64,000 bases of DNA from Flavobacterium pokkalii (lineage in GTDB: Bacteria; Bacteroidota; Bacteroidia; Flavobacteriales; Flavobacteriaceae): positions 62,001 to 126,000 of the forward strand of contig NZ_NASZ01000002.1 of assembly GCF_014596575.1 (NCBI RefSeq). Direction: 5' to 3'. Below the pieces are notes generated by a model. The model did no database searches. It was given only the letters and a program-made list of their open reading frames with translations, and had not been told where the DNA came from. Position 1 is the stretch's first letter, and each line of letters begins with the position of its first letter. Positions 1 through 64,000 of this stretch are shown here, piece after piece. The position numbers and the translations under genes are program-made.

Positions 1-310
1 CCAGTTTTGCACCTTCTTCTTCTAATTTAATATTAATGGTTTTTTGGTTTCCTACTTTTATTTCGATTGATTTCATCCCGATAAATGAAGCTACGAGGAT
101 GTCTTCAGGTTTTGCTTTGATGGCAAATTTTCCATCAAAATCAGTTTGGACACCGTTAGTGCTGTTTTTGATTAATACATTGGCTCCGGGAATTGGCATG
201 CCAGTATTGTCTTTGATGGTTCCTGTAATGGTATTGGTTTGTGCAAAAGTGTACATCCCGCTGAGTAGGATGCTGCATAAAACCAGATACTTTAAAAATA
301 AATGTTTCAT
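1..310 (-). CDS. SusC/RagA-type TonB-linked outer membrane receptor, N-terminal part (truncated by window edge)
   Basis: Reading leftward from the ATG at 308-310, about 103 residues are present before the window ends. They show a signal peptide (a hydrophobic stretch ending near TFAQ), then a carboxypeptidase-regulatory-like beta-sandwich domain with the pattern TGTIKDNTGMPIPGANV followed by GVQTDFDGKFAI, and the start of the KLEEEGAKL linker that precedes the plug. This order is the hallmark of SusC/RagA receptors, which import oligosaccharides through the outer membrane with a SusD partner. It diverges from an operon of pectin-active esterases, so the likely cargo is a pectin fragment (inference). 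The plug, barrel and SusD gene lie outside the window. No STN domain is seen, unlike the second SusC at 43.8 kb. Confidence 0.85.
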   Translation of the reverse strand, partial: MKHLFLKYLVLCSILLSGMYTFAQTNTITGTIKDNTGMPIPGANVLIKNSTNGVQTDFDGKFAIKAKPEDILVASFIGMKSIEIKVGNQKTINIKLEEEGAKL

Positions 311-809
311 AAAAAATGGTTTTGGTTAATTAATTGGTTTAGTTGTGAAATGTGTTTGTGTTAATTTTTTTGGTTGTTTTTTTTGAAGTGCATAAAAATT
401 GATTCTTTTTTTTGTTGATACTAAAATATAGTTAACTTTTTTTTAACGTATCCTGTATTCTGTAATTTTTCTTTTTTTTCTCGATATAAATTGTTTTTTC
501 AATTATTTTTATTTAATTATTTGATTATTAGATTTTTGTGTTTTTGTTTGAAACTTTTTTACTTTTTATTTATATATGTTAGTAGGAAAAAACTAGTAGG
601 TTTTCTGATGGATATTTAGGCTGGTTTGTTAAAAATATGTTATAGTTAATGTTGTGTGGTTCTTATTTTGAGACTTAATATAAGAACCAGTTTTATCTGG
701 ATTTTTGTTAAAAAAGCCTAATTAATGATGGTAGTGCATAACAGTACAGGATACTAAATTTCAATAAAAATCATAGTTTAGTCCGCATTTTTAATTTTAG
801 AGCTCATTT
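311..809. promoter_or_regulatory. Divergent regulatory region of the pectin locus
   Basis: This 499-bp, very AT-rich gap separates the leftward susC-like gene from the rightward esterase operon. The box TACAGGATAC occurs at 745-754 on the plus strand and at 448-457 on the minus strand, so each divergent gene has it in the same orientation. Each box is followed 17-20 nt later by a weak -7-like sequence (TAGTTTAG at 774-781 plus; TATATTTTAG on the minus strand). A 10-bp inverted repeat (arms 657-666 and 680-689) lies between them. No coding signal was seen. Confidence 0.5.
657..689. repeat. 10-bp inverted repeat, candidate operator or hairpin
   Basis: The arms TGGTTCTTAT (657-666) and ATAAGAACCA (680-689) are exact reverse complements separated by 13 nt. 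It lies about 120 nt upstream of the acetylesterase start and outside any gene. It could be a regulator site or a DNA hairpin. No U-tract follows, so a terminator is unlikely. Confidence 0.45.
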
Positions 810-2180
810 ATGACTACAAAAAACAAGTATCTGCTGTTTTTGAACTTTTTAATAGTTTTTTCTTTTACTGCGAGACTATCTGCTTCGGGGCATGAATCGG
901 TGATTTATGAAGGAAATACAACTGATTCTAAAACAGTAATTTCCGAAAAAAAGAAAACTTTTTTCTTTGGTACTAAAACCAAAAAGAAGAAAAAAGGGAT
1001 TCGCGTTACACAGGCTTTGGTATTTAATTCTAAAACAACTTATGGTTTCGATTTTGATACAGAAAGTAATGTGAAATTGGATTCGAATTCTTTTGTAGTT
1101 AATAAACCTACTTATTTTTCGGTGCAACTTCCTGAGGGAAATTATCAGGTTTCGGTAACTTTTGGAAGTAAAGAAAAAAATACAAATACCACTATTAAAG
1201 CCGAATCCCGAAGACTGTTTGTCAATCAGCTTTTGCTAAAAAAAGGGGAAACACTTACCAAAACCTTTACTGTTAATGTCCGCACTCCTAAGATAGACGC
1301 TGATTCGGAAATCAAATTAAAAGAGCGTGATTTAGGTCAGCTCAATTGGGATGATAAATTGACTTTGGAATTTTTAGGTTCTACAGCTATTCAGAGTATT
1401 GAAATCACTCCAATTGATTTTAAAACAATTTATTTGGCGGGAGATTCAACAGTTACCGATCAGGATTTAGAGCCTTGGGCTTCCTGGGGGCAGTTTATAA
1501 CTAATTATTTGGATGAAAATGTAGCCGTAGCCAATTATGCGGTTTCGGGAGGGACATTGCGTTCGTTCAAAGCGGCTTTACGATTGAAAAAAGTCTTATC
1601 TGTAATTAAACCAGGAGATTATTTAATTGTAGAATATGCCCATAATGATGAGAAAGAAAAAGGAGAAGGAGTTGGTCCTTGGGAATCGTATTCGGCTTCA
1701 TTGCACGAATTTGTGCAGGCTGCCAGAGAAAAAGGGGCATTCCCAATTTTAATCACACCGGTGCAAAGGCGGGCTTTTAATGAAGACGGAACGTTGAAAC
1801 CTACCCATGGTGATTATCCTGATGCCATGCGAAAAGTAGCTCAGGAACTCAATGTCCCATTGGTAGACCTTACAAAACTAACCACTACTTTGTATGAAAG
1901 TTGGGGAGGTGAACCTTCGCGAAAAGCTTTTGTACAATATCCGGCGAATACTTTTCCGGGACAAAAAGAAAAATTAGAAGACAATACGCATTTTAATTCT
2001 TTTGGAGCAAATGAAATTGCACTTTGCGTACTCAAAGGACTTCATGATTTGAATAGTCCATTGGTACAATTTATTAAAAAAGATACGCCTCTGTATAATC
2101 CGAATCATCCAAATGCTTTTGCCAACTGGACCTTGCCAATGAGCAATCGTTTTGAAATTGTAAAACCGGACGGAAATTAA
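810..2180 (+). CDS. Secreted rhamnogalacturonan acetylesterase (CE12, SGNH fold) with N-terminal domain
   Basis: This protein of 456 aa should remove O-acetyl groups from the pectin rhamnogalacturonan backbone in the periplasm or outside the cell. A signal peptide covers about residues 1-26. A Lys-rich segment follows (about 47-62), then a beta-rich non-catalytic domain (about 65-200) resembling those attached to other CE12 enzymes, then the SGNH domain (about 205-430). Visible catalytic features are GDST with Ser213, a Gly block SGG at 246-248, HND with Asn279, and DNTH with Asp391/His394. It is the first gene of a three-gene operon, with 21 nt to the GH2 gene. The CE12 family is firm; the exact substrate is inferred from family and neighbours. 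Confidence 0.85.
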   Translation: MTTKNKYLLFLNFLIVFSFTARLSASGHESVIYEGNTTDSKTVISEKKKTFFFGTKTKKKKKGIRVTQALVFNSKTTYGFDFDTESNVKLDSNSFVVNKPTYFSVQLPEGNYQVSVTFGSKEKNTNTTIKAESRRLFVNQLLLKKGETLTKTFTVNVRTPKIDADSEIKLKERDLGQLNWDDKLTLEFLGSTAIQSIEITPIDFKTIYLAGDSTVTDQDLEPWASWGQFITNYLDENVAVANYAVSGGTLRSFKAALRLKKVLSVIKPGDYLIVEYAHNDEKEKGEGVGPWESYSASLHEFVQAAREKGAFPILITPVQRRAFNEDGTLKPTHGDYPDAMRKVAQELNVPLVDLTKLTTTLYESWGGEPSRKAFVQYPANTFPGQKEKLEDNTHFNSFGANEIALCVLKGLHDLNSPLVQFIKKDTPLYNPNHPNAFANWTLPMSNRFEIVKPDGN

Positions 2181-2201
2181 TTCTTAAATAATCAAAAAAA
2201 T

Positions 2202-5069
2202 ATGTTTTTTAAAAAATCAATACCTGCGGCTTTTGCTTTGTGTTTCCCTTTTTTGTGCGGAATAAATGGAATGGCGCAAGAAACTAAAAAAGTTCTTCTC
2301 TCCGGAAAAGATTTTGAACATCCCGTTCAATGGGATTTTATGGTTACTGGAGGGAACAACAGTAAACAATGGTCCAAAATCAATGTGCCTTCTAACTGGG
2401 AATTACAAGGTTTTGGCGAATATACCTATGGACGCTGGTACAAAGAATTGAACCAAAAAGAGCCAAGCAAAGAAGAAGGTTTTTACAAACACGAATTTAA
2501 GATAGATGCTGCCGATAAAGGCAAAACGATTTATATTGTTTTTGGGGCTGCCATGACCGATACGGAAGTTAAAATCAACGGAAAATCGGCAGGGCCAATC
2601 CATCAGGGAGGTTTTTACGAATTCAAATATGATATTTCATCTTTGTTGAATTATGGTGGTACAAATGTTTTGGAGGCACATGTTTCGAAACATTCAGCTA
2701 ATAATTCGGTAAATGCTGCCGAAAGAAAAGCCGATTGGTGGCTTTTTGGCGGAATTTATCGTCCGGTATGGTTGGAAATTTTACCATCAGAAAATATCGC
2801 TCATATCGCGGTTGATGCCAAAATGGATGGTACCTTGAATGCGGTTCTGGATTTACAGAATATTTCACAAAGAGGTACTATCGTTGCTTCGATTACTGCT
2901 GATGGAAGCGATAAAGTTCTTGGGAGACAGTCTTTTGATGTTAATGCCAAAGAACAGAAAAAGAATATAAGTACTCAGTTTTCAAATGTTAAACCTTGGA
3001 GTCCGGAGTCGCCTAATTTGTATCATTTAAAAGTAGAATTGGTACAAAATGGAAAAACTATTCATAGTGTAACAGAACGCATAGGTTTCAGAACTTTGGA
3101 GTTTATCAAAAAAGACGGAATTTATGTCAATGGTAAAAAGATTATCATGAAAGGAATCAACCGTCATGAAATCTGGCCGGAATCTGGAAGAAGTACCAGC
3201 AAGCGTTTGAGTATCATGGATGTGAATTTGCTAAAAGATATGAATATGAATGCGGTTCGTGGTCATTATCCGGCTGATAGTCATTTTCTGCAAGTTTGCG
3301 ATTCCTTAGGGATTTTTGTGTTGGATGAATTAGCCGGTTGGCAAAATTCCTATGATACAGAGACAGGAACTAAATTGGTAAAAGAAATGGTGACACGCGA
3401 TGTGAATCATCCGTCGGTTATTATTTGGGATAACGGTAACGAAGGTGGTTGGAATTATAAAGTGGATGGGGTTTTTAGAGACTTAGATCCGCAAAAACGT
3501 ATTGTGATTCATCCATGGTCTGATTTTGACGGTTGGGATGCACATCACTACCCGGCTTATCAAACCGGAATTCACCGATTTGTAAAGGGAGAAAATGTTT
3601 TCTTTCCAACAGAATTCATGCATGCTACTTATGATAACGGAGGAGGTGCCGGATTGGAAGATTTTTGGAATCATTTTAAAGAAAGTCCTTTGTTTGCGGG
3701 AGGTTTTATCTGGGTTTTTTGTGATGAAGCCGTAAAAAGAGTCGATTGGACGGGAAAAGAACAATTTGATTCCAAAGGTTCTTTGGCTGCCGATGGCGTT
3801 CTAGGACCTCACCGTGAAAAAGAAGGAAGCTTTTTTGCCATAAAAGAAATTTGGGCGCCTATTCAATTTGCTCCTGTAAGTATTACTTCAAAATTTGACG
3901 GCACATTTTTTATTTCAAATGATTATATCTATACCAATTTAAATAGTTGTGCTCTGGATTACAAAGTGATTAAAGGAGACAAAAATGCTTTTTATGGAAA
4001 TAATACAATTTCAGTTTTGGATAAAGGAAAAATTGAAATCCCAAGTATTGAACCGGGAGAAACTTCAAAAATTAAAATTCCTGTTGCAGCTAACTTTTTT
4101 GAAGGAGACTGGATTGAAATTACGGCTCATGACCAATATGGAAGAGAAATTTATACCTGGTCCTGGCCGATTCATAAAGGAGAATATTTTGCAGAGAAAT
4201 TTTTGTTGAAAAAAGAATCAAAAGCAAAAGTTTCCATAAAAGACGAAGCAGCTTCAGTTTCTTTAATCAGTAAAGAAGTACAGCTTTCATTAGATAAAAA
4301 GACAGGAAAAATCATCTCTGTTAAAAACAAAAACGGAGTTGTGCCATTAACCAATGGGCCTACTCCAATTGGTATGAAAGCCGAGGTTAAGGATGTGCAA
4401 TCAGCTATAGAAAATGGGGCTGCTGTTTGTACGGTGAATTATGTGGGTGGTATCAAAAAAATCAAGTGGACACTTACAGCCGATGGTCGTCTAAAAATGG
4501 AAATGTTGGCACTTAAGGACGCCGGAGCTAATAATGGTTTTGATGGAGCATTTGTACAGGATAAAGTAGATGCTTTTGGTATTACTTTTGATTTTCCTGA
4601 AGAAGGAGTGGAAAGTATCAAATGGCTGGGGAATGGCCCTTATCACGTTTGGAAAAACAGAATTAAAGGAACTACAACCGGAATTTGGGAAAAAGAATAC
4701 AATCAGACGATTCCGGGAGAAAGTTTTGAGAATATGATTTTACCGGAATTTAAAGGCTATCACGCTAATTTGTATGCGGCTTCTTTAAAAGCCAAAGGGA
4801 ATAACAGTTTCAAAATGTTTTCGGCTTCCGAAAAAGTGTTTTTAAGATTGTTTACACCTGATTTGCCTAAAAATGCATTTGAAGGATCTTATCCACAACC
4901 GGCTTTTCCGGAAGGAAATATTTCGTTTATGTATGAAATTCCGGCCATGCGTTCGTTTAAGCCTATCGAGCATCATGGGCCACACAGTCAGCCGGCAAGT
5001 ATCCGAATTAAGAGTGGCGATGAGGGAATTCAAATGAATATTTGGTTTGATTTCAGAGCTGAAAAATAG
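2202..5069 (+). CDS. Secreted glycoside hydrolase family 2 enzyme (beta-galactosidase-like)
   Basis: This 955-aa protein begins with a signal peptide (about 1-26, ending at MAQE) and has the GH2 order: a jelly-roll sugar-binding domain (SNWELQGFGEYTYG, about 50-190), an immunoglobulin-like domain, a TIM barrel (about 300-580) and a large C-terminal beta-sandwich region as in long beta-galactosidases. The GH2 signature around MNMNAVRGHYPADSHF is clear. Glu414 in NGNEGG is the probable acid/base and Glu471 in FPTEFMH the probable nucleophile. Between two CE12 esterase genes it most likely removes beta-linked galactose or another side-chain sugar from rhamnogalacturonan. The exact specificity cannot be read from the sequence, because GH2 also includes beta-glucuronidases and beta-mannosidases. 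Confidence 0.85.
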   Translation: MFFKKSIPAAFALCFPFLCGINGMAQETKKVLLSGKDFEHPVQWDFMVTGGNNSKQWSKINVPSNWELQGFGEYTYGRWYKELNQKEPSKEEGFYKHEFKIDAADKGKTIYIVFGAAMTDTEVKINGKSAGPIHQGGFYEFKYDISSLLNYGGTNVLEAHVSKHSANNSVNAAERKADWWLFGGIYRPVWLEILPSENIAHIAVDAKMDGTLNAVLDLQNISQRGTIVASITADGSDKVLGRQSFDVNAKEQKKNISTQFSNVKPWSPESPNLYHLKVELVQNGKTIHSVTERIGFRTLEFIKKDGIYVNGKKIIMKGINRHEIWPESGRSTSKRLSIMDVNLLKDMNMNAVRGHYPADSHFLQVCDSLGIFVLDELAGWQNSYDTETGTKLVKEMVTRDVNHPSVIIWDNGNEGGWNYKVDGVFRDLDPQKRIVIHPWSDFDGWDAHHYPAYQTGIHRFVKGENVFFPTEFMHATYDNGGGAGLEDFWNHFKESPLFAGGFIWVFCDEAVKRVDWTGKEQFDSKGSLAADGVLGPHREKEGSFFAIKEIWAPIQFAPVSITSKFDGTFFISNDYIYTNLNSCALDYKVIKGDKNAFYGNNTISVLDKGKIEIPSIEPGETSKIKIPVAANFFEGDWIEITAHDQYGREIYTWSWPIHKGEYFAEKFLLKKESKAKVSIKDEAASVSLISKEVQLSLDKKTGKIISVKNKNGVVPLTNGPTPIGMKAEVKDVQSAIENGAAVCTVNYVGGIKKIKWTLTADGRLKMEMLALKDAGANNGFDGAFVQDKVDAFGITFDFPEEGVESIKWLGNGPYHVWKNRIKGTTTGIWEKEYNQTIPGESFENMILPEFKGYHANLYAASLKAKGNNSFKMFSASEKVFLRLFTPDLPKNAFEGSYPQPAFPEGNISFMYEIPAMRSFKPIEHHGPHSQPASIRIKSGDEGIQMNIWFDFRAEK

Positions 5070-5113
5070 TGGGGCAATCAAAAATAACAATAGCAACAAT
5101 AAATATTAGAAAA

Positions 5114-6652
5114 ATGAGAATGACCAAATTAATGCTTTTGGCTTTTTTAGCACTTTTTTTAGTGCAATTTCAGACAAATGCACAACAAAAAATTACAATT
5201 TATACCGTAGGTGATTCCACAGTTAAAAATGGGCGTGGTGATGGTACAGGAGGCCTTTGGGGCTGGGGCGATTATATTGGGCAGTTTTTAGATTCTACTA
5301 AGGTGAGAATTGAAAACCATGCTTTGGGAGGAACAAGTACCAGAACCTATCAAAATTTGGGATTATGGGATGCCGTATACAAAAAATTAAAAAAAGGAGA
5401 TTATGTACTCATTCAATGGGGGCATAATGATGATGGACCTTTAAATGATACGATCAGAGCCAGAGGTACTATCAAAGGAATTTCAGGTAAGTCGGAGAAA
5501 ATTGTAAATATGATTACCAAAAAAGAAGAGGTGGTGCATACTTATGGTTGGTACTTGCGAAAAGTGGTGAAAGAAGCCAAAGAAAAAGGCGCCATTCCAA
5601 TCGTGATGTCTCCAATTCCAAGAAATAAATGGAAAGATGGAAAACTGCCAAGAAACAATACTTCTTATGGATTGTGGGCAAAACAAATTGCCGATCAGGA
5701 AAAAGTGACCTTCATTGATTTGAACGACAGAATGGCTTCTAAATTGGAGAAATTTGGAGAGGCTAATGTTACTGGAACTTATTTTTATAAAAAAGATCAT
5801 ACCCATCCGTCGGCCAAAGGAGCAGTTTTGGCAGCCTCTTCCATCATTGACGGATTAAAGGTTTCTAACAATTCTTTGAAAAATTATATCCTGGAAAATC
5901 CTGTAATTAAATTGCCTAGAAAAATTAATGTGTTCTTAATTGGTGATTCAACAATGGCTAATAATAACAATGAAAATGCAGTAGGTTGGGGAACTATGGT
6001 GCCTCGCTATTTTGATACAACCCGTGTGGAAATTATCAATAAAGCCAGAGGAGGAAGAAGCAGCCGTACTTTTGATTACGAAGGGCTTTGGGATAAAACT
6101 AAAAGCGAAATTGTTCCCGGAGATTTTGTAATTATTCAATTTGGGCATAACGATGCCGGTAAAATTGACAGCGAAAAATTCAGAGGTTCTATTAACGGAA
6201 TTGGTGACGAAACCCGAGTTGTAAATCGTGCCGACAGTATTATGGAAACGGTGCATACTTTTGGATGGTATATGAAAAAATACATTCGTGAAGCCAGAGA
6301 AAAAGGAGCGACTCCAATTGTGATGAGCCTAACACCAAGAAACGAATGGCCAAATGGAAAAGTAGAACAAAGAAAAACAACTTACGTAAAATGGGCTCAG
6401 GAAGTGGCTGCCGAAGAAAAAGCAGATTATATCGATTTGAGTGATAAAGTGGCTCAAAAATATGAGGCCTTAGGGCAGGAAAAAGTAGCAGCATTTTTCC
6501 CGAAAGATCATACGCATACCGGAAGGGCTGGAGCAAATGCAGTTGCCGAAACTGCTGCCGAAGAGTTAAGAAATCTTAAAGGAAGTAAAATTCGGGATTT
6601 GGTTTTAGGTAAAAAGGAAATTGATAGTTTGCCTCCGCTTGAGTTGAAATAA
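5114..6652 (+). CDS. Tandem-domain rhamnogalacturonan acetylesterase (two CE12/SGNH domains)
   Basis: The protein has 512 aa from the ATG at 5114, which begins a normal signal peptide (MRMTKLMLLAFLALF, cleavage near TNAQ). An in-frame GTG at 5069 would add 15 residues but leaves no room for an RBS. Two complete SGNH domains lie in series. Domain 1 (about 25-250) has GDST (Ser35), WGHNDD and KDHTH. Domain 2 (about 270-490) has GDST (Ser279), FGHNDAG (Asn346) and KDHTH. Both triads look intact, so this may be a bifunctional enzyme acting on two acetyl positions of pectin. It is the last gene of the operon, 44 nt after the GH2 gene and followed by a strong hairpin terminator. Confidence 0.87.
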   Translation: MRMTKLMLLAFLALFLVQFQTNAQQKITIYTVGDSTVKNGRGDGTGGLWGWGDYIGQFLDSTKVRIENHALGGTSTRTYQNLGLWDAVYKKLKKGDYVLIQWGHNDDGPLNDTIRARGTIKGISGKSEKIVNMITKKEEVVHTYGWYLRKVVKEAKEKGAIPIVMSPIPRNKWKDGKLPRNNTSYGLWAKQIADQEKVTFIDLNDRMASKLEKFGEANVTGTYFYKKDHTHPSAKGAVLAASSIIDGLKVSNNSLKNYILENPVIKLPRKINVFLIGDSTMANNNNENAVGWGTMVPRYFDTTRVEIINKARGGRSSRTFDYEGLWDKTKSEIVPGDFVIIQFGHNDAGKIDSEKFRGSINGIGDETRVVNRADSIMETVHTFGWYMKKYIREAREKGATPIVMSLTPRNEWPNGKVEQRKTTYVKWAQEVAAEEKADYIDLSDKVAQKYEALGQEKVAAFFPKDHTHTGRAGANAVAETAAEELRNLKGSKIRDLVLGKKEIDSLPPLELK

Positions 6653-6666
6653 ACATCATTTTGTAT

Positions 6667-6708
6667 AAAAAAAGTCGAGATGTTACAATGTAATGTTTCG
6701 ACTTTTTT
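6667..6708 (+). terminator. Rho-independent terminator of the esterase/GH2 operon
   Basis: The stem arms AAGTCGA and TCGACTT are extended by A- and T-runs on either side, with a loop of about 20 nt ending in TTTTTT. It begins 15 nt after the stop codon of the tandem CE12 gene and separates this operon from the pectin methylesterase gene. Confidence 0.8.
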
Positions 6709-6733
6709 ATATAATTAAGTCTTTATGTGTATT

Positions 6734-6773
6734 GTAATCGATTACTAAAAACCGGTTTTTTTCTGTATTTTTG
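6734..6773 (+). promoter_or_regulatory. Twin palindromic operators and -7 box of the pectin methylesterase gene
   Basis: Two perfect palindromes lie side by side: GTAATCGATTAC (6734-6745) and AAAAACCGGTTTTT (6747-6760). The second has the central CG and A/T arms typical of LacI-family operators. A Bacteroidota -7 box TATTTTTG follows at 6766-6773, so the palindromes cover the -33 region, which fits repression. The assignment to a LacI-type regulator is inference; no such gene is in the window. Confidence 0.55.
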
Positions 6774-6812
6774 AGGGTTATTAGTGTTTAATTTACAATT
6801 TTAAATCGGGTT

Positions 6813-7781
6813 ATGAAGAAAATTTTAGTGGGATTGTGTTTGGTGTTTTTGAATTCAATTTGTGCTCAAAACCAATTAAAAATAACGGTCGCTCAGGATG
6901 GAAACGGAGATTTTAAAACCATTGGTGAGGCCATTGAAGCGGCAAATACGGATACTCAAGCTGTTTTAATTTTTATTGAAAACGGAATTTATAAAGAGAA
7001 ATTAGTGATTCCGTCTTCAAAAAAAGGATTGCAATTGAAAGGAGAAAGTAAAGAAAAAACCATTATTACGAATGATGATTATTCCGGAAAACCCAATCCG
7101 AATTCTAAACGAAATTTTGGAACTTCCGATTCCTATACTCTTTTAGTTCGAGCCGATGATGTTAAAATTTCGAATATAACTATCCAAAATTCCTCCTGCG
7201 ATCAAGGGCAGGCTGTTTCTTTATGTGCCAAAGGAAATCGTTTTATAATTAAAAATTCCAAAATTTTAGGTTGTCAGGATACTTTGTTGACCGATGGAGA
7301 CGGTTATTATCAATATTATGAAAATTGTTATATCGAAGGAACGACTGATTTTATTTTTGGTTCGGCAGTAGCTGTTTTTGAAAACTGTGTGATTAATTCT
7401 ACGAAAGATTCGTATATCACAGCGGCTTCTACTCCTGAAAATTTGGAGTTTGGTTATGTATTTATGAATTGCAAATTGACTGCGGATGCTGCTGTGACGA
7501 AAGTTTTCTTAGGTCGTCCGTGGCGACCTTATGCGAAAACGGTTTTTATGAATTGTAATTTAGGAAAGCATATTTTACCGGAAGGCTGGAATCCCTGGAA
7601 AGACGAGCGTTTTCCGGATAAAACGAAAACTGCTTTTTATGCCGAATATAACAATAAAGGAAAAGGGGCGAAAGTCAATAAAAGAGTCTCTTGGTCGCAC
7701 CAGTTAACTAAAGCAGCAGCAGCAAAATATACTTTGAAAAATATTTTTTCGAAGGATGATTTTTGGAAAGAAATTCAGTAA
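6813..7781 (+). CDS. Secreted pectin methylesterase (CE8)
   Basis: This 322-aa pectinesterase of the right-handed beta-helix CE8 family hydrolyses methyl esters of homogalacturonan. A short signal peptide (1-18, ICAQ) is followed directly by the CE8 domain. Catalytic and substrate-binding motifs are intact: CQDTLL with Asp156, TTDFIFG with Asp179, and LGRPWRPY with Arg235/Trp237. The length is normal for a bacterial single-domain CE8. It is transcribed apart from the upstream operon, behind two palindromic operators, and completes a set that removes both acetyl and methyl groups from pectin. No polysaccharide lyase or GH28 gene is in the window; those may lie to the left, beyond the susC gene. 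Confidence 0.92.
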   Translation: MKKILVGLCLVFLNSICAQNQLKITVAQDGNGDFKTIGEAIEAANTDTQAVLIFIENGIYKEKLVIPSSKKGLQLKGESKEKTIITNDDYSGKPNPNSKRNFGTSDSYTLLVRADDVKISNITIQNSSCDQGQAVSLCAKGNRFIIKNSKILGCQDTLLTDGDGYYQYYENCYIEGTTDFIFGSAVAVFENCVINSTKDSYITAASTPENLEFGYVFMNCKLTADAAVTKVFLGRPWRPYAKTVFMNCNLGKHILPEGWNPWKDERFPDKTKTAFYAEYNNKGKGAKVNKRVSWSHQLTKAAAAKYTLKNIFSKDDFWKEIQ

Positions 7782-7870
7782 ACCAGAATGTTTTTAAAAC
7801 CATTTTGTAAGTTGATTTTTCCGTAAATAACACTCTTGTTTTCAATACCGAAGGTTCCGTATTAAAAAGC

Positions 7871-7901
7871 TTGGTGAACTTGTAAAAATTTTATAAGTTT
7901 G
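7871..7901 (+). promoter_or_regulatory. Promoter of tig
   Basis: A TTG at 7871-7873 and TAAGTTTG at 7894-7901 are separated by 20 nt, which matches the Bacteroidota housekeeping consensus TTG-N17-23-TAnnTTTG. The start codon of tig lies 34 nt downstream of the -7 box. Confidence 0.7.
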
Positions 7902-7935
7902 CCGTCCAATTTTATTACGTAAATTAAAGAAGAAG

Positions 7936-9261
7936 ATGGATATTAAAAGAGTAGCGATAGATGCTGTAAATGAAACAATTGTAATGACAGTTGTTCACAT
8001 GGATTACAAAGGTCAGGTAGCCAAAAGACTTAACGAAAAAATGCCATTGGCGCAAGTAAAAGGTTTTAGAAAAGGACAAGTGCCAAAAGACCTTGTTGAA
8101 AAACAATACGGAAAAGGGATTAAGAAAGAAGAAGTTAAGAAAGTAGTTGACTTAGCTTTAGAGCGTTATATCCAATCAGAAAGACTGAACCTTTTAGGTA
8201 CTCCACTTCTTAAAGAAAATGAAAATTTAGACTGGGACGCTGAAGAATTAGTATTCGAATATGAAATTGGTTTAGTGCCAAACTTCGAATTAGACTTAGA
8301 TGCTAAAAATGATATCGTAAAATATGTAGTTACTGCTGATGATAAATTAATCGACGGACAAGTAGAACGTATCCAAAAACAATTTGGTAATGCAATTCCA
8401 CAGGAAGCTGTTGTTGAAGGTGCTGATTTAAAAGGAATTTTTACTAATGAAGCAGAAGGAATTGGAAATACAACAACTATTTCATTATCAGTTTTCAAAG
8501 ATAAAGCTACTGCTGATAAATTCATTGGTAAAAAAGTAGGTGATGTTGTGACCGTAAACACAAAAGATTTATTTGAAGATGATCACCAATTAATGGATTA
8601 CTTAAAAGTAAGTCATGATGTGGTTCATACTTTAGCAGTTGATGTAGATTTTACTATCGAAGCAATCACAGTGTCTGAACCAGCTGAATTAAACCAAGAG
8701 TTATTTGATAAATTATTTGGAGAAGGAAAAGTAGCTTCTTTAGACGAATTGAAAGCTAAAATCAAAGAAGATGCTGAGTCTCAATTTGCGCAACAAGCGG
8801 ATCAAAAACTATTAGGAGATGTGACTGAGTTCTTAATCGAAAACACAAAATTCGATTTGCCGGCTGAATTCTTGAAAAAATGGTTGCAAACTGTAGGTGA
8901 GAAAAAATTAACTGCTGAAGAAGCTGAGGTAGAATACGCTCGTTCTGAAAAAGGATTGCGTTTTCAATTAATCGAAGGAAAAGCTTTAGCTCAAAATGAT
9001 ATCAAAATCACTTTTGAAGATTTAAAAGCGTTCACAGCTAAAAATATCAGAATTCAAATGGCTCAATTTGGTCAAACAAATCCAACTGACGAAGAAGTAG
9101 ATGGAATTGTTGCCAGAGTTTTATCTAACCAAGATGAAGTGAAAAGACTTTCTGATCAGGTAGTTGCTGAAAAATTATTGGAATTATTCAAAGAAAAAGC
9201 AAATCCAACTACTAAAGAAGTAACATACGAAGAATTTATTGCTGCTTCTTACGGAGAATAA
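7936..9261 (+). CDS. tig: Trigger factor, ribosome-associated chaperone
   Basis: This 441-aa protein has the trigger-factor architecture: an N-terminal ribosome-binding domain with the signature GFRKG (about residues 43-47), a central PPIase-like region (about 150-235, in diverged form typical of Bacteroidota) and an alpha-helical C-terminal chaperone domain (about 245-430). It binds nascent chains at the ribosomal exit tunnel. The order tig, clpP, clpX matches the conserved bacterial arrangement. A strong promoter precedes it and a hairpin terminator follows, so tig is probably its own transcription unit. Confidence 0.93.
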   Translation: MDIKRVAIDAVNETIVMTVVHMDYKGQVAKRLNEKMPLAQVKGFRKGQVPKDLVEKQYGKGIKKEEVKKVVDLALERYIQSERLNLLGTPLLKENENLDWDAEELVFEYEIGLVPNFELDLDAKNDIVKYVVTADDKLIDGQVERIQKQFGNAIPQEAVVEGADLKGIFTNEAEGIGNTTTISLSVFKDKATADKFIGKKVGDVVTVNTKDLFEDDHQLMDYLKVSHDVVHTLAVDVDFTIEAITVSEPAELNQELFDKLFGEGKVASLDELKAKIKEDAESQFAQQADQKLLGDVTEFLIENTKFDLPAEFLKKWLQTVGEKKLTAEEAEVEYARSEKGLRFQLIEGKALAQNDIKITFEDLKAFTAKNIRIQMAQFGQTNPTDEEVDGIVARVLSNQDEVKRLSDQVVAEKLLELFKEKANPTTKEVTYEEFIAASYGE

Positions 9262-9317
9262 ATAATTTCTGGAATAGCTATAGGTATTAGCCAATAGTTA
9301 AAAAAATAGTTATATTT

Positions 9318-9352
9318 GAGCGTCAGAAGTTTCTTTTGACGCTCTTTGTTTT
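9318..9352 (+). terminator. Rho-independent terminator after tig
   Basis: The stem GAGCGTCA (9318-9325) with TGACGCTC (9337-9344) encloses an 11-nt loop and is followed by a T-rich run. It sits 57 nt after the tig stop codon. Confidence 0.8.
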
Positions 9353-9455
9353 TTAATGTTTGGGTCTGAAATAAGACAGAATGGCATTGTTTACAAAGAG
9401 GTACAACCTTTGATAAAAATAATAAATCAGGTATAACTCATAACTTAAAGAAAAT

Positions 9456-10127
9456 ATGAACTACGGTAAGGAATTTAAAAAATTTGCTACTAAGCACCAG
9501 GGAGTAAACGCGATGTATTACGATAAAATCGTAAATGCTATGACGCCAACAAATATGACTCCTTATATCATTGAAGAACGTCAGTTAAATATTTCGCAAT
9601 TGGATGTTTTTTCCAGATTGATGATGGACAGAATTATCTTCTTAGGAACAGGAATTGATGATCAGATTGCAAATATTGTTCAGGCGCAATTATTATTCTT
9701 AGAAAGTGCTGATGCTTCTAAGGATATTCAAATTTATTTGAATTCACCGGGAGGAAGTGTATATGCCGGATTAGGAATTTATGATACGATGCAATACATT
9801 AAACCGGATGTAGCTACTATCTGTACAGGTATGGCAGCTTCAATGGGAGCGGTTTTATTATGTGCAGGTGCGGCAGGAAAACGTTCGGCTTTACCACATT
9901 CAAGAGTAATGATTCATCAGCCTTCAGGAGGCGCTCAGGGGGTTGCTTCGGATATGGAAATCAACCTACGTGAAATGTTGAAACTGAAAGATGAGTTGTA
10001 TAGAATTATTTCACATCATTCAGGACAAGAATTTGATAAAGTATATGCTGATAGTGAGCGTGATTACTGGATGATAGCTGAAGAAGCTAAACAGTACGGA
10101 ATGATTGATGAAGTTTTAATAAGATAA
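9456..10127 (+). CDS. clpP: ATP-dependent Clp protease proteolytic subunit
   Basis: This 223-aa serine peptidase forms the barrel-shaped chamber of the ClpXP and ClpAP proteases. The catalytic triad is visible as Ser129 (GMAASMGA), His154 (MIHQPSGG) and Asp203 (ERDYW). The spacing between the three is the same as in the E. coli enzyme. The N-terminal segment before about residue 30 is longer than the mature subunit and may be a propeptide. The ATG at 9456 is the first in frame. It is followed 72 nt later by clpX, its ATPase partner. Confidence 0.95.
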   Translation: MNYGKEFKKFATKHQGVNAMYYDKIVNAMTPTNMTPYIIEERQLNISQLDVFSRLMMDRIIFLGTGIDDQIANIVQAQLLFLESADASKDIQIYLNSPGGSVYAGLGIYDTMQYIKPDVATICTGMAASMGAVLLCAGAAGKRSALPHSRVMIHQPSGGAQGVASDMEINLREMLKLKDELYRIISHHSGQEFDKVYADSERDYWMIAEEAKQYGMIDEVLIR

Positions 10128-10130
10128 TTT

Positions 10131-10192
10131 AGCTGGAAGCTGGAAGATGGGAGTACTCCTAACTTCTGACTCCTAGCTTCCATCTTCTAACT
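10131..10192. repeat. Intergenic GAAG/CTTC-rich inverted repeat between clpP and clpX
   Basis: The gap is filled by reiterated units of the type GGAAGCTGGAAGATGG and their complements (CTAGCTTCCATCTTCTAAC). Arms GAAGATGG (10143-10150) and CCATCTTC (10180-10187) pair, and an inner palindrome GGAGTACTCC (10150-10159) sits between them. A related string, CTTCCAGCTTCTAACTTCC, occurs at about 54798-54816. It has no U-tract and probably allows read-through into clpX. Confidence 0.6.
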
Positions 10193-10199
10193 ATAAAAA

Positions 10200-11432
10200 A
10201 TGGCAAAAGAAGTATTAGAGTGTTCGTTTTGTGGAAGGAAAAAGCCGGAAACCAATTTGTTGATTGCCGGAATTAATGCGCACATTTGCGACAGATGTAT
10301 CGAACAGGCTCACGGAATTGTTCTGGAAGAATTGAAATCGAGCGGGAGTTCAAAATTAATTGGTGATTTGATTTTGCAAAAGCCAAAAGAAATCAGAGCT
10401 TTTTTGGATGAATATGTAATCGGGCAAGACCAGACTAAAAAAGTAATGTCGGTGGCGGTGTACAATCACTACAAACGTTTGATGCAACAGCAATTAGACG
10501 ATGAAGTGGAGATTGAAAAAAGTAACATCATCATGGTGGGACAAACCGGAACCGGAAAAACATTGGTAGCTAAAACCATTGCTAAAATGTTAGATGTCCC
10601 TTTGGCTATCGTAGATGCTACCGTTTTAACTGAAGCAGGTTATGTTGGGGAAGATGTAGAGACTATTTTAACACGTTTGTTGCAGGCCGCTGATTATGAT
10701 GTGGCTAAAGCGGAACGTGGAATTGTATTCATTGACGAAATAGATAAAATTGCACGTAAAAGCGATAATCCATCTATAACTCGTGATGTTTCCGGGGAAG
10801 GAGTGCAACAGGCTTTGTTGAAATTATTAGAAGGAACGGTTGTAAATGTGCCGCCTAAAGGAGGTCGTAAACACCCGGATCAAAAATTTGTAGAAGTAAA
10901 TACACAAAACATTCTGTTCATAGCAGGAGGAGCTTTTGATGGAATCGAAAGAATTATATCCAAACGATTGAATCGTCAGGCAGTAGGTTATTCGACTTCT
11001 AAAAATGAAGATAATATCGATAAGGAAAATTTGTTGCAATATATTATCCCGAAAGACATCAAAGATTTTGGATTGATTCCGGAAATCATTGGTCGTTTGC
11101 CGGTGTTAACGCACATGGATCCTTTGGACAGAGAAACTTTAAAATCGATTTTGACAGAGCCTAAAAACGCTTTGATCAAACAATATGCGAAATTGTTTTT
11201 GATGGATGAAGTTGAATTTAGTATTTCAAATGATGCTTTGGACTTTATTGTTGATAAAGCATTGGAATATAAATTAGGAGCCCGTGGATTGCGTTCACTT
11301 TGTGAGGCTATTTTAACCGATGCGATGTATGAATTACCAAGTACGGATGAAACAACTTTGGAAATTGACTTAGATTATGCTAAGGAAGCTTTGAATAAAA
11401 ACTTATTAAAAAGATTGGAGATTGCTTCTTAA
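10200..11432 (+). CDS. clpX: ATP-dependent Clp protease ATP-binding subunit ClpX
   Basis: This 410-aa AAA+ unfoldase feeds substrates into ClpP. It has the N-terminal C4 zinc-binding domain (Cys8, Cys11, Cys30, Cys33), the Walker A motif GQTGTGKT (114-121), Walker B IVFIDEID (about 176-183), the [27 protein letters not shown] sensor region and a C-terminal small AAA domain. The length matches ClpX and not ClpA. It directly follows clpP, and a strong terminator ends the unit. Confidence 0.96.
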
Positions 11433-11455
11433 ATTTTAAGACAATTAAAATAATT

Positions 11456-11491
11456 AAGCCCGACAGTTTTTTTAAAACTGTCGGGCTTTTT
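11456..11491 (+). terminator. Rho-independent terminator after clpX
   Basis: AAGCCCGACAGTTTT (11456-11470) pairs with AAAACTGTCGGGCTT (11474-11488) across a 3-nt loop and is followed by T residues. It is one of the strongest hairpins in the window. Confidence 0.9.
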
Positions 11492-11591
11492 AATAGGTGT
11501 CATTTTATTAACGTAAAAATCAATAAATCTGCTTTTTTTTAAACAATATATTGTCGATTTTTGTCGCTTCTAAAATCAATATAGATTAAAA

Positions 11592-12830
11592 ATGGCAATT
11601 GAGGATAAAGAGATTATTTTATTAAAAGTTTCTGGTCAGGATAAACCAGGGGTAACAGCTGGTTTAACATCAGTTTTGGCGATGTATAATGCCGTTATTT
11701 TAGATATAGGTCAGGCAGATATTCATGATACACTTTCGTTGGGAATTTTGTTCGAAATTGAAGCTGGTTCTTCATCAGCTCCGGTTTTGAAAGATTTGTT
11801 GTTTAAAGCGTACGAATTAGGAATTAAGGTAAAATTTATTCCTATTACGATAGATGATTACGAAAAATGGGTAAAAGCGCAGTCTAAACAACGTTATATT
11901 ATCAATATTTTAGGAGAGACATTGGCTGCGGGACAATTGGCTGCGGTGACTAAAATCATGTCGGATCAAAACCTGAATATTGATTCCATCAAAAGATTAA
12001 CGGGAAGAACTTCGATTGTAGAAACAGAAATTTATCCACGTTCCTGTGTCCAATTGTCAGTTTCGGGAGATATTGTGGATAAAACGGCTATGACAGCCAG
12101 TTTTATGGAAATTTCCAGAACTTTAGATGTGGATATTTCATTCCAGGAAGATAATATTTACCGAAGAAACCGCCGTTTGGTGTGTTTCGATATGGATTCT
12201 ACTTTGATTCAAACGGAAGTAATTGACGAATTGGCCGAATTAGCGGGAGTAGGAGAACAGGTAAGAGCTATTACCGAATCGGCAATGAATGGTGAGATTG
12301 ATTTTAGCGAAAGCTTTAAAAAACGTATGGCTTTATTGGAAGGTTTGAGCGAAGAAGTTTTGCATAACGTAGCAATCAATTTGCCAATTACCAAAGGAGC
12401 TCATCGTTTGATGAAAGCCTTGAAATACTACGGTTACAAAACAGCTATTTTGTCTGGAGGATTTACGTATTTTGGACATTATTTGCAAAAAGAATTAGGG
12501 ATCGATTATGTTCATGCCAATGAATTGGAAATCAAAGACGGCAAACTAACCGGTAATTATGTGGGGGAAATTGTAGATGGTAAAAAGAAAGCTGAATATT
12601 TGAAAGCTATTGCCGAAAAAGAAGGAATTCACATTAACCAAACGATTGCGGTGGGTGATGGTGCAAACGATTTGCCAATGATTAATTTAGCCGGATTAGG
12701 AATCGCTTTTCACGCTAAACCTACGGTAAAAGAAAGTGCTGCGACTTCTATTTCGAGTTTAGGATTAGACGGAGTGTTGTATTTATTAGGTTATCACGAT
12801 CGTCATATTGACATGATGGACGAAATATAA
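11592..12830 (+). CDS. serB: Phosphoserine phosphatase with N-terminal ACT domains
   Basis: This 412-aa protein carries out the last step of serine synthesis, dephosphorylating phosphoserine. Two ACT-like regulatory domains (about 8-95 and 98-180) precede a HAD phosphatase domain. HAD motifs are FDMDSTL with nucleophile Asp200 and acid Asp202, the SGGFTYF motif with its serine, Lys in GKKKAEYL, and VGDGANDLPM with metal-binding aspartates. The two-ACT SerB form is common in Bacteroidota and Actinobacteria. It stands alone between two terminators. Confidence 0.93.
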   Translation: MAIEDKEIILLKVSGQDKPGVTAGLTSVLAMYNAVILDIGQADIHDTLSLGILFEIEAGSSSAPVLKDLLFKAYELGIKVKFIPITIDDYEKWVKAQSKQRYIINILGETLAAGQLAAVTKIMSDQNLNIDSIKRLTGRTSIVETEIYPRSCVQLSVSGDIVDKTAMTASFMEISRTLDVDISFQEDNIYRRNRRLVCFDMDSTLIQTEVIDELAELAGVGEQVRAITESAMNGEIDFSESFKKRMALLEGLSEEVLHNVAINLPITKGAHRLMKALKYYGYKTAILSGGFTYFGHYLQKELGIDYVHANELEIKDGKLTGNYVGEIVDGKKKAEYLKAIAEKEGIHINQTIAVGDGANDLPMINLAGLGIAFHAKPTVKESAATSISSLGLDGVLYLLGYHDRHIDMMDEI

Positions 12831-12856
12831 AAAGCAAAAAAATAATTTTTAAAATG

Positions 12857-12889
12857 ACCTTAGTTCTGATTTTGAACTAAGGTTTTTTT
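12857..12889 (+). terminator. Rho-independent terminator after serB
   Basis: ACCTTAGTTC (12857-12866) pairs with GAACTAAGGT (12874-12883) over a 7-nt loop, followed by TTTTTTT. Confidence 0.88.
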
Positions 12890-12993
12890 ATGGAATAAAG
12901 AAAAAATTAATGCGGACTTAAAATTGGGTTTTAAATAAGTTGTACTTTTATAGGTGTGAACAAAAAAGATTATCAATTAAAAAGCATCAAATT

Positions 12994-13425
12994 ATGGCAA
13001 CAATTAATCCGTATTTAATTTTTAATGGCAATTGCGAAGCAGCATTTTTATTTTATCAGTCTGTTTTTGGCGGAGAGATTCCTTATATGGGGAAATTTAA
13101 TGAAATGTCGGCGGGAGATGGTTCGGGAAATTTGTCAGAAGAAGATGCTAATCGAATTATGCACGTTTGTTTACCTATTGGCGATGTGATGTTAATGGGT
13201 AGTGACAGTAATTCGACTAGTGGTGATGTTGTTTTTGGGAACAATTTTTCGGTTTCTGTCAATGTCGAAAGTAAAGAGGAAGCCGATCGAATTTTTAACG
13301 GTCTATCGGCCGGAGGCAATGCTTATATGCCGATGAATGATACTTTTTGGGGTGCTTATTTTGGGATGTTTACCGATAAATTCGGAATCAACTGGATGGT
13401 GAATTTTGATAAAAACGCAAAGTAA
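12994..13425 (+). CDS. VOC-family protein (PhnB/glyoxalase-like)
   Basis: The protein has 143 aa from the ATG at 12994; an upstream in-frame ATG at 12940 adds 18 residues that do not match the family start MATINPYL. The fold pattern is that of the vicinal-oxygen-chelate superfamily, PhnB/YjdN branch: NPYLIFNGNCEAAFLFYQSVFGG at the N-terminus, IMHVCLPIGDVMLMGSD in the middle, and DTFWGAYFGMFTDKFGINWMVNF at the C-terminus. The function is unknown; no metal-ligand set is certain. It is followed after 5 nt by an SRPBCC gene and is probably co-transcribed with it. Confidence 0.85.
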   Translation: MATINPYLIFNGNCEAAFLFYQSVFGGEIPYMGKFNEMSAGDGSGNLSEEDANRIMHVCLPIGDVMLMGSDSNSTSGDVVFGNNFSVSVNVESKEEADRIFNGLSAGGNAYMPMNDTFWGAYFGMFTDKFGINWMVNFDKNAK

Positions 13426-13430
13426 TAAGG

Positions 13431-13961
13431 ATGAAAATAGTAAAGAAAATTATAGCTGTTTTTTTAGCTCTGATAGTGTTACTTCTGGTAGTGGCTTTGT
13501 TTATTCCAAAAGATTATACCGTTTCTGTTTCAACAACAATCAATGCTCCAAAAGGAAAAGTTTTTGATTATGTGAAATTGATTAAAAATCAGGAAAAATA
13601 CAGTGTTTGGGTGATGCAGGATCCAAATGTTGGAATGAATTATGAGGGGACTGACGGAACGGTGGGCTTTAAAGCTTCCTGGAATAGCAAAGACGATAAT
13701 GTAGGCGAAGGTTCACAGCAAATTGCAAAAATTACTGATGACAGGATTGATGTTGATTTGCATTTTGTCAGACCTATGGAGGGAGAAGCTAAAGCAGCTA
13801 CTTTTGTCGAGGCTGTTTCAGGAAACCAAACGAAAGTGACCAATGAATTCTATGGGCATTCCGATTATCCAATGAATTTAATGTCGTTGATAGGGAAGAA
13901 ATTTATCACCGATGCACAAACTCAAAATCTCGCTAATTTGAAGAAGATTTTGGAAAAATAA
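13431..13961 (+). CDS. SRPBCC-family (polyketide cyclase/START-like) protein with N-terminal membrane anchor
   Basis: This 176-aa protein has one hydrophobic N-terminal segment (about 5-24), followed by an SRPBCC ligand-binding fold: VSVSTTINAPKGKVFDYV at the start and a final amphipathic helix (MSLIGKKFITDAQTQNLANLKKIL). Such proteins bind hydrophobic ligands; no catalytic residue can be named. The 5-nt gap from the VOC gene indicates an operon. The same VOC plus SRPBCC pairing is common in Bacteroidota, but its role is unknown. Confidence 0.8.
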   Translation: MKIVKKIIAVFLALIVLLLVVALFIPKDYTVSVSTTINAPKGKVFDYVKLIKNQEKYSVWVMQDPNVGMNYEGTDGTVGFKASWNSKDDNVGEGSQQIAKITDDRIDVDLHFVRPMEGEAKAATFVEAVSGNQTKVTNEFYGHSDYPMNLMSLIGKKFITDAQTQNLANLKKILEK

Positions 13962-13972
13962 TAAGTTTTTTA

Positions 13973-14083
13973 AGCCACGAATTCGCGAATAAAAGGTAAA
14001 AAAAACTATCCTTTTGCAATGTCACTAATATTTTAAAATTATTTTTCTTAGTGGAATTTTGATATATTAGTGAATTCGTGGCT
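13973..14083. repeat. Nested long inverted repeat between convergent genes
   Basis: The outer arms AGCCACGAATTC (13973-13984) and GAATTCGTGGCT (14072-14083) are exact complements. Inner arms CACTAATAT (14023-14031) and ATATTAGTG (14064-14072) also pair. The structure fills the gap between convergent transcripts and may end transcription from both sides. Similar strings beginning AGCCACGAATTC are, from memory, dispersed in flavobacterial genomes. Confidence 0.6.
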
Positions 14084-14090
14084 AAAATAA

Positions 14091-15617
14091 TTAAACTATT
14101 ACTTTCTCCTGCATACTTTTCAATTGCTCCAGATAGTCTCTTTGATTAGACAATCTCGGGATTTTGTGTTGTCCACCTAATTTGTTATTGTCTTTCAACC
14201 AATCATAAAATAAATTTTCTCTGGCAACATTAATTACCAAAGGATTTAGTGTCATGTTGTTGTAGCGTTTGGCTTCATAATCAGAATTCAGCGTTTGTAA
14301 AGTCTCGTCCAGCGCTTTTTGAAAAACAGCTATATCAGCAGGTTTTTTCTTGAATTCAATCATCCATTCATGTGCTCCTTTTTCTTTTCCTTGCATAAAT
14401 ACAGGAGCAACGGTGTAATCTTTGATTTCAGATTGGGTTAAACTACAAGCTTTTGCTAAAGCCATATCCGTATTTTCGACCATTAATTCTTCTCCGAAAA
14501 CATTGATATGATGTTTGGTTCTTCCGCTAACTCTTATTCTAAATGGTTTTAGTGATGTAAATCGAACCGTATCACCCACTAAATAACGGAACAAACCAGA
14601 ATTTGTAGTAATCACTACGGCATAATTTTTATTCAATTCTACATCGGCTAAACGAATAACTTTTTGATTGGGTGTTCCAAAAGTATCCATTGAAATGAAT
14701 TCATAAAAAATTCCGTAGTCGAGCATTAATAATAAATCGCTGGAATTATTTAAGTCCTGAATGGCAAAAAAACCTTCCGAAGCATTGTAAATTTCGTAAT
14801 ACTTGAATTCTTTTTTAGGAAGCAGGTTTTGGTATTGCTCTCGATACGGATTGAAACTTACACCACCATGAAAATAAACTTCCAGATTAGGCCAAATTTC
14901 GAATAAATTGCCTTTGCCGGTTTCTTCGAGCATTTTGTTCATTAGCACCAGCATCCAGGAAGGAACTCCTGCAAAGCTGGTTACATTTTCCCTTTTAGTT
15001 TCATTGATGATGGCAGCCATTTTAGATTCCCATTCACTCATTAACGAAATTTTATTGCTGGGCGTACTACTGAACTCCGCCCAAATAGGCATGTTTTCGA
15101 TTAATATCGCCGATAAATCTCCAAAGAAACTATTGTTGTCTTCGTAAATTTGAGAACTACCACCTAATCGTAAACTTTTGCCTGTAAATAGCTCGGAGTT
15201 TTCATTGTTATTCAAATACATACACAACAAATCCTTGCTGCCTTTATAATGGCAATCTTCCAGCGCTTCATAGCTTACGGGGATAAATTTACTTTTAGCA
15301 TTAGTAGTTCCACTTGATTTTGCAAACCATTTGATAGGGGATTCCCAAAAAATGTTTTGTTCTCCCTGACGGGTTCTTTCGATATAAGGTTGTAATTCTT
15401 CGTAAGTAGCAATCGGAATTCTTTCAGCAAATGTAGCATAGGATTTAATAGATGCATAATCGTATTTTTTGCCTAATTCTGTATTTTTTGCTGCAGCAAT
15501 TAAATTCATAAGTAACTCTTCCTGAACCTCGTTTGGGTATTTTAGGAAAAGTTCAATTTGGTGGATTCGTTGTTTTAAAACCCAGGAAGCAAATGAATTG
15601 ATGAGCTGTGTTGGCAT
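14091..15617 (-). CDS. GH3-family acyl-adenylate-forming ligase-like protein
   Basis: This 508-aa protein belongs to the GH3 (auxin-responsive promoter) family of ANL-type enzymes that in plants conjugate acyl acids to amino acids. The adenylation motif FAKSSGTTNAKSKFIPVS lies at about residues 103-120, YNASEGFFAIQ in the middle, and the hinge/C-terminal region YLVGDTVRFTSLKPFRIRVSGRTKHHINVFGEELM follows. The bacterial substrate is not known. The ATG at 15617 gives the conserved start MPTQLINSFASW. It is divergent from a DUF2797 gene. Confidence 0.88.
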   Translation of the reverse strand: MPTQLINSFASWVLKQRIHQIELFLKYPNEVQEELLMNLIAAAKNTELGKKYDYASIKSYATFAERIPIATYEELQPYIERTRQGEQNIFWESPIKWFAKSSGTTNAKSKFIPVSYEALEDCHYKGSKDLLCMYLNNNENSELFTGKSLRLGGSSQIYEDNNSFFGDLSAILIENMPIWAEFSSTPSNKISLMSEWESKMAAIINETKRENVTSFAGVPSWMLVLMNKMLEETGKGNLFEIWPNLEVYFHGGVSFNPYREQYQNLLPKKEFKYYEIYNASEGFFAIQDLNNSSDLLLMLDYGIFYEFISMDTFGTPNQKVIRLADVELNKNYAVVITTNSGLFRYLVGDTVRFTSLKPFRIRVSGRTKHHINVFGEELMVENTDMALAKACSLTQSEIKDYTVAPVFMQGKEKGAHEWMIEFKKKPADIAVFQKALDETLQTLNSDYEAKRYNNMTLNPLVINVARENLFYDWLKDNNKLGGQHKIPRLSNQRDYLEQLKSMQEKVIV

Positions 15618-15665
15618 TTTTAAAAAATAGGGTTATGAAATTTACCTAAGGAATAATAACTTTAC

Positions 15666-15694
15666 CAAAAATAGCAAAATTTACGAAATAGCAA
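15666..15694 (-). promoter_or_regulatory. Promoter of the GH3-family gene
   Basis: On the minus strand, TTG (complement of 15692-15694) and TATTTTTG (complement of 15666-15673) are 18 nt apart, fitting the Bacteroidota consensus. The start codon lies about 48 nt downstream. Confidence 0.55.
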
Positions 15695-15714
15695 ACCTTA
15701 AAAATTTAATCTTA

Positions 15715-16509
15715 ATGCAATACGAAGGCGTACTTACTAAAATGGAAACCGAATATGGTCAACCTATTCAATACTACTTAGTTTTTGAAACTAGTTTTTT
15801 GAATGTTAATCAGCTTATTGGTAAAGATATTGCTATTGATTTTGTAGGTTTTCAATGTTTGAATTGTGGTAAAAAGAAAAAAATATACCGTCAGGGATTT
15901 TGTTACGAATGTTTTTATTCCAGTGCTACTGTGGGTGACTGGATTATGAAACCGGAGTTGAGTACGGCGCATTTGGGAATTGAAGACCGTGATTTGGCTT
16001 ATGAACAAAAAGTACAATTACAACCTCATATTGTGTATTTGGCTTTGTCGAGCGAAATAAAAGTAGGCGTAACGCGCAAAACACAGGTGCCTACACGATG
16101 GATTGATCAGGGAGCGACTCAGGCGATTGCAATTGTGGAAGTTCCTAATCGTTATTTAGCGGGAATTACCGAGGTAGCTTTGAAAGATCATTATGCCGAT
16201 AAAACCAATTGGCGTAAAATGTTAACCAATGATATTGAGGCCGTTGATTTGGTTGCAGAGCGAATAAAATTGGAAAATTTAATTCCCGCAGAAGTTCAGG
16301 AATATTTTTATTCGGAGAAAAATGATTTGTATCAGCTGGACTATCCGGTTTTGCAATATCCTGTGAAAGTAAAAAGCTTAAATTTAGATAAAACGCCAAA
16401 ATTTCAGGGAAAATTAACCGGGATAAAAGGACAATATTTGTTGTTTGAAGACGGAACTGTTTTTAATGTTCGCGGCTCTGAGGGTTATGTGGTGAGTATA
16501 TCGGTGTAA
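15715..16509 (+). CDS. DUF2797 protein with zinc ribbon
   Basis: This 264-aa protein matches the DUF2797 family. A CxxC...CxxC zinc ribbon is visible (CLNCGKKKKIYRQGFCYEC, about residues 44-62), followed by a GIY-YIG-like segment HIVYLALSSEIKVGVTRKTQVPTRWIDQGA. The biochemical role is unknown; a nucleic-acid role is suggested only by the fold. The gene starts at 15715 with the first ATG. It is divergent from the GH3-family gene 97 nt away, an arrangement I recall from other flavobacteria. Confidence 0.85.
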   Translation: MQYEGVLTKMETEYGQPIQYYLVFETSFLNVNQLIGKDIAIDFVGFQCLNCGKKKKIYRQGFCYECFYSSATVGDWIMKPELSTAHLGIEDRDLAYEQKVQLQPHIVYLALSSEIKVGVTRKTQVPTRWIDQGATQAIAIVEVPNRYLAGITEVALKDHYADKTNWRKMLTNDIEAVDLVAERIKLENLIPAEVQEYFYSEKNDLYQLDYPVLQYPVKVKSLNLDKTPKFQGKLTGIKGQYLLFEDGTVFNVRGSEGYVVSISV

Positions 16510-16521
16510 CAGTATTATTAT

Positions 16522-16640
16522 CTGGGCGTTGCCTTATTGAAAAACAAGAAAAATGTTTTTTCAATAAGGTCGGGCTGTAAGCTATATTTTTTAGGAATCT
16601 TTTCCACCTAAAAAGACGAAGGATTCTTCTACTCGATGCA
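16522..16640. repeat. Dispersed double-hairpin element, copy 1
   Basis: The element reads GGGCGTTGCC, then a hairpin (arms 16532-16546 and 16554-16569), then GGTCGGGCT, a spacer, ATCTTTT, a second small hairpin and AAGGATT. The same order of elements is found on the minus strand at about 51230-51320. It ends just before the stop codon of the orphan gene. No open reading frame is present inside. Confidence 0.5.
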
Positions 16641-16645
16641 CTAAA

Positions 16646-17308
16646 TTATTTTGTTGTGATTGCTTGGTTAATATATTTCAAATTCTGCATCATTTCATTG
16701 TAGTTGGAGAAATTTTCAATTCCAAATAAATCTTTAGCGTTTAACCAATTTGTCGGAATCTCCAAGTTTCTAGATTTGTAAAAGTTTAATAAGTAGGATC
16801 CGCCATCATACCACATATCTCCAAGTTTGTCAGAGAAATTTTTTTCATAATAGATATATTTTTCGTATTCTCTAAATTTTAACTCTTCCTTTAGAGCTAG
16901 ATATGTTTTATTATATTCATTTCTGTTGGTTAAAGATTTTTGACTGTTTTTATAATTTAAACTTCGATGTTTTTTTATTTCGGGAGAATATTTTTCTTCA
17001 AAGGCAATATATTCGCGTACTGCTTCCTGCCATATTTTTTTTAGTTTTTCATAGTTAGGAGATTGATGCATAACCCATAAAAGATTTTTATCTTCTTGTG
17101 TAGCCAAAGAATATCTGCTTTTTCCTTTTTTCATGTTTTGAAGATAATATTCTAACTTTAAATAACTTAATTGTTTGTCAATACTATCTTTCTTTTTTTT
17201 CAATTCCGAAAGATTCGCTATTTCGTATTTCGTAGTAATTTTTTGGGCTAAAGAACGATTTGTAGTTAAACAAATAATTGAAGCCATAATTAAATATTTT
17301 AATTTCAT
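16646..17308 (-). CDS. Orphan secreted protein of unknown function
   Basis: This 220-aa protein starts with a signal peptide (MKLKYLIMASIICLTTNRSLAQ) and continues as a lysine- and tyrosine-rich, mostly alpha-helical chain with predicted coiled-coil character (about 30-60 and 85-165). I recognise no domain. The base composition is more AT-rich than its neighbours. It is expressed from a 27-bp promoter element nearly identical to the one before the PH-domain gene at 50.4 kb. An 11-bp inverted repeat (CGTTGCCTTAT) flanks it at 16527-16537 and 17332-17342, which suggests it was acquired as a cassette. The signal peptide and good length support a real gene. Confidence 0.65.
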   Translation of the reverse strand: MKLKYLIMASIICLTTNRSLAQKITTKYEIANLSELKKKKDSIDKQLSYLKLEYYLQNMKKGKSRYSLATQEDKNLLWVMHQSPNYEKLKKIWQEAVREYIAFEEKYSPEIKKHRSLNYKNSQKSLTNRNEYNKTYLALKEELKFREYEKYIYYEKNFSDKLGDMWYDGGSYLLNFYKSRNLEIPTNWLNAKDLFGIENFSNYNEMMQNLKYINQAITTK

Positions 17309-17405
17309 AGTTTTAATTTTAGGTAACTTACATAAGGCAACGTTATTGAATACATTTTCTACACTAAACTTGCTTTTTGTAATTAAGCTAGTTTTATTTT
17401 GTTTC

Positions 17406-17432
17406 TCAAATATATAAAAATATCTTACAAAA
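17406..17432 (-). promoter_or_regulatory. Conserved orphan-gene promoter element, copy 1
   Basis: On the minus strand this 27-bp stretch contains a -7 box TATATTTG (complement of 17407-17414) within a longer conserved context. It matches 51119-51145 at 26 of 27 positions. The leader down to the start codon at 17308 is about 90 nt. Confidence 0.65.
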
Positions 17433-17489
17433 AATCAGTTTTAAAATTTTCCTAAAATTGTGAGTTGGCAAATTCTGTTTAATTATAAA

Positions 17490-17533
17490 ATAAAAAGAGG
17501 ATGGGTTCTCAATTGAAAACTCATCCTTTTTTT
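17490..17533 (-). terminator. Terminator of the AsmA-like gene
   Basis: Minus-strand arms AGGATGAGTTTTC and GAGAACCCATCCT around an AATT loop (17497-17526) are followed by a T-rich run on the minus strand. It lies 14 nt beyond the AsmA-like stop codon. Confidence 0.75.
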
Positions 17534-17546
17534 AAATGATAAATTA

Positions 17547-20174
17547 TTATTTCGTTTTTGTAGTATCAGCTACTTTTTTCTTTTTGTTAAAGAGATTATT
17601 AAGCAAATCAGTTGCTTTGGTTTTTACTTCTTCCTTGGCTTTTTGCTGTACTTCTTCTTTCGTTGTCGGAATAACCGTTTTAGTGGTGTCTCCGGCTTTT
17701 TTATTTTTGTTAATAATATCCGTCAGGGCAGCATTTCCTTTGCTGACTAATTTTTGTTTTTGCTGTTGAATCAACTGATTCGTTAAGTTGGTCGCTGCTG
17801 CTTTTAAATCAGTAGTGATTTTAGGTTTTGAAAAACTTCCTGTTAGCATTGCATTTACCGGAATGTTTTCGAGTTTTGCTGCATCGGCAGCCGATAATTT
17901 CGAAATCAAAGCATTGGCTTCGGTACCCAAATATTTCGCAGGAACATTCAATTTGATATTGTAATTCATGCTTTGGTCAAAACCATGTGTTCCGCCAATG
18001 GTAGCCTGAATATCCTGATATTTGATGTTAAAAGGTTTCACACTTACTTTTCCGTCTTTGAAAGTAATGGCAGCTTTTAAATCATTTAAATTGATTTTGC
18101 TCATGTCTAAAAACTTGATGTTCGAAGTTAGAGCCGTCAATAAAGTCGAATTACTGGAATTGATTGTGGTAGAAAGAAACTGTCCTAATAAATCTCCGGT
18201 AATGGTTTTTAAGTCAGGCGTAAATTCTACGGCATCCAGATTTCCATTTAATTTAATGCTCGAATTGATTTTTCCATTGACAATTCCGGCAATTGGAGCC
18301 AGTTTTTTCAGCATGTCCAGCTGAGTGAACGATTGTGCAATATCAACCTGATTTAAACCTAAATCCATGTCGAAAGTTGGTGTTTTTTCTTTGGTAGAAA
18401 CCGCTCCAGAAAGTCCAATTGAACCACCAAAAATGGAAGTTTTTACGTTTTCCATAGTTAGTTTTTCATCTTTAACGATTAATTTTCCTGAAACATTTTT
18501 TAAAGTTAAATTGTCATACAAAACCGTATTGGCTTTGGCTGTTAGCGAACAATCTAAGAAAGCGGGGATTTTCATCGCTTCTGTTTTTTTCGTTTCTGTT
18601 TTAGGTGCTTCTTCTGTGGTCATGAAATCATCAACGGCCAATTGGTTGGAAGTTAAACTGAAATTTCCCTGTAAATTTTGATTTTTGAAAATATAACCAT
18701 AGAAATTTTCTAAAACTCCGGTAACGCTTAAATCACTTTTTCCGGTAGAAGCATCAAATTGTTTCAGGGTGACACGTGACGGATTGAAAGCAATTACCGC
18801 ATTTTTAATATTTAATGATTTTCCATTCTCATCCGTGTATTTAAAACCGGACAAACTCATAGTTCCGGAATTATTGATATTTTGATACTGACTTTTTTCT
18901 ACCGATTCCATGTCAAATTTAGTTGTCACATCGGCTTTCAGGATTCCGCTTAAAGGTTTGTCTAATTTAACAGGATAGGCTTTAGAGAAATTTCCAAGAT
19001 TGATTGTTCCTTTTAGCATCGCATCTACCAAAGCATTTTGAGTAATGTTTTTGATGTTGGCTTTGGCATTAAAAACATCCTGATCAATACGGAAAGATAA
19101 TTTGTCCAAATTGACATAAGTATCGTTTAAAACTCCGGTTTGATTGATGATTTTAGTGTCAATCACAATATTTTGGACTGATTTTGGTAAATCAGGATAT
19201 TGGAACGAAGCATTGTCAGAGGCGATTTCGATGTTGAATTTTGGAACGGTGGTGTCCGAATACAATCCTTTGGCAAACCCCGCAACGGTAAAATCTCCGG
19301 TGGTTTTTACATTGTCTAAATTAGCCGCATAAGCCGCAGGAATGACTCCAAGGAAGTTTTTGAAAGAAGAGCTAGGGGTTTTGAATTTTAAATCGTATTC
19401 CTGTCCGGCATCGACCAGTTGAATGAAACCGTCAAATTCTAACGGCAACTGATTGATTAAAGCTTTGTTTTCTTTGAAAGTATATTTGCTTTTTTCTAAA
19501 TCGATTCCTAAAACAGCATCTAAGGTTAAGGCTACTTTATTCATGTAATTCACCTTGTCCATGTCCAGACTGATTTTAGCAGTTGAATGAGTGTCCAAAT
19601 CCAGTTTGGATGCGGCAAAATCTCCAGTTCCTTCGTGATTCAGGCTGTCGATAACCATTTTTATTTTGGAAGCCTCATCAAAATAACGGAATTGGAAATT
19701 CTCAATTTTGTATTGCTGAATGTTTAAAGTCAGCGGTTTGCTTTTGGAATCATCCGTTTCTTTGTCGTCTTTTAGAGCAATATCATAATTTCCAACGCCG
19801 TCTTTGTTAAAAATAATATTGATTAAACCGTCTTTAGAGTTAATTCCGTCGATATTCATGGCTTCATTATCACCTTTGAATAATTCTTTGACTGACATTT
19901 TTAAATTCAATTCGCCCAAAGCCACAAGCGTATCGCCTTCAAAAGGAGCTTTGTTGATGATGGTTAATTTTTCAACAGAAACAGTAGCATTTGGAAAGTT
20001 TTTGAATAAGCTCAAATCGGCATCGGCAAAACTAACTTTAGCATCTACTTTTTGATTAATGGCATCCAGAATTTTAGCTTTTATTTGATCTTTGAAGAAA
20101 TAAGGAATGGCAAATAAGGAACCGGCAAATAGTAAAAGGATAATTCCGATAATTTTTAATGCTTTTTTTAACAT
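17547..20174 (-). CDS. AsmA-family envelope protein
   Basis: This 875-aa protein has one N-terminal membrane segment (LKIIGIILLLFAGSLFAIPYFF), an AsmA N-terminal domain (SFADADLSLFKNFPNATVSVEKLTI) and a long beta-rich middle ending in an AsmA C-terminal domain (about 640-800). The last 70 residues are Lys/Thr-rich (KKKAGDTTKTV, KKKKVADTTKTK). AsmA-like proteins form periplasmic bridge or groove structures linked to lipid transport to the outer membrane; the exact role here is inferred. It is a single gene with its own terminator. Confidence 0.87.
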   Translation of the reverse strand: MLKKALKIIGIILLLFAGSLFAIPYFFKDQIKAKILDAINQKVDAKVSFADADLSLFKNFPNATVSVEKLTIINKAPFEGDTLVALGELNLKMSVKELFKGDNEAMNIDGINSKDGLINIIFNKDGVGNYDIALKDDKETDDSKSKPLTLNIQQYKIENFQFRYFDEASKIKMVIDSLNHEGTGDFAASKLDLDTHSTAKISLDMDKVNYMNKVALTLDAVLGIDLEKSKYTFKENKALINQLPLEFDGFIQLVDAGQEYDLKFKTPSSSFKNFLGVIPAAYAANLDNVKTTGDFTVAGFAKGLYSDTTVPKFNIEIASDNASFQYPDLPKSVQNIVIDTKIINQTGVLNDTYVNLDKLSFRIDQDVFNAKANIKNITQNALVDAMLKGTINLGNFSKAYPVKLDKPLSGILKADVTTKFDMESVEKSQYQNINNSGTMSLSGFKYTDENGKSLNIKNAVIAFNPSRVTLKQFDASTGKSDLSVTGVLENFYGYIFKNQNLQGNFSLTSNQLAVDDFMTTEEAPKTETKKTEAMKIPAFLDCSLTAKANTVLYDNLTLKNVSGKLIVKDEKLTMENVKTSIFGGSIGLSGAVSTKEKTPTFDMDLGLNQVDIAQSFTQLDMLKKLAPIAGIVNGKINSSIKLNGNLDAVEFTPDLKTITGDLLGQFLSTTINSSNSTLLTALTSNIKFLDMSKINLNDLKAAITFKDGKVSVKPFNIKYQDIQATIGGTHGFDQSMNYNIKLNVPAKYLGTEANALISKLSAADAAKLENIPVNAMLTGSFSKPKITTDLKAAATNLTNQLIQQQKQKLVSKGNAALTDIINKNKKAGDTTKTVIPTTKEEVQQKAKEEVKTKATDLLNNLFNKKKKVADTTKTK

Positions 20175-20292
20175 GACGAAGGAATTTAAATTTTATGTGA
20201 GATGTTCTATTACAAAAATAATGCAATAGTGCTTAAGAAGTTTATAATATTTTCATAATATCTTACAGCTTCTTCAGTAGTTTTTGGGGATA

Positions 20293-20330
20293 AAAAAATC
20301 CGTTTAAAAGTTGTTTTAAACGGATTTTTG
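20293..20330 (-). terminator. Terminator of sppA
   Basis: Arms ATCCGTTTAAAA and TTTTAAACGGAT enclose a GTTG loop, with A/T runs on both sides, so the minus-strand transcript ends in U-residues. It starts 18 nt after the sppA stop. Confidence 0.85.
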
Positions 20331-20347
20331 ATGTCTATTTGAATCAA

Positions 20348-22108
20348 TTAATAAATGCTGATTTGAAAAGGCATTAAAGCCTGAACGCCTTTTCGGGACT
20401 GGAACTTTTTAATTTGTTGTAAAAGTTGGTAGTTTTCGTTTCCAATTTCTTCTTTGATAATGCTAGCTTTCGAATTAGCAAAAGGCATTTTAGAGAATAC
20501 ATCTTCAAGATCTTTTTCGTATTCCGGATAATTTTGAGTGCTGTAATTTTCAGTTTTTGACAAACGGGCAGCTTCGGCAATCGCAGCATTTAGTCCGCCA
20601 ATTTTATCCACTAAACCAATTTTTAGCGCTTCAGTTCCTGACCAAACTCTTCCCTGAGCAATCGAATCAACCGCGGCAAAATTCATTTTTCTTCCCTGAG
20701 CAACATGGTTCACAAAAGTTTTGTATACCTGCTCAATGCTTTCTAAAGTTACCGCTTTGAAATTTTCGTCCATTGGAACAAACGGGCTGTATTGGGCTGC
20801 ATTTTCATGTGTTTTTACCTGTTCGATATTGATTCCGATTTTTTTTGTCAGCTGGCTGAAGTTGGGTAAAATCCCAAAAACACCGATGGAACCCGTGATG
20901 GTATTTCTTTGTGCGAAAATCGCGTTGGCATTACAGGCAATATAATAACCGCCTGAAGCGGCATAATTTCCCATAGAAACTACAACCGGTTTTACTTTTT
21001 TGGTCAATTCGACTTCTCTCCAGATTAAATCGGAAGTCAGGGCGTTTCCTCCCGGACTGTCAATTCGAAGTACAATAGCTTTGATATTTTTGTCTTTTCT
21101 GGCTTCCTGAAGCGAACGACGCATAGAACCTTCGCCAATGGTGTTGACATCACCTTCACCACTTTGGATTTCGCCCTGGGCATAAATAACTGCAATTTTA
21201 TCTTCGCTTTCCGTCATTATAGCGGTCGAAATCATTTTGTGGGTATAATCGTTAATGGAGATTTTGTTGTATTCCTTTTTAGAATTTACTTGTAATATTT
21301 TTTTAATAGCGTCATGGTATTGGTCTTCATAAGCAATATAGTCAACCAGTTTTTCTCTTTTAGCCATTTCAGGAGTTCGGGCCAATAAACCACTAGCAAT
21401 TTGGTTTAATCGGGCAACCGGAATATTTCTGCTTTTAGAAATGTCGGTAGCAACGGCATTCCAAACGGATTGTAACAAAGCGGTGGTTTGTTCCCGGTTA
21501 GCCTCACTCATTTTGTTTTCTAAGAATGGTTCAACGGCACTTTTGTATTTTCCGTGACGGATAACTTCCATTTTTACACCGGTTTTTTCCTGTAAATCTT
21601 TGTAGAACATGATTTCGGAAGAAAGTCCTTTAAAGTCCATTTCGCCCACAGGATTCAGGTAAATACTGTTGGCTACAGAATTTAAATAGTATTCTTTTTG
21701 CGAAAAACTATTGGCGTAGGCCATGACAAATTTGCCCGATTTTTTGAAATTTTCTAATGCATTTCTCAAATCTTTGCTTTGTGCCATTCCTAATTCAGAC
21801 TCATTATTTAAAATTGAAATTCCTTTGATGTTGTCGTCAATCGAAGCCACGTCGATAGCATTTATTACATCCGAAAGTCCAATGTTTTTTTCTTCTGAAA
21901 AAAAACTCATCCAGGGATCTTTGTATTTGCCGGCATAATCATATTTTACATCTTCGAGGTTTAATTCTAGAACCGAATTGTTCTTGACTGATGCTGTTTC
22001 GTCATCTCCGCTAAACATAGTAGCGATGAAAATGATTCCGAAAAAAAACAACATTAAAAACACAAACAAACCTACAACAGTAGCGATGACATTGCTTAAA
22101 AATTTCAT
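20348..22108 (-). CDS. sppA: Signal peptide peptidase SppA (67-kDa type)
   Basis: This 586-aa membrane-anchored serine protease cleaves leftover signal peptides. One N-terminal transmembrane segment (about 8-32) is followed by two tandem peptidase S49 domains. The catalytic Lys189 lies in HGKYKSAVEPF of the first domain and Ser385 in GNYAASGGYYIA of the second, as in the E. coli long form. IDSPGGNALTSD (about 349-360) is also conserved. The length is that of the two-domain enzyme. The 5' leader carries a 10-bp inverted repeat near the predicted transcription start. Confidence 0.93.
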   Translation of the reverse strand: MKFLSNVIATVVGLFVFLMLFFFGIIFIATMFSGDDETASVKNNSVLELNLEDVKYDYAGKYKDPWMSFFSEEKNIGLSDVINAIDVASIDDNIKGISILNNESELGMAQSKDLRNALENFKKSGKFVMAYANSFSQKEYYLNSVANSIYLNPVGEMDFKGLSSEIMFYKDLQEKTGVKMEVIRHGKYKSAVEPFLENKMSEANREQTTALLQSVWNAVATDISKSRNIPVARLNQIASGLLARTPEMAKREKLVDYIAYEDQYHDAIKKILQVNSKKEYNKISINDYTHKMISTAIMTESEDKIAVIYAQGEIQSGEGDVNTIGEGSMRRSLQEARKDKNIKAIVLRIDSPGGNALTSDLIWREVELTKKVKPVVVSMGNYAASGGYYIACNANAIFAQRNTITGSIGVFGILPNFSQLTKKIGINIEQVKTHENAAQYSPFVPMDENFKAVTLESIEQVYKTFVNHVAQGRKMNFAAVDSIAQGRVWSGTEALKIGLVDKIGGLNAAIAEAARLSKTENYSTQNYPEYEKDLEDVFSKMPFANSKASIIKEEIGNENYQLLQQIKKFQSRKGVQALMPFQISIY

Positions 22109-22130
22109 AATATATTCTTTGATATTAAGT

Positions 22131-22191
22131 AGTAAGAGTCAAAATACTGTTTCATTTTTTAATAAGTACGCGGACTCTTACTGCAAAGATA
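22131..22191 (-). promoter_or_regulatory. sppA leader hairpin and -7 box
   Basis: A minus-strand -7 box TATCTTTG (complement of 22184-22191) lies beside an inverted repeat AGTAAGAGTC (22131-22140) / GACTCTTACT (22173-22182). Transcription would start within the distal arm, so the sppA mRNA would begin with a stem-loop whose loop is 32 nt. No clear TTG is seen at -33. Confidence 0.45.
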
Positions 22192-22230
22192 TTGCTATTT
22201 CTAAAATTCTTTAGTTAATTTGTGCTTAAT

Positions 22231-23367
22231 ATGAAAGCACAACATCAGGTTATTTTATCCATTGGGAGTAACCAGGGCAACCGACTCGAAGCAATAAAAA
22301 AATGCATTGTATTAATACATCAGGAAATTGGTACTGTTATTAAGGTTTCTAAAGTTTATGAAACCGCTGCCTGGGGATTTGATAGTGATGCTTTTTATAA
22401 CTGTGCTTTGGTTTTACATACGCATTTTCCGGCTGCTGAAGTGCTTTTAAAGGCCTTGGCGGTGGAACAAAAATTGGGACGCATTCGCAAACAGGATTCC
22501 GGCTATCAGTCCCGGATTATTGATATTGATGTGATTGCTTTTGATGAGGCTGTTATCGATACCGAAATGCTTCAGGTGCCACATCCGTTGATGCAGGATC
22601 GAAAGTTTGTACTGTTCCCTTTTCAGGATTTAGAAACGAACTGGATTCATCCTGTTTTTCATAAAACAATTTCGGAGTTAATGGAAACTTGCACCGATGA
22701 AGGTGAATGTGCAGCTGTGGCAGAATTGGAAAGTCCGTTGCAGCAATTTTCTTTCGGGCATTTAAAATACATTGCTTTTGAGGGAAATATTGGCGCCGGA
22801 AAATCAACTTTAGCCTCTAAAATAGCACAGGATTTTAAGGCTGAAAGCCTATTTGAACGTTTTGCCGGGAATTCTTTTTTGGAGAAATTTTATAAAGATC
22901 AGGAACGTTACGCTTTTCCACTTGAACTGTCTTTTTTGGTGGATAGATACCAACAACTTTCGGAAGATTTAGCAGCATTGAATTTGCAAAATAAATTCCT
23001 GGTAGCCGATTATCATGTTTTTAAATCGTTGATTTTTGCCAAAGTTACTTTGGAGGAAGACGAATATAACTTGTATAAAAATCTTTTTAATATTATTTAT
23101 AAAGAAATAGCAAAGCCTGATTTATACGTTTATTTGCTGCAAAATCCCGAGCGTTTATTGGCTAATATTAAAAAAAGAGGCAGGGAATATGAACAGGAAA
23201 TTTCGGCTGAATATTTAGAAAAAATAAATAAAGCTTATTTGGATTATCTTAAACAACAAACCGATTTGAATATTTTAATCATTGATGTAACCCAAAGGGA
23301 TTTTGTAAATAATCCCTCGGATTATCTTTTTGTTTTAGAGGAAATTCAGAAAAAAAATCAAAGCTGA
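22231..23367 (+). CDS. folK: Fusion of HPPK (FolK) and deoxynucleoside kinase
   Basis: The protein has 378 aa from the ATG at 22231 (MKAQHQVILSIGSNQGNR); an in-frame GTG 9 nt upstream is less likely. Residues 1-155 are 6-hydroxymethyl-7,8-dihydropterin pyrophosphokinase, with SIGSNQGNR, DIDVIAFDE (98-106) and PHPLMQDRKFVLFPF. Residues 175-378 are a deoxynucleoside kinase of the dCK/dGK family, with P-loop EGNIGAGKST (184-193), DRYQQ and the lid KKRGREYEQ. It joins folate synthesis with nucleoside salvage in one chain. The fusion is, as far as I know, common in Flavobacteriia. It is convergent with the gene at 23370, with only 2 nt between stops. Confidence 0.92.
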   Translation: MKAQHQVILSIGSNQGNRLEAIKKCIVLIHQEIGTVIKVSKVYETAAWGFDSDAFYNCALVLHTHFPAAEVLLKALAVEQKLGRIRKQDSGYQSRIIDIDVIAFDEAVIDTEMLQVPHPLMQDRKFVLFPFQDLETNWIHPVFHKTISELMETCTDEGECAAVAELESPLQQFSFGHLKYIAFEGNIGAGKSTLASKIAQDFKAESLFERFAGNSFLEKFYKDQERYAFPLELSFLVDRYQQLSEDLAALNLQNKFLVADYHVFKSLIFAKVTLEEDEYNLYKNLFNIIYKEIAKPDLYVYLLQNPERLLANIKKRGREYEQEISAEYLEKINKAYLDYLKQQTDLNILIIDVTQRDFVNNPSDYLFVLEEIQKKNQS

Positions 23368-23369
23368 AA

Positions 23370-25499
23370 TTATCTTTTTAGTGAAAAATGACCACGGATT
23401 TCAGGGCTGTTTTCGTCAATTTTCATGACATACCAATAATCATCTGCCGGGAGCATCGTTTGATGATAAGTTCCGTCCCAACTCAGATTTTGCGCATGTA
23501 AAATACTGATTAGTTTACCATAACGGTCAAAAATATGTACCGATGCTTTTGGGTAATAAATTAATCCGTTGATTTCCCAACGGTCGTTGTAAGAGTCATT
23601 GTTTGGTGTGAAAAACTTAGGAGGAATTAAAACAATAAAGTTTTTGTTATCCTGACCGCATGCTGTTATGTCTCTGATATAAGCTGTGTGTAAACCACTT
23701 GGAATATCAAAAAAAGCATTGGAAGTTTGAAAATTACCTTCGTCAATAGCGTATTCAAAATAAGCTTGTGGTTGTTTTGGAAAAATAAGAACGGAGGCTT
23801 CTTTTACTTCAATGTAATCAATTTCAGGAAGCAAGTGTTCGGTTACGATAATGGTTTTAGTGCTGCTGCAATTATTTTCGTTAGTAACGGTAACAGTATA
23901 CATTCCCGGAGTCGTAATAGTTATTTTTTGAGTGTTTTCTCCTGTAGACCATAAATAACGCATTCCTGAAAGTCCGGCATTTAATTCGCTGCTGCTTCCC
24001 TGGCAAAGTATTGTTTCTTCGTCGTTAACTGAAGGAGGAGTATATACAATGATATTTATGGCTGTTCGGTTATTGGAAGTACAGTCATTGTTGTTTGCTT
24101 CTGCATAGTAAGTAGTGTTTTGGGTGATTACGGGAGTGGTAAATTGGTTGCCTGATGCTATAATAGTTCCACCGCTTGGTTGATTATACCAGTTAACAAT
24201 ACCTAAGTCTGTAGTTGCGTTTAAAGTGACTGTTCCGGTTCCGCATAGAGGAATGGTCGTTTTAGGAATACTAAGTGTGGGAATGTCGTTAATTGTTGCT
24301 GTTACAGCAACTCTGGATGAAGAACAATCTGCTGCTTGTGCATAGTAAGTAGTTGTTGACGAGAGGATAGGTGTAGTGAAACTGTTTCCTGTATATAAAA
24401 GAGTTCCGGCTGTTGGAGAATCGTACCAATTAACTTCTCCTTTTAATGCAGTAGCTTGTAAGGTTAGCGAACCACTCTGGCATCTTGAGGCCGGAGTAGT
24501 GCTTGTGATTTTAGTCATAGTGATGGTAGTGCTGGCTGAAAGCTGTAATACAGGATCACCAGGCATTCCGCCATATTCTACAATGTAACCTTTTGGATGA
24601 TAATTACCTGGTGGATCTCCGTCATTCGAAAGGTCATTCCATGCTCCTGGTTTGCCAATTCCAGGTGCAGTAATATGGGCATAATGTTCTCCAGTAGGTT
24701 TAAAGGGCTGTATATTATTATTAGGTTCGTTATTATTCCAATTCGCAAAATAATCAGGAGCAGTTGTGTTTCCATTTGCAGTTCCAATCCAAAAAGTAGT
24801 TCCTGTTTCTGGTCCGGTAACCCATTTCCAAGTTCCTTCCGTTTCTGCATCACTTCCTCCTATCCATCCGGTTCCCGGTGCCTGAGCTCCGGCTAATTGT
24901 GCCTCATCTTGGGCGGTTAAAGTCGCTAAATACCCTTGTAGCCCATAATAAGTTCTTAAAGCTGCAGCATCCCTGGCTTCAGTCCATTTAATTCCTAATG
25001 CTGGAACATATTCGTAATAATGTCCGTTTCTGGGTAGATAACTAAGATTTCCAATACCAATACTGATTGAAAAGCTTCTTGTTCCCGATGGATTTGGCGA
25101 TGAATTGTAGAATTCTACAGATTTAATAGCTTCTTCGAAATCTTCATACGGTATTAAAGCGCCTGATGAGCTAAATAATTTTAATTTTCCTTCAGAAGGT
25201 GAAAAAGTGCTTGTTATTAACGGGTGAGTACTGTCAAAAGTGTTATTTAGTTGTAATATATCCTGTCCGTTAACATATCCAGAAGAAATTTGGATATAGA
25301 CAGCATCAGTGCTTGTCTCTGAAGGGTCATGAGTAATAATAACGTTTTTGGCAATCTTTACATAAGTTTGTGGGCAATAGACGGCATCTCCTTCCGCTGT
25401 TATTGTTGGAGGATCAATGTAAATCGAAAAGTTATTTGAATAACTATAATTTAAGAAAAATAATAGTAGTATTACAATATGTAAAGTTCTGTTTATCAT
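23370..25499 (-). CDS. Secreted C-type lectin-like and Ig-like protein with T9SS type B sorting domain
   Basis: This 709-aa protein has a signal peptide (ILLLFFLNYSYS), a cadherin-like N-terminal region, a C-type lectin-like domain (about 155-310: GHYYEYVPALGIKWTEARDAA, GWIGGSDAETEGTWKW, WNNNEPNN, WNDLS), two Ig-like repeats of the SCxxGSLTLQAT/YYAQA kind (about 330-490), and a final gliding-motility-type C-terminal domain (PPKFFTPNNDSYNDRWEINGL...SWDGTYHQTMLPADDYWY). The last part is the type B signal for export by the type IX secretion system. It is probably a surface adhesin or sugar-binding protein; the ligand is unknown. The stop codon is 2 nt from the end of the folK fusion. Confidence 0.88.
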   Translation of the reverse strand: MINRTLHIVILLLFFLNYSYSNNFSIYIDPPTITAEGDAVYCPQTYVKIAKNVIITHDPSETSTDAVYIQISSGYVNGQDILQLNNTFDSTHPLITSTFSPSEGKLKLFSSSGALIPYEDFEEAIKSVEFYNSSPNPSGTRSFSISIGIGNLSYLPRNGHYYEYVPALGIKWTEARDAAALRTYYGLQGYLATLTAQDEAQLAGAQAPGTGWIGGSDAETEGTWKWVTGPETGTTFWIGTANGNTTAPDYFANWNNNEPNNNIQPFKPTGEHYAHITAPGIGKPGAWNDLSNDGDPPGNYHPKGYIVEYGGMPGDPVLQLSASTTITMTKITSTTPASRCQSGSLTLQATALKGEVNWYDSPTAGTLLYTGNSFTTPILSSTTTYYAQAADCSSSRVAVTATINDIPTLSIPKTTIPLCGTGTVTLNATTDLGIVNWYNQPSGGTIIASGNQFTTPVITQNTTYYAEANNNDCTSNNRTAINIIVYTPPSVNDEETILCQGSSSELNAGLSGMRYLWSTGENTQKITITTPGMYTVTVTNENNCSSTKTIIVTEHLLPEIDYIEVKEASVLIFPKQPQAYFEYAIDEGNFQTSNAFFDIPSGLHTAYIRDITACGQDNKNFIVLIPPKFFTPNNDSYNDRWEINGLIYYPKASVHIFDRYGKLISILHAQNLSWDGTYHQTMLPADDYWYVMKIDENSPEIRGHFSLKR

Positions 25500-25531
25500 A
25501 TTGTAAATGTATTGTTTTTTTGTAAATAGCT

Positions 25532-26068
25532 TTAATTAGACCATTTTATTTTCTGAAACAAATCCCAAACTACAATTCCGGCGCTAACTGAAATATTCAA
25601 TGAATGTTTGGTTCCTAATTGCGGTATTTCTATACAGCCATCGCATGCTGCTACGGCCTCCTGAGCTACTCCGTGTACTTCATTTCCAAAAACCAAGGCG
25701 TATTTTTGATTTTCTTTGACTTCAAAATTTTGTAAAAAAACAGCATTTTCAACCTGTTCGATAGCTAGTGTGAGGACTCCTTCTTGCTTTAAAGAGGCTA
25801 TCGTATCTAATACATTTTCATTGTGTTCCCAGGCAACAGTTTCGGTTGCTCCTAAAGCTGTTTTGTGGATTTCTTTGTTAGGAGGTGTTGCGGTAATTCC
25901 GCACAAGTAGATTTTTTCGATTAAAAAAGCATCAGCGGTTCTAAAAACTGAACCGATATTGTGCAAACTGCGTACATCATCCAAAACTAAAATAAGAGGT
26001 GTTTTTTCTGATTTTTTAAAGTCTTCAATGGATTTGCGTTCCAATTCGCTGTTTTCTAGTTTTCTCAT
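25532..26068 (-). CDS. TrmH/SpoU-family RNA 2'-O-methyltransferase
   Basis: This 178-aa protein is a SPOUT-class methyltransferase. The three SpoU motifs are visible: LDDVRSLHNIGSVFRTADAF (about 30-49), YALVFGNEVHGVAQEA (about 120-135) and CIEIPQLGTKHSLNISVSAGI (about 142-162), which build the knot that binds SAM. The short length, with no extra RNA-binding domain, resembles TrmL/TrmH-type enzymes. Whether tRNA or rRNA is the target cannot be told. The start MRKLENSELERK is at 26068. Confidence 0.88.
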   Translation of the reverse strand: MRKLENSELERKSIEDFKKSEKTPLILVLDDVRSLHNIGSVFRTADAFLIEKIYLCGITATPPNKEIHKTALGATETVAWEHNENVLDTIASLKQEGVLTLAIEQVENAVFLQNFEVKENQKYALVFGNEVHGVAQEAVAACDGCIEIPQLGTKHSLNISVSAGIVVWDLFQKIKWSN

Positions 26069-26095
26069 TTTTTAAATAATGGAATTTATTCGAAT

Positions 26096-26132
26096 AAAAA
26101 AAGCTTCCAATTGTAGCAAAGGAAGCTCTTTT
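26096..26132 (-). terminator. Terminator of the DUF1573 gene
   Basis: AGCTTCC (26102-26108) pairs with GGAAGCT (26121-26127); A/T runs flank both sides and give a U-tract on the minus-strand transcript. Confidence 0.75.
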
Positions 26133-26153
26133 AAGTATGATGTAATTTAAAAA

Positions 26154-26597
26154 TTAGCTCTTTTTTTCATCATCAGGAAGCACAGTTCCTTTGATAGTTA
26201 AAGTTTTTGTAGGTTGTCCTTCCGCATTTGAAGTTACCGTAACCGTTTTTGTAAATTGCCCCACTCTGTCAGTAGCATATTTTACGCTAATTTTTCCTGT
26301 AGCACCCGGAGCAATAGGCTCTTTTGGTGTTGAAGGTACTGTACATCCGCATGAACCTACAGTATTTGTAATGATAAGTGGTTTGTTCCCGTTATTTGTA
26401 AAAACAAATTCACGTCTTCCGTCTGCATTATGAGCGATTGTTCCGTAATCAATAGTTTCTGTTTCAAAAACCATCCCAGCTCCGTTAACTTTCGCCATTT
26501 TAGTAGCTGTTGCTTTGATTTTTTTAGTAGTAGTTTGCGCTTTGGTAGTAGTGATTCCAAAAACAATTAATCCTGCAAGTAAAACTATTTTTTTCAT
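26154..26597 (-). CDS. DUF1573 periplasmic protein
   Basis: This 147-aa protein has a signal peptide (KKIVLLAGLIVFGITTTKAQ) and a single DUF1573 domain with an immunoglobulin-like (HYDIN/ASH-type) fold: FETETIDYGTIAHNADGRREFVFTNNGNKPLIITNTVGSCGCTVPSTPKEPI. The conserved SCGCT motif is present. The family is abundant in Bacteroidota and has no settled function. Its promoter region holds an imperfect palindrome (26609-26634) that overlaps a -7 box. Confidence 0.88.
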   Translation of the reverse strand: MKKIVLLAGLIVFGITTTKAQTTTKKIKATATKMAKVNGAGMVFETETIDYGTIAHNADGRREFVFTNNGNKPLIITNTVGSCGCTVPSTPKEPIAPGATGKISVKYATDRVGQFTKTVTVTSNAEGQPTKTLTIKGTVLPDDEKKS

Positions 26598-26608
26598 TTT
26601 TTTCGAAA

Positions 26609-26634
26609 TTTAGATTTTGTACAACAAATCTAAA
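26609..26634 (-). promoter_or_regulatory. Palindrome and -7 box before the DUF1573 gene
   Basis: Arms TTTAGATTT (26609-26617) and AAATCTAAA (26626-26634) pair around an 8-nt centre. A minus-strand -7 box TAGATTTG (complement of 26625-26632) lies inside the right arm, so binding there would block transcription. Confidence 0.4.
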
Positions 26635-26761
26635 GAAAAAATCATGCCATTGGCTTAAATTTTCCTTAAAAATGTTTTTAATTTTTCAAGTGGTCGTTAT
26701 TCGTTATAAAATTTTTAAATTCGCTTTCACATTTTTTCTAATTAATTAAATTCAAAATAAG

Positions 26762-29368
26762 TTGGCATCTAAAGAGAAAGCGGTTAAGGAAACCCCATTA
26801 ATGAAGCAGTATAACGAGATAAAAAGGAAATATCCGGATGCCTGTTTGTTGTTTAGGGTTGGTGATTTTTATGAAACATTTGGAGAAGACGCTATTCGTT
26901 CCGCCAAGATATTAGGAATAACATTAACTAAACGTGGTGCGGGTTCAGAAAACGAAACGGCTTTGGCCGGATTTCCACATCATTCGATTAATACCTATCT
27001 GCCAAAATTGGTAAAAGCCGGACTTCGTGTAGCGATTTGCGATCAGCTTGAAGATCCGAAAATGACTAAATCGATTGTAAAACGTGGTGTAACCGAGTTG
27101 GTAACTCCGGGAGTTTCCATGAATGATGAAGTTTTGCAGTCAAAGGTGAATAATTTTTTGGCTTCGGTTTATTTTGGAAACAAAACCATAGGGATTTCAT
27201 TTTTAGATGTTTCAACGGGTGAATTTTTGACCGCTCAGGGAAATGCGGAATACATTGATAAGTTATTGCAGAATTTCAGTCCGTCTGAGGTTTTGATTCA
27301 AAAAAATAATAAAAACGATTTTAAGGGAAATTTTGGAGAAGATTTTCATTGTTTTTACCTTGAAGACTGGGTTTATAAAGAAGATTATGCTTTTGAAACC
27401 CTGACGAAACATTTTCAGACTATTTCTTTAAAGGGTTTTGGTGTTGAGGATTTGAAGGAGGGAATTATTGCTTCGGGAGCTATTTTGTATTATTTGTCCG
27501 AAACACAGCATAATAAAGTACAGCATATAACGGCTATTCAGCGTATTGCAGAAGATGCCTATGTTTGGATGGATCGATTTACAATCCGAAATCTGGAATT
27601 GTATCATAGTTACAATCCTAATGCGGTGACGCTTTTGGATGTGATTGATAAAACGCTATCGCCAATGGGAGGTCGTTTGTTGAAACGCTGGTTGGCTTTG
27701 CCTTTGAAAGATATAAATAAAGTCAGAAGTCGTCATGAGGTAGTTGCTTATTTGAAAGAGAATCAGGAAGTATTGCAAAAAATGCAATATCAAATCAAGC
27801 AAATTTCCGATTTAGAGCGTTTGATTTCTAAAATTGCCGCCGGAAAAGTTTCTCCACGTGAAGTGGTTTATTTAAAAGAATCTTTGGATGCTATTATTCC
27901 AATAAAAAGTTTGGCTTTGGAGAGTCAGCAGGAGGCGGTTAAGATTATTGGAGATAATTTGCATAGTTGTGATTTGCTTCGTGAAAAAATAAAAGCAACC
28001 TTGAATCAGGATGCGCCGGTTGCAATTGCTAAAGGAAATGCAATTGCCAAAGGAGTGAATGAGGAATTGGATGAATTGCGTGCTATTTCAACTTCCGGAA
28101 AAGAGTTTTTGGAAGGAATTGAGGCGAGAGAGTCGGAGCGTACCGGAATTTCTTCGTTGAAAATATCATTCAATAATGTTTTTGGATATTATATCGAAGT
28201 AAGAAATACACATAAAGATAAAGTGCCTGCCGAATGGATTAGAAAACAAACTTTGGTTAGTGCCGAGCGTTATATTACGGAAGAATTAAAGGAATACGAA
28301 GCGAAAATTCTGGGAGCTGAGGAAAAAATCCATAAAATTGAAACCGAATTATTTGAACAATTAGTCGCCTGGATTGCAACTTATATCAAACCGGTTCAGT
28401 TGAACGCTAATTTGGTTGCGCAATTGGATTGTTTGTGTTCTTTTACCCAATTGGCGATTGAAAATAAATATGTGTGTCCGGAACTGGATGAAACTTTTGA
28501 GTTGGATATTAAAAACGGAAGGCACCCTGTAATTGAAAAGCAGTTGCCTGTTGGTGTTCCGTATATTGCGAATGATGTTTTCTTAGACCGGGAAACACAG
28601 CAGATCATTATGATTACCGGACCTAATATGTCGGGTAAGTCGGCTATTTTGCGTCAAACGGCTTTAATTGTGCTGCTGGCGCAAATGGGAAGCTTTGTTC
28701 CGGCAGAGAGTGTTAAAATGGGTGTGGTGGATAAGATTTTTACCAGAGTAGGGGCAAGCGATAATATTTCGATGGGCGAATCTACTTTTATGGTGGAGAT
28801 GAATGAAACGGCTTCGATTTTGAATAATATTTCGGAGAGGAGTTTGGTATTGTTAGATGAAATTGGTCGTGGTACCAGTACCTATGACGGAATTTCGATT
28901 GCCTGGGCTATCGCCGAATTTTTGCATGAACATCCTTCGAAACCCAAAACCTTATTTGCTACGCATTATCATGAATTGAACGAAATGAGCGAATCCTTGA
29001 ATCGTATTCAGAATTACAATGTTTCGGTCAAAGAATTAAAAGATAATGTGCTTTTTATTCGAAAATTGGTTAAAGGAGGAAGCGCGCACAGTTTTGGTAT
29101 TCATGTAGCTAAGATGGCCGGAATGCCGCAATTAGTGATTGCTAAAGCACAGAAAATTTTGAAAAAGCTTGAAAAAGATCATTCAGGAGCTGCTTTGAAT
29201 GGAATTAAACCGGAAAAAGAAGAAATGCAAATGAGCTTCTTTAATTTAGATGATCCTTTATTAGAAGAGATAAAAGAAGAAATTTTGAATCTCGATATCA
29301 ATTCGGTGACTCCGGTTGAGGCTTTAATGAAGCTGAATGAAATTAAAAGAATGCTGAGCAGAAAATAA
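26762..29368 (+). CDS. mutS: DNA mismatch repair protein MutS
   Basis: This 868-aa protein recognises mispaired bases. It has the N-terminal mismatch-binding domain with [13 protein letters not shown] (Phe of the FxE motif at about residues 32-34), connector, lever and clamp domains, and a C-terminal ATPase with Walker A GPNMSGKS (620-627), ENTSMGEST-like SMGESTF, Walker [17 protein letters not shown] and a HTH. The reading frame starts at a TTG at 26762; the first ATG is 14 codons later and would cut the conserved [13 protein letters not shown] start, so the TTG is preferred. No MutL gene is nearby. Confidence 0.95.
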
Positions 29369-29433
29369 TTTGTTTTTAAAACGAAGTAAATCAAAATCTT
29401 AGTTGGTGGATTTGATTTTTTTTCTAAAAATTC

Positions 29434-29463
29434 TTGTGTAATCGGAAAAAGGTCTTAAATTTG
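29434..29463 (+). promoter_or_regulatory. Promoter of the tRNA-Gly/tRNA-Leu operon
   Basis: TTG (29434-29436) and TAAATTTG (29456-29463) are 19 nt apart. The first tRNA begins 48 nt downstream of the -7 box. This is one of the best consensus promoters in the window. Confidence 0.75.
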
Positions 29464-29511
29464 CATCCGCAATACCGAATAAGTGTTGCGGTTCTTTTGA
29501 GAATTGTTAAT

Positions 29512-29584
29512 GCGAAAATAGCTCAGTTGGTAGAGCGCGACCTTGCCAAGGTCGAGGTCGCGGGTTCGAGCCCCGTTTTTCGCT
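29512..29584 (+). tRNA. tRNA-Gly (GCC anticodon)
   Basis: The 73-nt cloverleaf has acceptor arms GCGAAAA and TTTTCGC, D-arm AGCTCAGTTGGTAGAGC, anticodon loop with GCC in CTTGCCAAG, and a T-arm GCGGG-TTCGAGC-CCCGT. The CCA end is not encoded. Confidence 0.95.
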
Positions 29585-29598
29585 CAATATTGCATCAT

Positions 29599-29684
29599 GC
29601 TCGGATGGTGAAATTGGTAGACACGCTGGACTTAAAATCCAGTGAACAGCAATGTTCGTGCGGGTTCAAGTCCCGCTCTGAGTA
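29599..29684 (+). tRNA. tRNA-Leu (TAA anticodon)
   Basis: This 86-nt class II tRNA has a long variable arm (GTGAACAGCAATGTTCGT). The acceptor is GCTCGGA with TCTGAGT, the anticodon loop CTTAAAA gives UAA, and the T-arm is GCGGG-TTCAAGT-CCCGC. CCA is not encoded. It is 14 nt from tRNA-Gly and co-transcribed. Confidence 0.95.
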
Positions 29685-29689
29685 CAAAG

Positions 29690-29722
29690 AAAGCTTCAAA
29701 CGTTTGTTTGGAGCTTTTTTGT
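29690..29722 (+). terminator. Terminator after the tRNA pair
   Basis: AAGCTTCAAAC (29691-29701) pairs with GTTTGGAGCTT (29706-29716), with one G-T pair, around a 4-nt loop and runs into TTTTTT. Confidence 0.82.
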
Positions 29723-29791
29723 TTTATATTGGTTTTGTTTAAAAAATTAGAAAAGCATAAGTGTTTTTCTTTTTTTTCTGAGATAAGAATT

Positions 29792-30139
29792 ATGGGGACT
29801 TTTGTTATTAGTAAAAGATTTAGTGGCGATTATAAGTTTGAGTTTGTTTCCAGAAAAGGGAAAACCATTTTTACGAGTAATGCTTATGAGTTGCGGATGG
29901 ATTGTGAGGCGGATGCTGAATATTTGCTTTCTGAGCTGGAGACTTGTTCTTATGTGAAATTTAAAACATCTAAAGGGAGGTTTTTCTTTAGAGTGGTTGT
30001 GGATAATAAAGTGATTGCTGTAAGCCGAAAATACAGTACGGAATTGATGGTACAGAAAGGGATTGATGAGATTGTGAAATACGGTTCGAAGGCAGAGATA
30101 TTGGATTTTGCTAATAATGGATTTGTGTTTCCGGAATAA
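29792..30139 (+). CDS. DUF1508 (YegP-like) protein
   Basis: The protein has 115 aa from the ATG at 29792 (MGTFVISKRFSGDYKFEF). The same frame stays open upstream through the tRNA-Leu terminator, but those codons are not conserved and overlap structural RNA. Two tandem DUF1508 repeats are seen: GDYKFEFVSRKGKTIFTSNAYELRMDCEADAEYL and KGRFFFRVVVDNKVIAVSRKYSTELMVQKGIDEI. The YegP family has a small alpha/beta fold and no known reaction. It is followed by a two-way terminator. Confidence 0.82.
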   Translation: MGTFVISKRFSGDYKFEFVSRKGKTIFTSNAYELRMDCEADAEYLLSELETCSYVKFKTSKGRFFFRVVVDNKVIAVSRKYSTELMVQKGIDEIVKYGSKAEILDFANNGFVFPE

Positions 30140-30180
30140 TTAAAGTAATTCTTTTTTTTGGGAATTTATAAGTATAAAAA

Positions 30181-30210
30181 AAGCCGTTACATGGTAACGG
30201 CTTGATTTTT
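30181..30210. terminator. Two-way terminator between DUF1508 and the lipoprotein gene
   Basis: AAGCCGTTAC (30181-30190) and GTAACGGCTT (30194-30203) form a 10-bp stem with a 3-nt loop. A-runs to the left and T-runs to the right let it work in both directions. Confidence 0.88.
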
Positions 30211-30228
30211 TTTACTGTAGTTTAGTAA

Positions 30229-30432
30229 TTACTCAGCAGCAGGAGCTTCAGCAGCTGGAGCAGCAGCAGTATCAACAGCAACAGCAGCAGTATCAGCAGC
30301 AACAGCAGCAGTGTCAACAGCTTCTACAGCAGTTGTGTCAGCAGCAGCTTCCTCAGCAGGAGCTTCAGCTTTTTTACAAGATACAACAGATAATACAGCA
30401 ACTACAGCTAAACTTAAAAATACTTTTTTCAT
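30229..30432 (-). CDS. Small alanine-rich repetitive lipoprotein
   Basis: This 67-aa protein has a lipoprotein signal (MKKVFLSLAVVAVLSVVSC, Cys19 acylated) followed by KKAEAPAEEAAADTT and reiterated units of the type VDTAAVAADTAAVAVDTAA, ending APAAEAPAAE. It is acidic and low in complexity, without a fold that can be predicted. The DNA is a degenerate GCA/CAG triplet array that could vary in length by slippage. A -7 box (TATCTTTG, complement of 30470-30477) precedes it. Similar small Ala/Asp/Thr lipoproteins are often found, and often strongly expressed, in flavobacteria (from memory); the function is unknown. Confidence 0.8.
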   Translation of the reverse strand: MKKVFLSLAVVAVLSVVSCKKAEAPAEEAAADTTAVEAVDTAAVAADTAAVAVDTAAAPAAEAPAAE

Positions 30433-30819
30433 CTTACTTTATTATAAAAGGTTAATTATTAATTCGAGGCAAAGATATAAAATTTTTGATATGTAAAATA
30501 TTTTTTCATTTTTTTTTTAAAATATTATTCGATTATATTTTGCGGATAATTGGTGTAATTTAATGATTACATATTGCAGTTTGAATCACTTTGTTTTTTA
30601 AATCAGTACTAAAAAAAGCTATTTTTTAATGTTTTGATTTTAAATGTTTTATGGTTGTGTTTTCTTTTGTGAAGCCATTTTTTGTGAATTTTTAAATCTA
30701 AGAATGTCTTTTTTGAGAAAACAGTTTTTAAAAACCTTGATTTTTGAGATTTAGTTAGAAGGTTATAAAAGCTTTTTTCAAAAGGAAAAATAGAAACAGT
30801 ATAAGCTATTTCGGTTCGT
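30433..30819. other. Intergenic region, AT-rich, no gene seen
   Basis: Apart from the -7 box of the lipoprotein gene at 30470-30477, this 387-bp stretch shows only long T/A runs. I found no RNA gene, strong hairpin or reading frame with coding character in it. The stop codon of waaA is at its right edge. Confidence 0.6.
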
Positions 30820-32073
30820 TTAAAACTCGATTTTTGTATTTAGAGTTGCTATTTTTTCTAAAATCAGCGAAGTAGCGCCTTTGTTTTTATTTACAAAGTT
30901 TTTGCAAATACCACCTTTTTTCTTACGCTTAGTTTCGTCTGTAATTAAGCAGGTGAAAATTTCGGATAATTCCTGATTGTTGATGATGCTTGTGCAGCCT
31001 TCAAGATTTACTAAATCGACAGCTTCTGCAAAATGCGAATAGTTAGGGCCGATTATGATAGGAACACCAAAAGTGGCTGGTTCTAATATATTGTGAACGC
31101 CCGGGTTTCCAAAACCGCCGCCTACGTAGGCAATGTTGGCATAGCTGTAAATTTTGGTCAAAATCCCGATGGTGTCAATGATAAAAACCTCAAAATTGGC
31201 TAAATTTTTATTTTCTTTTTCGCTGAAAAGAACTGTTTTCTTGTTGATGCTGTTCTTTAATTTTTCAATTTGCTCACTTTTGATGTTGTGCGGAGCAATA
31301 ATGAATTTGACTTTTTGTGTAGTCGTGTTGATGTAATCAATAAGTAATTCTTCGTCTTTAGGCCAGGAGCTTCCAACAACGATAGTCGTTGTATTGTTTT
31401 TAAAAGCGGAAATAAAATCTAAAGTATTGTCTTTTTCTAAAATAGTGACAACCCTGTCAAAACGAGTATCGCCTGAAACAATGACATTGGTTTTGTTAAG
31501 TTGATTTAGTAGTTTTTTGGATAATTCATTTTGGACAAAAAAGAAAGTAAATATGTTTAGCGCATTGCGGTAAAATTGTCCGTACCATTTAAAGAATACT
31601 TGGTTTTCTCTAAAAATTCCTGAAATTAAATAATTGGGAGTTTTTAATTTATGGAGTTCGTTGAGGTAATTTGGCCAATATTCATATTTAATAAAGAAAG
31701 CCATTTCCGGATGAACGAGTTTTAGGAATTTTTGAGCATTTTTTTTGGTGTCCATCGGTAAATAAACAGTAGCATCGGCAATGTTGTTGTTTTTACGAAC
31801 TTCATATCCGGATGGCGAAAAGAAAGTCAAAACAATTTTGTGGGTAGGATATTTTTCTTTGATTTTTTCAATAACCGGCAAGCCTTGTTCGTATTCTCCT
31901 AAAGAGGCTGCGTGAAACCAGATGGTTTTATCGTTGCTGCTTATTTTTTGCGAAAGCGTCTTAAAAACTGTTTTTCTGCCGGCAACAAACTGTTTTATTT
32001 TTGGGTTGAATAGCGCAACGAATTTTAGCAAAAGTGCGGTAATTGTAATGAGGATATTGTATAGAAAAAGCAT
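30820..32073 (-). CDS. waaA: 3-deoxy-D-manno-octulosonic acid (Kdo) transferase
   Basis: The protein has 417 aa from the ATG at 32073 (MLFLYNILITITALLLKF); an ATG at 32121 adds 16 residues that break the family start. It transfers Kdo to lipid A precursors at the inner membrane (GT30). An N-terminal membrane anchor is followed by WFHAASLGEYEQGLPVIE with the conserved glutamate, then EYWPN, SGDTRFDRV, VVGSSWPKDEE and the C-terminal nucleotide-sugar site YVGGGFGNPGVHNILEPATFGVPIIIGPN. It diverges from a sugar aminotransferase gene, so both may serve surface glycan synthesis. Confidence 0.92.
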   Translation of the reverse strand: MLFLYNILITITALLLKFVALFNPKIKQFVAGRKTVFKTLSQKISSNDKTIWFHAASLGEYEQGLPVIEKIKEKYPTHKIVLTFFSPSGYEVRKNNNIADATVYLPMDTKKNAQKFLKLVHPEMAFFIKYEYWPNYLNELHKLKTPNYLISGIFRENQVFFKWYGQFYRNALNIFTFFFVQNELSKKLLNQLNKTNVIVSGDTRFDRVVTILEKDNTLDFISAFKNNTTTIVVGSSWPKDEELLIDYINTTTQKVKFIIAPHNIKSEQIEKLKNSINKKTVLFSEKENKNLANFEVFIIDTIGILTKIYSYANIAYVGGGFGNPGVHNILEPATFGVPIIIGPNYSHFAEAVDLVNLEGCTSIINNQELSEIFTCLITDETKRKKKGGICKNFVNKNKGATSLILEKIATLNTKIEF

Positions 32074-32227
32074 TGGGAATTTTTTTGCGGCTAAAATACA
32101 TTTTCTTTGGCTTAAAAACATTGGTTTGAAGGCAATAATAGCTATTTTTGTTTCCCTTTTGTGAAAGTGTAGTTGTTGATTAATAAGTGTAAAAACAACA
32201 ACTTTCTAATTATTTAATACAGTTGAA

Positions 32228-33361
32228 ATGAAGAAAATTCAAATGGTTGACTTAAAAAGTCAATACGATAAAATTGCTGCTATGGTAAACACTTCTATTC
32301 AGGAAGTTTTGGATAATACAGCTTATATTAATGGTCCTCAGGTGCATCAGTTTCAAAAATCTTTGGAAGATTATTTAGGAGTAAAACATGTGATTCCTTG
32401 TGCTAATGGTACCGATGCCTTGCAAATTGCGATGATGGGATTGGGTTTAAAACCGGGTGATGAGGTGATTACTGCCGATTTTACTTTTGCGGCTACTGTG
32501 GAGGTGATTGCTTTGTTGCAACTAACACCGGTTTTAGTAGATGTGGATGTGGATAGTATGAATATTTCTTTAGAAAAAATTAAAGCAGCCATCACTCCAA
32601 AAACTAAGGCGATTGTTCCGGTACATTTATTTGGTCGTGCGGCTAATATGGATGCTATTATGGAATTGGCAGCGGCACATAATTTATATGTTATCGAAGA
32701 TAATGCGCAGGCTATTGGTGCGGATTATGTTTCTTCTAAAGGAACAAAAACTAAGGTAGGAACTATTGGTCATGTAGGTGCGACTTCCTTTTTTCCGTCT
32801 AAAAATTTAGGTTGTTACGGAGATGGAGGAGCGATTTTTACGAATGATGATGCTTTGGCGCACATTATTCGCGGAATTGTAAATCACGGAATGTACGAGC
32901 GTTACCATCATGATGTAGTAGGGGTGAATTCAAGGTTAGACAGTGTTCAGGCTGCGGTTTTGAATGCTAAATTGCCTTTTTTGAACGATTATAATACAGC
33001 TCGTCGATTGGCTGCAAGCAAGTATAATGCTGCTTTATCAGCTCATGCTAATATTATAACTCCTTCATTTGATGCAAATGAAAATAATCATGTTTTTCAT
33101 CAATATACCTTAAGAATTATTGGTAAAGACAGAAACGGATTGATGCAACATTTGTTAGACAAAGGAATTCCTTGTGCTATTTATTATCCAATTCCTTTGC
33201 ATTCGCAAAAAGCTTATGCAGATGTTCGTTATAAAGAAGAAGATTTTCCGGTAACCAATCAATTAGTTCAGGAAGTGATTTCGTTGCCAATGCATACGGA
33301 ATTAGACGATGAACAAATCCAATTTATAACTGATTCTGTTTTAGAATTTTTAAATCAATAA
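32228..33361 (+). CDS. DegT/DnrJ/EryC1/StrS-family sugar aminotransferase
   Basis: This 377-aa PLP enzyme moves an amino group onto a nucleotide-linked keto-sugar. GTDALQIAM (61-69) binds the phosphate of PLP, Asp158 in VIEDNAQAIGA is the pyridine-N partner, and Lys192 in SFFPSKNLGCYGDGGA forms the Schiff base. The C-terminal HQYTLRI and CAIYYPIPLHSQKAY are family features. The closest recalled relatives act on UDP-GlcNAc3NAcA-type sugars (WbpE/WlbC), but no matching dehydrogenase or acetyltransferase is adjacent. The next gene starts 2 nt after the stop. Confidence 0.9.
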   Translation: MKKIQMVDLKSQYDKIAAMVNTSIQEVLDNTAYINGPQVHQFQKSLEDYLGVKHVIPCANGTDALQIAMMGLGLKPGDEVITADFTFAATVEVIALLQLTPVLVDVDVDSMNISLEKIKAAITPKTKAIVPVHLFGRAANMDAIMELAAAHNLYVIEDNAQAIGADYVSSKGTKTKVGTIGHVGATSFFPSKNLGCYGDGGAIFTNDDALAHIIRGIVNHGMYERYHHDVVGVNSRLDSVQAAVLNAKLPFLNDYNTARRLAASKYNAALSAHANIITPSFDANENNHVFHQYTLRIIGKDRNGLMQHLLDKGIPCAIYYPIPLHSQKAYADVRYKEEDFPVTNQLVQEVISLPMHTELDDEQIQFITDSVLEFLNQ

Positions 33362-33363
33362 AT

Positions 33364-33807
33364 ATGAAAAAATCCTTGTTTGTTTTTGCGTTGTTTTTGA
33401 TTTCTTTTTCAAATTGGGCACAAAATGCTAGTATTGCTAAAGAAGAAAAAGTGGTCGCTGACAGAGTAGAAGCTTTGCGCAAAGCTTTAATCGATCCAAC
33501 TGCTGAAAGTTTGAAATCCCTAACTTCAAAAGATTTAAGTTACGGACATTCCAGTGGAGTGCTTCAGGATCAAAAAGTGTTTATCGAAAAACTGATGAAC
33601 GGCGAATCGGATTTTGTGACGATTGAATTCCAAAATCAAAGCATTCAAATTAGCGGAGATGTTGCTGTTGTAAGGCATAATTTGGCGGCGCATACTAAAG
33701 ACAGCGGTGTGGACAAGGATATTAAAATAGGAATTATGTTGGTTTGGCAAAAACAAAAAGGAAAATGGTTGTTGATAGGTCGTCAGGCGTTTAAATTGCC
33801 ATCATAA
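33364..33807 (+). CDS. Secreted NTF2-like (DUF4440) protein
   Basis: This 147-aa protein has a signal peptide (KKSLFVFALFLISFSNWAQ) and an NTF2-like cone fold: EKVVADRVEALRKALIDPTAESLKSLTSKDLSYGHSSG, then FVTIEFQNQSIQISGDVAVVRHNL and IGIMLVWQKQKGKWLLIGRQAFK. The DUF4440 branch includes unknown periplasmic proteins and small-ligand binders. It starts 2 nt after the aminotransferase and is co-transcribed with it, but a metabolic link is not evident. Confidence 0.83.
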   Translation: MKKSLFVFALFLISFSNWAQNASIAKEEKVVADRVEALRKALIDPTAESLKSLTSKDLSYGHSSGVLQDQKVFIEKLMNGESDFVTIEFQNQSIQISGDVAVVRHNLAAHTKDSGVDKDIKIGIMLVWQKQKGKWLLIGRQAFKLPS

Positions 33808-33829
33808 GAAGTTAAAAAAGAATAAATAA

Positions 33830-33868
33830 AAATCCCAAATTATGAAGAAGATAGTTTGGGATTTTTTA
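33830..33868 (+). terminator. Terminator of the aminotransferase operon
   Basis: AAATCCCAAA pairs with TTTGGGATTT over a 15-nt loop (stem from 33830 to 33864) and continues into T residues. It also faces the convergent DUF3037 gene and may work in both directions. Confidence 0.78.
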
Positions 33869-33873
33869 TTGGT

Positions 33874-34257
33874 TTAGAGTACTAATTCCTGATATAATTT
33901 TTCGAAAGTCTGATCCAAATTGCTACTAAAACCCGAATGTGGTCTGGAGGTTTGTATACTGGAACTTTTTACAGCTGTAAGCCATCTAAAACGCTCGTCT
34001 TTTTCCAATTGAGCAATTGGTCCTGCACTTTTTTTGCCTTCGCAAATAGCCACAAAAGAATCCAGATTCGTTTTGAGTTGGTCCAAATCAAATTCTTCGC
34101 AAAAAAGGCGAATTTTTTTTGCTGGAATTTGATACTGAATACGTAAAAATTTTTGACGTTTGCAGTAAAGCATCAATCCTACATTGATAAATTCTTCGCG
34201 TTCTACTTTAGGTACTATACGAATAACTGCATATTCATACAAGTGTTGTTCGTGCAT
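33874..34257 (-). CDS. DUF3037 protein, partner of the HipA-like kinase
   Basis: This 127-aa protein has the DUF3037 pattern: YEYAVIRIVPKVEREEFINVGLMLYC at the N-terminus, IPAKKIRLFCEEFDLDQLKTNLDSFVAICEG in the middle, and FRWLTAVKSSSIQTSRPHSGFSSNLDQTFEKLY at the C-terminus. No catalytic motif is known. It overlaps the upstream kinase gene by 23 nt, so the two are translationally coupled. DUF3037 genes recur next to HipA-like kinase genes in many bacteria (from memory), which suggests a shared task, possibly substrate or regulator of the kinase (inference). Confidence 0.85.
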   Translation of the reverse strand: MHEQHLYEYAVIRIVPKVEREEFINVGLMLYCKRQKFLRIQYQIPAKKIRLFCEEFDLDQLKTNLDSFVAICEGKKSAGPIAQLEKDERFRWLTAVKSSSIQTSRPHSGFSSNLDQTFEKLYQELVL

Positions 34258-35023
34258 CTTGAGCTTGTTTTAGGAATATTTCGGCGTTCTTTAAACGCAT
34301 ACTTAAAAATTGAAAATAAACGGCTTTGATTGCTTCGGCTGTTATCGTTTGATCATCCCATTGTAACCAGTCTTCCGGAATTTGATTTACAATTTCCTTG
34401 AGAAAAGTGTCGTTTAAGATAGCGGTAAATTCCTGATGTGCTTCATCCAGTCTTGAAGCCTTTGGTAATAGAACATGGTCTTTAATTAAAGCAAACGGAG
34501 TTACAGCAGTTTTTTCCCAGTTAGTCCAGGAATGATGAAAATAAAAAGAAGCGCCATGGTCTATTAACCAAAGTTCTTTTTTCCAAATTAAGAGATTAGT
34601 GTTTTTAAAAGTTCGGTCAACATTGGTAATAAAAGCATCTAGCCAAACAATTTTTGATGCTAATAATGCCTCACAATCATTGGCAGCTGCATCATAGGTA
34701 ATTGCTCCTGATAAATAATGCAATCCTAAATTTAATCCCTGACTGAATTTCAATAAATCCTGAATTTCTTCATCAGCTTCAGTTCTTCCAAAAGCTTCAT
34801 CCAATTCAGCAAAAACTAATTCAGGAACCGGAAGCCCAAGGAACTTAGCGATTTGACCACCTAAGAATTCAGCAATTAAAGCTTTTACACCGTGACCAGC
34901 ACCTCTGAATTTTAATACATATTTAAAATCGTCATCTGCTTCTGCCAGAGCAGGTAACGAGCCCCCTTCCCGAAGTGGTGTGATGTAACGGATAACGTTT
35001 ACAGTTCGTAAATTTGAAATCAT
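34235..35023 (-). CDS. HipA-like kinase-domain protein
   Basis: This 262-aa protein resembles the kinase core of HipA without the N-terminal HipA subdomain. Candidate active-site residues are Lys38 (FKYVLKFRGAGHG), the catalytic loop FITNVDRTFKNTNLL with Asp136 and Asn141, and metal-binding Asp155 (LWLIDHGASF). They suggest a live phosphotransferase. No HipB antitoxin gene is next to it; instead DUF3037 overlaps its 3' end. It is shorter than HipA (about 440 aa). The substrate is unknown. A minus-strand -7 box (TATCTTTG, complement of 35043-35050) precedes it. Confidence 0.82.
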   Translation of the reverse strand: MISNLRTVNVIRYITPLREGGSLPALAEADDDFKYVLKFRGAGHGVKALIAEFLGGQIAKFLGLPVPELVFAELDEAFGRTEADEEIQDLLKFSQGLNLGLHYLSGAITYDAAANDCEALLASKIVWLDAFITNVDRTFKNTNLLIWKKELWLIDHGASFYFHHSWTNWEKTAVTPFALIKDHVLLPKASRLDEAHQEFTAILNDTFLKEIVNQIPEDWLQWDDQTITAEAIKAVYFQFLSMRLKNAEIFLKQAQDARTTLV

Positions 35024-35155
35024 AAAAAGAAAATCTTAAAAACAAAGATAGCTAAAATTCCAAAAGTTAATTTTGATAGGACAATTGTGTTGAAATAAAA
35101 AATCCCCACAAACATAAGTTCATGAGGATTCTTTATATAATTACTGAAATCTAAT

Positions 35156-35172
35156 CCCGATAACTATCGGGG
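35156..35172. repeat. Short palindrome CCCGATA..TATCGGG downstream of fabD
   Basis: CCCGATA (35156-35162) and TATCGGG (35165-35171) are complementary with a 2-nt loop. This sequence is a frequent intergenic palindrome in Bacteroidota (from memory). It lies 19 nt beyond the fabD stop. Confidence 0.55.
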
Positions 35173-35190
35173 CTGATGACTGTGTACTAT

Positions 35191-36063
35191 TTAAGCATTC
35201 GCTGTAGCCGCTTCTTTATTGATTTTTCCAATTAATCCTGTTAATACTTTTCCAGGACCAACTTCTGTAAACAATGTAGCTCCGTCAGCAATCATTTGTT
35301 GTACTGATTGTGTCCATTTTACAGGAGCAGTCAATTGGATGATTAAGTTTTTCTTGATTTCTGCTGCATCCGAAACGGCATTTGCAGTTACATTTTGATA
35401 GACAGGGCAGATAGGAGTAGAGAAAGTAGTTGCTTCGATAGCAGCTGCTAATTCTTCTCTTGCAGGCTCCATCATTGGTGAATGGAAAGCACCACCAACA
35501 GGTAATAATAAAGCACGTTTAGCACCCGCTTCTTTCATTTTTTCGCAAGCTAATTCTACTGCTTTGAATTCTCCTGAAATTACTAATTGACCCGGACAGT
35601 TATAGTTAGCAGCAACTACAACTCCGTCGATAGCAGCACAAACTTCTTCTACTACATTGTCAGCTAATCCTAAAACAGCAGCCATTGTTGAAGGTGTAAT
35701 TTCGCAAGCTTTTTGCATTGCTAAAGCTCTTTGAGAAACTAATTTTAATCCGTCTTCAAAAGACAAAGCGCCATTGGCAACCAAAGCTGAAAATTCACCT
35801 AAAGAGTGTCCTGCAACCATTTCAGGATTGAAATCTTCTAAAGTTTTGGCTAAGATTACTGAGTGTAAAAATACAGCCGGTTGAGTAACTTTAGTTTCTT
35901 TTAATTCTTCTGCTGTTCCTTCAAACATGATGTCTGTGATGCGGAAACCTAATATTTCGTTTGCTCTTTCAAACAGTTCTTTTGCTAAAGGTGAATTCTC
36001 ATATAAGTCTTTACCCATTCCTGTAAATTGAGCTCCCTGACCCGGAAATACGTATGCTTTCAT
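35191..36063 (-). CDS. fabD: Malonyl-CoA:ACP transacylase
   Basis: The protein has 290 aa from the ATG at 36063 (MKAYVFPGQGAQF). The frame stays open upstream through a repeat element, but only the ATG gives the family start. It loads malonyl units onto acyl carrier protein for fatty acid synthesis. The active site is Ser87 in GHSLGEF and His194 in GGAFHSPMM, with Arg112 in SQRALAM binding the malonyl carboxylate. The length is normal. No other fab gene is adjacent. Confidence 0.94.
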   Translation of the reverse strand: MKAYVFPGQGAQFTGMGKDLYENSPLAKELFERANEILGFRITDIMFEGTAEELKETKVTQPAVFLHSVILAKTLEDFNPEMVAGHSLGEFSALVANGALSFEDGLKLVSQRALAMQKACEITPSTMAAVLGLADNVVEEVCAAIDGVVVAANYNCPGQLVISGEFKAVELACEKMKEAGAKRALLLPVGGAFHSPMMEPAREELAAAIEATTFSTPICPVYQNVTANAVSDAAEIKKNLIIQLTAPVKWTQSVQQMIADGATLFTEVGPGKVLTGLIGKINKEAATANA

Positions 36064-36080
36064 ATTTTTTAATTTAAAAA

Positions 36081-36109
36081 TTTGCCCTTCGACTGCGCTC
36101 AGGGTGACA
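36081..36109 (-). repeat. REP-like intergenic repeat in the fabD leader
   Basis: The minus strand reads TGTCACCCTGAGCG followed by CAGTCGAAGGGC, a well-known type of Bacteroidota intergenic palindrome. It lies 18 nt upstream of the fabD ATG, downstream of a -7 box (TACTTTTG, complement of 36144-36151), so it would be transcribed in the fabD leader. Confidence 0.65.
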
Positions 36110-36195
36110 TTATTTAAAGATTGAAAATTAGTCAATCGGGATGCAAAAGTACTATTTTTTTAGGATTTTTTAAGAATCATAAATTTTGAGAAAAA

Positions 36196-36234
36196 GAAAA
36201 CCACTTGACTTACCCAAAAAGTTAAGTGGTTTTC
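36196..36234 (-). terminator. Terminator of the YceI gene
   Basis: GAAAACCACTT (36196-36206) pairs with AAGTGGTTTTC (36224-36234) across about 17 nt. On the minus strand it is followed by TTTTTCTC. It ends 27 nt short of the YceI stop codon. Confidence 0.72.
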
Positions 36235-36261
36235 TAATAAATAATAGGGTTTGAAATCAAT

Positions 36262-36789
36262 TTATAGTTTTACCAATTGTAATTCGATGTTCAATTTAAC
36301 GTCCTCTCCCACTAAAACGCCTCCGGTTTCTAAAGCCGAATTCCAGTTTAATCCCCAGTCTTTACGATTTATTTTTCCGGAAATGTTCAGTCCGGCTTTG
36401 GTGTTTCCCCAAGGGTCTTTCATTAGACCACTAAATTCAGCAGGAAGGGTAACGGATTTGGTTACTCCTCTCAAACTTAAATCGCCTGCAATTTCATAAT
36501 CGTCACCGTTTTTAGTAAATGAAGTCGCTTTGAAAGTTAGTTTTGGATGGTTTTCAGCATCAAAAAAGTCACCACTTTTCAGATGGTTGTCTCTGTCGGT
36601 ATTATTGGTGCTAATCGAATCGATGTTGGCTTCAAATTCAATATTGGCATTCTCGAAATTATCGTCTTCTGTCGAAATAGTAGCTTCGTAATCGTTGAAT
36701 TTTCCGGAAACATTAGTAAACATCATGTGTTTTACTTTAAAACCAATTTCTGAGTGTGTAGCGTCAATTGCCCATTTTGTAGTTGCCAT
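36262..36789 (-). CDS. YceI-family protein
   Basis: This 175-aa lipocalin-like barrel binds polyisoprenoid-type lipids. The start is MATTKWAIDATHSEIGFKVKHMM without a signal peptide, so it is cytoplasmic, unlike E. coli YceI. Other family features are NTDRDNHLKSGDFFDAENHPKLTFKAT and GDLSLRGVTKSVTLPAEF. It has its own promoter with a palindromic operator identical in layout to that of the pirin gene 4 kb away, so both probably respond to the same Crp/Fnr-type regulator. A role in oxidative or general stress is inferred from that link. Confidence 0.88.
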   Translation of the reverse strand: MATTKWAIDATHSEIGFKVKHMMFTNVSGKFNDYEATISTEDDNFENANIEFEANIDSISTNNTDRDNHLKSGDFFDAENHPKLTFKATSFTKNGDDYEIAGDLSLRGVTKSVTLPAEFSGLMKDPWGNTKAGLNISGKINRKDWGLNWNSALETGGVLVGEDVKLNIELQLVKL

Positions 36790-36826
36790 AATTATATGTT
36801 TTTATTGTTGTTTTAATTTGATAAGA

Positions 36827-36872
36827 CAAATTTACAGCGACACAATTATTGGAACACTTAATCTAGGTTAAG
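36827..36872 (-). promoter_or_regulatory. YceI promoter with 16-bp palindromic operator
   Basis: On the minus strand the near-palindrome CTTAACCTAGATTAAG (36857-36872) is followed after 22 nt by the -7 box TAAATTTG (36827-36834). The distance from operator to ATG is 67 nt. This layout is repeated exactly before the pirin gene. Confidence 0.7.
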
Positions 36873-36904
36873 AAATAAAGTAATCTTTTGAAAATTAGCT
36901 TTTT

Positions 36905-38281
36905 CTAAGCATTTTTAAGATTACTTTTTTCGAAAGTAATATTTACAACCGTTCCTTTTCCGGTTTCCGATTGTATTTGAAGTTCGCCATTATGCATGCG
37001 GATAATTTTCATTGCAAGAGGTAATCCTAATCCGTAACCGTTGTATTTTGAGGCAATTTTTCCTCTGAAAAAAGGTTCGTACAGAAAAGGAATATCTTCC
37101 GGAGGAATTCCAATTCCAATATCGGTAATGGCGATTTTAATTTTAGAATTGTCAACCGAAAGATTGACAAAAACTTCATCGTTATCCGAATATTTCACGG
37201 CATTGGAAATGATATTATTTAAAGCCAATTCCAACAGCGGTCTGTTGCAGGGAATCGTCAAAAGTGTGTCGTCTTCCGGAATGTTGTTTAGCTTGATATT
37301 CACGCGATTATCCGGAAAAAGAGTGTCGATAGAAGCTTTTACTTCTAAAAGAATTTCGTCAATCCGACCCATATCCAAAACCTGTTTTCTTCCGTCATAG
37401 CCGGTTTGAGTCAATTTTAAAAGACTTTCAGTAAGGTTTCCCAGTTTTGAAGCCTGCTTGTTGATGTTTTCCAAAGAATAGATGTATTCTTCAGTTTTTC
37501 TTTCTTTCAAAAGCATGATTTCCGTTTCGGCAATAATAGTCGTAATTGGTGTTTTGAGTTCATGCGAAGCATTGTTGATAAAATTAGCCTGAATTTCGAA
37601 CGAAGTTTCCAGTCGGTCGAGCATGTCGTTGAAGGTTTTCGTTAAATCTGAAATTTCGTCGTTACCTTCGGCATCTGCTAATCTGTTGTGCAAATTAGAA
37701 GCACTAATGCGATGTACTTCATTAGTGATTCGGGCAATCGGATTGATTACTCTTCGGGCTAAAAATTTCCCAAAAAAGTAAGCGACTATGATAAAGCCAA
37801 TTCCTCCAAAAATTAATATCTGCAAAATATAAATAGTGCTGGTACTTCCGCGACGGTCTATGGCAGTTACAATTACAATGTGTCTTTGGTTGCCTTCGCT
37901 AAAAATTTGTCCGTAATAATAACGATGATTTTCCTCAATCCAGCTGGAACCTTTTTTCATAATAGTATGATAAAATTCCGGTGGAAGATGTAAATCGGTG
38001 TTGTATTCAAAAGTGTTTTTGCTGCTTACTTTCAATACAAAATCTTTTTCTTCAACGAGTTCTTCTAAGCCCTTTTTTTTGAAATCTTTGAAATAATCCT
38101 GATGCACAAGATTTTTTTGATAATAGGCAGATGAAGCAATTTTGGCTCGATCCTGAAGTCTTTTGATGAAATAATATTGGTTGTTTTGCTTAAAAAGAGA
38201 AAAAATAACAATGCAAAGCAGCAAGGTACTGAAACCCGAAAGGGCAATATAAGTAATGGTTATTTTCTTTCTGATTTGCAT
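36905..38281 (-). CDS. Sensor histidine kinase of an OmpR-type two-component system
   Basis: This 458-aa protein has two transmembrane segments (about 8-30 and 150-172) enclosing a periplasmic sensor of about 120 residues, a HAMP domain (FLARRVINPIARITNEVHRI), a HisKA domain with the phosphorylated His in NNASHELKTPITTI, and an HATPase domain with NIISNAVKYSD (N box), DIGIGIPPED (G1) and GYGLGLPLAMKI (G2). It is 3 nt downstream of the response regulator and co-transcribed. The signal sensed is unknown. Confidence 0.92.
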   Translation of the reverse strand: MQIRKKITITYIALSGFSTLLLCIVIFSLFKQNNQYYFIKRLQDRAKIASSAYYQKNLVHQDYFKDFKKKGLEELVEEKDFVLKVSSKNTFEYNTDLHLPPEFYHTIMKKGSSWIEENHRYYYGQIFSEGNQRHIVIVTAIDRRGSTSTIYILQILIFGGIGFIIVAYFFGKFLARRVINPIARITNEVHRISASNLHNRLADAEGNDEISDLTKTFNDMLDRLETSFEIQANFINNASHELKTPITTIIAETEIMLLKERKTEEYIYSLENINKQASKLGNLTESLLKLTQTGYDGRKQVLDMGRIDEILLEVKASIDTLFPDNRVNIKLNNIPEDDTLLTIPCNRPLLELALNNIISNAVKYSDNDEVFVNLSVDNSKIKIAITDIGIGIPPEDIPFLYEPFFRGKIASKYNGYGLGLPLAMKIIRMHNGELQIQSETGKGTVVNITFEKSNLKNA

Positions 38282-38284
38282 AAA

Positions 38285-38959
38285 TTAGGGTTTTAAAATG
38301 TAACCTAAACCTTTGATGGTGTGGATTAATTTGTTTTGAAAGGGTTTGTCAATCTTATTTCTTAAATAGTTGATATACACATCAACTACATTCGTGTTCA
38401 TGTCAAAACTGATGCCCCAGACATTGTCGAGAATTTGTTCCCGGGACAAAATAATTTCAGGATTATTGGCTAAATATTGTAATAATTTGAATTCTTTGGC
38501 GGTTAACTGAATAACTTCGCCATTTCTTTTTACTGATTTAGCGCGGTTGTCAATTTCCAAATCGTCAATCTGAATCAGACTATTGGGTTGGTGTTTCTGG
38601 CTGGATCTTCTGGCCAAAGCAGCGATTCGAGCTTCTAATTCGGTGAATTTAAAAGGTTTTACCAAATAATCATCGGCTCCCGAATTGAGTCCGGTCACAA
38701 TGTTTTCGGTAGTTCCTAAAGCGGTTAAAAGCAGGATGGGAACAAAGTTTTTTTCGGCACGGAGTTTTTTACAAATTTCAATTCCGTTAATGTCCGGTAA
38801 CATGATATCCAGAATAACCACATCAAAATCTTCGTTCAAAATCATTTCTAAAGCAGTTGTCCCGTTTTGAGCAACGCTTACTTCATTGTCGTTTTCCGAA
38901 AGTCCTCTTCGTATGATGGATAAAAGATGTGGTTCGTCTTCAACGATAAGTAGTTTCAT
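38285..38959 (-). CDS. OmpR/PhoB-family response regulator
   Basis: This 224-aa protein has a receiver domain (1-120) with acidic pocket EDE at 7-9, phospho-acceptor Asp51 (VVILDIMLPD), Thr in LLLTALG and Lys in YLVKPF. A winged-helix DNA-binding domain (about 128-222) follows: LTAKEFKLLQYLANNPEIILSREQILDNVWG and NVVDVYINYLRNKID. Its promoter has TAATTTTG (complement of 38979-38986) with TTG 23 nt upstream (complement of 39010-39012). It forms a two-gene operon with the kinase. Confidence 0.93.
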   Translation of the reverse strand: MKLLIVEDEPHLLSIIRRGLSENDNEVSVAQNGTTALEMILNEDFDVVILDIMLPDINGIEICKKLRAEKNFVPILLLTALGTTENIVTGLNSGADDYLVKPFKFTELEARIAALARRSSQKHQPNSLIQIDDLEIDNRAKSVKRNGEVIQLTAKEFKLLQYLANNPEIILSREQILDNVWGISFDMNTNVVDVYINYLRNKIDKPFQNKLIHTIKGLGYILKP

Positions 38960-39050
38960 AAATGATTTTTTTCTGAATCAAAATTAAATATTGTCTTCTT
39001 AAAAATTTGCAAAAACAGTATTTATCTTTTCTTTATCGGTAAAAATAAAT

Positions 39051-39075
39051 AAAGCGTCACCTTGAGTAACGCTTT
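39051..39075 (-). terminator. Terminator of the Crp-pirin-OsmC cluster
   Basis: AAAGCGT (39051-39057) pairs with ACGCTTT (39069-39075), with an inner partly paired region; A/T runs flank it. It lies 18 nt beyond the ferredoxin-like gene. Confidence 0.65.
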
Positions 39076-39092
39076 TTAGGATTGAAAAAGAT

Positions 39093-39320
39093 TTATTTTT
39101 TGTTCAAAAAATAGGTCAAAGCTCCTGAAGGGCATTTGTTTACGGTTTCAATTATTTTTTCGGAAGAAGAAGCCTCGGGTTTAATCCAGGGTTTTTCTCT
39201 GGGTTGGAAAACGTCAGGATTGTTGCGGGCGCAATTTGCGGAATGGATGCATTTAGCCGATTGCCATACAATGGTCACTTCGCCATTAGTGTACTCTTTA
39301 GTAATGTTTTTTGGATCCAT
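39093..39320 (-). CDS. (4Fe-4S) mono-cluster protein, YjdI-like
   Basis: This 75-aa protein matches the YjdI/Fer4_19 family: YTNGEVTIVWQSAKCIHSANCARNNPDVF with Cys24 and Cys30, and VNKCPSGALTYFL with Cys62. The usual ferredoxin spacing is reduced, so a mononuclear or single cluster is expected. It is the last gene of the set pirin, GNAT, OsmC, YjdI, and starts 2 nt before the OsmC stop region. In E. coli yjdI is next to yjdJ, a GNAT like the one here, which supports a shared role. Confidence 0.85.
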   Translation of the reverse strand: MDPKNITKEYTNGEVTIVWQSAKCIHSANCARNNPDVFQPREKPWIKPEASSSEKIIETVNKCPSGALTYFLNKK

Positions 39321-39322
39321 GA

Positions 39323-39730
39323 TTACAGTAGGGTATTAATAGTTATTTTTCCTTTTAATATTTTAGAAACAGGACATTTGTCTGCAATTATTGCCAGTCG
39401 TTCCTTTTGTTCGGGAGTAATTTCAGTTGAAAAAGAAATTTGTCTGGAAAAAATAGTTTCAAATTCACCATCAAATTCCTGAGCAGCGTTAAGACTAACA
39501 TTGATTTCTGGAATATCCCAACCTTTACGGTCAATATACATACGTAAAGTGGCGAGTGTACAACTGGCAAGTGAAGCTAAAAGTGCCGAAAATGGATCAG
39601 GTCCTAAGTTTTTTCCGCCGTTGCTTTCGGGTTCATCCATGATAAGTTGTCCATTGCGCCAGGAAATGGTGCACAAATATTTTTGTGTGCCAATGGTGCC
39701 AACGATATCTTTTTCTAGTAAATTTTTCAT
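39323..39730 (-). CDS. OsmC/Ohr-family peroxiredoxin-like protein
   Basis: This 135-aa protein has the OsmC fold with two conserved cysteines, Cys57 in LASLASCTLATLRMY and Cys119 in IADKCPVSKILKG, as needed for thiol-dependent reduction of organic hydroperoxides. It lacks any extra hydrolase domain. It lies 32 nt after the GNAT gene and 2 nt before the YjdI-like gene. The context of pirin and a Crp/Fnr regulator fits a redox stress response (inference). Confidence 0.88.
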   Translation of the reverse strand: MKNLLEKDIVGTIGTQKYLCTISWRNGQLIMDEPESNGGKNLGPDPFSALLASLASCTLATLRMYIDRKGWDIPEINVSLNAAQEFDGEFETIFSRQISFSTEITPEQKERLAIIADKCPVSKILKGKITINTLL

Positions 39731-39762
39731 ATCAAATTTTAATAAATGAATTTTTATACTGT

Positions 39763-40047
39763 TTACAAAACATCACTATACTCTGGTGTTTTGTCAAAAA
39801 CTTTTTTCGCAAATGGACACAAAGGAAGAATTTTTAGGTTTTTTTCTCTGGCAAATGAAACCGCTTTTTCGACCATTTTCTTTCCAAAATTTTTTCCGTT
39901 GTGTCCCGGATTTACTTCGGTGTGGTCGATAATGATTTTGTGAGGCCCTGCAAAAACAAACGTCATTTTTGCTTCAATACGATCATTTACTTTTACATAA
40001 AAATAGCCTTTTTTGTCATTGTATTCTACACCTAAAATTTCTTCCAT
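39763..40047 (-). CDS. Small GNAT-family acetyltransferase (YjdJ-like)
   Basis: This 94-aa protein is the short one-domain form of GNAT: FYVKVNDRIEAKMTFVFAGPHKIIIDHTEVNPGHNGKNFGKKMVEKAVSFAREKNLKILPLCPFAKKVFDKTPEY. The acetyl-CoA loop (HNGKNFGKKM) and the PLCPF motif are those of the YjdJ group. The substrate is unknown. It is 11 nt downstream of pirin and part of the same operon. Confidence 0.87.
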   Translation of the reverse strand: MEEILGVEYNDKKGYFYVKVNDRIEAKMTFVFAGPHKIIIDHTEVNPGHNGKNFGKKMVEKAVSFAREKNLKILPLCPFAKKVFDKTPEYSDVL

Positions 40048-40058
40048 TGTTCTTTTAT

Positions 40059-40775
40059 TTAGTAATTCATTGGGATTTCCATTAATAGAAATTTAGCATC
40101 AGTTGTGGCTTTAATATCTAAAGTTTTGAAATCGCTAATTCCATAACCATCACGGGTTTCTAATTCCTGTCCGTCGATAGTGATGTTTCCAGAAATAACA
40201 AAAATATACAATCCGTTTCCTTCTTGGTTTAATTGGTAAGTTTTTGAAAAATCTTTGTCAAAATCTGCTAGATAAAACCAGGCATCCTGATGAATCCAGA
40301 CGCCGGCATCTTCCGGATTTGGAGATAAAATTTGTGCAAAATCATTTTTTTCTAAAGATTTGTCTAAGGTAATTTGTTGGTAACGTGGTGTTACATTGCG
40401 CATTTTTGGGAACAGCCAAATTTGGAATAATTTGGTTTGCTGGTCGTGATTCGGATTGAATTCACTGTGTTGAATTCCGGTTCCGGCACTCATTACCTGC
40501 ACATCTCCAGTTTTAATGGTTGCAGCATTTCCCATACTGTCTTTATGTGCTAAATCGCCTTCGAGAGGAATCGTAATGATTTCCATATTGTCATGCGGAT
40601 GTGTTCCAAAACCCATTCCGGCAGCAATGGTATCGTCGTTCAAAACACGAAGTGCTCCAAAATGTACTCTGTCCGGATTGTACCAGCTGCCAAAACTAAA
40701 ACTATGATAAGCGTTTAACCATCCGTGATTAGCGTGTCCTCTTGTGTCTGCTTTATGTAAAACTGTAGTTGCCAT
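40059..40775 (-). CDS. Pirin-family protein (YhhW-like)
   Basis: This 238-aa bicupin has an N-terminal cupin carrying the metal site: GFGTHPHDNMEIITIPLEG and GIQHSEFNPN, giving His, His, His and Glu ligands for Fe or Zn. YhhW-type pirins can act as quercetin 2,3-dioxygenases, but the in vivo role is not settled. It starts with MATTVLHKADTRGHANHGWLNAYHSFSFGSWYNP, the classical start. It is led by a promoter with a perfect palindrome and is probably under control of the Crp/Fnr gene just upstream. Confidence 0.92.
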   Translation of the reverse strand: MATTVLHKADTRGHANHGWLNAYHSFSFGSWYNPDRVHFGALRVLNDDTIAAGMGFGTHPHDNMEIITIPLEGDLAHKDSMGNAATIKTGDVQVMSAGTGIQHSEFNPNHDQQTKLFQIWLFPKMRNVTPRYQQITLDKSLEKNDFAQILSPNPEDAGVWIHQDAWFYLADFDKDFSKTYQLNQEGNGLYIFVISGNITIDGQELETRDGYGISDFKTLDIKATTDAKFLLMEIPMNY

Positions 40776-40814
40776 AATGTATGTGTTTTTGTTAGTTGTT
40801 AAATTATTACCTTA

Positions 40815-40860
40815 CAAATTTACAACCATAGGAAGTCTTTTGTACTTAACCTAGGTTAAG
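40815..40860 (-). promoter_or_regulatory. Pirin promoter with perfect 16-bp palindromic operator
   Basis: The palindrome CTTAACCTAGGTTAAG (40845-40860) lies 22 nt upstream of the minus-strand -7 box TAAATTTG (40815-40822) and 69 nt from the ATG. Its centre would be about 42-43 bp before the transcription start, the usual position for class II activation by a Crp/Fnr protein. Confidence 0.75.
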
Positions 40861-40867
40861 AAAGCAT

Positions 40868-41449
40868 TCAGATTTTGTTTTTGAGTATTCGGGATTTCAT
40901 TTTACTGAAAAATTCCGGTGTGACACCTATATAGGAAGCAATTTGTTTCTGAGGAATTTTTTGCATTAAATCTGGATATCTTTTGCAAAATTTATCAAAG
41001 CGTTCTTCGGCTGATAAACTTAAATTATCCATCAGGCGTTCCTGATGCGCAACTAATGAATTTTCGATAAGAATTCTGAAAAAACGTTCCAGTTTTGGAA
41101 TTTCGGTATACAGTTGTTCCTGATTCTCTTTGGAAAGTAAAACCAATTCAGCGTCTTCTAAAACTTCAATGAACAGATTGCCGGGTTTTTGCGAAATAAG
41201 GCTGTACATGTCACCAATCCACCAGCCTTTGCAGGCAAATTGCAATACATGTTCCACAATATTATCGTTGATGTTAAAACTTCTTAAAACACCCGAATTT
41301 ACAAAATAGGAATATTGGCAAATTTCGCCCGGACTTAACAAAATAGTCTTGGCTTTGTGTTGTTGTATTTCGAGTTTGCTTGCAAAAAGCTCTTTTTCTT
41401 CGGGAGTGAGTGAAACATGTTTTTCAATACTGTCTATAATCAAAGGCAT
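40868..41449 (-). CDS. Crp/Fnr-family transcriptional regulator
   Basis: This 193-aa protein has a cyclic-nucleotide-binding-type sensor domain (about 10-125: KTILLSPGEICQYSYFVNSGVLRSF, FIEVLEDAELVLLSKEN) and a C-terminal winged helix (SLSAEERFDKFCKRYPDLMQKIPQKQIASYIGVTPEFFSKMKSRIL). The effector residues for cAMP are not seen, and no cysteine cluster for an Fe-S centre is present. It ends 8 nt before the palindrome of the pirin promoter, in the same orientation. It is the best candidate for the regulator of that palindrome, which also appears before YceI. Confidence 0.88.
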   Translation of the reverse strand: MPLIIDSIEKHVSLTPEEKELFASKLEIQQHKAKTILLSPGEICQYSYFVNSGVLRSFNINDNIVEHVLQFACKGWWIGDMYSLISQKPGNLFIEVLEDAELVLLSKENQEQLYTEIPKLERFFRILIENSLVAHQERLMDNLSLSAEERFDKFCKRYPDLMQKIPQKQIASYIGVTPEFFSKMKSRILKNKI

Positions 41450-41700
41450 GTTACTTTTTTAAAAGTTTAATCTTGCTAAGATAGTCATTAAATAGAGAAA
41501 AATAGTTTTGAATTTGGTTAATGCAGTATTTGATAGTTACTTTTTTTTGTGAAAATTTGTTATTTGTTGTTTTTTTTGGAATTAAAAACTTTCTTTTAAT
41601 TAGTGATGTGGTTGAAATTGTTATATTAGCAATGATAAAGCTTGAAAATAAGAATTCTAATTCAAAAGAAGCGAATATATAGCAAATCAGTAGTTTGATA

Positions 41701-42321
41701 ATGGAAAAGGCGAGTTGCAAAATGTCAGAAACAAAGGAAATTAATAATAAGTTGTTGATTTTAGAACTCATTGAGGGGAATGAAAAAGCCTTCAGTGAGC
41801 TTTTTAATATATTTTGTAATGATGTTTATGCTTATAGTTTGAGCATGCTTAAAAATACCGCGCTTGCTGAAGAAATCGTTCAGGATGTGTTTTTAAATAT
41901 CTGGCTGCACAGAGACCGCCTTAATCCGGACTTGTCTTTTAAATCTTATGTGTTTACCATAACACGAAATCTAACATTTAATCTTATCAGTAAAGTAGCG
42001 AACAGTGATAAGCTGAAAGAAGAAGTGTTTTATACCAGTCAAAAATCATATAGTCCTATTGAGGATACTATTGCCGAAGCAGATTATGAAGCGATAAGAA
42101 CTCAGGCAATAGAACAATTGCCGCCTAAACGCAGAATGATTTTTGAAATGTCCCGTAATAGAGAAATGAGTTACGAGGAAATCAGTAAAGAATTAAATAT
42201 CTCTGTGAGTACTGTAAAAGGCCAGATGAGTAAGGCTTTGGCAGAGATTAGAAATTTTTTGGAAACTCATGGCGATGTTACGCTTTTAATTACCCTTATT
42301 TCCTCTCGTTGGTTAGAATAA
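41701..42321 (+). CDS. ECF-type RNA polymerase sigma factor
   Basis: This 206-aa sigma-70 family protein has region 2 (about 20-90: EKAFSELFNIFCNDVYAYSLSMLKNTALAEEIVQDVFLNIW) and region 4 (about 135-185: LPPKRRMIFEMSRNREMSYEEISKELNISVSTVKGQMSKAL) and belongs to the Bacteroidetes group that pairs with FecR. The ATG at 41701 is preferred over an upstream TTG; an ATG at 41722 is also possible. It is followed by a FecR anti-sigma, a SusC with an STN domain and SusD, so it should switch on this uptake locus when the receptor is occupied. Confidence 0.92.
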   Translation: MEKASCKMSETKEINNKLLILELIEGNEKAFSELFNIFCNDVYAYSLSMLKNTALAEEIVQDVFLNIWLHRDRLNPDLSFKSYVFTITRNLTFNLISKVANSDKLKEEVFYTSQKSYSPIEDTIAEADYEAIRTQAIEQLPPKRRMIFEMSRNREMSYEEISKELNISVSTVKGQMSKALAEIRNFLETHGDVTLLITLISSRWLE

Positions 42322-42477
42322 TCGGCTCCTGATTATTGGTTTTATTTCCTTTTTTATGTTTTTTATTTTTTCGTATTACTTATGTTTTGTTATTATTTTT
42401 TTATTTTTCGAAAAAAATAATAATATTGAGTAGTACTTTTATATTTCTCATCTGTATTATATATAAGAACGTTTATT

Positions 42478-43665
42478 ATGCAACACGATATTCATATTCA
42501 AAATTTGTTAAAAAAGTTCATTCTGAATCAATGCTCTCCAAAGGAGGTTGATGAAGTGGTGCGTTATTTTGAAGGTTTGACTGATTCTAATCAACTACCG
42601 ACTGTGGAGGAGGTTTTGGCTATTTTAAATGAAAAACCATTAATGAGTGAGGCAGATGCTGTACGTATTAAGAATGAAATATTGGCGATTTCTAAAAAGG
42701 AACCTGAACTAGATTTTAAAAAGAAATCCCGTTTTGTAAAATATGCGGCAGCGGCAGCCCTTTTTGTCGGAATCTTAACTACGGCTTATTTTTTCAAGGA
42801 TATCGTTTCTCAAAAACAAATGGAAGTTGCGCCGGCAATAGTTAAGCAAAATACTAATTTACTGAAACCGGGAACGGATAAAGCGATGCTTACTTTAAGC
42901 AATGGGAAACAAGTTGTTTTGACTAACGGAACTTCTTTACAAACACAAAATGCCAAATGCAATGGCGAAGCTTTGATTTATGCGTCTAATAAAAGCAGCA
43001 CAGTTAAGGTGGTTTATAATTATCTGACTATTCCACGTGGCGGAAAATTCAGCATTACCTTATCGGATGGAACGCGGGTTTGGTTGAATTCGGAGACCCA
43101 ATTGAAATTTCCGGTAGCCTTTGTTGAAGGAAAAACAAGAGCCGTAGAGTTGGTTTACGGAGAAGCTTATTTCGATGTGTCGCCAAGTACGATGCATAAA
43201 GGGGCTCATTTTAAAGTTGCAAGCCGCAAACAGGAAGTTGATGTTATTGGTACTCAATTTAATATTAAAGCGTATAAAGATGAAACGAATAGTTACACCA
43301 CCTTAGTTGAAGGAAAAGTGGATGTGAATATGGAAAATGGAAAACAAAGATTGGTTCCAAACCAACAATTAAAACTCGATTTGAAAACCAATAATGCATT
43401 GGTGAAAAATATCGATGTGTATAATGAAATTTCCTGGAAAGAAGGTGTGTTTAGTTTTGAAAAAATTACCCTCAGAGACATGATGAAAGTATTATCCCGT
43501 TGGTATGATTTTGATTTTACTTTCAAAAATAAAGCAATCGAAAACGAAATTTTCGACGGAGTGTTAAGGAAAAACCAATCCTTAGACGAAATATTAAAGA
43601 GTATTAAAAATTTTAAAATTATTAAAAATTATGAAATAAAAGACAAACAAGTAATTCTAGAGTAA
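42478..43665 (+). CDS. FecR-family anti-sigma factor
   Basis: This 395-aa inner-membrane protein has an N-terminal cytoplasmic sigma-binding part (about 1-80), one transmembrane helix (about 82-102, YAAAAALFVGILTTAYFF), a periplasmic FecR domain (TIPRGGKFSITLSDGTRVWLNSETQLKFPVAF, GEAYFDVSP, VDVIGTQFNIKAY) and a C-terminal DUF4974 domain (SWKEGVFSFEKITLRDMMKVLSRWYDFDFTF...KIIKNYEI). It carries the signal from the STN domain of the SusC receptor to the ECF sigma factor. It is 156 nt from the sigma gene. Confidence 0.93.
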   Translation: MQHDIHIQNLLKKFILNQCSPKEVDEVVRYFEGLTDSNQLPTVEEVLAILNEKPLMSEADAVRIKNEILAISKKEPELDFKKKSRFVKYAAAAALFVGILTTAYFFKDIVSQKQMEVAPAIVKQNTNLLKPGTDKAMLTLSNGKQVVLTNGTSLQTQNAKCNGEALIYASNKSSTVKVVYNYLTIPRGGKFSITLSDGTRVWLNSETQLKFPVAFVEGKTRAVELVYGEAYFDVSPSTMHKGAHFKVASRKQEVDVIGTQFNIKAYKDETNSYTTLVEGKVDVNMENGKQRLVPNQQLKLDLKTNNALVKNIDVYNEISWKEGVFSFEKITLRDMMKVLSRWYDFDFTFKNKAIENEIFDGVLRKNQSLDEILKSIKNFKIIKNYEIKDKQVILE

Positions 43666-43756
43666 AAAACGAAAGAGAAGTACTAATGAACTCCCGTGCG
43701 TTAGCTTCTGCCCGTTTTTATTAGCCAATTTGTAAAACCAACCAAACCAAAAAATT

Positions 43757-46700
43757 ATGAAAATTAAAGTACGTAAGGGCTTTACTCTTTTTGGAGAAAA
43801 GCTTAAAGGAACTGTTTTGAGAGCATTTATCTTTTTGTGGTGTACCAATGTTTTTTGCCTTAATATAGGTCGGACATTTGCACAGTCGAATGTAATTATA
43901 GAAAAAGACCAGTCGGTAACTATTTACGAGGTTTTTAAGATTATAAAACAGCAAACAGATTTGAATTTTGTTTATCCACGAAAATTCTTCAAAGACATTC
44001 CGGATGTTCGCTTAAAAAAAGGAACTATTGCCGTTTCTAAATTATTACAGCAGTGTCTTTCAACTTATAATTTAGATTTCGAATTGACGGATGATAAGAC
44101 AATCTTTATTAAAGAAAAAACAGTTGCTGAAGTTAATGTTGTTCAGCAAAAAACAATTAGCGGAAAAGTTACCGATGCTTCCGGACAACCAATACCTGGA
44201 GTAAATGTGGTTGAAAAAGGAACTACAAACGGTGTTCAAACTGATTTTGATGGTAATTTTTCATTAAAAGTAAAAAGCGATAATGCTATTTTAGTGGTTT
44301 CTTATATTGGTTTCAAAACCAAAGAAATTGCAGTAGGCGGTCAAAGTAAAATTGCGATTAAATTAGACGAAGATTCTGCTAAACTGGAAGAAGTGGTTGT
44401 GGTGGGATACGGATCGGTTAAGAAAAAAGATTTAACAGGTTCAGTAGTTTCAATCGGAGCAGAAAAATTAGAAGGAAGATCGAATAGCAATGTACTTCAG
44501 TCTCTTGCCGGACAGGCAACCGGAGTTCAAATTACGCAATCGCAGGGAGCTCCTGGTATGGCGCCAACGATTAAAGTGCGTGGGGCATCTTCTATTAATG
44601 CCGGAACGACTCCGCTTTATGTAATTGACGGAATTCCATTGGAAGACAATACAACGAATTCGACAGATACCGGAATTAGTGCAGGAAGTAATTTGAGTTA
44701 CAACCGAAACCCGTTGAATTCCATTAACCCAAATGATATTGAGTCTATCGATATTTTGAAAGATGCTTCTTCGGCAGCAATTTATGGTTCCAGAGGGGCT
44801 AACGGGGTTGTGATTATTACAACCAAACAGGGGAAAGCCGGGAAAACTAAAATTAATGCCACTTTTGAAACGGGTATTTCACGAGTGAATCGTAAAACGG
44901 ATATGATGAATGCTTCTGAATTTATTGCATTCAATTCCGCTGCCAGAAATAATTCCTGGGCAACTATTGTAGCAGCCAATCCATCGGCTGTAAGAGGAAA
45001 TAATGTAACGGTGCCGGTAGAATTTTCCGATCCGGTGTGGTTAGAGCGTATTGGTAACGGAACCGATTGGCAGGATGTGATGTTTAGAACCGCTCACAGC
45101 AGTAATATGCAATTGTCGGCTTCCGGAGGAAATGAAAAAACGCAATTTATGGTGTCTATGGGTTATATCAACTCAGAAGGTGTTGTTGACCGAAATACCT
45201 ACGACCGAATTAATTTAAGATCCAATTTGAAACATAAATTTAGCGATAAAGTTCGCATGGGGTTAAATATTAGTCTTAGCCGTGTAAAAGAAGCGCCTTA
45301 TGGAACCGGAGGAAAAAGTGACGTGGTAAGTTTAGGTTTGCAAAGTGATCCGTTTTTTCCGCTTTATGTAGAAACAGGAAGTCTTGGGTTTAAAGATCCT
45401 GCATCTATTTGGAACACATTTACAAAATATGGTTTCCAACTTTGGCATCCTTATTCCTTAACCAGAGAAGCGACTGCTAAAAAAACAACTAATATTTCTA
45501 CGGTTGCTTCTTATATCGAATGGGATATTATTAAAGATTTGACTTTAAAAACATCTGCGAGTTCTAATATCGAAAATACCGTTCATAATTTCTATTGGAA
45601 CGCCGGTCAAAACTGGGGATATTCCGGATGGGTTCCGGCTCAGGCTGATTTTAAAACCTTGCAATCTAACAACTGGATTTCAGAAACAACGCTTAATTAC
45701 AACAAAACATTTAATGAAAATCATAATTTAAATGTCTTGGCAGGATTTTCGGCTCAGGAACAAACTTTGGATACCAGCAGTATGACCGCAGGGAATTTTC
45801 CAAATGATTTGGTGCATACTTTGAATGCCGGTGTGGTAAATTCCGGAAATACTTTCTCGGAAGATTGGTCATTGGTTTCTTATTTGGCTCGTGCCAATTA
45901 TTCCTATAAAGGGAAATATTTGGCATCGGCAGCAATCAGAGCGGATGGTTCTTCTCGTTTTGGAGCGAATAACAGATGGGGTTATTTCCCATCGGGATCA
46001 TTGGCATGGCGTATTTCGGAAGAAGATTTCCTGAAAGATGTTGCCTGGATCAGTAATTTGAAAGTAAGGTTGAGTTATGGTGCAACAGGAAACAATCAAA
46101 TTCCAAATTACGGTTCCATCGGAGTTTTAGGATATAATTCTTATGTGAGTTCCGGAACAGTAAATCAGGGAATTTATACTTCCAATTTTGCTGATAAAAA
46201 TTTGAAATGGGAAAAAACAGGTCAAACAAACTTTGGTGTTGATTTTAGTGCTTTAAACGGACGTATTAAGTTCTCAGGAGATATTTATTATTCGAAAACA
46301 AAAGATTTATTGCTTAATGTGCCAATCCCGATTCTTTCCGGTTTCTCGTCAACTTTGACTAATATCGGAGAATTAGAAAACAGAGGATTTGAAGTAAATC
46401 TTACTACGCAAAATATCGACAGTAAATTCAAGTGGAGTACCGACTTTAATATTTTTGCCAATAGAAATAAAGTAGTAAAATTAGGTGTAAATGATGCGCC
46501 AATTGATATTAACGTAAGTAGTATGACATCGCGTACAGCGGTTGGAAAACCTATCGGGATGTACTATGGTTATGTAATTGACGGGGTAATTATGTCGCAA
46601 GCCGAATTAGACAGTGGTGCTTATCCGGTATGGGCAGGTAGTGAAGCCGGAGATCCAAGAGTGAGAGACGTGAATAAAGATGGTAAAATTGATTCTAACG

Positions 46701-47236
46701 ACCGTACGTATTTAGGAAATTACCAACCTAATTTCCAATGGGGATTGACTAATAATTTCTCTTTCGCAGGTTTTGATCTTTCTGTTTTATTGCGTGGTTC
46801 ACAAGGTGGAGAAATTTTGAATCACAATGCCCGTTATTTAAAATCAGGTGTTGGTGGTGGTAACCGTAACATGTATTCGGTGGTAAATAATTATTGGAAA
46901 TCCGATGCTAATCCGGGTGATGGAATGACGCCAAAACCTCGTATGTTGCCAACAACGGTTCGTGATTTTGGTTCAAGCTACTGGGTTGAAGATGGTTCAT
47001 TTGTTCGTATTCAAAATATTCGTTTAGGATATAATTTACCAAAAAGCTTAGTTGAAAAATGGAAATTAAGCAATGTGAAATTCTATGTAAATATGGAAAA
47101 CGTACATGTGTTCTCTGATTATTTAGGTTATGATCCGGAAGGAAGTACGTATCAATCGGGTGTGATGGTTGGTTTTGATTATGGAGCTTATCCAAATCCA
47201 TTTACAGCTACAGCCGGAGTAAATATCAGTTTCTAA
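43757..47236 (+). CDS. SusC/RagA-family TonB-linked outer membrane receptor with STN domain
   Basis: This 1159-aa receptor has a long signal region (to about residue 42), an STN domain (about 48-108: SVTIYEVFKIIKQQTDLNFVYP), a carboxypeptidase-like domain (about 130-205: GKVTDASGQPIPGVNVVEKGTTNGVQTDFDGNFSL), a TonB plug (VVVGYGSVKKKDLTGSV, YVIDGIPL, ILKDASSAAIYGSRGANGVVIITTK) and a 22-strand barrel. The STN domain means it can also signal to FecR. It makes a pair with the SusD gene 31 nt downstream. The imported substrate is unknown because no enzyme gene is next to it. Confidence 0.96.
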   Translation: MKIKVRKGFTLFGEKLKGTVLRAFIFLWCTNVFCLNIGRTFAQSNVIIEKDQSVTIYEVFKIIKQQTDLNFVYPRKFFKDIPDVRLKKGTIAVSKLLQQCLSTYNLDFELTDDKTIFIKEKTVAEVNVVQQKTISGKVTDASGQPIPGVNVVEKGTTNGVQTDFDGNFSLKVKSDNAILVVSYIGFKTKEIAVGGQSKIAIKLDEDSAKLEEVVVVGYGSVKKKDLTGSVVSIGAEKLEGRSNSNVLQSLAGQATGVQITQSQGAPGMAPTIKVRGASSINAGTTPLYVIDGIPLEDNTTNSTDTGISAGSNLSYNRNPLNSINPNDIESIDILKDASSAAIYGSRGANGVVIITTKQGKAGKTKINATFETGISRVNRKTDMMNASEFIAFNSAARNNSWATIVAANPSAVRGNNVTVPVEFSDPVWLERIGNGTDWQDVMFRTAHSSNMQLSASGGNEKTQFMVSMGYINSEGVVDRNTYDRINLRSNLKHKFSDKVRMGLNISLSRVKEAPYGTGGKSDVVSLGLQSDPFFPLYVETGSLGFKDPASIWNTFTKYGFQLWHPYSLTREATAKKTTNISTVASYIEWDIIKDLTLKTSASSNIENTVHNFYWNAGQNWGYSGWVPAQADFKTLQSNNWISETTLNYNKTFNENHNLNVLAGFSAQEQTLDTSSMTAGNFPNDLVHTLNAGVVNSGNTFSEDWSLVSYLARANYSYKGKYLASAAIRADGSSRFGANNRWGYFPSGSLAWRISEEDFLKDVAWISNLKVRLSYGATGNNQIPNYGSIGVLGYNSYVSSGTVNQGIYTSNFADKNLKWEKTGQTNFGVDFSALNGRIKFSGDIYYSKTKDLLLNVPIPILSGFSSTLTNIGELENRGFEVNLTTQNIDSKFKWSTDFNIFANRNKVVKLGVNDAPIDINVSSMTSRTAVGKPIGMYYGYVIDGVIMSQAELDSGAYPVWAGSEAGDPRVRDVNKDGKIDSNDRTYLGNYQPNFQWGLTNNFSFAGFDLSVLLRGSQGGEILNHNARYLKSGVGGGNRNMYSVVNNYWKSDANPGDGMTPKPRMLPTTVRDFGSSYWVEDGSFVRIQNIRLGYNLPKSLVEKWKLSNVKFYVNMENVHVFSDYLGYDPEGSTYQSGVMVGFDYGAYPNPFTATAGVNISF

Positions 47237-47267
47237 AAAATTTGATAAACGTTTAAAACTTAAGAAC

Positions 47268-48680
47268 ATGAAAAAAATACTATATACCCTGCTATTCTGT
47301 AACTTATTCCTGTTAGGATGTAGTTCGGATTTTTTGGATAAAGCGCCTATTTCCAATGCCAATGAAGAGAATTTTTATAAATCTAAGGAAGACATTGAAA
47401 CAGGATTGTGGTCGGCTTATAATTCACTTTATACTTTGTATGGACCGGAAAGTTTGCCTTCTTTTTACGGCGAATTGATGTCGGATAACGCTTATAGTGA
47501 TAATGCTGCCGGAAGAATTCAGGATTATGAAGGATTCGAATTGCACACCATGAACATCGATAATGAGTTGGTGTACAACTATTGGAACAATTATTATAAA
47601 GCTATTTATATCGTAAATAATTTAATTGTTAATGCCGAAAAACTGGATTTTGCAACCAGAGATGCTTTAATTGGTGAAGCAAAGTTTTTACGCGCTTTGT
47701 ATTATTTTGATATGGTTCGCGCCTGGGGCGATGTGCCGTTGGTTACTACTCCTTTAAGTGTAGCTGATTCTTATGCCAAAGGACGCACACCAAAAGATCA
47801 GGTTTATGCTCAAATTATTGCCGATCTTCAATTTGCTGCGGCTAAATTACCAGTGAAAACAAGTCAGCGTTTTGTTGGGGCTGCCAGTCAGGAAGCGGCT
47901 AATACTTTATTAGGTAAAGTATATTTAACTATTGGTGATAAATCAAAAGCAGCTGAAGCTTTGTTGAAAGTCTATGGTAAATTTAGTTTGGTTCCTTATG
48001 CTGATTTATGGGATAAAACAAAGAAAAATGGCGCTTCGTCAATTTTTGAAATTCAGTATAAAGGAGGTATTTCTAATCCTTACAGCTTGTATTGGGCTAT
48101 GTTTACTCCGGTAGATAACCGTGTGGTTACAGCCTGGGGAGGCGGATTTAATCAGGTTACTGATGATTTATGGAATGCTTATGAAACAGGCGATCCAAGA
48201 CGTGATATTTCTATCCAACATGGTTATACTACACCTAATAATTCCTTTGTAGATGTAAAATTCACCATTAAATGGAAAGATGCCACTGCTCCGGTTGCGG
48301 GTTTAAGAGAAGCTTCGGATAATAATTTTATGGTGTTGCGTTATGCGGATGTGCTTTTAATGCTGACTGAAGCAACGGATGATGCAAAATACCTGAACGA
48401 AGTTCGTGCCCGAGTTAATTTGCCGGCTTATGGAGCGATAGGCTATCCGGCGCAGTACAATACCATAGCTTTGGCTTTAGAGCATGAAGCACAGGTGGAG
48501 TTTGCCTGTGAATTTCATCGTTGGTTTGATTTAATTAGAACCGGAAGAGCTATTACAGTGATTAAAAACAGCAGTAAAAACATCACTATTGAGACAGAAG
48601 ATGATTTGTTATTGCCAATTCCGTTTTTAGTAATTAATCAAAATCCGGATGTGATTACGCAAAATGAAGCCTATAAATAG
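47268..48680 (+). CDS. SusD/RagB-family outer membrane lipoprotein
   Basis: This 470-aa protein has a lipoprotein signal (LLFCNLFLLGCSSDF, Cys18), the SusD N-terminal feature FLDKAPISNANEENFYKSKEDIETGLWSAYNSLY, TPR-like helices with AKFLRALYYFDMVRAWGDVPLVTTPL, and the C-terminal RagB part (NEVRARVNLPAY, EFACEFHRWFDLIRTGRA, LLPIPFLVINQNPDVITQN). It caps the SusC barrel and binds the substrate at the cell surface. It is the last gene of the locus and is followed by a strong terminator. Confidence 0.95.
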   Translation: MKKILYTLLFCNLFLLGCSSDFLDKAPISNANEENFYKSKEDIETGLWSAYNSLYTLYGPESLPSFYGELMSDNAYSDNAAGRIQDYEGFELHTMNIDNELVYNYWNNYYKAIYIVNNLIVNAEKLDFATRDALIGEAKFLRALYYFDMVRAWGDVPLVTTPLSVADSYAKGRTPKDQVYAQIIADLQFAAAKLPVKTSQRFVGAASQEAANTLLGKVYLTIGDKSKAAEALLKVYGKFSLVPYADLWDKTKKNGASSIFEIQYKGGISNPYSLYWAMFTPVDNRVVTAWGGGFNQVTDDLWNAYETGDPRRDISIQHGYTTPNNSFVDVKFTIKWKDATAPVAGLREASDNNFMVLRYADVLLMLTEATDDAKYLNEVRARVNLPAYGAIGYPAQYNTIALALEHEAQVEFACEFHRWFDLIRTGRAITVIKNSSKNITIETEDDLLLPIPFLVINQNPDVITQNEAYK

Positions 48681-48720
48681 AAATTTTGGTTATTAGTTAG
48701 TGTTAGTTTGGTTAGTAATG

Positions 48721-48759
48721 AAAAACCACTTCCTGTTTTCGGGAAGCGGTTTTTTTTTT
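48721..48759. terminator. Terminator between SusD and DUF983 genes
   Basis: AAAACCACTTCC (48723-48734) pairs with GGGAAGCGGTTTT (48741-48753) with one mismatch and is followed by a long T-run. It lies between convergent genes and overlaps the end of the DUF983 gene, so it may serve both. Confidence 0.82.
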
Positions 48760-49120
48760 ATTTTGAATAATTCTTAAACAGGTACAGCCACAAAAGTCTT
48801 GAAAATCGTATGTTGAAAGTGGATAGCATCACTATGACAATCATAATAATGGGAATAATTCTCAGGTCGAATGTTTCTTTGAAGAAAAATTGCGCGATAC
48901 AGTATGTGGTAATTGCCTGTGCTACTGTTAGTCCGTAATTCATATACATAGCTCCAAAGAAATAACCCGGTTCTTTTTGGAATTTGTTATGGCAATGTGT
49001 ACAATATTCATTCATTTTAGGAAAACTGAATTTAAAGAAAATGCTTTTTTCTTTGAAAACTTTTCCCTGATGACAATGTGGACAATCGTTGTTTAGAATA
49101 TGTGTTAAGGTATTTGACAT
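48758..49120 (-). CDS. DUF983 membrane protein with zinc-finger-like motifs
   Basis: This 120-aa protein has two CxxC pairs (DCPHCHQGKVF and EYCTHCHNKF) that likely bind zinc, then EPGYFFGAMYMNYGLTVAQAITTYCIAQFFF with two membrane helices (about 58-80 and 88-108). The DUF983 family is common in Bacteroidota and Alphaproteobacteria; its role is unknown. The start MSNTLTHILNNDCPHC is firm. Confidence 0.87.
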   Translation of the reverse strand: MSNTLTHILNNDCPHCHQGKVFKEKSIFFKFSFPKMNEYCTHCHNKFQKEPGYFFGAMYMNYGLTVAQAITTYCIAQFFFKETFDLRIIPIIMIVIVMLSTFNIRFSRLLWLYLFKNYSK

Positions 49121-49212
49121 AGCTTGAATATTTTTACAAAGGTATTAAGCAATTAAATGCCGGCTATTTTCTATATTCGCTTATTCTAGCACAAAAAAGA
49201 CATTTTTGTAAA

Positions 49213-50076
49213 ATGAAAAAATATCCTGTTTATAGTATTGAGCAGTTTAATTGCAATTCGGTAACAACGGAGTTGTATATCAATACGTTTAAAAATCATT
49301 TGGTCAACCATAGTTTTATTGAAAAACCGCACCGTCATGATTTTTATTTGCTTGTCTTTTTTACTCATGGAAGCGGCGTTCATGAAATTGATTTTAACCG
49401 ATTTGAAATCAAAGCCGGAAGTGTTTTTGTGTTGCAACCGGGACAGATGCATCATTGGGTTTTATCCGAAGATATTGAAGGATTTATTATTTTTTATACC
49501 GCCGAAATGTATAATCTGTATTTTGGGAAAAAGAAAATTGATGATTATCCTTTTTATTTTTCGGTTCAAAATAATCCCGAAATTCTATTGGAAAAACCCG
49601 AAATGGAAACGGTTTTGTCTTATTTTGAAAATTTGGTGGTCGAGATGCAATCGGAGCAATTGTGGAAACAGGATAAGATTATGAATATTTTGGATAGTAT
49701 TCACATTGAGCTGGCTCGAAAATACAATGAAATTTATGTTCATGAAACCCATTCGTACAATGTGAAAATTAAAAATCTCGAACAGCTTTTAGAGAAGAAA
49801 TACAAACAGCAAAAATCGGCGGCATTTTATGCTTCTGAATTGAATATTAGTTTAAAACACCTGAACCGCATTTGCAACGAAATCCTGAAAAAAACAACCA
49901 CCGAAGTGATTGTGGATCGCATTATTCTGGAAGCCAAACGCATGCTGCTGGATAAAAACTGGACCGTTAACGAAATTGCTTTTGCCTTAGGTTACGAGGA
50001 TTATTCGTATTTCAGTCGTCTGTTTAAAAAACACAGCGGTATGTCGCCTTCGGAGTTTCGATTGTTGAAGAATTGA
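49213..50076 (+). CDS. AraC-family transcriptional regulator
   Basis: This 287-aa protein has an N-terminal cupin sensor (FIEKPHRHDFYLLVFFTHGSGVHEIDFNRFEIKAGSVFVLQPGQMHHW, about 30-85) and a C-terminal double helix-turn-helix (about 185-285: AAFYASELNISLKHLNRICNEILKKTT and WTVNEIAFALGYEDYSYFSRLFKKHSGMSPSEFRLLKN). It seems intact. Its last 135 bp are found a second time at 50185-50319. The target genes are not evident; the SusC/SusD locus and the dehydratase gene lie on either side. Confidence 0.92.
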   Translation: MKKYPVYSIEQFNCNSVTTELYINTFKNHLVNHSFIEKPHRHDFYLLVFFTHGSGVHEIDFNRFEIKAGSVFVLQPGQMHHWVLSEDIEGFIIFYTAEMYNLYFGKKKIDDYPFYFSVQNNPEILLEKPEMETVLSYFENLVVEMQSEQLWKQDKIMNILDSIHIELARKYNEIYVHETHSYNVKIKNLEQLLEKKYKQQKSAAFYASELNISLKHLNRICNEILKKTTTEVIVDRIILEAKRMLLDKNWTVNEIAFALGYEDYSYFSRLFKKHSGMSPSEFRLLKN

Positions 50077-50108
50077 AACTTTGTTGCTCTGACTTTTACC
50101 ACAAACTT

Positions 50109-50133
50109 GTCATCCTTACGAAGGAAGGATCTC
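50109..50133. repeat. REP-like short palindrome
   Basis: The string GTCATCCTTACGAAGGAAGG, ending in ATCTC, has arms ATCCTT and AAGGAT. It belongs to a type of dispersed intergenic palindrome known from Bacteroidota (from memory). It lies between the AraC gene and its tail copy. Confidence 0.55.
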
Positions 50134-50138
50134 ATCAA

Positions 50139-50184
50139 GTTGCTCCTCTTTGTGGGCACGGAAAACATTTTCGCGCTATCGGGT
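50139..50184 (+). repeat. 46-bp direct-repeat module, copy 1
   Basis: The module starts GTTGCTCC, contains CTTTGTGGGCACGGA, then a 13-nt variable stretch, then CTATCGGGT. Copy 2 is at 50954-50999 with identical spacing. Copy 1 ends at the first codon of the AraC tail copy. Confidence 0.7.
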
Positions 50185-50319
50185 ATGCAGCTGGATAAAA
50201 ACGGGACCGTTAACGAAATCGCTTTTGCCTTAGGCTATGAGGATTACTCCTATTTCAGCCGTTTGTTTAAAAAAAATAGCGGTATGTCGCCTTCGGAGTT
50301 TCGATTGTTGAAGAATTGA
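50185..50319 (+). pseudogene. Diverged copy of the AraC C-terminus (remnant)
   Basis: These 135 bp encode 44 residues that match the last 44 of the AraC regulator at 49213-50076, including the stop codon. By hand count 124 of 135 positions agree. Ten codons differ: seven are synonymous and three are not (Leu to Gln, Trp to Gly, His to Asn). The fragment has only the second helix-turn-helix and no promoter or start of its own. The excess of synonymous change says that the copy evolved as part of a working gene before it came here, so it is probably a relic of an allele or paralog rather than a fresh tandem duplication. Confidence 0.85.
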
Positions 50320-50352
50320 TTTTTTTGAGTTATTATGTTGCTTTATAAAATC

Positions 50353-50889
50353 TTAATTTATAGTTTGTTGAATAAGTTTAAAAATCTCATACGGTTTCTG
50401 AATCCCTATCAATTTTCCTTTTTCAGCTTTGCCATTACTATCAAAATGACCAGTACAAAAACTAATTGTTCCTGTATTATTAGCATTGTCTAATATGCCA
50501 ACATTTACGTTTAAATCAGAAATACTTTTCAATGAATATGATTTGTAATCTGTTCCAATTACCCCACTTCTAATCAATATTCGTTGGTCTGTAAGTGCAT
50601 AAAATGTTTTTTTATGATTCAATGGTTGATAAAACAATGAAATTAGTGCTATCCAAACTGGTATGAGGTGAAAACCAAAAAAAGCAATTGCAAAAGTATC
50701 AACACTCGAAGAATGCTCTTTGCCTAAGAGCATTGGTTTTATAAAAAAGAAGAAATCAAAACTTCCCCATATTATTGCGAATATAAATACTGGAATTAAA
50801 CTTGCCATAAATGGCAAAAAGTTAGGTTTGTCAGTCCATACAAATTTTTCATTTTCTGTTTTAATTTGCTCAAAATTTTCTACTCTCAT
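50353..50889 (-). CDS. Bacterial PH-domain (YdbS/YdbT-like) membrane protein
   Basis: The protein has 178 aa from the ATG at 50889 (MRVENFEQIKTENEKFVWTDKP); a GTG at 50931 in frame would add 14 residues. Two transmembrane helices (about 27-52 and 66-90 from that start) precede a bPH2-type domain: KKTFYALTDQRILIRSGVIGTDYKSYSLKSISDLNVNVGILDNANNTGTISF. Such proteins are of unknown function. A long leader (about 225 nt) leads back to a promoter element shared with the orphan gene at 16.6 kb, and copy 2 of the 46-bp repeat lies in that leader. It looks like accessory DNA. Confidence 0.78.
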   Translation of the reverse strand: MRVENFEQIKTENEKFVWTDKPNFLPFMASLIPVFIFAIIWGSFDFFFFIKPMLLGKEHSSSVDTFAIAFFGFHLIPVWIALISLFYQPLNHKKTFYALTDQRILIRSGVIGTDYKSYSLKSISDLNVNVGILDNANNTGTISFCTGHFDSNGKAEKGKLIGIQKPYEIFKLIQQTIN

Positions 50890-50953
50890 ATCATTTGTTA
50901 ATTTATAATGTGCTTTTGTGGTTGCCACCAACTTTTTAGGGCTTTGCGTTCGG

Positions 50954-50999
50954 GTTGCTCAACTTTGTGGGCACGGATTGCAAATCTGCTCTATCGGGT
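50954..50999 (+). repeat. 46-bp direct-repeat module, copy 2
   Basis: It carries the same two blocks as copy 1 (two mismatches in the first 24 nt, none in the last 9) with the same 13-nt spacer length but a different spacer sequence. Together with copy 1 it brackets an 815-bp segment. Confidence 0.7.
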
Positions 51000-51118
51000 T
51001 TTTTGGCTCATATTAGGTGTTTTTAGTTTTGTAGCAATTCTATGTGCCTACAACTCAATAACATTAATATATCTCTTTTTTTGGTAAAAAGGCTATCATT
51101 TAGTATTGTATTTATTTT

Positions 51119-51145
51119 TCAAATATATAAAAATATCCTACAAAA
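51119..51145 (-). promoter_or_regulatory. Conserved orphan-gene promoter element, copy 2
   Basis: The minus-strand -7 box TATATTTG (complement of 51120-51127) lies in a 27-bp stretch that matches 17406-17432 at 26 of 27 positions. It points toward the PH-domain gene. Confidence 0.65.
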
Positions 51146-51229
51146 TAGCTAAAAGCTTTTTTGTTTTAGGGTTATTATTTTTATTAATTATTGAGGAAGT
51201 TTACCTGTTTTTGATTTGTCTGTGTTTCG

Positions 51230-51320
51230 GGTTAGGGATAGAAATGAAAATCCTTTTATTTTTTTCTTTAAAAATAAAAGATTGAAATGGATAGCCCGCC
51301 CGTAGGGAACCCTCATAAAT
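51230..51320 (-). repeat. Dispersed double-hairpin element, copy 2
   Basis: On the minus strand it reads GGGTTCCCTACGGGCGGGCT, then TATCC, CAATCTTTTATTTTTAAAG with a pairing AAAAATAAAAGGATTTTC, then ATCCCTAACCCG. The order GGG-hairpin-CGGGCT-spacer-ATCTTTT-hairpin-AAGGATT matches the element at 16522-16640. An ORF of 72 codons across it is not considered real. Confidence 0.5.
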
Positions 51321-51323
51321 AAA

Positions 51324-51371
51324 AAATAGTTTAAAATTTGAAGTAGCAATACTTCAAATTTTAAACTATTT
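51324..51371 (-). terminator. Perfect 22-bp hairpin terminator of the dehydratase gene
   Basis: Arms 51324-51345 and 51350-51371 are exact reverse complements with a 4-nt loop (GCAA on the plus strand). On the minus strand a T-rich run follows. It lies 18 nt beyond the stop codon of the enolase-superfamily gene. Confidence 0.85.
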
Positions 51372-51389
51372 ATACGGAAAAGAATTATT

Positions 51390-52478
51390 TTATAATTTAA
51401 TTTCATTCATTCTGTCATCGATAAAACTAAATCCCCAACCTGGTAAATTGTGCGGTTTGGCATAACCATCCTGAACGACCATTGGGTTATCAATCAACGG
51501 ATCGACCCAATCAAAGGATTCTACACCCACGCCGTTAGAAATGGTACAAACCAAAGGAACATCGTAATCTTTGTAGTAGTGTGGTAGTACCGGCAGGTGG
51601 AAACTTTTGGCCAGTGCGGCGCTTTCTCTCCAGGCTTCGACACCACCAATACGTAAAATATCCGGCTGCCAGATGTCTAAGGCATTTCGAGTGGCTAATT
51701 CGCGTAGCGGTAAGGTATCAAATTCTCTTTCGCCCATAGCCAGAGAAATTCCGGTTTGGTTTTTCAGGATTTCATAACCCTGAAAATTTTGGTGATGAAT
51801 CGGTTCTTCAAACCAGTTGATGTTTAAATCGCGGGCTTCACGAGCCAGTTTCATCGCTGATGGCAAATCCATTCCCTGATTGGCATCCATCATAATATCT
51901 ACTTTGTCGCCCACAGCTTCGCGTACTAAACGCAAACGCTCGACATCAGTACTCACTTTTGGCGAACCTACTTTAATTTTTACGGCTTTAAATCCGCGGT
52001 CGGCATAATTGGTTACTTCTTCGATCAATTCGTCAATAGAATAGGAAATCCAGCCGCCGCTTCCGTAAATAGAAACTTTTTCTTTGTGTGTTCCCAGAAT
52101 TTTATGAATAGGTTGTCCCAGAAATTTTCCCCAGGCATCCCACATCGCAATGTTGATAGCCGCCTGAGCCCAACGCAATAGTCCTTGGTTTCCAAAATAT
52201 TCGGCTAAATCATCCAATTTTTGATACACAGCCGAAGTTTCATTGGCTTTGTATCCTTTGATAACCGGAATAATATCTTTCAGTGCACCTACAATGGCAT
52301 TAGGTGAATATTGAAAAGATAATAAATAGGATTCGCCAATGATGCCGTTTTCCAACTGAATTCGCATCACAATAAAGGAGATTTCAGTTAGTGTATGGGT
52401 AGCGTCGGCAATTGGTTTTTTTAGTGTGTTGGAGGCTTTGTATAATTTTACGTCTCTGATGGCGATAGATGACTTCAT
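51390..52478 (-). CDS. Mandelate racemase/muconate lactonizing-type enzyme (sugar-acid dehydratase candidate)
   Basis: This 362-aa enolase-superfamily enzyme has an N-terminal capping domain (1-125) and a TIM barrel. Catalytic residues are Lys167 and Lys169 (KAVKIKVG), metal ligands Asp198 (MMDANQG), Glu224 (WFEEPIHH) and Glu250 (MGEREFD), and His300 (VLPHYYKD) near the C-terminus. The KxK plus His pattern is that of the mandelate racemase subgroup, in which most members dehydrate acid sugars. The substrate cannot be fixed from sequence. It is divergent from an AraC regulator, which likely senses the substrate. No transporter or aldolase gene is adjacent. Confidence 0.86.
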   Translation of the reverse strand: MKSSIAIRDVKLYKASNTLKKPIADATHTLTEISFIVMRIQLENGIIGESYLLSFQYSPNAIVGALKDIIPVIKGYKANETSAVYQKLDDLAEYFGNQGLLRWAQAAINIAMWDAWGKFLGQPIHKILGTHKEKVSIYGSGGWISYSIDELIEEVTNYADRGFKAVKIKVGSPKVSTDVERLRLVREAVGDKVDIMMDANQGMDLPSAMKLAREARDLNINWFEEPIHHQNFQGYEILKNQTGISLAMGEREFDTLPLRELATRNALDIWQPDILRIGGVEAWRESAALAKSFHLPVLPHYYKDYDVPLVCTISNGVGVESFDWVDPLIDNPMVVQDGYAKPHNLPGWGFSFIDDRMNEIKL

Positions 52479-52520
52479 GCAATTGTTGTTTTAGTATTTG
52501 CAATAGTACAACTTTTAAAT

Positions 52521-52579
52521 AAACACTATTTGCACCATAAAAGCAATTTTAAACACTATATTGATTCAAAATAGTGTTA
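52521..52579. promoter_or_regulatory. Three AACACTAT operator half-sites between dehydratase and AraC genes
   Basis: The sequence AAACACTAT occurs at 52521-52529 and 52551-52559 (30 bp apart, three helical turns) and inverted as ATAGTGTTA at 52571-52579. AraC-type proteins bind such repeated half-sites. The sites lie in the shared divergent promoter region of 131 bp. Confidence 0.6.
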
Positions 52580-52609
52580 TTTTTGTAGTTTTACATTCAT
52601 TTAGAGTCT

Positions 52610-53458
52610 ATGAAAGCAGAATACCGAAGTATTAGTCCCTCGCCTGGGAGTTCGTTTCGGACGAGTATTTTTGAAGGAAAAGAGTTTATAGCTTCCTGGC
52701 ATTTTCATCCCCAGTATGAACTGACTTATATTTTGGGTAGCAGTGGAATTCGTTATGTGGGGGATAATATGGCTAATTTTGAATACGGCGATTTGGTTTT
52801 AGTGGGTTCTAATTTGCCGCATTGTTGGAAAACGGTTGGCGAGCAAAAGGAAGAAGTGCGCTGTATTATTATTCAATGGGATGAAGATTTGCTTACTCCT
52901 TGGTTAGAAAAAGAAGAGTTTCAGCATATCAGGCAAATGATGCAATTGGCCTCACGTGGAATTCATTTTCCTAAAGAAGAGGCACTTTTGGTCGAAAAAA
53001 AGATGTTGGAATTAATCGATTTGCCACCTTTTGAGCGACTGTTGTCTTTTTTGCAAATCTTACAGGAATTGACCAAAGCTCATCATGGTTGTCTGGCAGG
53101 AGAAGGTTTTACGACCAATTTGACGGTGAAGGAAAGTGAGCGTGTCAATTTGATTTATAATTATGTCAAAGAATATTACAATCGGCAGATTACTCTGGAA
53201 GATGTTGCTAAAAAAATAGCGATGAATAAGGATTCTTTTTGTCGTTTTTTCAAGAAAACCTTTCGCAAATCTTTTTTTGAATTTATTAATGAATATAAAA
53301 TAAGTATGGCGACCAAAATGTTGATTAATACTGATTTAACGGCGTCGGAAATAGGGTATAAAGTTGGCTATAATAATTTGAGTTTCTTCAATAGACAGTT
53401 TAATAAGTTTGTGCAAATGTCACCCTCTAAGTACCGAAAAATGTATAGGGATATTTGA
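52610..53458 (+). CDS. AraC-family regulator next to the dehydratase gene
   Basis: This 282-aa protein has an N-terminal cupin (EFIASWHFHPQYELTYILGSSGIRYVGDNMANFEYGDLVLVGSNLPHCW, about 25-75) and a C-terminal double HTH (about 180-280: QITLEDVAKKIAMNKDSFCRFFKKTFRKSFFEFINEYKISMATKML and LTASEIGYKVGYNNLSFFNRQFNKFVQMSPSKYRKMY). It is divergent from the enolase-superfamily gene and most likely controls it through the AACACTAT sites. Its stop is 3 nt from the convergent nhaA end. Confidence 0.93.
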   Translation: MKAEYRSISPSPGSSFRTSIFEGKEFIASWHFHPQYELTYILGSSGIRYVGDNMANFEYGDLVLVGSNLPHCWKTVGEQKEEVRCIIIQWDEDLLTPWLEKEEFQHIRQMMQLASRGIHFPKEEALLVEKKMLELIDLPPFERLLSFLQILQELTKAHHGCLAGEGFTTNLTVKESERVNLIYNYVKEYYNRQITLEDVAKKIAMNKDSFCRFFKKTFRKSFFEFINEYKISMATKMLINTDLTASEIGYKVGYNNLSFFNRQFNKFVQMSPSKYRKMYRDI

Positions 53459-53461
53459 AAC

Positions 53462-54595
53462 TTATTTTTTTAAAGTTTGCTTTAAAGTGAAAAAACCTAA
53501 TATTCCTGCTGTTAGAGAAGAAATTAAAATGACTAATTTGGCATTGTTGATGATGGTTTCATTTTCGAATGCCAATAAAGTGATAAAAATAGACATGGTA
53601 AAACCTATTCCTGCCAAAAGACCAACTCCAAAAATAGATTTCCAAGAAATACCGGGAGGAAGTTTACAAAATCCCAGTTTGACTGTGGCATAAGATAAAA
53701 TAAAAATTCCCAATGGTTTGCCGGCAATAAGACCAAGTAGAATTCCGATGCTGTAGTTTTCGGATAAAGTTTCCTGAATATTACCACTAAGGAGGATGGC
53801 TGTATTGGCTAAAGCAAAGACCGGCAAAATGATAAAGGCTACCGGTTTGTGTAAAAAATGCTGTAAAATATAGGAAGTAGAATTTTTATCTCCATTACCA
53901 AAAGGAATTGCAAAAGCCAGTAAAACGCCTGTAATCGTTGCATGAATTCCCGAATTCAACATGAAATACCACATGATTACGCCGCCAATTAAGTAGGGAA
54001 TAAGATTGCGTACTTTTAATCGGTTGAAGGCTAAAAGCAGTATGAAAATTCCTAAGGCAATTCCTAAATTGAGTATGGATAACGATTTTGTGTAGAAAAT
54101 AGCAATGATAATGATAGCTCCCAAATCATCAATAACGGCCAGAGCGGTTAGGAATATTTTTAGCGTTACCGGCACACGGTTCCCCAAAAGGGACAGAATA
54201 CCGAGGGCAAAAGCAATATCGGTAGCCATAGGAATTCCGGCTCCGGATTGGGTAGGAGTTCCGTAGTTGAAAAACAGGTATAGTCCTGCCGGAACAACAA
54301 TTCCGCCCAGTGCCGCAAAAATAGGCAACATGGCATTTTTGATGTTCGAAAGTTCTCCTTTGTAGATTTCTCTTTCTAATTCTAAACCAATAAGTAAAAA
54401 GAAAATAGCCATCAATCCATCGTTAATCCAATGTCCAATGCTGTGAGAGCCAATTTTAATGTGAAATAAATCTTGGTAACTGTCTCCAAAATTTGAATTT
54501 GCCAGAAATAAAGAAGTCAGTGTGCAGGCTATTAAAGCAATTCCACTTGATTTTTCGCTTTCAAAAAATTCTTTGAATAAAGTAGTTACTTTCAT
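53462..54595 (-). CDS. nhaA: Na+/H+ antiporter NhaA
   Basis: This 377-aa inner-membrane antiporter exports sodium in exchange for protons. About 11-12 hydrophobic helices are seen. Family motifs are FFLLIGLELEREIYKGEL, GGIVVPAGLYLFFN, GAGIPMATDIAFALGILSLLG and the pair of ion-binding aspartates in LTALAVIDDLGAIIIIAIFYT. The length is slightly shorter than E. coli NhaA. It is a single gene, convergent with AraC. Confidence 0.94.
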   Translation of the reverse strand: MKVTTLFKEFFESEKSSGIALIACTLTSLFLANSNFGDSYQDLFHIKIGSHSIGHWINDGLMAIFFLLIGLELEREIYKGELSNIKNAMLPIFAALGGIVVPAGLYLFFNYGTPTQSGAGIPMATDIAFALGILSLLGNRVPVTLKIFLTALAVIDDLGAIIIIAIFYTKSLSILNLGIALGIFILLLAFNRLKVRNLIPYLIGGVIMWYFMLNSGIHATITGVLLAFAIPFGNGDKNSTSYILQHFLHKPVAFIILPVFALANTAILLSGNIQETLSENYSIGILLGLIAGKPLGIFILSYATVKLGFCKLPPGISWKSIFGVGLLAGIGFTMSIFITLLAFENETIINNAKLVILISSLTAGILGFFTLKQTLKK

Positions 54596-54743
54596 TTTTG
54601 GATCGTTTGATTACTGGGAATTAGAGTGACGCTTCTTTTTATTTTTAAGGATAAAAACAGCATTTATCCAAATATACTATTTTATTTAGTTTTTTCAGAA
54701 TTTAGAGTCAAAAGAGAATTTGATTGTCAATTAGTGCCAAAAA

Positions 54744-54767
54744 AAGCCTCAAGTTTCCTTGAGGCTT
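54744..54767 (-). terminator. Terminator of aspC
   Basis: AAGCCTCAAG (54744-54753) and CTTGAGGCTT (54758-54767) form a 10-bp stem with a TTTC loop. On the minus strand it is followed by TTTTTTT. It lies 60 nt beyond the aspC stop. Confidence 0.88.
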
Positions 54768-54795
54768 CTTATAATCTGAATATTTCTAGTTAGGT

Positions 54796-54822
54796 TTGTC
54801 TTCCAGCTTCTAACTTCCAACT
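54796..54822. repeat. CTTC-rich intergenic repeat, related to the clpP-clpX gap
   Basis: The string CTTCCAGCTTCTAACTTCC here resembles the units at 10131-10192 (CTAGCTTCCATCTTCTAAC). It is short, lies between the terminator and the aspC stop, and carries no gene. Confidence 0.5.
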
Positions 54823-54827
54823 TTGTA

Positions 54828-56018
54828 TTATCCTGCCAAAGCATCTTTAATTCTTCTTAAAGCTTCTACCAATAATTCGTCGCTGGTTGCATAAGAGAAA
54901 CGGATACAGTCAGGGTTACCAAAAGCATCACCGGTTACTGTAGCTACGTTAGCCTCTGCCAAAAGATACATCGATACATCATTAGCATCTTTGATTTCTT
55001 TTCCTCTTAATGTTTTTCCGAAGAAAGAAGATACGTCCGGGAATACGTAGAAAGCTCCTTCCGGAACGTTGATTTTGATTCCTGGAATTTCTTTTAATAA
55101 ACCAACAACTAAATCTCTACGTTTGTGGAATGCCTGAACCATGTGGTTTAATACTGATGGATCAGCATCAACAGCAGTGATGGTAGCACGTTGCGCAATA
55201 GAGTTAGCTCCTGAAGTTACTTGCCCTTGGATTTTAGTACAGGCTTTAGCGATAAATTCCGGTGCTCCAATGTATCCAATTCGGTATCCTGTCATTGCAA
55301 AAGCTTTTGCTACTCCGTTCACCGTGATTGTTTTTTCAAACATTCCAGGAATAGAAGCAATGCTGCAGAAAGTTCCTGAGAAATTAATGTGTTCATAGAT
55401 TTCGTCAGCAACAACATAGATGTTTGGATATTTTTCTAAAACTTTAGCTAAAGCAGTTAATTCTTCTCTGTTGTAAACAGAACCTGAAGGGTTACATGGA
55501 GAAGAGAACCACATCATTTTAGTTTTTGGTGTGATAGCAGCTTCTAATTGTTCTGGTGTGATTTTGAAATCTGTTTCTACAGAAGTTGGAACTTCTACAG
55601 GAACTCCACCTGATAATTTTACGATTTCGAAATAAGAAACCCAGTAAGGAGCTGGTAAAATTACTTCGTCACCGTCGTTTAACATTACCTGAGCAATGTT
55701 GTATAAAGATTGTTTAGCACCTGTAGAAACTACGATGTTAGCTGGTTTGTAATCTAAATCGTTGTCTCTTTTGAATTTTCTGCAGATAGCTTCTTTCAAA
55801 TCAGCATATCCATCAACTGGTGAATAGGTGCTGTAGTTGTCGTCAATTGCTTTTTTAGCAGCTTCTTTAATGAAGTCTGGCGTGTTAAAGTCAGGTTCTC
55901 CTAAACTTAAACTGATGATGTCTTTACCTTGGGCTTTTAATTCTCTCGCCAAAGCTGCCATTGCTAATGTTTGTGATGTAGCAAGATTGTTAATTCTGTC
56001 TGAAAGTGGATTACTCAT
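54828..56018 (-). CDS. aspC: Aspartate aminotransferase, class I/II PLP enzyme
   Basis: This 396-aa enzyme of the aspartate aminotransferase Ib type shows SLGEPDFNTPDFI, STGAKQSL, APYWVSY, SPCNPSGSVY with Asn176, VADEIYEHINF with Asp205 and Tyr208, PLP-Lys238 in NGVAKAFAMTGYRIGY, and Arg in RFSYATSDE near the C-terminus. It converts aspartate and 2-oxoglutarate to oxaloacetate and glutamate; a wider specificity (for example prephenate) cannot be excluded. The start MSNPLSDRINNLATSQ is the usual one. The gene symbol is by family, not by proof. Confidence 0.9.
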   Translation of the reverse strand: MSNPLSDRINNLATSQTLAMAALARELKAQGKDIISLSLGEPDFNTPDFIKEAAKKAIDDNYSTYSPVDGYADLKEAICRKFKRDNDLDYKPANIVVSTGAKQSLYNIAQVMLNDGDEVILPAPYWVSYFEIVKLSGGVPVEVPTSVETDFKITPEQLEAAITPKTKMMWFSSPCNPSGSVYNREELTALAKVLEKYPNIYVVADEIYEHINFSGTFCSIASIPGMFEKTITVNGVAKAFAMTGYRIGYIGAPEFIAKACTKIQGQVTSGANSIAQRATITAVDADPSVLNHMVQAFHKRRDLVVGLLKEIPGIKINVPEGAFYVFPDVSSFFGKTLRGKEIKDANDVSMYLLAEANVATVTGDAFGNPDCIRFSYATSDELLVEALRRIKDALAG

Positions 56019-56095
56019 TAATAAAGTGTTGAATGCCTCGAATTTTTAATTCCAAATTCAAGGAGGTTAATTATTTATTTTAATTAATTGTTTTT

Positions 56096-56112
56096 CAAGC
56101 ATAAAATGCTTG
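56096..56112 (-). terminator. Terminator of the desaturase gene
   Basis: CAAGCAT (56096-56102) pairs with ATGCTTG (56106-56112) over a 3-nt loop; T-rich sequence follows on the minus strand. It begins 8 nt after the desaturase stop. Confidence 0.7.
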
Positions 56113-56119
56113 TTTATTT

Positions 56120-57214
56120 TTAAGCCATTTCTGGATTCATTCCTAATTCCTTTAAATGTTTGAAATGTGCAATTACGGCACTTCTCATGGTTTTGTATTC
56201 GTAATAAGGCAAGTTACATTCTTGTGCGGTTTCGCGAACAATTTTTGCAATTTTACCATAGTGAATATGACTGATATTTGGAAAAATATGATGTTCAATC
56301 TGATGATTTAGCCCTCCGGTGTACCAGTTTACCAGCCAGTTTTTTGGGGCAAAATTTGTCGTGGTAAATAATTGGTGAATCGCCCAGGTGTTTTCCATTT
56401 CGCCTAATTCATTTGGAGAAGGGTTTTCGGCTTCTTCCACCACATGAGCCAATTGGAAAACAATACTTAAAATTAATCCTGCGGTATAATGCATTACAAA
56501 AAAACCAATTAATACTTTCCACCAAACGATTCCGATGATGATTGGTAAAACAATCCAAATGATAGCATAAATGATTTTGGTTATAATCAAAGTGGTCCAA
56601 AGGATTTTAGGACTTTTAGGCTCACCGTAAGATAATTTTCTTTTGATATAATTGCGCATTTGCTTAAAATCAGTAGTAAGCGCCCAATTGAAAGTCAGCA
56701 ATCCGTATAAAAATACCGAATAATAATGTTGAAAACGGTGAAAACGATGCCATTTAGCACTTTTAGTAAAACGGATGATTCTTCCGGCTTCTAAATCTTC
56801 GTCATGTCCCGGAATATTGGTGTATGTATGGTGCAAAACATTATGCTGAACCTGCCAGTTATAAACATTTCCTGCCAATACATATATAGTTCCGCCCATG
56901 ATTTTGTTGACCCATTTTTTATTGGAATACGAACCATGATTACCATCGTGCATCACATTCATTCCTAATCCGGCCATGCCTATTCCCATGACAATAGTCA
57001 ATAGCAAGTGCACCCAAAAAGGCATGTTTAAGGTTAAAATTAAAAAATAAGGAACTAAAAAGACCGTAAAGAGAATAACCGCTTTAACATGCAGTTTCCA
57101 ATTACCTGCTTTTGAAATATTATTTTCTTTGAAGTAATTGTTAACCCGAGAGTTAAGCGTTCTAAAGAACTTTAATTTGTCTTGCTTAGCAAATGTTGGT
57201 GGGTTGGTATTCAT
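56120..57214 (-). CDS. Membrane fatty acid desaturase (front-end, acyl-lipid or acyl-CoA type)
   Basis: The protein has 364 aa from the ATG at 57214 (MNTNPPTFAKQ); an in-frame TTG 9 nt before is unlikely. Four or more membrane helices surround three histidine boxes: MHDGNHGSYS, VQHNVLHHTYTN and NHQIEHHIFPNISHIHY, the last with the QxxHH form of delta-6/delta-5-type desaturases. It introduces a double bond into membrane lipid acyl chains, using iron and oxygen. No cytochrome b5 domain is fused. The minus-strand promoter includes a -7 box TATCTTTG (complement of 57234-57241). Confidence 0.9.
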   Translation of the reverse strand: MNTNPPTFAKQDKLKFFRTLNSRVNNYFKENNISKAGNWKLHVKAVILFTVFLVPYFLILTLNMPFWVHLLLTIVMGIGMAGLGMNVMHDGNHGSYSNKKWVNKIMGGTIYVLAGNVYNWQVQHNVLHHTYTNIPGHDEDLEAGRIIRFTKSAKWHRFHRFQHYYSVFLYGLLTFNWALTTDFKQMRNYIKRKLSYGEPKSPKILWTTLIITKIIYAIIWIVLPIIIGIVWWKVLIGFFVMHYTAGLILSIVFQLAHVVEEAENPSPNELGEMENTWAIHQLFTTTNFAPKNWLVNWYTGGLNHQIEHHIFPNISHIHYGKIAKIVRETAQECNLPYYEYKTMRSAVIAHFKHLKELGMNPEMA

Positions 57215-57299
57215 ACAATTCAAAAATAGCGTCCAAAGATAATTATTTATAAATTTTAACTCTGCAAAATTGAGTTAAATATTTCAAACTTAAAAATAG

Positions 57300-57307
57300 T
57301 ACTTTTG
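57300..57307 (+). promoter_or_regulatory. -7 box of rsmG
   Basis: TACTTTTG matches TAnnTTTG and lies 16 nt upstream of the rsmG ATG. A TTG at 57270-57272 is 27 nt away, slightly too far for consensus, so only the -7 box is claimed. Confidence 0.45.
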
Positions 57308-57323
57308 TTAAAAATTTAAAACA

Positions 57324-57953
57324 ATGGATGAGATTCTGAAGTATTTCCCCGACTTAACCGATATTCAAAAAGAACAATTTCAAAAATTAGATGCTTTGTA
57401 TCACGATTGGAATGAAAAAATAAATGTCATTTCCCGAAAAGATATTGATTCATTATATACCAAACATGTTTTGCATTCATTAGGAATTGCTAAAATTATG
57501 AAGTTTGAACCAGGGACTTATGTGCTGGATGTAGGAACTGGTGGTGGATTTCCGGGAATCCCATTGGCGATTTTATTTCCTGAAACCCGTTTTTATCTGA
57601 TTGATGTCATTGCTAAAAAAATTAGAGTAGTGCAGGGAGTTGTGGATGCTTTAGGGTTGAAAAATGTAAAAGCAGAGCAAATTCGCGCTGAGAATGTAAA
57701 AGGCGATTTTGATTTTATTGTAAGTCGTGCGGTGACCAATATGCCTGATTTTGTTTCCTGGGTAAAAACCAAAATCAAGAAGCAGCAAAAACACGAATTG
57801 AAAAATGGAATTCTGTATTTAAAAGGAGGCGATTTAACTGAAGAGCTCAAAGATTTTCCAAAAGCTACCCAATATGATTTAGCCAATTTCTTCGAAGATG
57901 AATTCTTTGAAACGAAGAAAGTAGTGCATTTGCCTTTGAAGTTTGTAGTTTAA
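57324..57953 (+). CDS. rsmG: 16S rRNA (guanine-527-N7)-methyltransferase
   Basis: This 209-aa SAM-dependent methyltransferase modifies G527 of 16S rRNA. Motif I is VLDVGTGGGFPGIPLAILFPETRFYLIDV, preceded by NEKINVISRKDIDSLYTKHVLHSLGI, which is specific for RsmG, and followed by VVQGVVDALGLKNVKAEQIRAENV and FIVSRAVTNM. The length is standard. The stop codon abuts a REP element and the gene is convergent with pruA. There is no trmE/mnmG neighbour as in many other bacteria. Confidence 0.93.
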   Translation: MDEILKYFPDLTDIQKEQFQKLDALYHDWNEKINVISRKDIDSLYTKHVLHSLGIAKIMKFEPGTYVLDVGTGGGFPGIPLAILFPETRFYLIDVIAKKIRVVQGVVDALGLKNVKAEQIRAENVKGDFDFIVSRAVTNMPDFVSWVKTKIKKQQKHELKNGILYLKGGDLTEELKDFPKATQYDLANFFEDEFFETKKVVHLPLKFVV

Positions 57954-58023
57954 GTCATTGCGAGGAACGAAGCAATCACACTTGTTGCTCTCGTTATGAG
58001 ATAGCTTCGTTCCTCGCAATGAC
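57954..58023. repeat. REP-type inverted repeat filling the rsmG/pruA gap
   Basis: Arms GTCATTGCGAGGAACGAAGC (57954-57973) and its exact complement at 58004-58023 flank a 30-nt centre. It begins right after the rsmG stop codon and ends one base before the pruA stop. It belongs to a widespread REP type that begins GTCATTGCGAGGAACGAAG, and may serve as a two-way terminator. Confidence 0.85.
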
Positions 58024-58024
58024 A

Positions 58025-59653
58025 CTATTCTCCTAAAAACGGATATCTGTAATTTTCAGGACTAACAAAAACTTCTTTAATTGTTCTTGGGGAAACCCAA
58101 CGCAATAAGTTTTGCATAGAACCGGCTTTGTCATTGGTTCCAGAAGCTCTGGCACCACCAAAAGGTTGTTGTCCAACCACGGCTCCGGTACATTTGTCAT
58201 TAATATAAAGGTTTCCGGCTGCATTTTGCAATTTCACGGTAGCTTCTTCAATAGCATAACGGTCTCTGCTGAAAATAGCTCCGGTAAGCGCGTAATTGGA
58301 TGTTTGATCGATTAATTCCAAAGTTTCTGACCATTTGGCGTCTTCGTATATGTAAATAGTAAGAACAGGGCCAAATAATTCGGTTTTCATAGTTACATAT
58401 TTTGGATTGGTAGTCAGGATAACTGTAGGTTCCACAAAATAGCCAACTGATTTATCGTAATTTCCTCCGATAATAATTTCGGCATCTGTATCTTTTTTGG
58501 CTTGTTCAATATAACTTGCTAATTTGTCAAAAGAACCCTCGTGAATAACAGCTGTAATAAAATTGTTGAAGTCTTCCGGTGAACCCATTTTCATAGATTG
58601 AATATCTGTGGTTATTTGCTCTTTTATATTGGGCCATAAACTCTGCGGAATATAAGCTCTGGAGGCAGCTGAACATTTTTGTCCCTGAAATTCGAAGGCG
58701 CCACGAACAATTCCAGTTACGGCTTGTTTTACATTGGCACTTGGGTGAACCATAACAAAATCTTTTCCTCCGGTTTCGCCCACAATTCTTGGATATGTTT
58801 TGTAATTGTGAATGTTTGCGCCAATTTTAGCCCAAAGGTCTTTGAATACATGAGTTGAACCGGTAAAATGCAAGCCGGCAAAATCGCGACTGGCAAGAAC
58901 CGTTTCGGTAACCATTAAGGCATCACCAAAAACTACATTGATAACGCCTTCCGGAAGTCCCGCTTCTTTGAAAATATCCATGATAATTTTGGCAGAGAAA
59001 ACCTGACTGTCGCTAGGTTTCCAAACCACTACGTTACCCATCATTGCTGCACTGGCAGGAAGGTTAGCTGCAATCGCAGTAAAGTTAAACGGAGTAATGG
59101 CGTAAACGAAACCTTCTAACGGACGATATTCTAAACGATTCCAAACACTTGAATCTGAATAAGGTTGGTCAGCATATATTTGTGTCATGAATTCTACGTT
59201 GAAACGCAAAAAGTCAATCAACTCACAGGAAGCGTCAATTTCTGCCTGATGTATATTTTTTGATTGGCCAATCATTGTAGCTGCATTAATGCGGGCACGA
59301 TATGGGCCGGCAATCAATTCGGCAGTTTTTAAGAAAATAGCAGCGCGTTGTTCCCAAGCCATATTTGCCCAGACTGTCTTTGATGCTAGAGCATTCGAAA
59401 TTGCTTTTTCAATATGTGATTTCTCGGCAAGATGATAAGTTCCCACAATGTGTTTGTGGTCGTGTGGCGGAGTGATGTTTTTGGTGTTTCCGGTTCTGAT
59501 TTCTTCATTACCGATGTACAAAGGGACATCTATTTTCTCATTCCACATCTTTTTATAAGCAGCTAATACTGCTGCTTTTTCAGGAGAATTAGGGGCGTAG
59601 TTTTTTACTGGTTCATTAACAGCTTTCGGTACATTGAAAAATCCTTTTAGCAT
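58025..59653 (-). CDS. pruA: L-glutamate gamma-semialdehyde (1-pyrroline-5-carboxylate) dehydrogenase
   Basis: This 542-aa aldehyde dehydrogenase oxidises glutamate semialdehyde to glutamate, the second step of proline breakdown. It shows GFVYAITPFNFTAI, VVWKPSDSQVFSA, FTGSTHVFKDLW, Glu293 in VGETGGKDFVMVHP, catalytic Cys327 in FEFQGQKCSAASRAY, and ELFGPVLTIYIYED. It lacks the PutA proline dehydrogenase domain, so it is the stand-alone type. The start MLKGFFNVPKAVNEPVKNY is typical of the Bacteroidota form. Confidence 0.93.
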   Translation of the reverse strand: MLKGFFNVPKAVNEPVKNYAPNSPEKAAVLAAYKKMWNEKIDVPLYIGNEEIRTGNTKNITPPHDHKHIVGTYHLAEKSHIEKAISNALASKTVWANMAWEQRAAIFLKTAELIAGPYRARINAATMIGQSKNIHQAEIDASCELIDFLRFNVEFMTQIYADQPYSDSSVWNRLEYRPLEGFVYAITPFNFTAIAANLPASAAMMGNVVVWKPSDSQVFSAKIIMDIFKEAGLPEGVINVVFGDALMVTETVLASRDFAGLHFTGSTHVFKDLWAKIGANIHNYKTYPRIVGETGGKDFVMVHPSANVKQAVTGIVRGAFEFQGQKCSAASRAYIPQSLWPNIKEQITTDIQSMKMGSPEDFNNFITAVIHEGSFDKLASYIEQAKKDTDAEIIIGGNYDKSVGYFVEPTVILTTNPKYVTMKTELFGPVLTIYIYEDAKWSETLELIDQTSNYALTGAIFSRDRYAIEEATVKLQNAAGNLYINDKCTGAVVGQQPFGGARASGTNDKAGSMQNLLRWVSPRTIKEVFVSPENYRYPFLGE

Positions 59654-59808
59654 TGTTTTTTGTTTTTTTTTATCTAATAGTTTTAGATAAGGTTAGAAAA
59701 TTTTTATTCAAAAACTAAGAATAAAGGTATGCTAACAAAAATACAAAAGGATTACTTAAAACTTTTATAAAGAGTTATAAATAAGTTTTAAAATGTTTAA
59801 CGGAGTAA

Positions 59809-60195
59809 TTAATTTAAAGCAAAAGGAGCACACAACCTAAAAGTAGGGATAATTACTTTAAAGGTTTTAGTATTGGTAAAGTTAATCATGTTGAAATGTC
59901 CTTTCATAGCTCCGTAAGGAGAAGAAAGTAAGCATCCGGAACTGTAAGTGTGATTTTCACCTGGTTTTAAAACCGGTTTTTTACCAATAATACCTTCTCC
60001 GTCAACAATTTCAATATTGTTTAAAGAATCAAAAATTTCCCAGTGTCGGGAAGTAAGTTGTACGGAATCTTTGCTGTGGTTTTCGATGGTGATTTGATAA
60101 CTAAAGGCAAAATGAATCTTGTAGTTTTTGAAGTAAGTGCCTTCAAAACTAGTCAAAACGGTGATTTTTATGCCTCTTGTTATCTGAGAAACCAT
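59809..60195 (-). CDS. apaG: ApaG-family protein
   Basis: This 128-aa protein has the ApaG fibronectin-III-like fold: ITVLTSFEGTYFKNYKIHFAFSYQITIENHSKDSVQLTSRHWEIFDSLNNIEIVDGEGIIGKKPVLKPGENHTYSSGCLLSSPYGAMKGHFNMI. The conserved GxGxxG-like GEGIIGKKP loop is present. E. coli ApaG has been linked to cobalt/magnesium homeostasis, but its biochemistry is unresolved. It stands alone with a -7 box TAATTTTG (complement of 60228-60235). Confidence 0.91.
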   Translation of the reverse strand: MVSQITRGIKITVLTSFEGTYFKNYKIHFAFSYQITIENHSKDSVQLTSRHWEIFDSLNNIEIVDGEGIIGKKPVLKPGENHTYSSGCLLSSPYGAMKGHFNMINFTNTKTFKVIIPTFRLCAPFALN

Positions 60196-60274
60196 GATTA
60201 ATATATTAAAACAGTGTTTAATAAGGGCAAAATTACAAAATTTTCATTTGCATTTGTTAATTTTTAATTTTTTT

Positions 60275-61531
60275 TTAGTTGATGATATTTAGGGAGCTGG
60301 CGGTGCCTTTTCCAATGATTCTGTCATAGCGTCCGGTGTTTTCTTTGTAATAAACTAAAACAGTATATTCATTTTCAGTTTGGTAGAAATTTCCGTCGAT
60401 GGCATTTTCGTTATCAATGTTTCCGTTTTTATCGGCGATGACATATTTGTAATTGGTAAATCCCTGTTTGATTAAGATGGCTTTTTCATAAATTCCTTTT
60501 TTTTCATCATAATCCATTTTGTATTCCGGCGATAAGTTATAGTTGTTAAACATTCCGGAAATATAAATGTCTTTGTTGAGTCGGAAGGAGGGAGCCGAAA
60601 GGCTAAAATAAACCCAGGCATAATCGGCTTCGGTTTCATTATTCGTAGCGTTAGAATTTTTGACCAAAAAATTTCCGTTTATATCTTCAAAATAAGTGTA
60701 AGGGAAGTTGGTTCGGGCGTTATTGGTGTATAAGTAGCTGTTGTAAATGTCCGTGCTGGCATCCACTCGCGCCACATTGTTAGCGGCTACGCGGATGTCT
60801 TTGTTTTCAAAGTAAAGAAATTCATTGCCAGCCCAAAATTGGGTTTCGCTGTCATATTTGTAAATCAAATCATTTCCCACGGTATATTGTGGTTTAATAT
60901 TATTTATTGCAGTACTGAAATTGCCGTTTTGAAGTAATGTTACTTTGATGTTTTTTAAAGGATTTTGAAAAGTAATACTGTTGGATTTTATGGAGAAATC
61001 CAAGTTGTGTTTGTATTCTATTAAATTAACGTTTCGGGCTCTTTTTATTTGTAAAGGAACTGATGCATTGTCTTCGTAAAGCATAAATTTTCGTGAAAAA
61101 ACTACTTCGCGGTCATCGTTTAAGATTTTGAGCAAATAGTTGCCACTTAGTCGCAACTGTTGTGTAAACTGGTTTGGAAAATTTAATTTATAGTGCGAAT
61201 AGATTTGTAAAGTGTTGACGGAATTCGTGTAGTTTTGAATTCTTTGATTGTCAAAACCTTGTAAATATTCGTTTTTTTGAATAGTTGACGGATTCCAATT
61301 GTAATCACAATGGATGATTTCGTAATAATAATTAGCTTCATTTCCATAGAGATCATCAAACTGGAATTCAAAAGAGCTGCCTAGTTCAAATATAGGAATT
61401 ACATTTTGACCGTTTTGGACAAAAGAGATGGTTTTGATATGATAAGGCGGAGCTGTTTCATTTTGTATTTGAGCGGTTGCTGTTTTGAAAATGAAAAGCC
61501 ATAAGATTCCAAAAAGAAAAGGTTTAGGCAT
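60275..61531 (-). CDS. Type IX secretion system plug protein (DUF5103)
   Basis: This 418-aa periplasmic protein has a signal peptide (MPKPFLFGILWLFIFKTATAQ) and the DUF5103 pattern: ISFVQNGQNVIPIFELGSSFEFQFDDLYGNEANYYYEIIHCDYNWNPSTIQKNEYLQGFDNQRIQNYTNS, then LSGNYLLKILNDDREVVFSRKFMLYED. The C-terminal half has a starch-binding-like fold (LNKDIYISGMFNNYNLSPEYKMDYDEKKGIYEKAILIKQG). In F. johnsoniae, the Plug protein closes the SprA translocon pore. It fits the T9SS cargo at 23.4 kb. The match to that Plug is by family recall. Confidence 0.85.
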   Translation of the reverse strand: MPKPFLFGILWLFIFKTATAQIQNETAPPYHIKTISFVQNGQNVIPIFELGSSFEFQFDDLYGNEANYYYEIIHCDYNWNPSTIQKNEYLQGFDNQRIQNYTNSVNTLQIYSHYKLNFPNQFTQQLRLSGNYLLKILNDDREVVFSRKFMLYEDNASVPLQIKRARNVNLIEYKHNLDFSIKSNSITFQNPLKNIKVTLLQNGNFSTAINNIKPQYTVGNDLIYKYDSETQFWAGNEFLYFENKDIRVAANNVARVDASTDIYNSYLYTNNARTNFPYTYFEDINGNFLVKNSNATNNETEADYAWVYFSLSAPSFRLNKDIYISGMFNNYNLSPEYKMDYDEKKGIYEKAILIKQGFTNYKYVIADKNGNIDNENAIDGNFYQTENEYTVLVYYKENTGRYDRIIGKGTASSLNIIN

Positions 61532-61608
61532 AATTATGTGATTGCTTGGTGTAAATATAACAAAATAAGCAATAGAATATTATGCCGTTCTTGGTTCTCT
61601 TTTGTGAA

Positions 61609-62373
61609 TTATTTGAAGCAAACAGGAATGATTTCTCCTTTAGCCAGGCAGTATTTTTCTACTAATTCCGGACTGATTTCGTTAGTGTAATCCTCTTCGG
61701 TTACTTTGAAACCAATGTTTCTTAGTTTGTCAAAATAGTCGCGACCGTAAATACGAACGTGGTCGTATTGTCCGAATATTTTAGCACGCTCTTTTGGATC
61801 AGTGATGCTGTCATCGGCAAAAGTAGTTGCTCTTTTTAAATCTTGTGGAATTTGTAAAATAGCCATTCCGCCCGGTTTTAACACGCGATACAATTCCTGC
61901 ATGGCTTTGGTGTCATCCGGAATATGTTCCAAAACGTGGTTGCAAAGGATAACATCGTATTGATTGTCTTTGAATGGTAGATTACAAATGTCGGCTTTTA
62001 CATCTGCCAATGGCGAAAACAAATCGGTTGTTGTATAATCCAGATTTTTTTGTTTACGGAACAATTTGTAAAAAGCCTGCTCCGGTGCAAAGTGTAATAC
62101 TTTTTTTGGTGCTGTGAAAAAATCGGTTTTTTCATTTAGGTATAACCAAAGTAGGCGATGTCTTTCCAGTGAAAGTGTACTAGGTGAAAGTACATTGTTT
62201 CTTTGGTTTTCATAACCATAAGGTAACATCGATTTGAAACTTTTTCCGTCGATAGGATCGGTATATTTAGTTCCTTTTAATGAAAATGCGATAATAGGAC
62301 GCGCCACATAACTTAAGCGAATAAGTAAGGGGCGAGGGATGGTATTGAGGATAAGTTTAAATAATGATTTCAC
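61609..62373 (-). CDS. Class I SAM-dependent methyltransferase
   Basis: This 254-aa protein has an N-terminal extension (1-90) and a Methyltransf_11-type domain: VLHFAPEQAFYKLFRKQKNLDYTTTDLFSPLADVKADICNLPFKDNQYDVILCNHVLEHIPDDTKAMQELYRVLKPGGMAILQIP. The motif I glycines are replaced (HFAPEQA), which is seen in a subgroup of surface-glycan methylases. The C-terminal part ends EISPELVEKYCLAKGEIIPVCFK. The substrate is not known. The gene stands alone in its orientation group between DUF5103 and the GxxExxY gene. Confidence 0.83.
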   Translation of the reverse strand: MKSLFKLILNTIPRPLLIRLSYVARPIIAFSLKGTKYTDPIDGKSFKSMLPYGYENQRNNVLSPSTLSLERHRLLWLYLNEKTDFFTAPKKVLHFAPEQAFYKLFRKQKNLDYTTTDLFSPLADVKADICNLPFKDNQYDVILCNHVLEHIPDDTKAMQELYRVLKPGGMAILQIPQDLKRATTFADDSITDPKERAKIFGQYDHVRIYGRDYFDKLRNIGFKVTEEDYTNEISPELVEKYCLAKGEIIPVCFK

Positions 62374-62400
62374 AGACTATATGTAAAAAAAAAAACTAAA

Positions 62401-62427
62401 CACAAATTTCACAGATTATCACAGATT
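62401..62427. repeat. Left imperfect inverted repeat flanking the GxxExxY gene
   Basis: This 27-bp AATTTCACAGATT-type sequence matches the complement of 62860-62886 at 21 of 27 positions. It consists of two CACAGATT/CACAAATT units. Confidence 0.6.
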
Positions 62428-62465
62428 GTGTTTTGAAAAAGATATGTTTAATGATAGTAAATTAA

Positions 62466-62840
62466 TTATAGTATTATTCGTTTGTATTTTAAACTGTCTT
62501 CTCCGAAATTGGCTAATAAACCAACTTTGTTTTTTGAAGCAGCCAGATAATTTAGAGTTTGTTTTACTTCACTACTAGTAAGTTCTTTGATTGCTTTTAA
62601 TTCCAAAATAATTTCTTCAAAAACAACAAAGTCAGCATAATAGTATGTGGGTAAAATGATTTCTTTGTATTCGATATTGTATTTTACTTCACGCGAATAA
62701 GGAATTTGGTTTTTTTGGAACTCATATTCCAAAGCATCACCATAAACTTTTTCACTATGTCCTTTTCCTAATATTTTGTGGACTTCCATGCAGATTCCAA
62801 TTATTCGATAAGTTTCTTCTTTTAAATAAAATTTTTCCAT
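62466..62840 (-). CDS. GxxExxY-family protein (PD-(D/E)XK-like)
   Basis: This 124-aa protein matches the GxxExxY family: ICMEVHKILGKGHSEKVYGDALEYEF (the name motif is GHSEKVY), then YKEIILPTYYYADFVVFEEIILELKAIKELTSSEVKQTLNYLAASKNKVGLLANFGEDSLKYKRIIL. The Asp in ADFVVF and the ELK triad resemble a PD-(D/E)XK nuclease centre, so nuclease activity is possible but unproven. It is enclosed by imperfect 27-bp inverted repeats, as these genes often are (from memory), which suggests a mobile cassette. Confidence 0.85.
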   Translation of the reverse strand: MEKFYLKEETYRIIGICMEVHKILGKGHSEKVYGDALEYEFQKNQIPYSREVKYNIEYKEIILPTYYYADFVVFEEIILELKAIKELTSSEVKQTLNYLAASKNKVGLLANFGEDSLKYKRIIL

Positions 62841-62859
62841 ATTTTTTAGAATAACTTTT

Positions 62860-62886
62860 AATTTGTGGAAATCTGCGAAATCTTTG
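62860..62886. repeat. Right imperfect inverted repeat flanking the GxxExxY gene
   Basis: It reads AATTTGTGGAAATCTGCG then AAATCTTTG, the inverted partner of 62401-62427. It abuts the stop region of map and may have been the point of insertion. Confidence 0.6.
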
Positions 62887-62887
62887 T

Positions 62888-63706
62888 TTAGATTACTAAA
62901 GGCGCTTTTCTAAACTCATCTTCTTCATTGCTTTCAATACCTAAAGCTTTGTAGATATAAGCATAAGTTGAAAGTAATTCCGGTTTTCCATCTACTAAAG
63001 CTACATCGTGTTCAAAGTGAGCGGATGGTTTTCCGTCGGCAGTAAGGATTGTCCAACCGTCTTTTAATTGTTTGATGTTGCGTGTTCCCTGATTAATCAT
63101 CGGCTCTAAAGCAATAACCATTCCTTCAACAAAAAGTTTTCCGCGACCTTTTTTGCCATAATTAGGCATTTCGGGGTCTTCGTGCATTTTTTTTCCTAAA
63201 CCGTGACCTACTAATTCACGAACGACTCCGTAACCATGTGCTTCGGTATATTTTTGGATTGCATTTCCAACGTCTTCTACGCGGTTTCCGGCTTTGAATT
63301 CGCGCATTCCAACGTATAAGGATTCTTTGGTAACCTGTAATAATTTTTTAGTTTCAGGAGCTACTTCGCCAACTTCAAAAGTGTAGGCATGGTCGCCGTG
63401 AAAACCATTTTTGTAAGCCCCACAATCGATAGAGATAATATCACCGTTTACAAGAGGAGTGTTATTTGGAATTCCGTGAACAACCTGAGCATTTGGACTC
63501 ATACAAAGTGAATTTGGAAAACCGTATAACCCAAGAAAACTTGGTTCGGCACCATGATCGCGGATGAATTCCTCGGCCAATTTGTCAAGATGTAAAGTAG
63601 TTACGCCTTCTTTGACTTCAGAAGCCAGCATACCTAATGTTTTGGATACGATTAAAGCACTTTCGCGCATTAATTCTATTTCTTCACGGGATTTTACTAT
63701 GATCAT
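62888..63706 (-). CDS. map: Methionine aminopeptidase, type I
   Basis: The protein has 272 aa from the ATG at 63706 (MIIVKSREEIELMRESALIV); an upstream ATG at 63760 is in frame but lies on the promoter. It removes the initiator methionine. The metal ligands are Asp94 and Asp105 (ISIDCGAYKNGFHGDHAYTF), His168 (VGHGLGKKMHEDP), Glu201 (IALEPM) and Glu232 (HFEHDVALV), with His78 at the active site. The -7 box TACTTTTG is at the complement of 63726-63733. Confidence 0.94.
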   Translation of the reverse strand: MIIVKSREEIELMRESALIVSKTLGMLASEVKEGVTTLHLDKLAEEFIRDHGAEPSFLGLYGFPNSLCMSPNAQVVHGIPNNTPLVNGDIISIDCGAYKNGFHGDHAYTFEVGEVAPETKKLLQVTKESLYVGMREFKAGNRVEDVGNAIQKYTEAHGYGVVRELVGHGLGKKMHEDPEMPNYGKKGRGKLFVEGMVIALEPMINQGTRNIKQLKDGWTILTADGKPSAHFEHDVALVDGKPELLSTYAYIYKALGIESNEEDEFRKAPLVI

Positions 63707-63775
63707 ATTTTTAATTTTCGATTTGCAAAAGTACAATTTTATAGTAACTTTTAAAATCAAATGCAGGGAATAAAA

Positions 63776-63801
63776 AAAGCTGCCCGGATTTGGACAGCTT
63801 T
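63776..63801 (-). terminator. Terminator of gpmI
   Basis: AAAGCTG (63776-63782) pairs with CAGCTTT (63795-63801), and inner CC/GG pairs extend it. On the minus strand it is followed by TTTTTTT. It lies 21 nt beyond the gpmI stop. Confidence 0.8.
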
Positions 63802-63822
63802 CAGTTGTTTTATCTTTTCAAA

Positions 63823-64000
63823 TTATTTTACTAATAAGGAATGACTGGACATAGCAGCCGGTTGTGCTACTCCCATCAAGTCTAAAATTGTTGGAGCAAT
63901 ATCTCCTAAAACACCGTCCTGAATAGCTATTTGGTCGTTGTCAACCAAAATAAAAGGAACCGGGTTTGTGGTGTGCGCTGTATTTGGACTTCCGTCAGGG
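63823..64000 (-). CDS. gpmI: 2,3-bisphosphoglycerate-independent phosphoglycerate mutase, C-terminal end (truncated by window edge)
   Basis: Only the last 59 residues are present: PDGSPNTAHTTNPVPFILVDNDQIAIQDGVLGDIAPTILDLMGVAQPAAMSSHSLLVK. The TAHTTNPVPFI motif, with a metal-binding His, and GVLGDIAPTILDLMG are typical for GpmI. The enzyme interconverts 3- and 2-phosphoglycerate in glycolysis. The rest lies beyond the right edge of the window. Confidence 0.88.
   Translation of the reverse strand, partial: PDGSPNTAHTTNPVPFILVDNDQIAIQDGVLGDIAPTILDLMGVAQPAAMSSHSLLVK

Follow-up and report, generated by a model that had tools for sequence, protein, structure and literature searches.

The question raised by this locus is whether a small HipA-like kinase and the DUF3037 protein encoded next to it form one functional module and, if so, what role DUF3037 plays in it. 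The locus lies within a 64,000-nt stretch of DNA from Flavobacterium pokkalii, the whole of which is called the window here. The first-pass annotation had described two overlapping genes constituting a two-gene system without an antitoxin. Both open reading frames proved to be real and to lie at the positions given there, and they share 23 nt (34235-34257). The features of the pair are as follows.

34235..35023, minus strand: HipA_2 kinase of 262 aa with an ATG start, assigned by PF20613, PDC-M66A, conserved residues and a structure model
33874..34257, minus strand: DUF3037 protein, short form, of 127 aa with an ATG start, assigned by PF11236, PDC-M66B, a HipD profile match and a model
34235..34257, minus strand: 23-nt coding overlap of the kinase and DUF3037 genes, with the same relation of the two frames in 80 of 80 named loci (the best 80 of at least 585 relatives)

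We suggest that the pair is probably a short-form relative of the HipAD system, in which the kinase would be harmful when free and would be held inactive by DUF3037. This type of gene pair is already known under the names PDC-M66, DS-6 and HipAD; the first-pass annotation mentioned neither these names nor the distinctness of the short form. Based on Pfam, the kinase belongs to HipA_2 (PF20613, E 1.6e-22, 80.4 bits at a cut-off of 27) and its partner to DUF3037 (PF11236, E 4.2e-44, 150 bits). With PADLOC, the kinase matched PDC-M66A (E 1.9e-29) and its partner matched PDC-M66B (E 1.6e-14, confined to profile positions 3-128 of 281), the two components of a single candidate defence system. For annotation, this calls for caution, since the short form covers less than half the length of the PADLOC profile for the long partner. 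Both families are included in PHROGs without a function (phrog_3162 and phrog_5137), so phage versions exist. The NCBIfam search assigned no family to the kinase and gave just one meaningless match for DUF3037 (E 0.15). The HipA_2 match spans residues 12-233 of 262 and no further Pfam domain was detected in the kinase, in agreement with the earlier claim that the HipA N-terminal domain is absent; the best Shewanella HipA match aligns to the kinase model from chain residue 71 onward only.

The kinase contains the expected landmarks, namely a Gly-rich segment R18-E-G-G-S-L-P24, K38, E52, D136/N143 and D155. The Gly-rich segment, whose S22 does not vary among 81 short-type kinases, would occupy the position of the HipA Gly-rich loop. 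In an alignment of 41 kinases of the short- and long-partner types, K38, D129, N134, D136, R137, N143 and D155 were invariant in all 41. The residue pattern proposed from the first reading therefore stands for K38, D136 and D155, while its Asn141 should probably be replaced by N143. In a second alignment (30 short-type and 16 long-type kinases), Asn was found at position 143 in 46 of 46 proteins, and at position 141 in 30/30 short-type and 4/16 long-type kinases (Lys in 11 and Ala in 1 of the latter). Thus, Asn141 appears to be a residue of the short clade, and N143, rather than N141, is probably the family-wide catalytic Asn and the better candidate for metal binding. A divergent short-type kinase (L121:2182-3618) is encoded by a 478-aa frame with HipA_2 at residues 230-363 only and about 230 extra N-terminal residues.

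The AlphaFold2 model of the kinase (pLDDT 90.3) was closest to CtkA of Helicobacter pylori (Z 15.8, rmsd 3.2, 210 residues, 13% identity; Foldseek E 3.2e-5), followed by type II PI4-kinase (Z 14.6), HipT (Z 11.7) and HipA (Z 11.3, chain residues 71-429). These matches point to a HipA-superfamily core without the HipA N-terminal subdomain. It should be noted that the greater nearness of the model to CtkA and type II PI4-kinase than to HipA counts against a HipAD-like reading. A profile built from 41 kinases also found PI4-kinase type II among the PDB sequences (E 2.9e-5), and the single kinase sequence gave chance-level matches alone (She2p, E 0.07). By this likeness, the kinase could modify a lipid or another small molecule, and we regard this as very improbable. 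The profile match is limited to positions 117-196, i.e., to the shared catalytic core, CtkA scored higher in the structural comparison, and HipT and HipA, which are protein kinases of the same superfamily, were not far behind.

The DUF3037 protein was also modelled with confidence (pLDDT 94.2). Among solved structures, Foldseek gave a best E of 0.43 with no match at E <= 0.001, VIA-align a best Z of 3.1, and the profile search against PDB sequences a best E of 0.27, with spike and H-NS fragments. The predicted structure is thus without a recognisable solved fold, which does not in itself prove a new one. A HipB- or HipS-like fold for DUF3037 was considered and set aside, as the Foldseek, VIA-align and PDB profile searches were all read as no match; a HipS-like chain was absent among the matches listed for the model and the profile, although a missing match is no exclusion. 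Seventeen positions, Y9, R13, P16, R20, E21, E22, F23, N25, G27, R89, R91, W92, S98, Q102, S104, G109 and L121, were invariant in 81 of 81 short DUF3037 proteins. The motifs E-E-F-x-N-x-G, F-R-[WY] and Q-x-S recur in the alignment with phage HipD and may therefore represent a shared working core. A plant paper (PMC6711988) uses the name DUF3037 (IPR022542) for a domain found in RST1 and in human focadhesin, which may or may not belong to the same family.

The functional reading leans on the published relatives. According to the passages available from PMC12548924, the HipA-like kinase of Retron-Sda1 is required for defence against phage Bas51, whereas the HTH gene, the ncRNA and the RT activity are dispensable; deletion of DUF3037 is toxic, and deletion of HipA just abolishes defence. 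The authors regard the kinase and DUF3037 as a system that stands on its own, and they mention PDC-M66 and DS-6. In the part of PMC13092281 that was available, a DS-6 kinase mutant no longer gave defence; a complex of the kinase with DUF3037 was predicted by AlphaFold3 with an ipTM of 0.76-0.79, and a DNA contact more weakly (0.67). In the DS-6B partner, DUF1829 is part of the C-terminal half, and this protein was modelled on DNA; DS-6 was renamed HipAD with reference to Brenes and Laub 2025. The record of Escherichia phage PhiR5_1 (PV340545.1) contains a HipA toxin of 249 aa and a HipD antitoxin of 275 aa between cI and kil. The DUF3037 alignment matched this HipD over its residues 7-125 of 275 (hhalign probability 95, E 4e-8), and the kinase alignment matched the phage HipA (probability 97.7, E 2e-12), with 27% identity over 83% of the window kinase. 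Together with PF20613/PF11236 and PDC-M66A/B, these hhalign matches count in favour of the HipAD-like reading, as do the Retron-Sda1 and DS-6 mutants and the predicted AlphaFold3 complex in the passages seen. In addition, HipA-family kinases have been described in five 'Gratiaviridae' gut phages (PMC8008677, seen in part), a further setting in which phages carry HipA kinases.

Since DUF3037 behaves like an antitoxin in Retron-Sda1, the one relative where its gene was deleted (PMC12548924, available passages), the description of the system as one that lacks an antitoxin is probably wrong. The companion proposal, that DUF3037 replaces HipB as the partner in a defence module, fares better: the pair is a two-gene module, and by analogy the published relatives support it (PMC12548924 and PMC13092281, both seen in part). 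It is also conceivable that DUF3037 serves as a substrate of the kinase, the other option named in the first-pass annotation, or as its activator, and not as its inhibitor. The constant pairing and correlated evolution described below are silent on this role, and the deletion effects reported for Retron-Sda1 in those passages of PMC12548924, toxic for DUF3037 and limited to loss of defence for HipA, follow an antitoxin pattern, which makes such a role improbable.

We propose the following scheme for the HipAD-like module. DUF3037 would bind the small HipA-superfamily kinase and keep it inactive, and the overlapping genes are probably co-translated, which would match the supply of inhibitor to that of kinase. 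Upon a trigger (phage infection or some other stress), the kinase would be released, phosphorylate a host target and stop growth. The scheme presumes the same behaviour for the short and the long form, and the kinase-dependent defence and the toxicity without DUF3037 are carried over by analogy from the relatives in PMC12548924 and PMC13092281 (available parts).

The short form differs from these relatives in several respects. Like HipAD/DS-6/PDC-M66, it consists of a HipA_2 kinase gene followed by a DUF3037 gene with overlapping ends, and the invariant catalytic residues are the same. Unlike HipD with its 275 aa, the short partner has 127 aa and is without the second, C-terminal half (275-300 aa in all in the long form; about 150 aa are missing relative to HipD), and its kinases form a separate group. 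Owing to the missing half, we do not file the short pair as a full HipAD member. In a midpoint-rooted tree, the 30 kinases with a short partner (29 from a set of 89 genomes, the window included, and one from a Streptomyces plasmid; L113 and L114 were left out, as the profile gave no kinase) formed one group with modest support (0.644). This group and the long-type kinase L111, which sits on a very long branch, were separated at 0.948 from the remaining 15 of the 16 kinases of the long type, including the phage HipA. The short-kinase profile scored 374-491 bits for short kinases, 286-315 bits for the divergent L119-L121 and 18-67 bits for 15 long ones. Based on these sequence comparisons, the short pair appears as a separate branch of the HipAD type, which is new here. 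No paper treating the short form apart was recognised among those listed in full-text searches, although it may appear in supplementary material, for instance in the file on DUF3037 neighbourhoods that accompanies PMC12548924. Among the papers found, none reports a test of the short form, and the tests concern long forms as far as the passages show; this, with the lack of the C-terminal half, counts against the HipAD-like reading. In the phage HipD (L266:3729-4556), Pfam detected DUF3037 and, at E <= 0.1, no DUF1829; compared with DS-6B, where DUF1829 is present, this suggests that HipD proteins may differ from one another in their C-terminal half.

The pair was also compared with two other HipA systems. 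In HipBA, hipB lies 5' of hipA. The window pair shares with HipBA a kinase core of the same superfamily and, by analogy, a neighbour in a neutralising role; unlike HipBA, its kinase is without the HipA N-terminal domain, DUF3037 lies 3' of the kinase gene, and the adjoining genes encode DUF3037 and FabD but no HipB helix-turn-helix protein. HipBST has a small HipT kinase without N-subdomain 1 and a non-HipB inhibitor, HipS, acting in trans (PMC10627512, passages available). The window kinase is likewise small and resembles HipT in its model. HipS corresponds to the HipA N-subdomain 1, a likeness that did not turn up for DUF3037 among the matches listed, and the window pair has no third gene.

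To describe the linkage of the two genes, 150 Flavobacterium genomes (that of the window included) were analysed. DUF3037 was found in 90 and HipA_2 in 92 of them. The 92 DUF3037 places comprised 88 short ones, one per genome, and 4 long ones with open frames of 292-301 aa. A HipA_2 kinase lay within 1.2 kb of 88/88 short and 4/4 long places, and no solitary short DUF3037 was found among the 88 places of these 150 genomes. The co-occurrence of the pair, for which the first-pass annotation had proposed a check, is therefore complete on the DUF3037 side within the genus. On the other side, 11 of 103 HipA_2 places were without an adjoining DUF3037 match (e.g., G133:C1:1909340, G112:C1:547625, G078:C1:289166 and G123:C1:2275014), so HipA_2 kinases can pair with other or unrecognised partners. 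In a phylum sample of 395 genomes, DUF3037 was found in 87, HipA_2 in 96 and both in 84; DUF3037 alone occurred in 3 (all of the long form) and the kinase alone in 12. The short pair occurs across Bacteroidota.

A scan for named loci gave at least 597 stretches and at least 585 relatives in bacterial genomes, the best 80 of which were analysed. In 80 of these 80, the kinase gene was upstream of DUF3037. The overlap ranged from 11 to 140 nt, was 23 nt in 45 of the 80 and always equalled 2 modulo 3, these lengths resting on a mechanical choice of the first start. The closest named DUF3037 relative among the 80 was that of Flavobacterium seoulense (85%). One locus (L263) carried a Bacteroidota-like pair on a contig labelled as a Paenibacillus MAG, which may reflect transfer or a binning error.

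The short form also differs from HipAD in its apparent absence from viruses. In 2.9 million viral contigs, no relatives of the short DUF3037 or of the short kinases were found, and a single phage-HipA query found 34; DUF3037 patterns of the same kind recovered at least 585 relatives in bacterial genomes. A tblastn search of 50,697 phage records with the DUF3037 protein gave no match, and the kinase gave 5, every one below 60% identity. The viral absence counts against the HipAD-like reading, but it is suggestive only, because hosts are unevenly represented in viral collections and the scans depend on a conserved stretch. Among 72,556 plasmids, the kinase had 11 matches. Two were from Bacteroidales (62-64% identity) and had DUF3037 annotated next to them (384 nt in the copy inspected), three were from actinomycetes (38-41% identity), with a 131-aa DUF3037 in the inspected Streptomyces globosus plasmid, and six were weaker.

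Signals of a separate transcription unit were found on both sides of the pair. TAnnTTTG is the -7 element of Bacteroidota promoters.

35043..35050, minus strand: TATCTTTG, fitting the TAnnTTTG -7 element, 27 nt before the kinase start
35095..35136, minus strand: intrinsic-terminator-like hairpin with a T-run, separating fabD from the kinase gene (-21.5 kcal/mol, z -6.5)
33828..33866, both strands (found on plus; z -4.5 on minus): terminator-like hairpin directly 3' of DUF3037, common to the converging DUF4440 gene
35191..36135, minus strand: fabD, acyl transferase gene, the upstream neighbour; context outside the module, marking the variable slot in which the pair sits

Among the best 80 of at least 585 named loci, a TAnnTTTG element was present within 110 nt upstream in 49, vs. 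5.2 expected from mononucleotide shuffles. Read-through from fabD is unlikely owing to the strong T-run hairpin between the genes. A sigma-70 promoter scan was set aside, as it gave 4 sites vs. 7.0 in shuffles. As judged from the nucleotide sequence, the pair has its own promoter- and terminator-like signals. The hairpins and the -7-like element, the linkage in 88/88 places, the invariant K38, D136, N143 and D155 and the correlated distances given below (r 0.84) all count in favour of the HipAD-like reading.

Further evidence concerns the site and the inheritance of the pair. Of 20 other Flavobacterium loci, 4 had the fabD site of the window. A second set of neighbouring genes recurred in 8 of the 20 (9 carried some of them) and a third set in 4, so the short pair occupies at least three different neighbourhoods. 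For 16 Flavobacterium genomes without the pair after fabD, taken from 24 searched, a wider context was inspected: 14 had the order fabD, variable stretch, degT, waaA; degT was not found in the other 2 of the 16. The stretch from fabD to degT/waaA (window 33364-36135; loci L293-L308) is a variable slot across Flavobacterium which holds either the pair or other genes (by eye, a galE-like epimerase, an MFS-like transporter and IS3-like fragments), its borders being kept in 14 of 16. In a close relative (G025, FabD 97% identical), neither family was found anywhere in the genome, and other genes were present at the site.

Protein distances among 61 genomes (three divergent short genomes left out) were correlated with r 0.84 for kinase-DUF3037, 0.75 for kinase-rpoB and 0.60 for DUF3037-rpoB; none of 999 permutations reached any of these values, and the kinase-DUF3037 correlation given rpoB was 0.74. 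It should be noted that linked genes have a history in common, which by itself could yield the kinase-DUF3037 correlation; we count this against the favoured explanation. The tree groups mostly by family, with transfers (e.g., G329 of family f1 beside G305 of f5), and the branch of the window sits with species distant by rpoB. Strictly vertical inheritance as part of the core genome was rejected in part, given the 4 of 20 loci at the fabD site, the transfers and the G025 genome. The kinase had a median dN/dS of 0.031 (79 sequence pairs) and DUF3037 one of 0.076 (92 pairs, range 0.02-0.42); over the 19 genome pairs in which all three genes could be compared, the medians were 0.062, 0.065 and 0.029 for kinase, DUF3037 and rpoB, respectively. 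These values indicate purifying selection on both genes and a weaker constraint than on rpoB. Taken with the transfers, the site changes and the absence from G025, this selection suggests that the pair is a kept cassette that comes and goes.

The same data bear on the possibility that the pair is a domesticated signalling module, in which the kinase phosphorylates a normal host protein, DUF3037 is its constant subunit or sensor and not an antitoxin, and the capacity to kill or defend has been lost. We consider this doubtful. It would fit the presence of the pair in 88 of 150 species-level Flavobacterium genomes, with one short DUF3037 each and the kinase always adjoining, as well as the DUF3037 frames free of stop codons, the low dN/dS, the kinase distances roughly tracking rpoB (r 0.75), the lack of viral relatives in 2.9 million contigs, the own promoter- and terminator-like signals and the absence of restriction-modification genes among 120 Flavobacterium neighbours. 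However, the pair is absent from 62 of the 150 genomes, lies in at least three neighbourhoods, shows clear transfers between families and is missing from the close relative G025, which has other genes at the site, and on these grounds it looks like an accessory cassette.

The neighbouring genes of the pair are unlike a defence island, which counts against the HipAD-like reading. PADLOC (E <= 1e-15) assigned the 120 neighbour proteins of 20 Flavobacterium loci to 15 families of 1-2 proteins each, including mad3, mad8, DpdF, IetA, PDC-S31, DrmC, TRIP13 and AriA, none of them restriction-modification. Most of the PADLOC models named probably also match ordinary helicases, AAA proteins and the like. 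For 120 neighbours in 20 other short loci, the first 25 of 62 families had one protein each, again with no restriction-modification. Among 90 neighbours in 17 long loci, with pair borders set by a rough rule, 4 matched a type I methyltransferase. A type I restriction methyltransferase-like gene lies near each of the long-form loci L106, L110, L114 and L117.

A tentative further reading, to which we give a minor chance, is that a non-viral HipAD branch has turned into a chromosomal growth-control switch in Bacteroidota and some actinomycetes, with the 127-aa DUF3037 alone serving as both inhibitor and trigger sensor. If so, the C-terminal half of phage HipD would be an add-on gained for prophage life. 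The HipAD relatives tested came from a phage or prophage and from a retron locus (PMC12548924 and PMC13092281, in the passages seen). Being far commoner in the genus sampled (88 of 92 DUF3037 places) and the more compact of the two versions, the short form is a natural place to ask about the role of DUF3037 by itself, the target of the kinase and the need for the C-terminal half of HipD. On the Streptomyces globosus plasmid (L267:3040-4181), the short pair lies near a beta-ketoacyl synthase gene, directly 5' of a crotonyl-CoA carboxylase/reductase gene.
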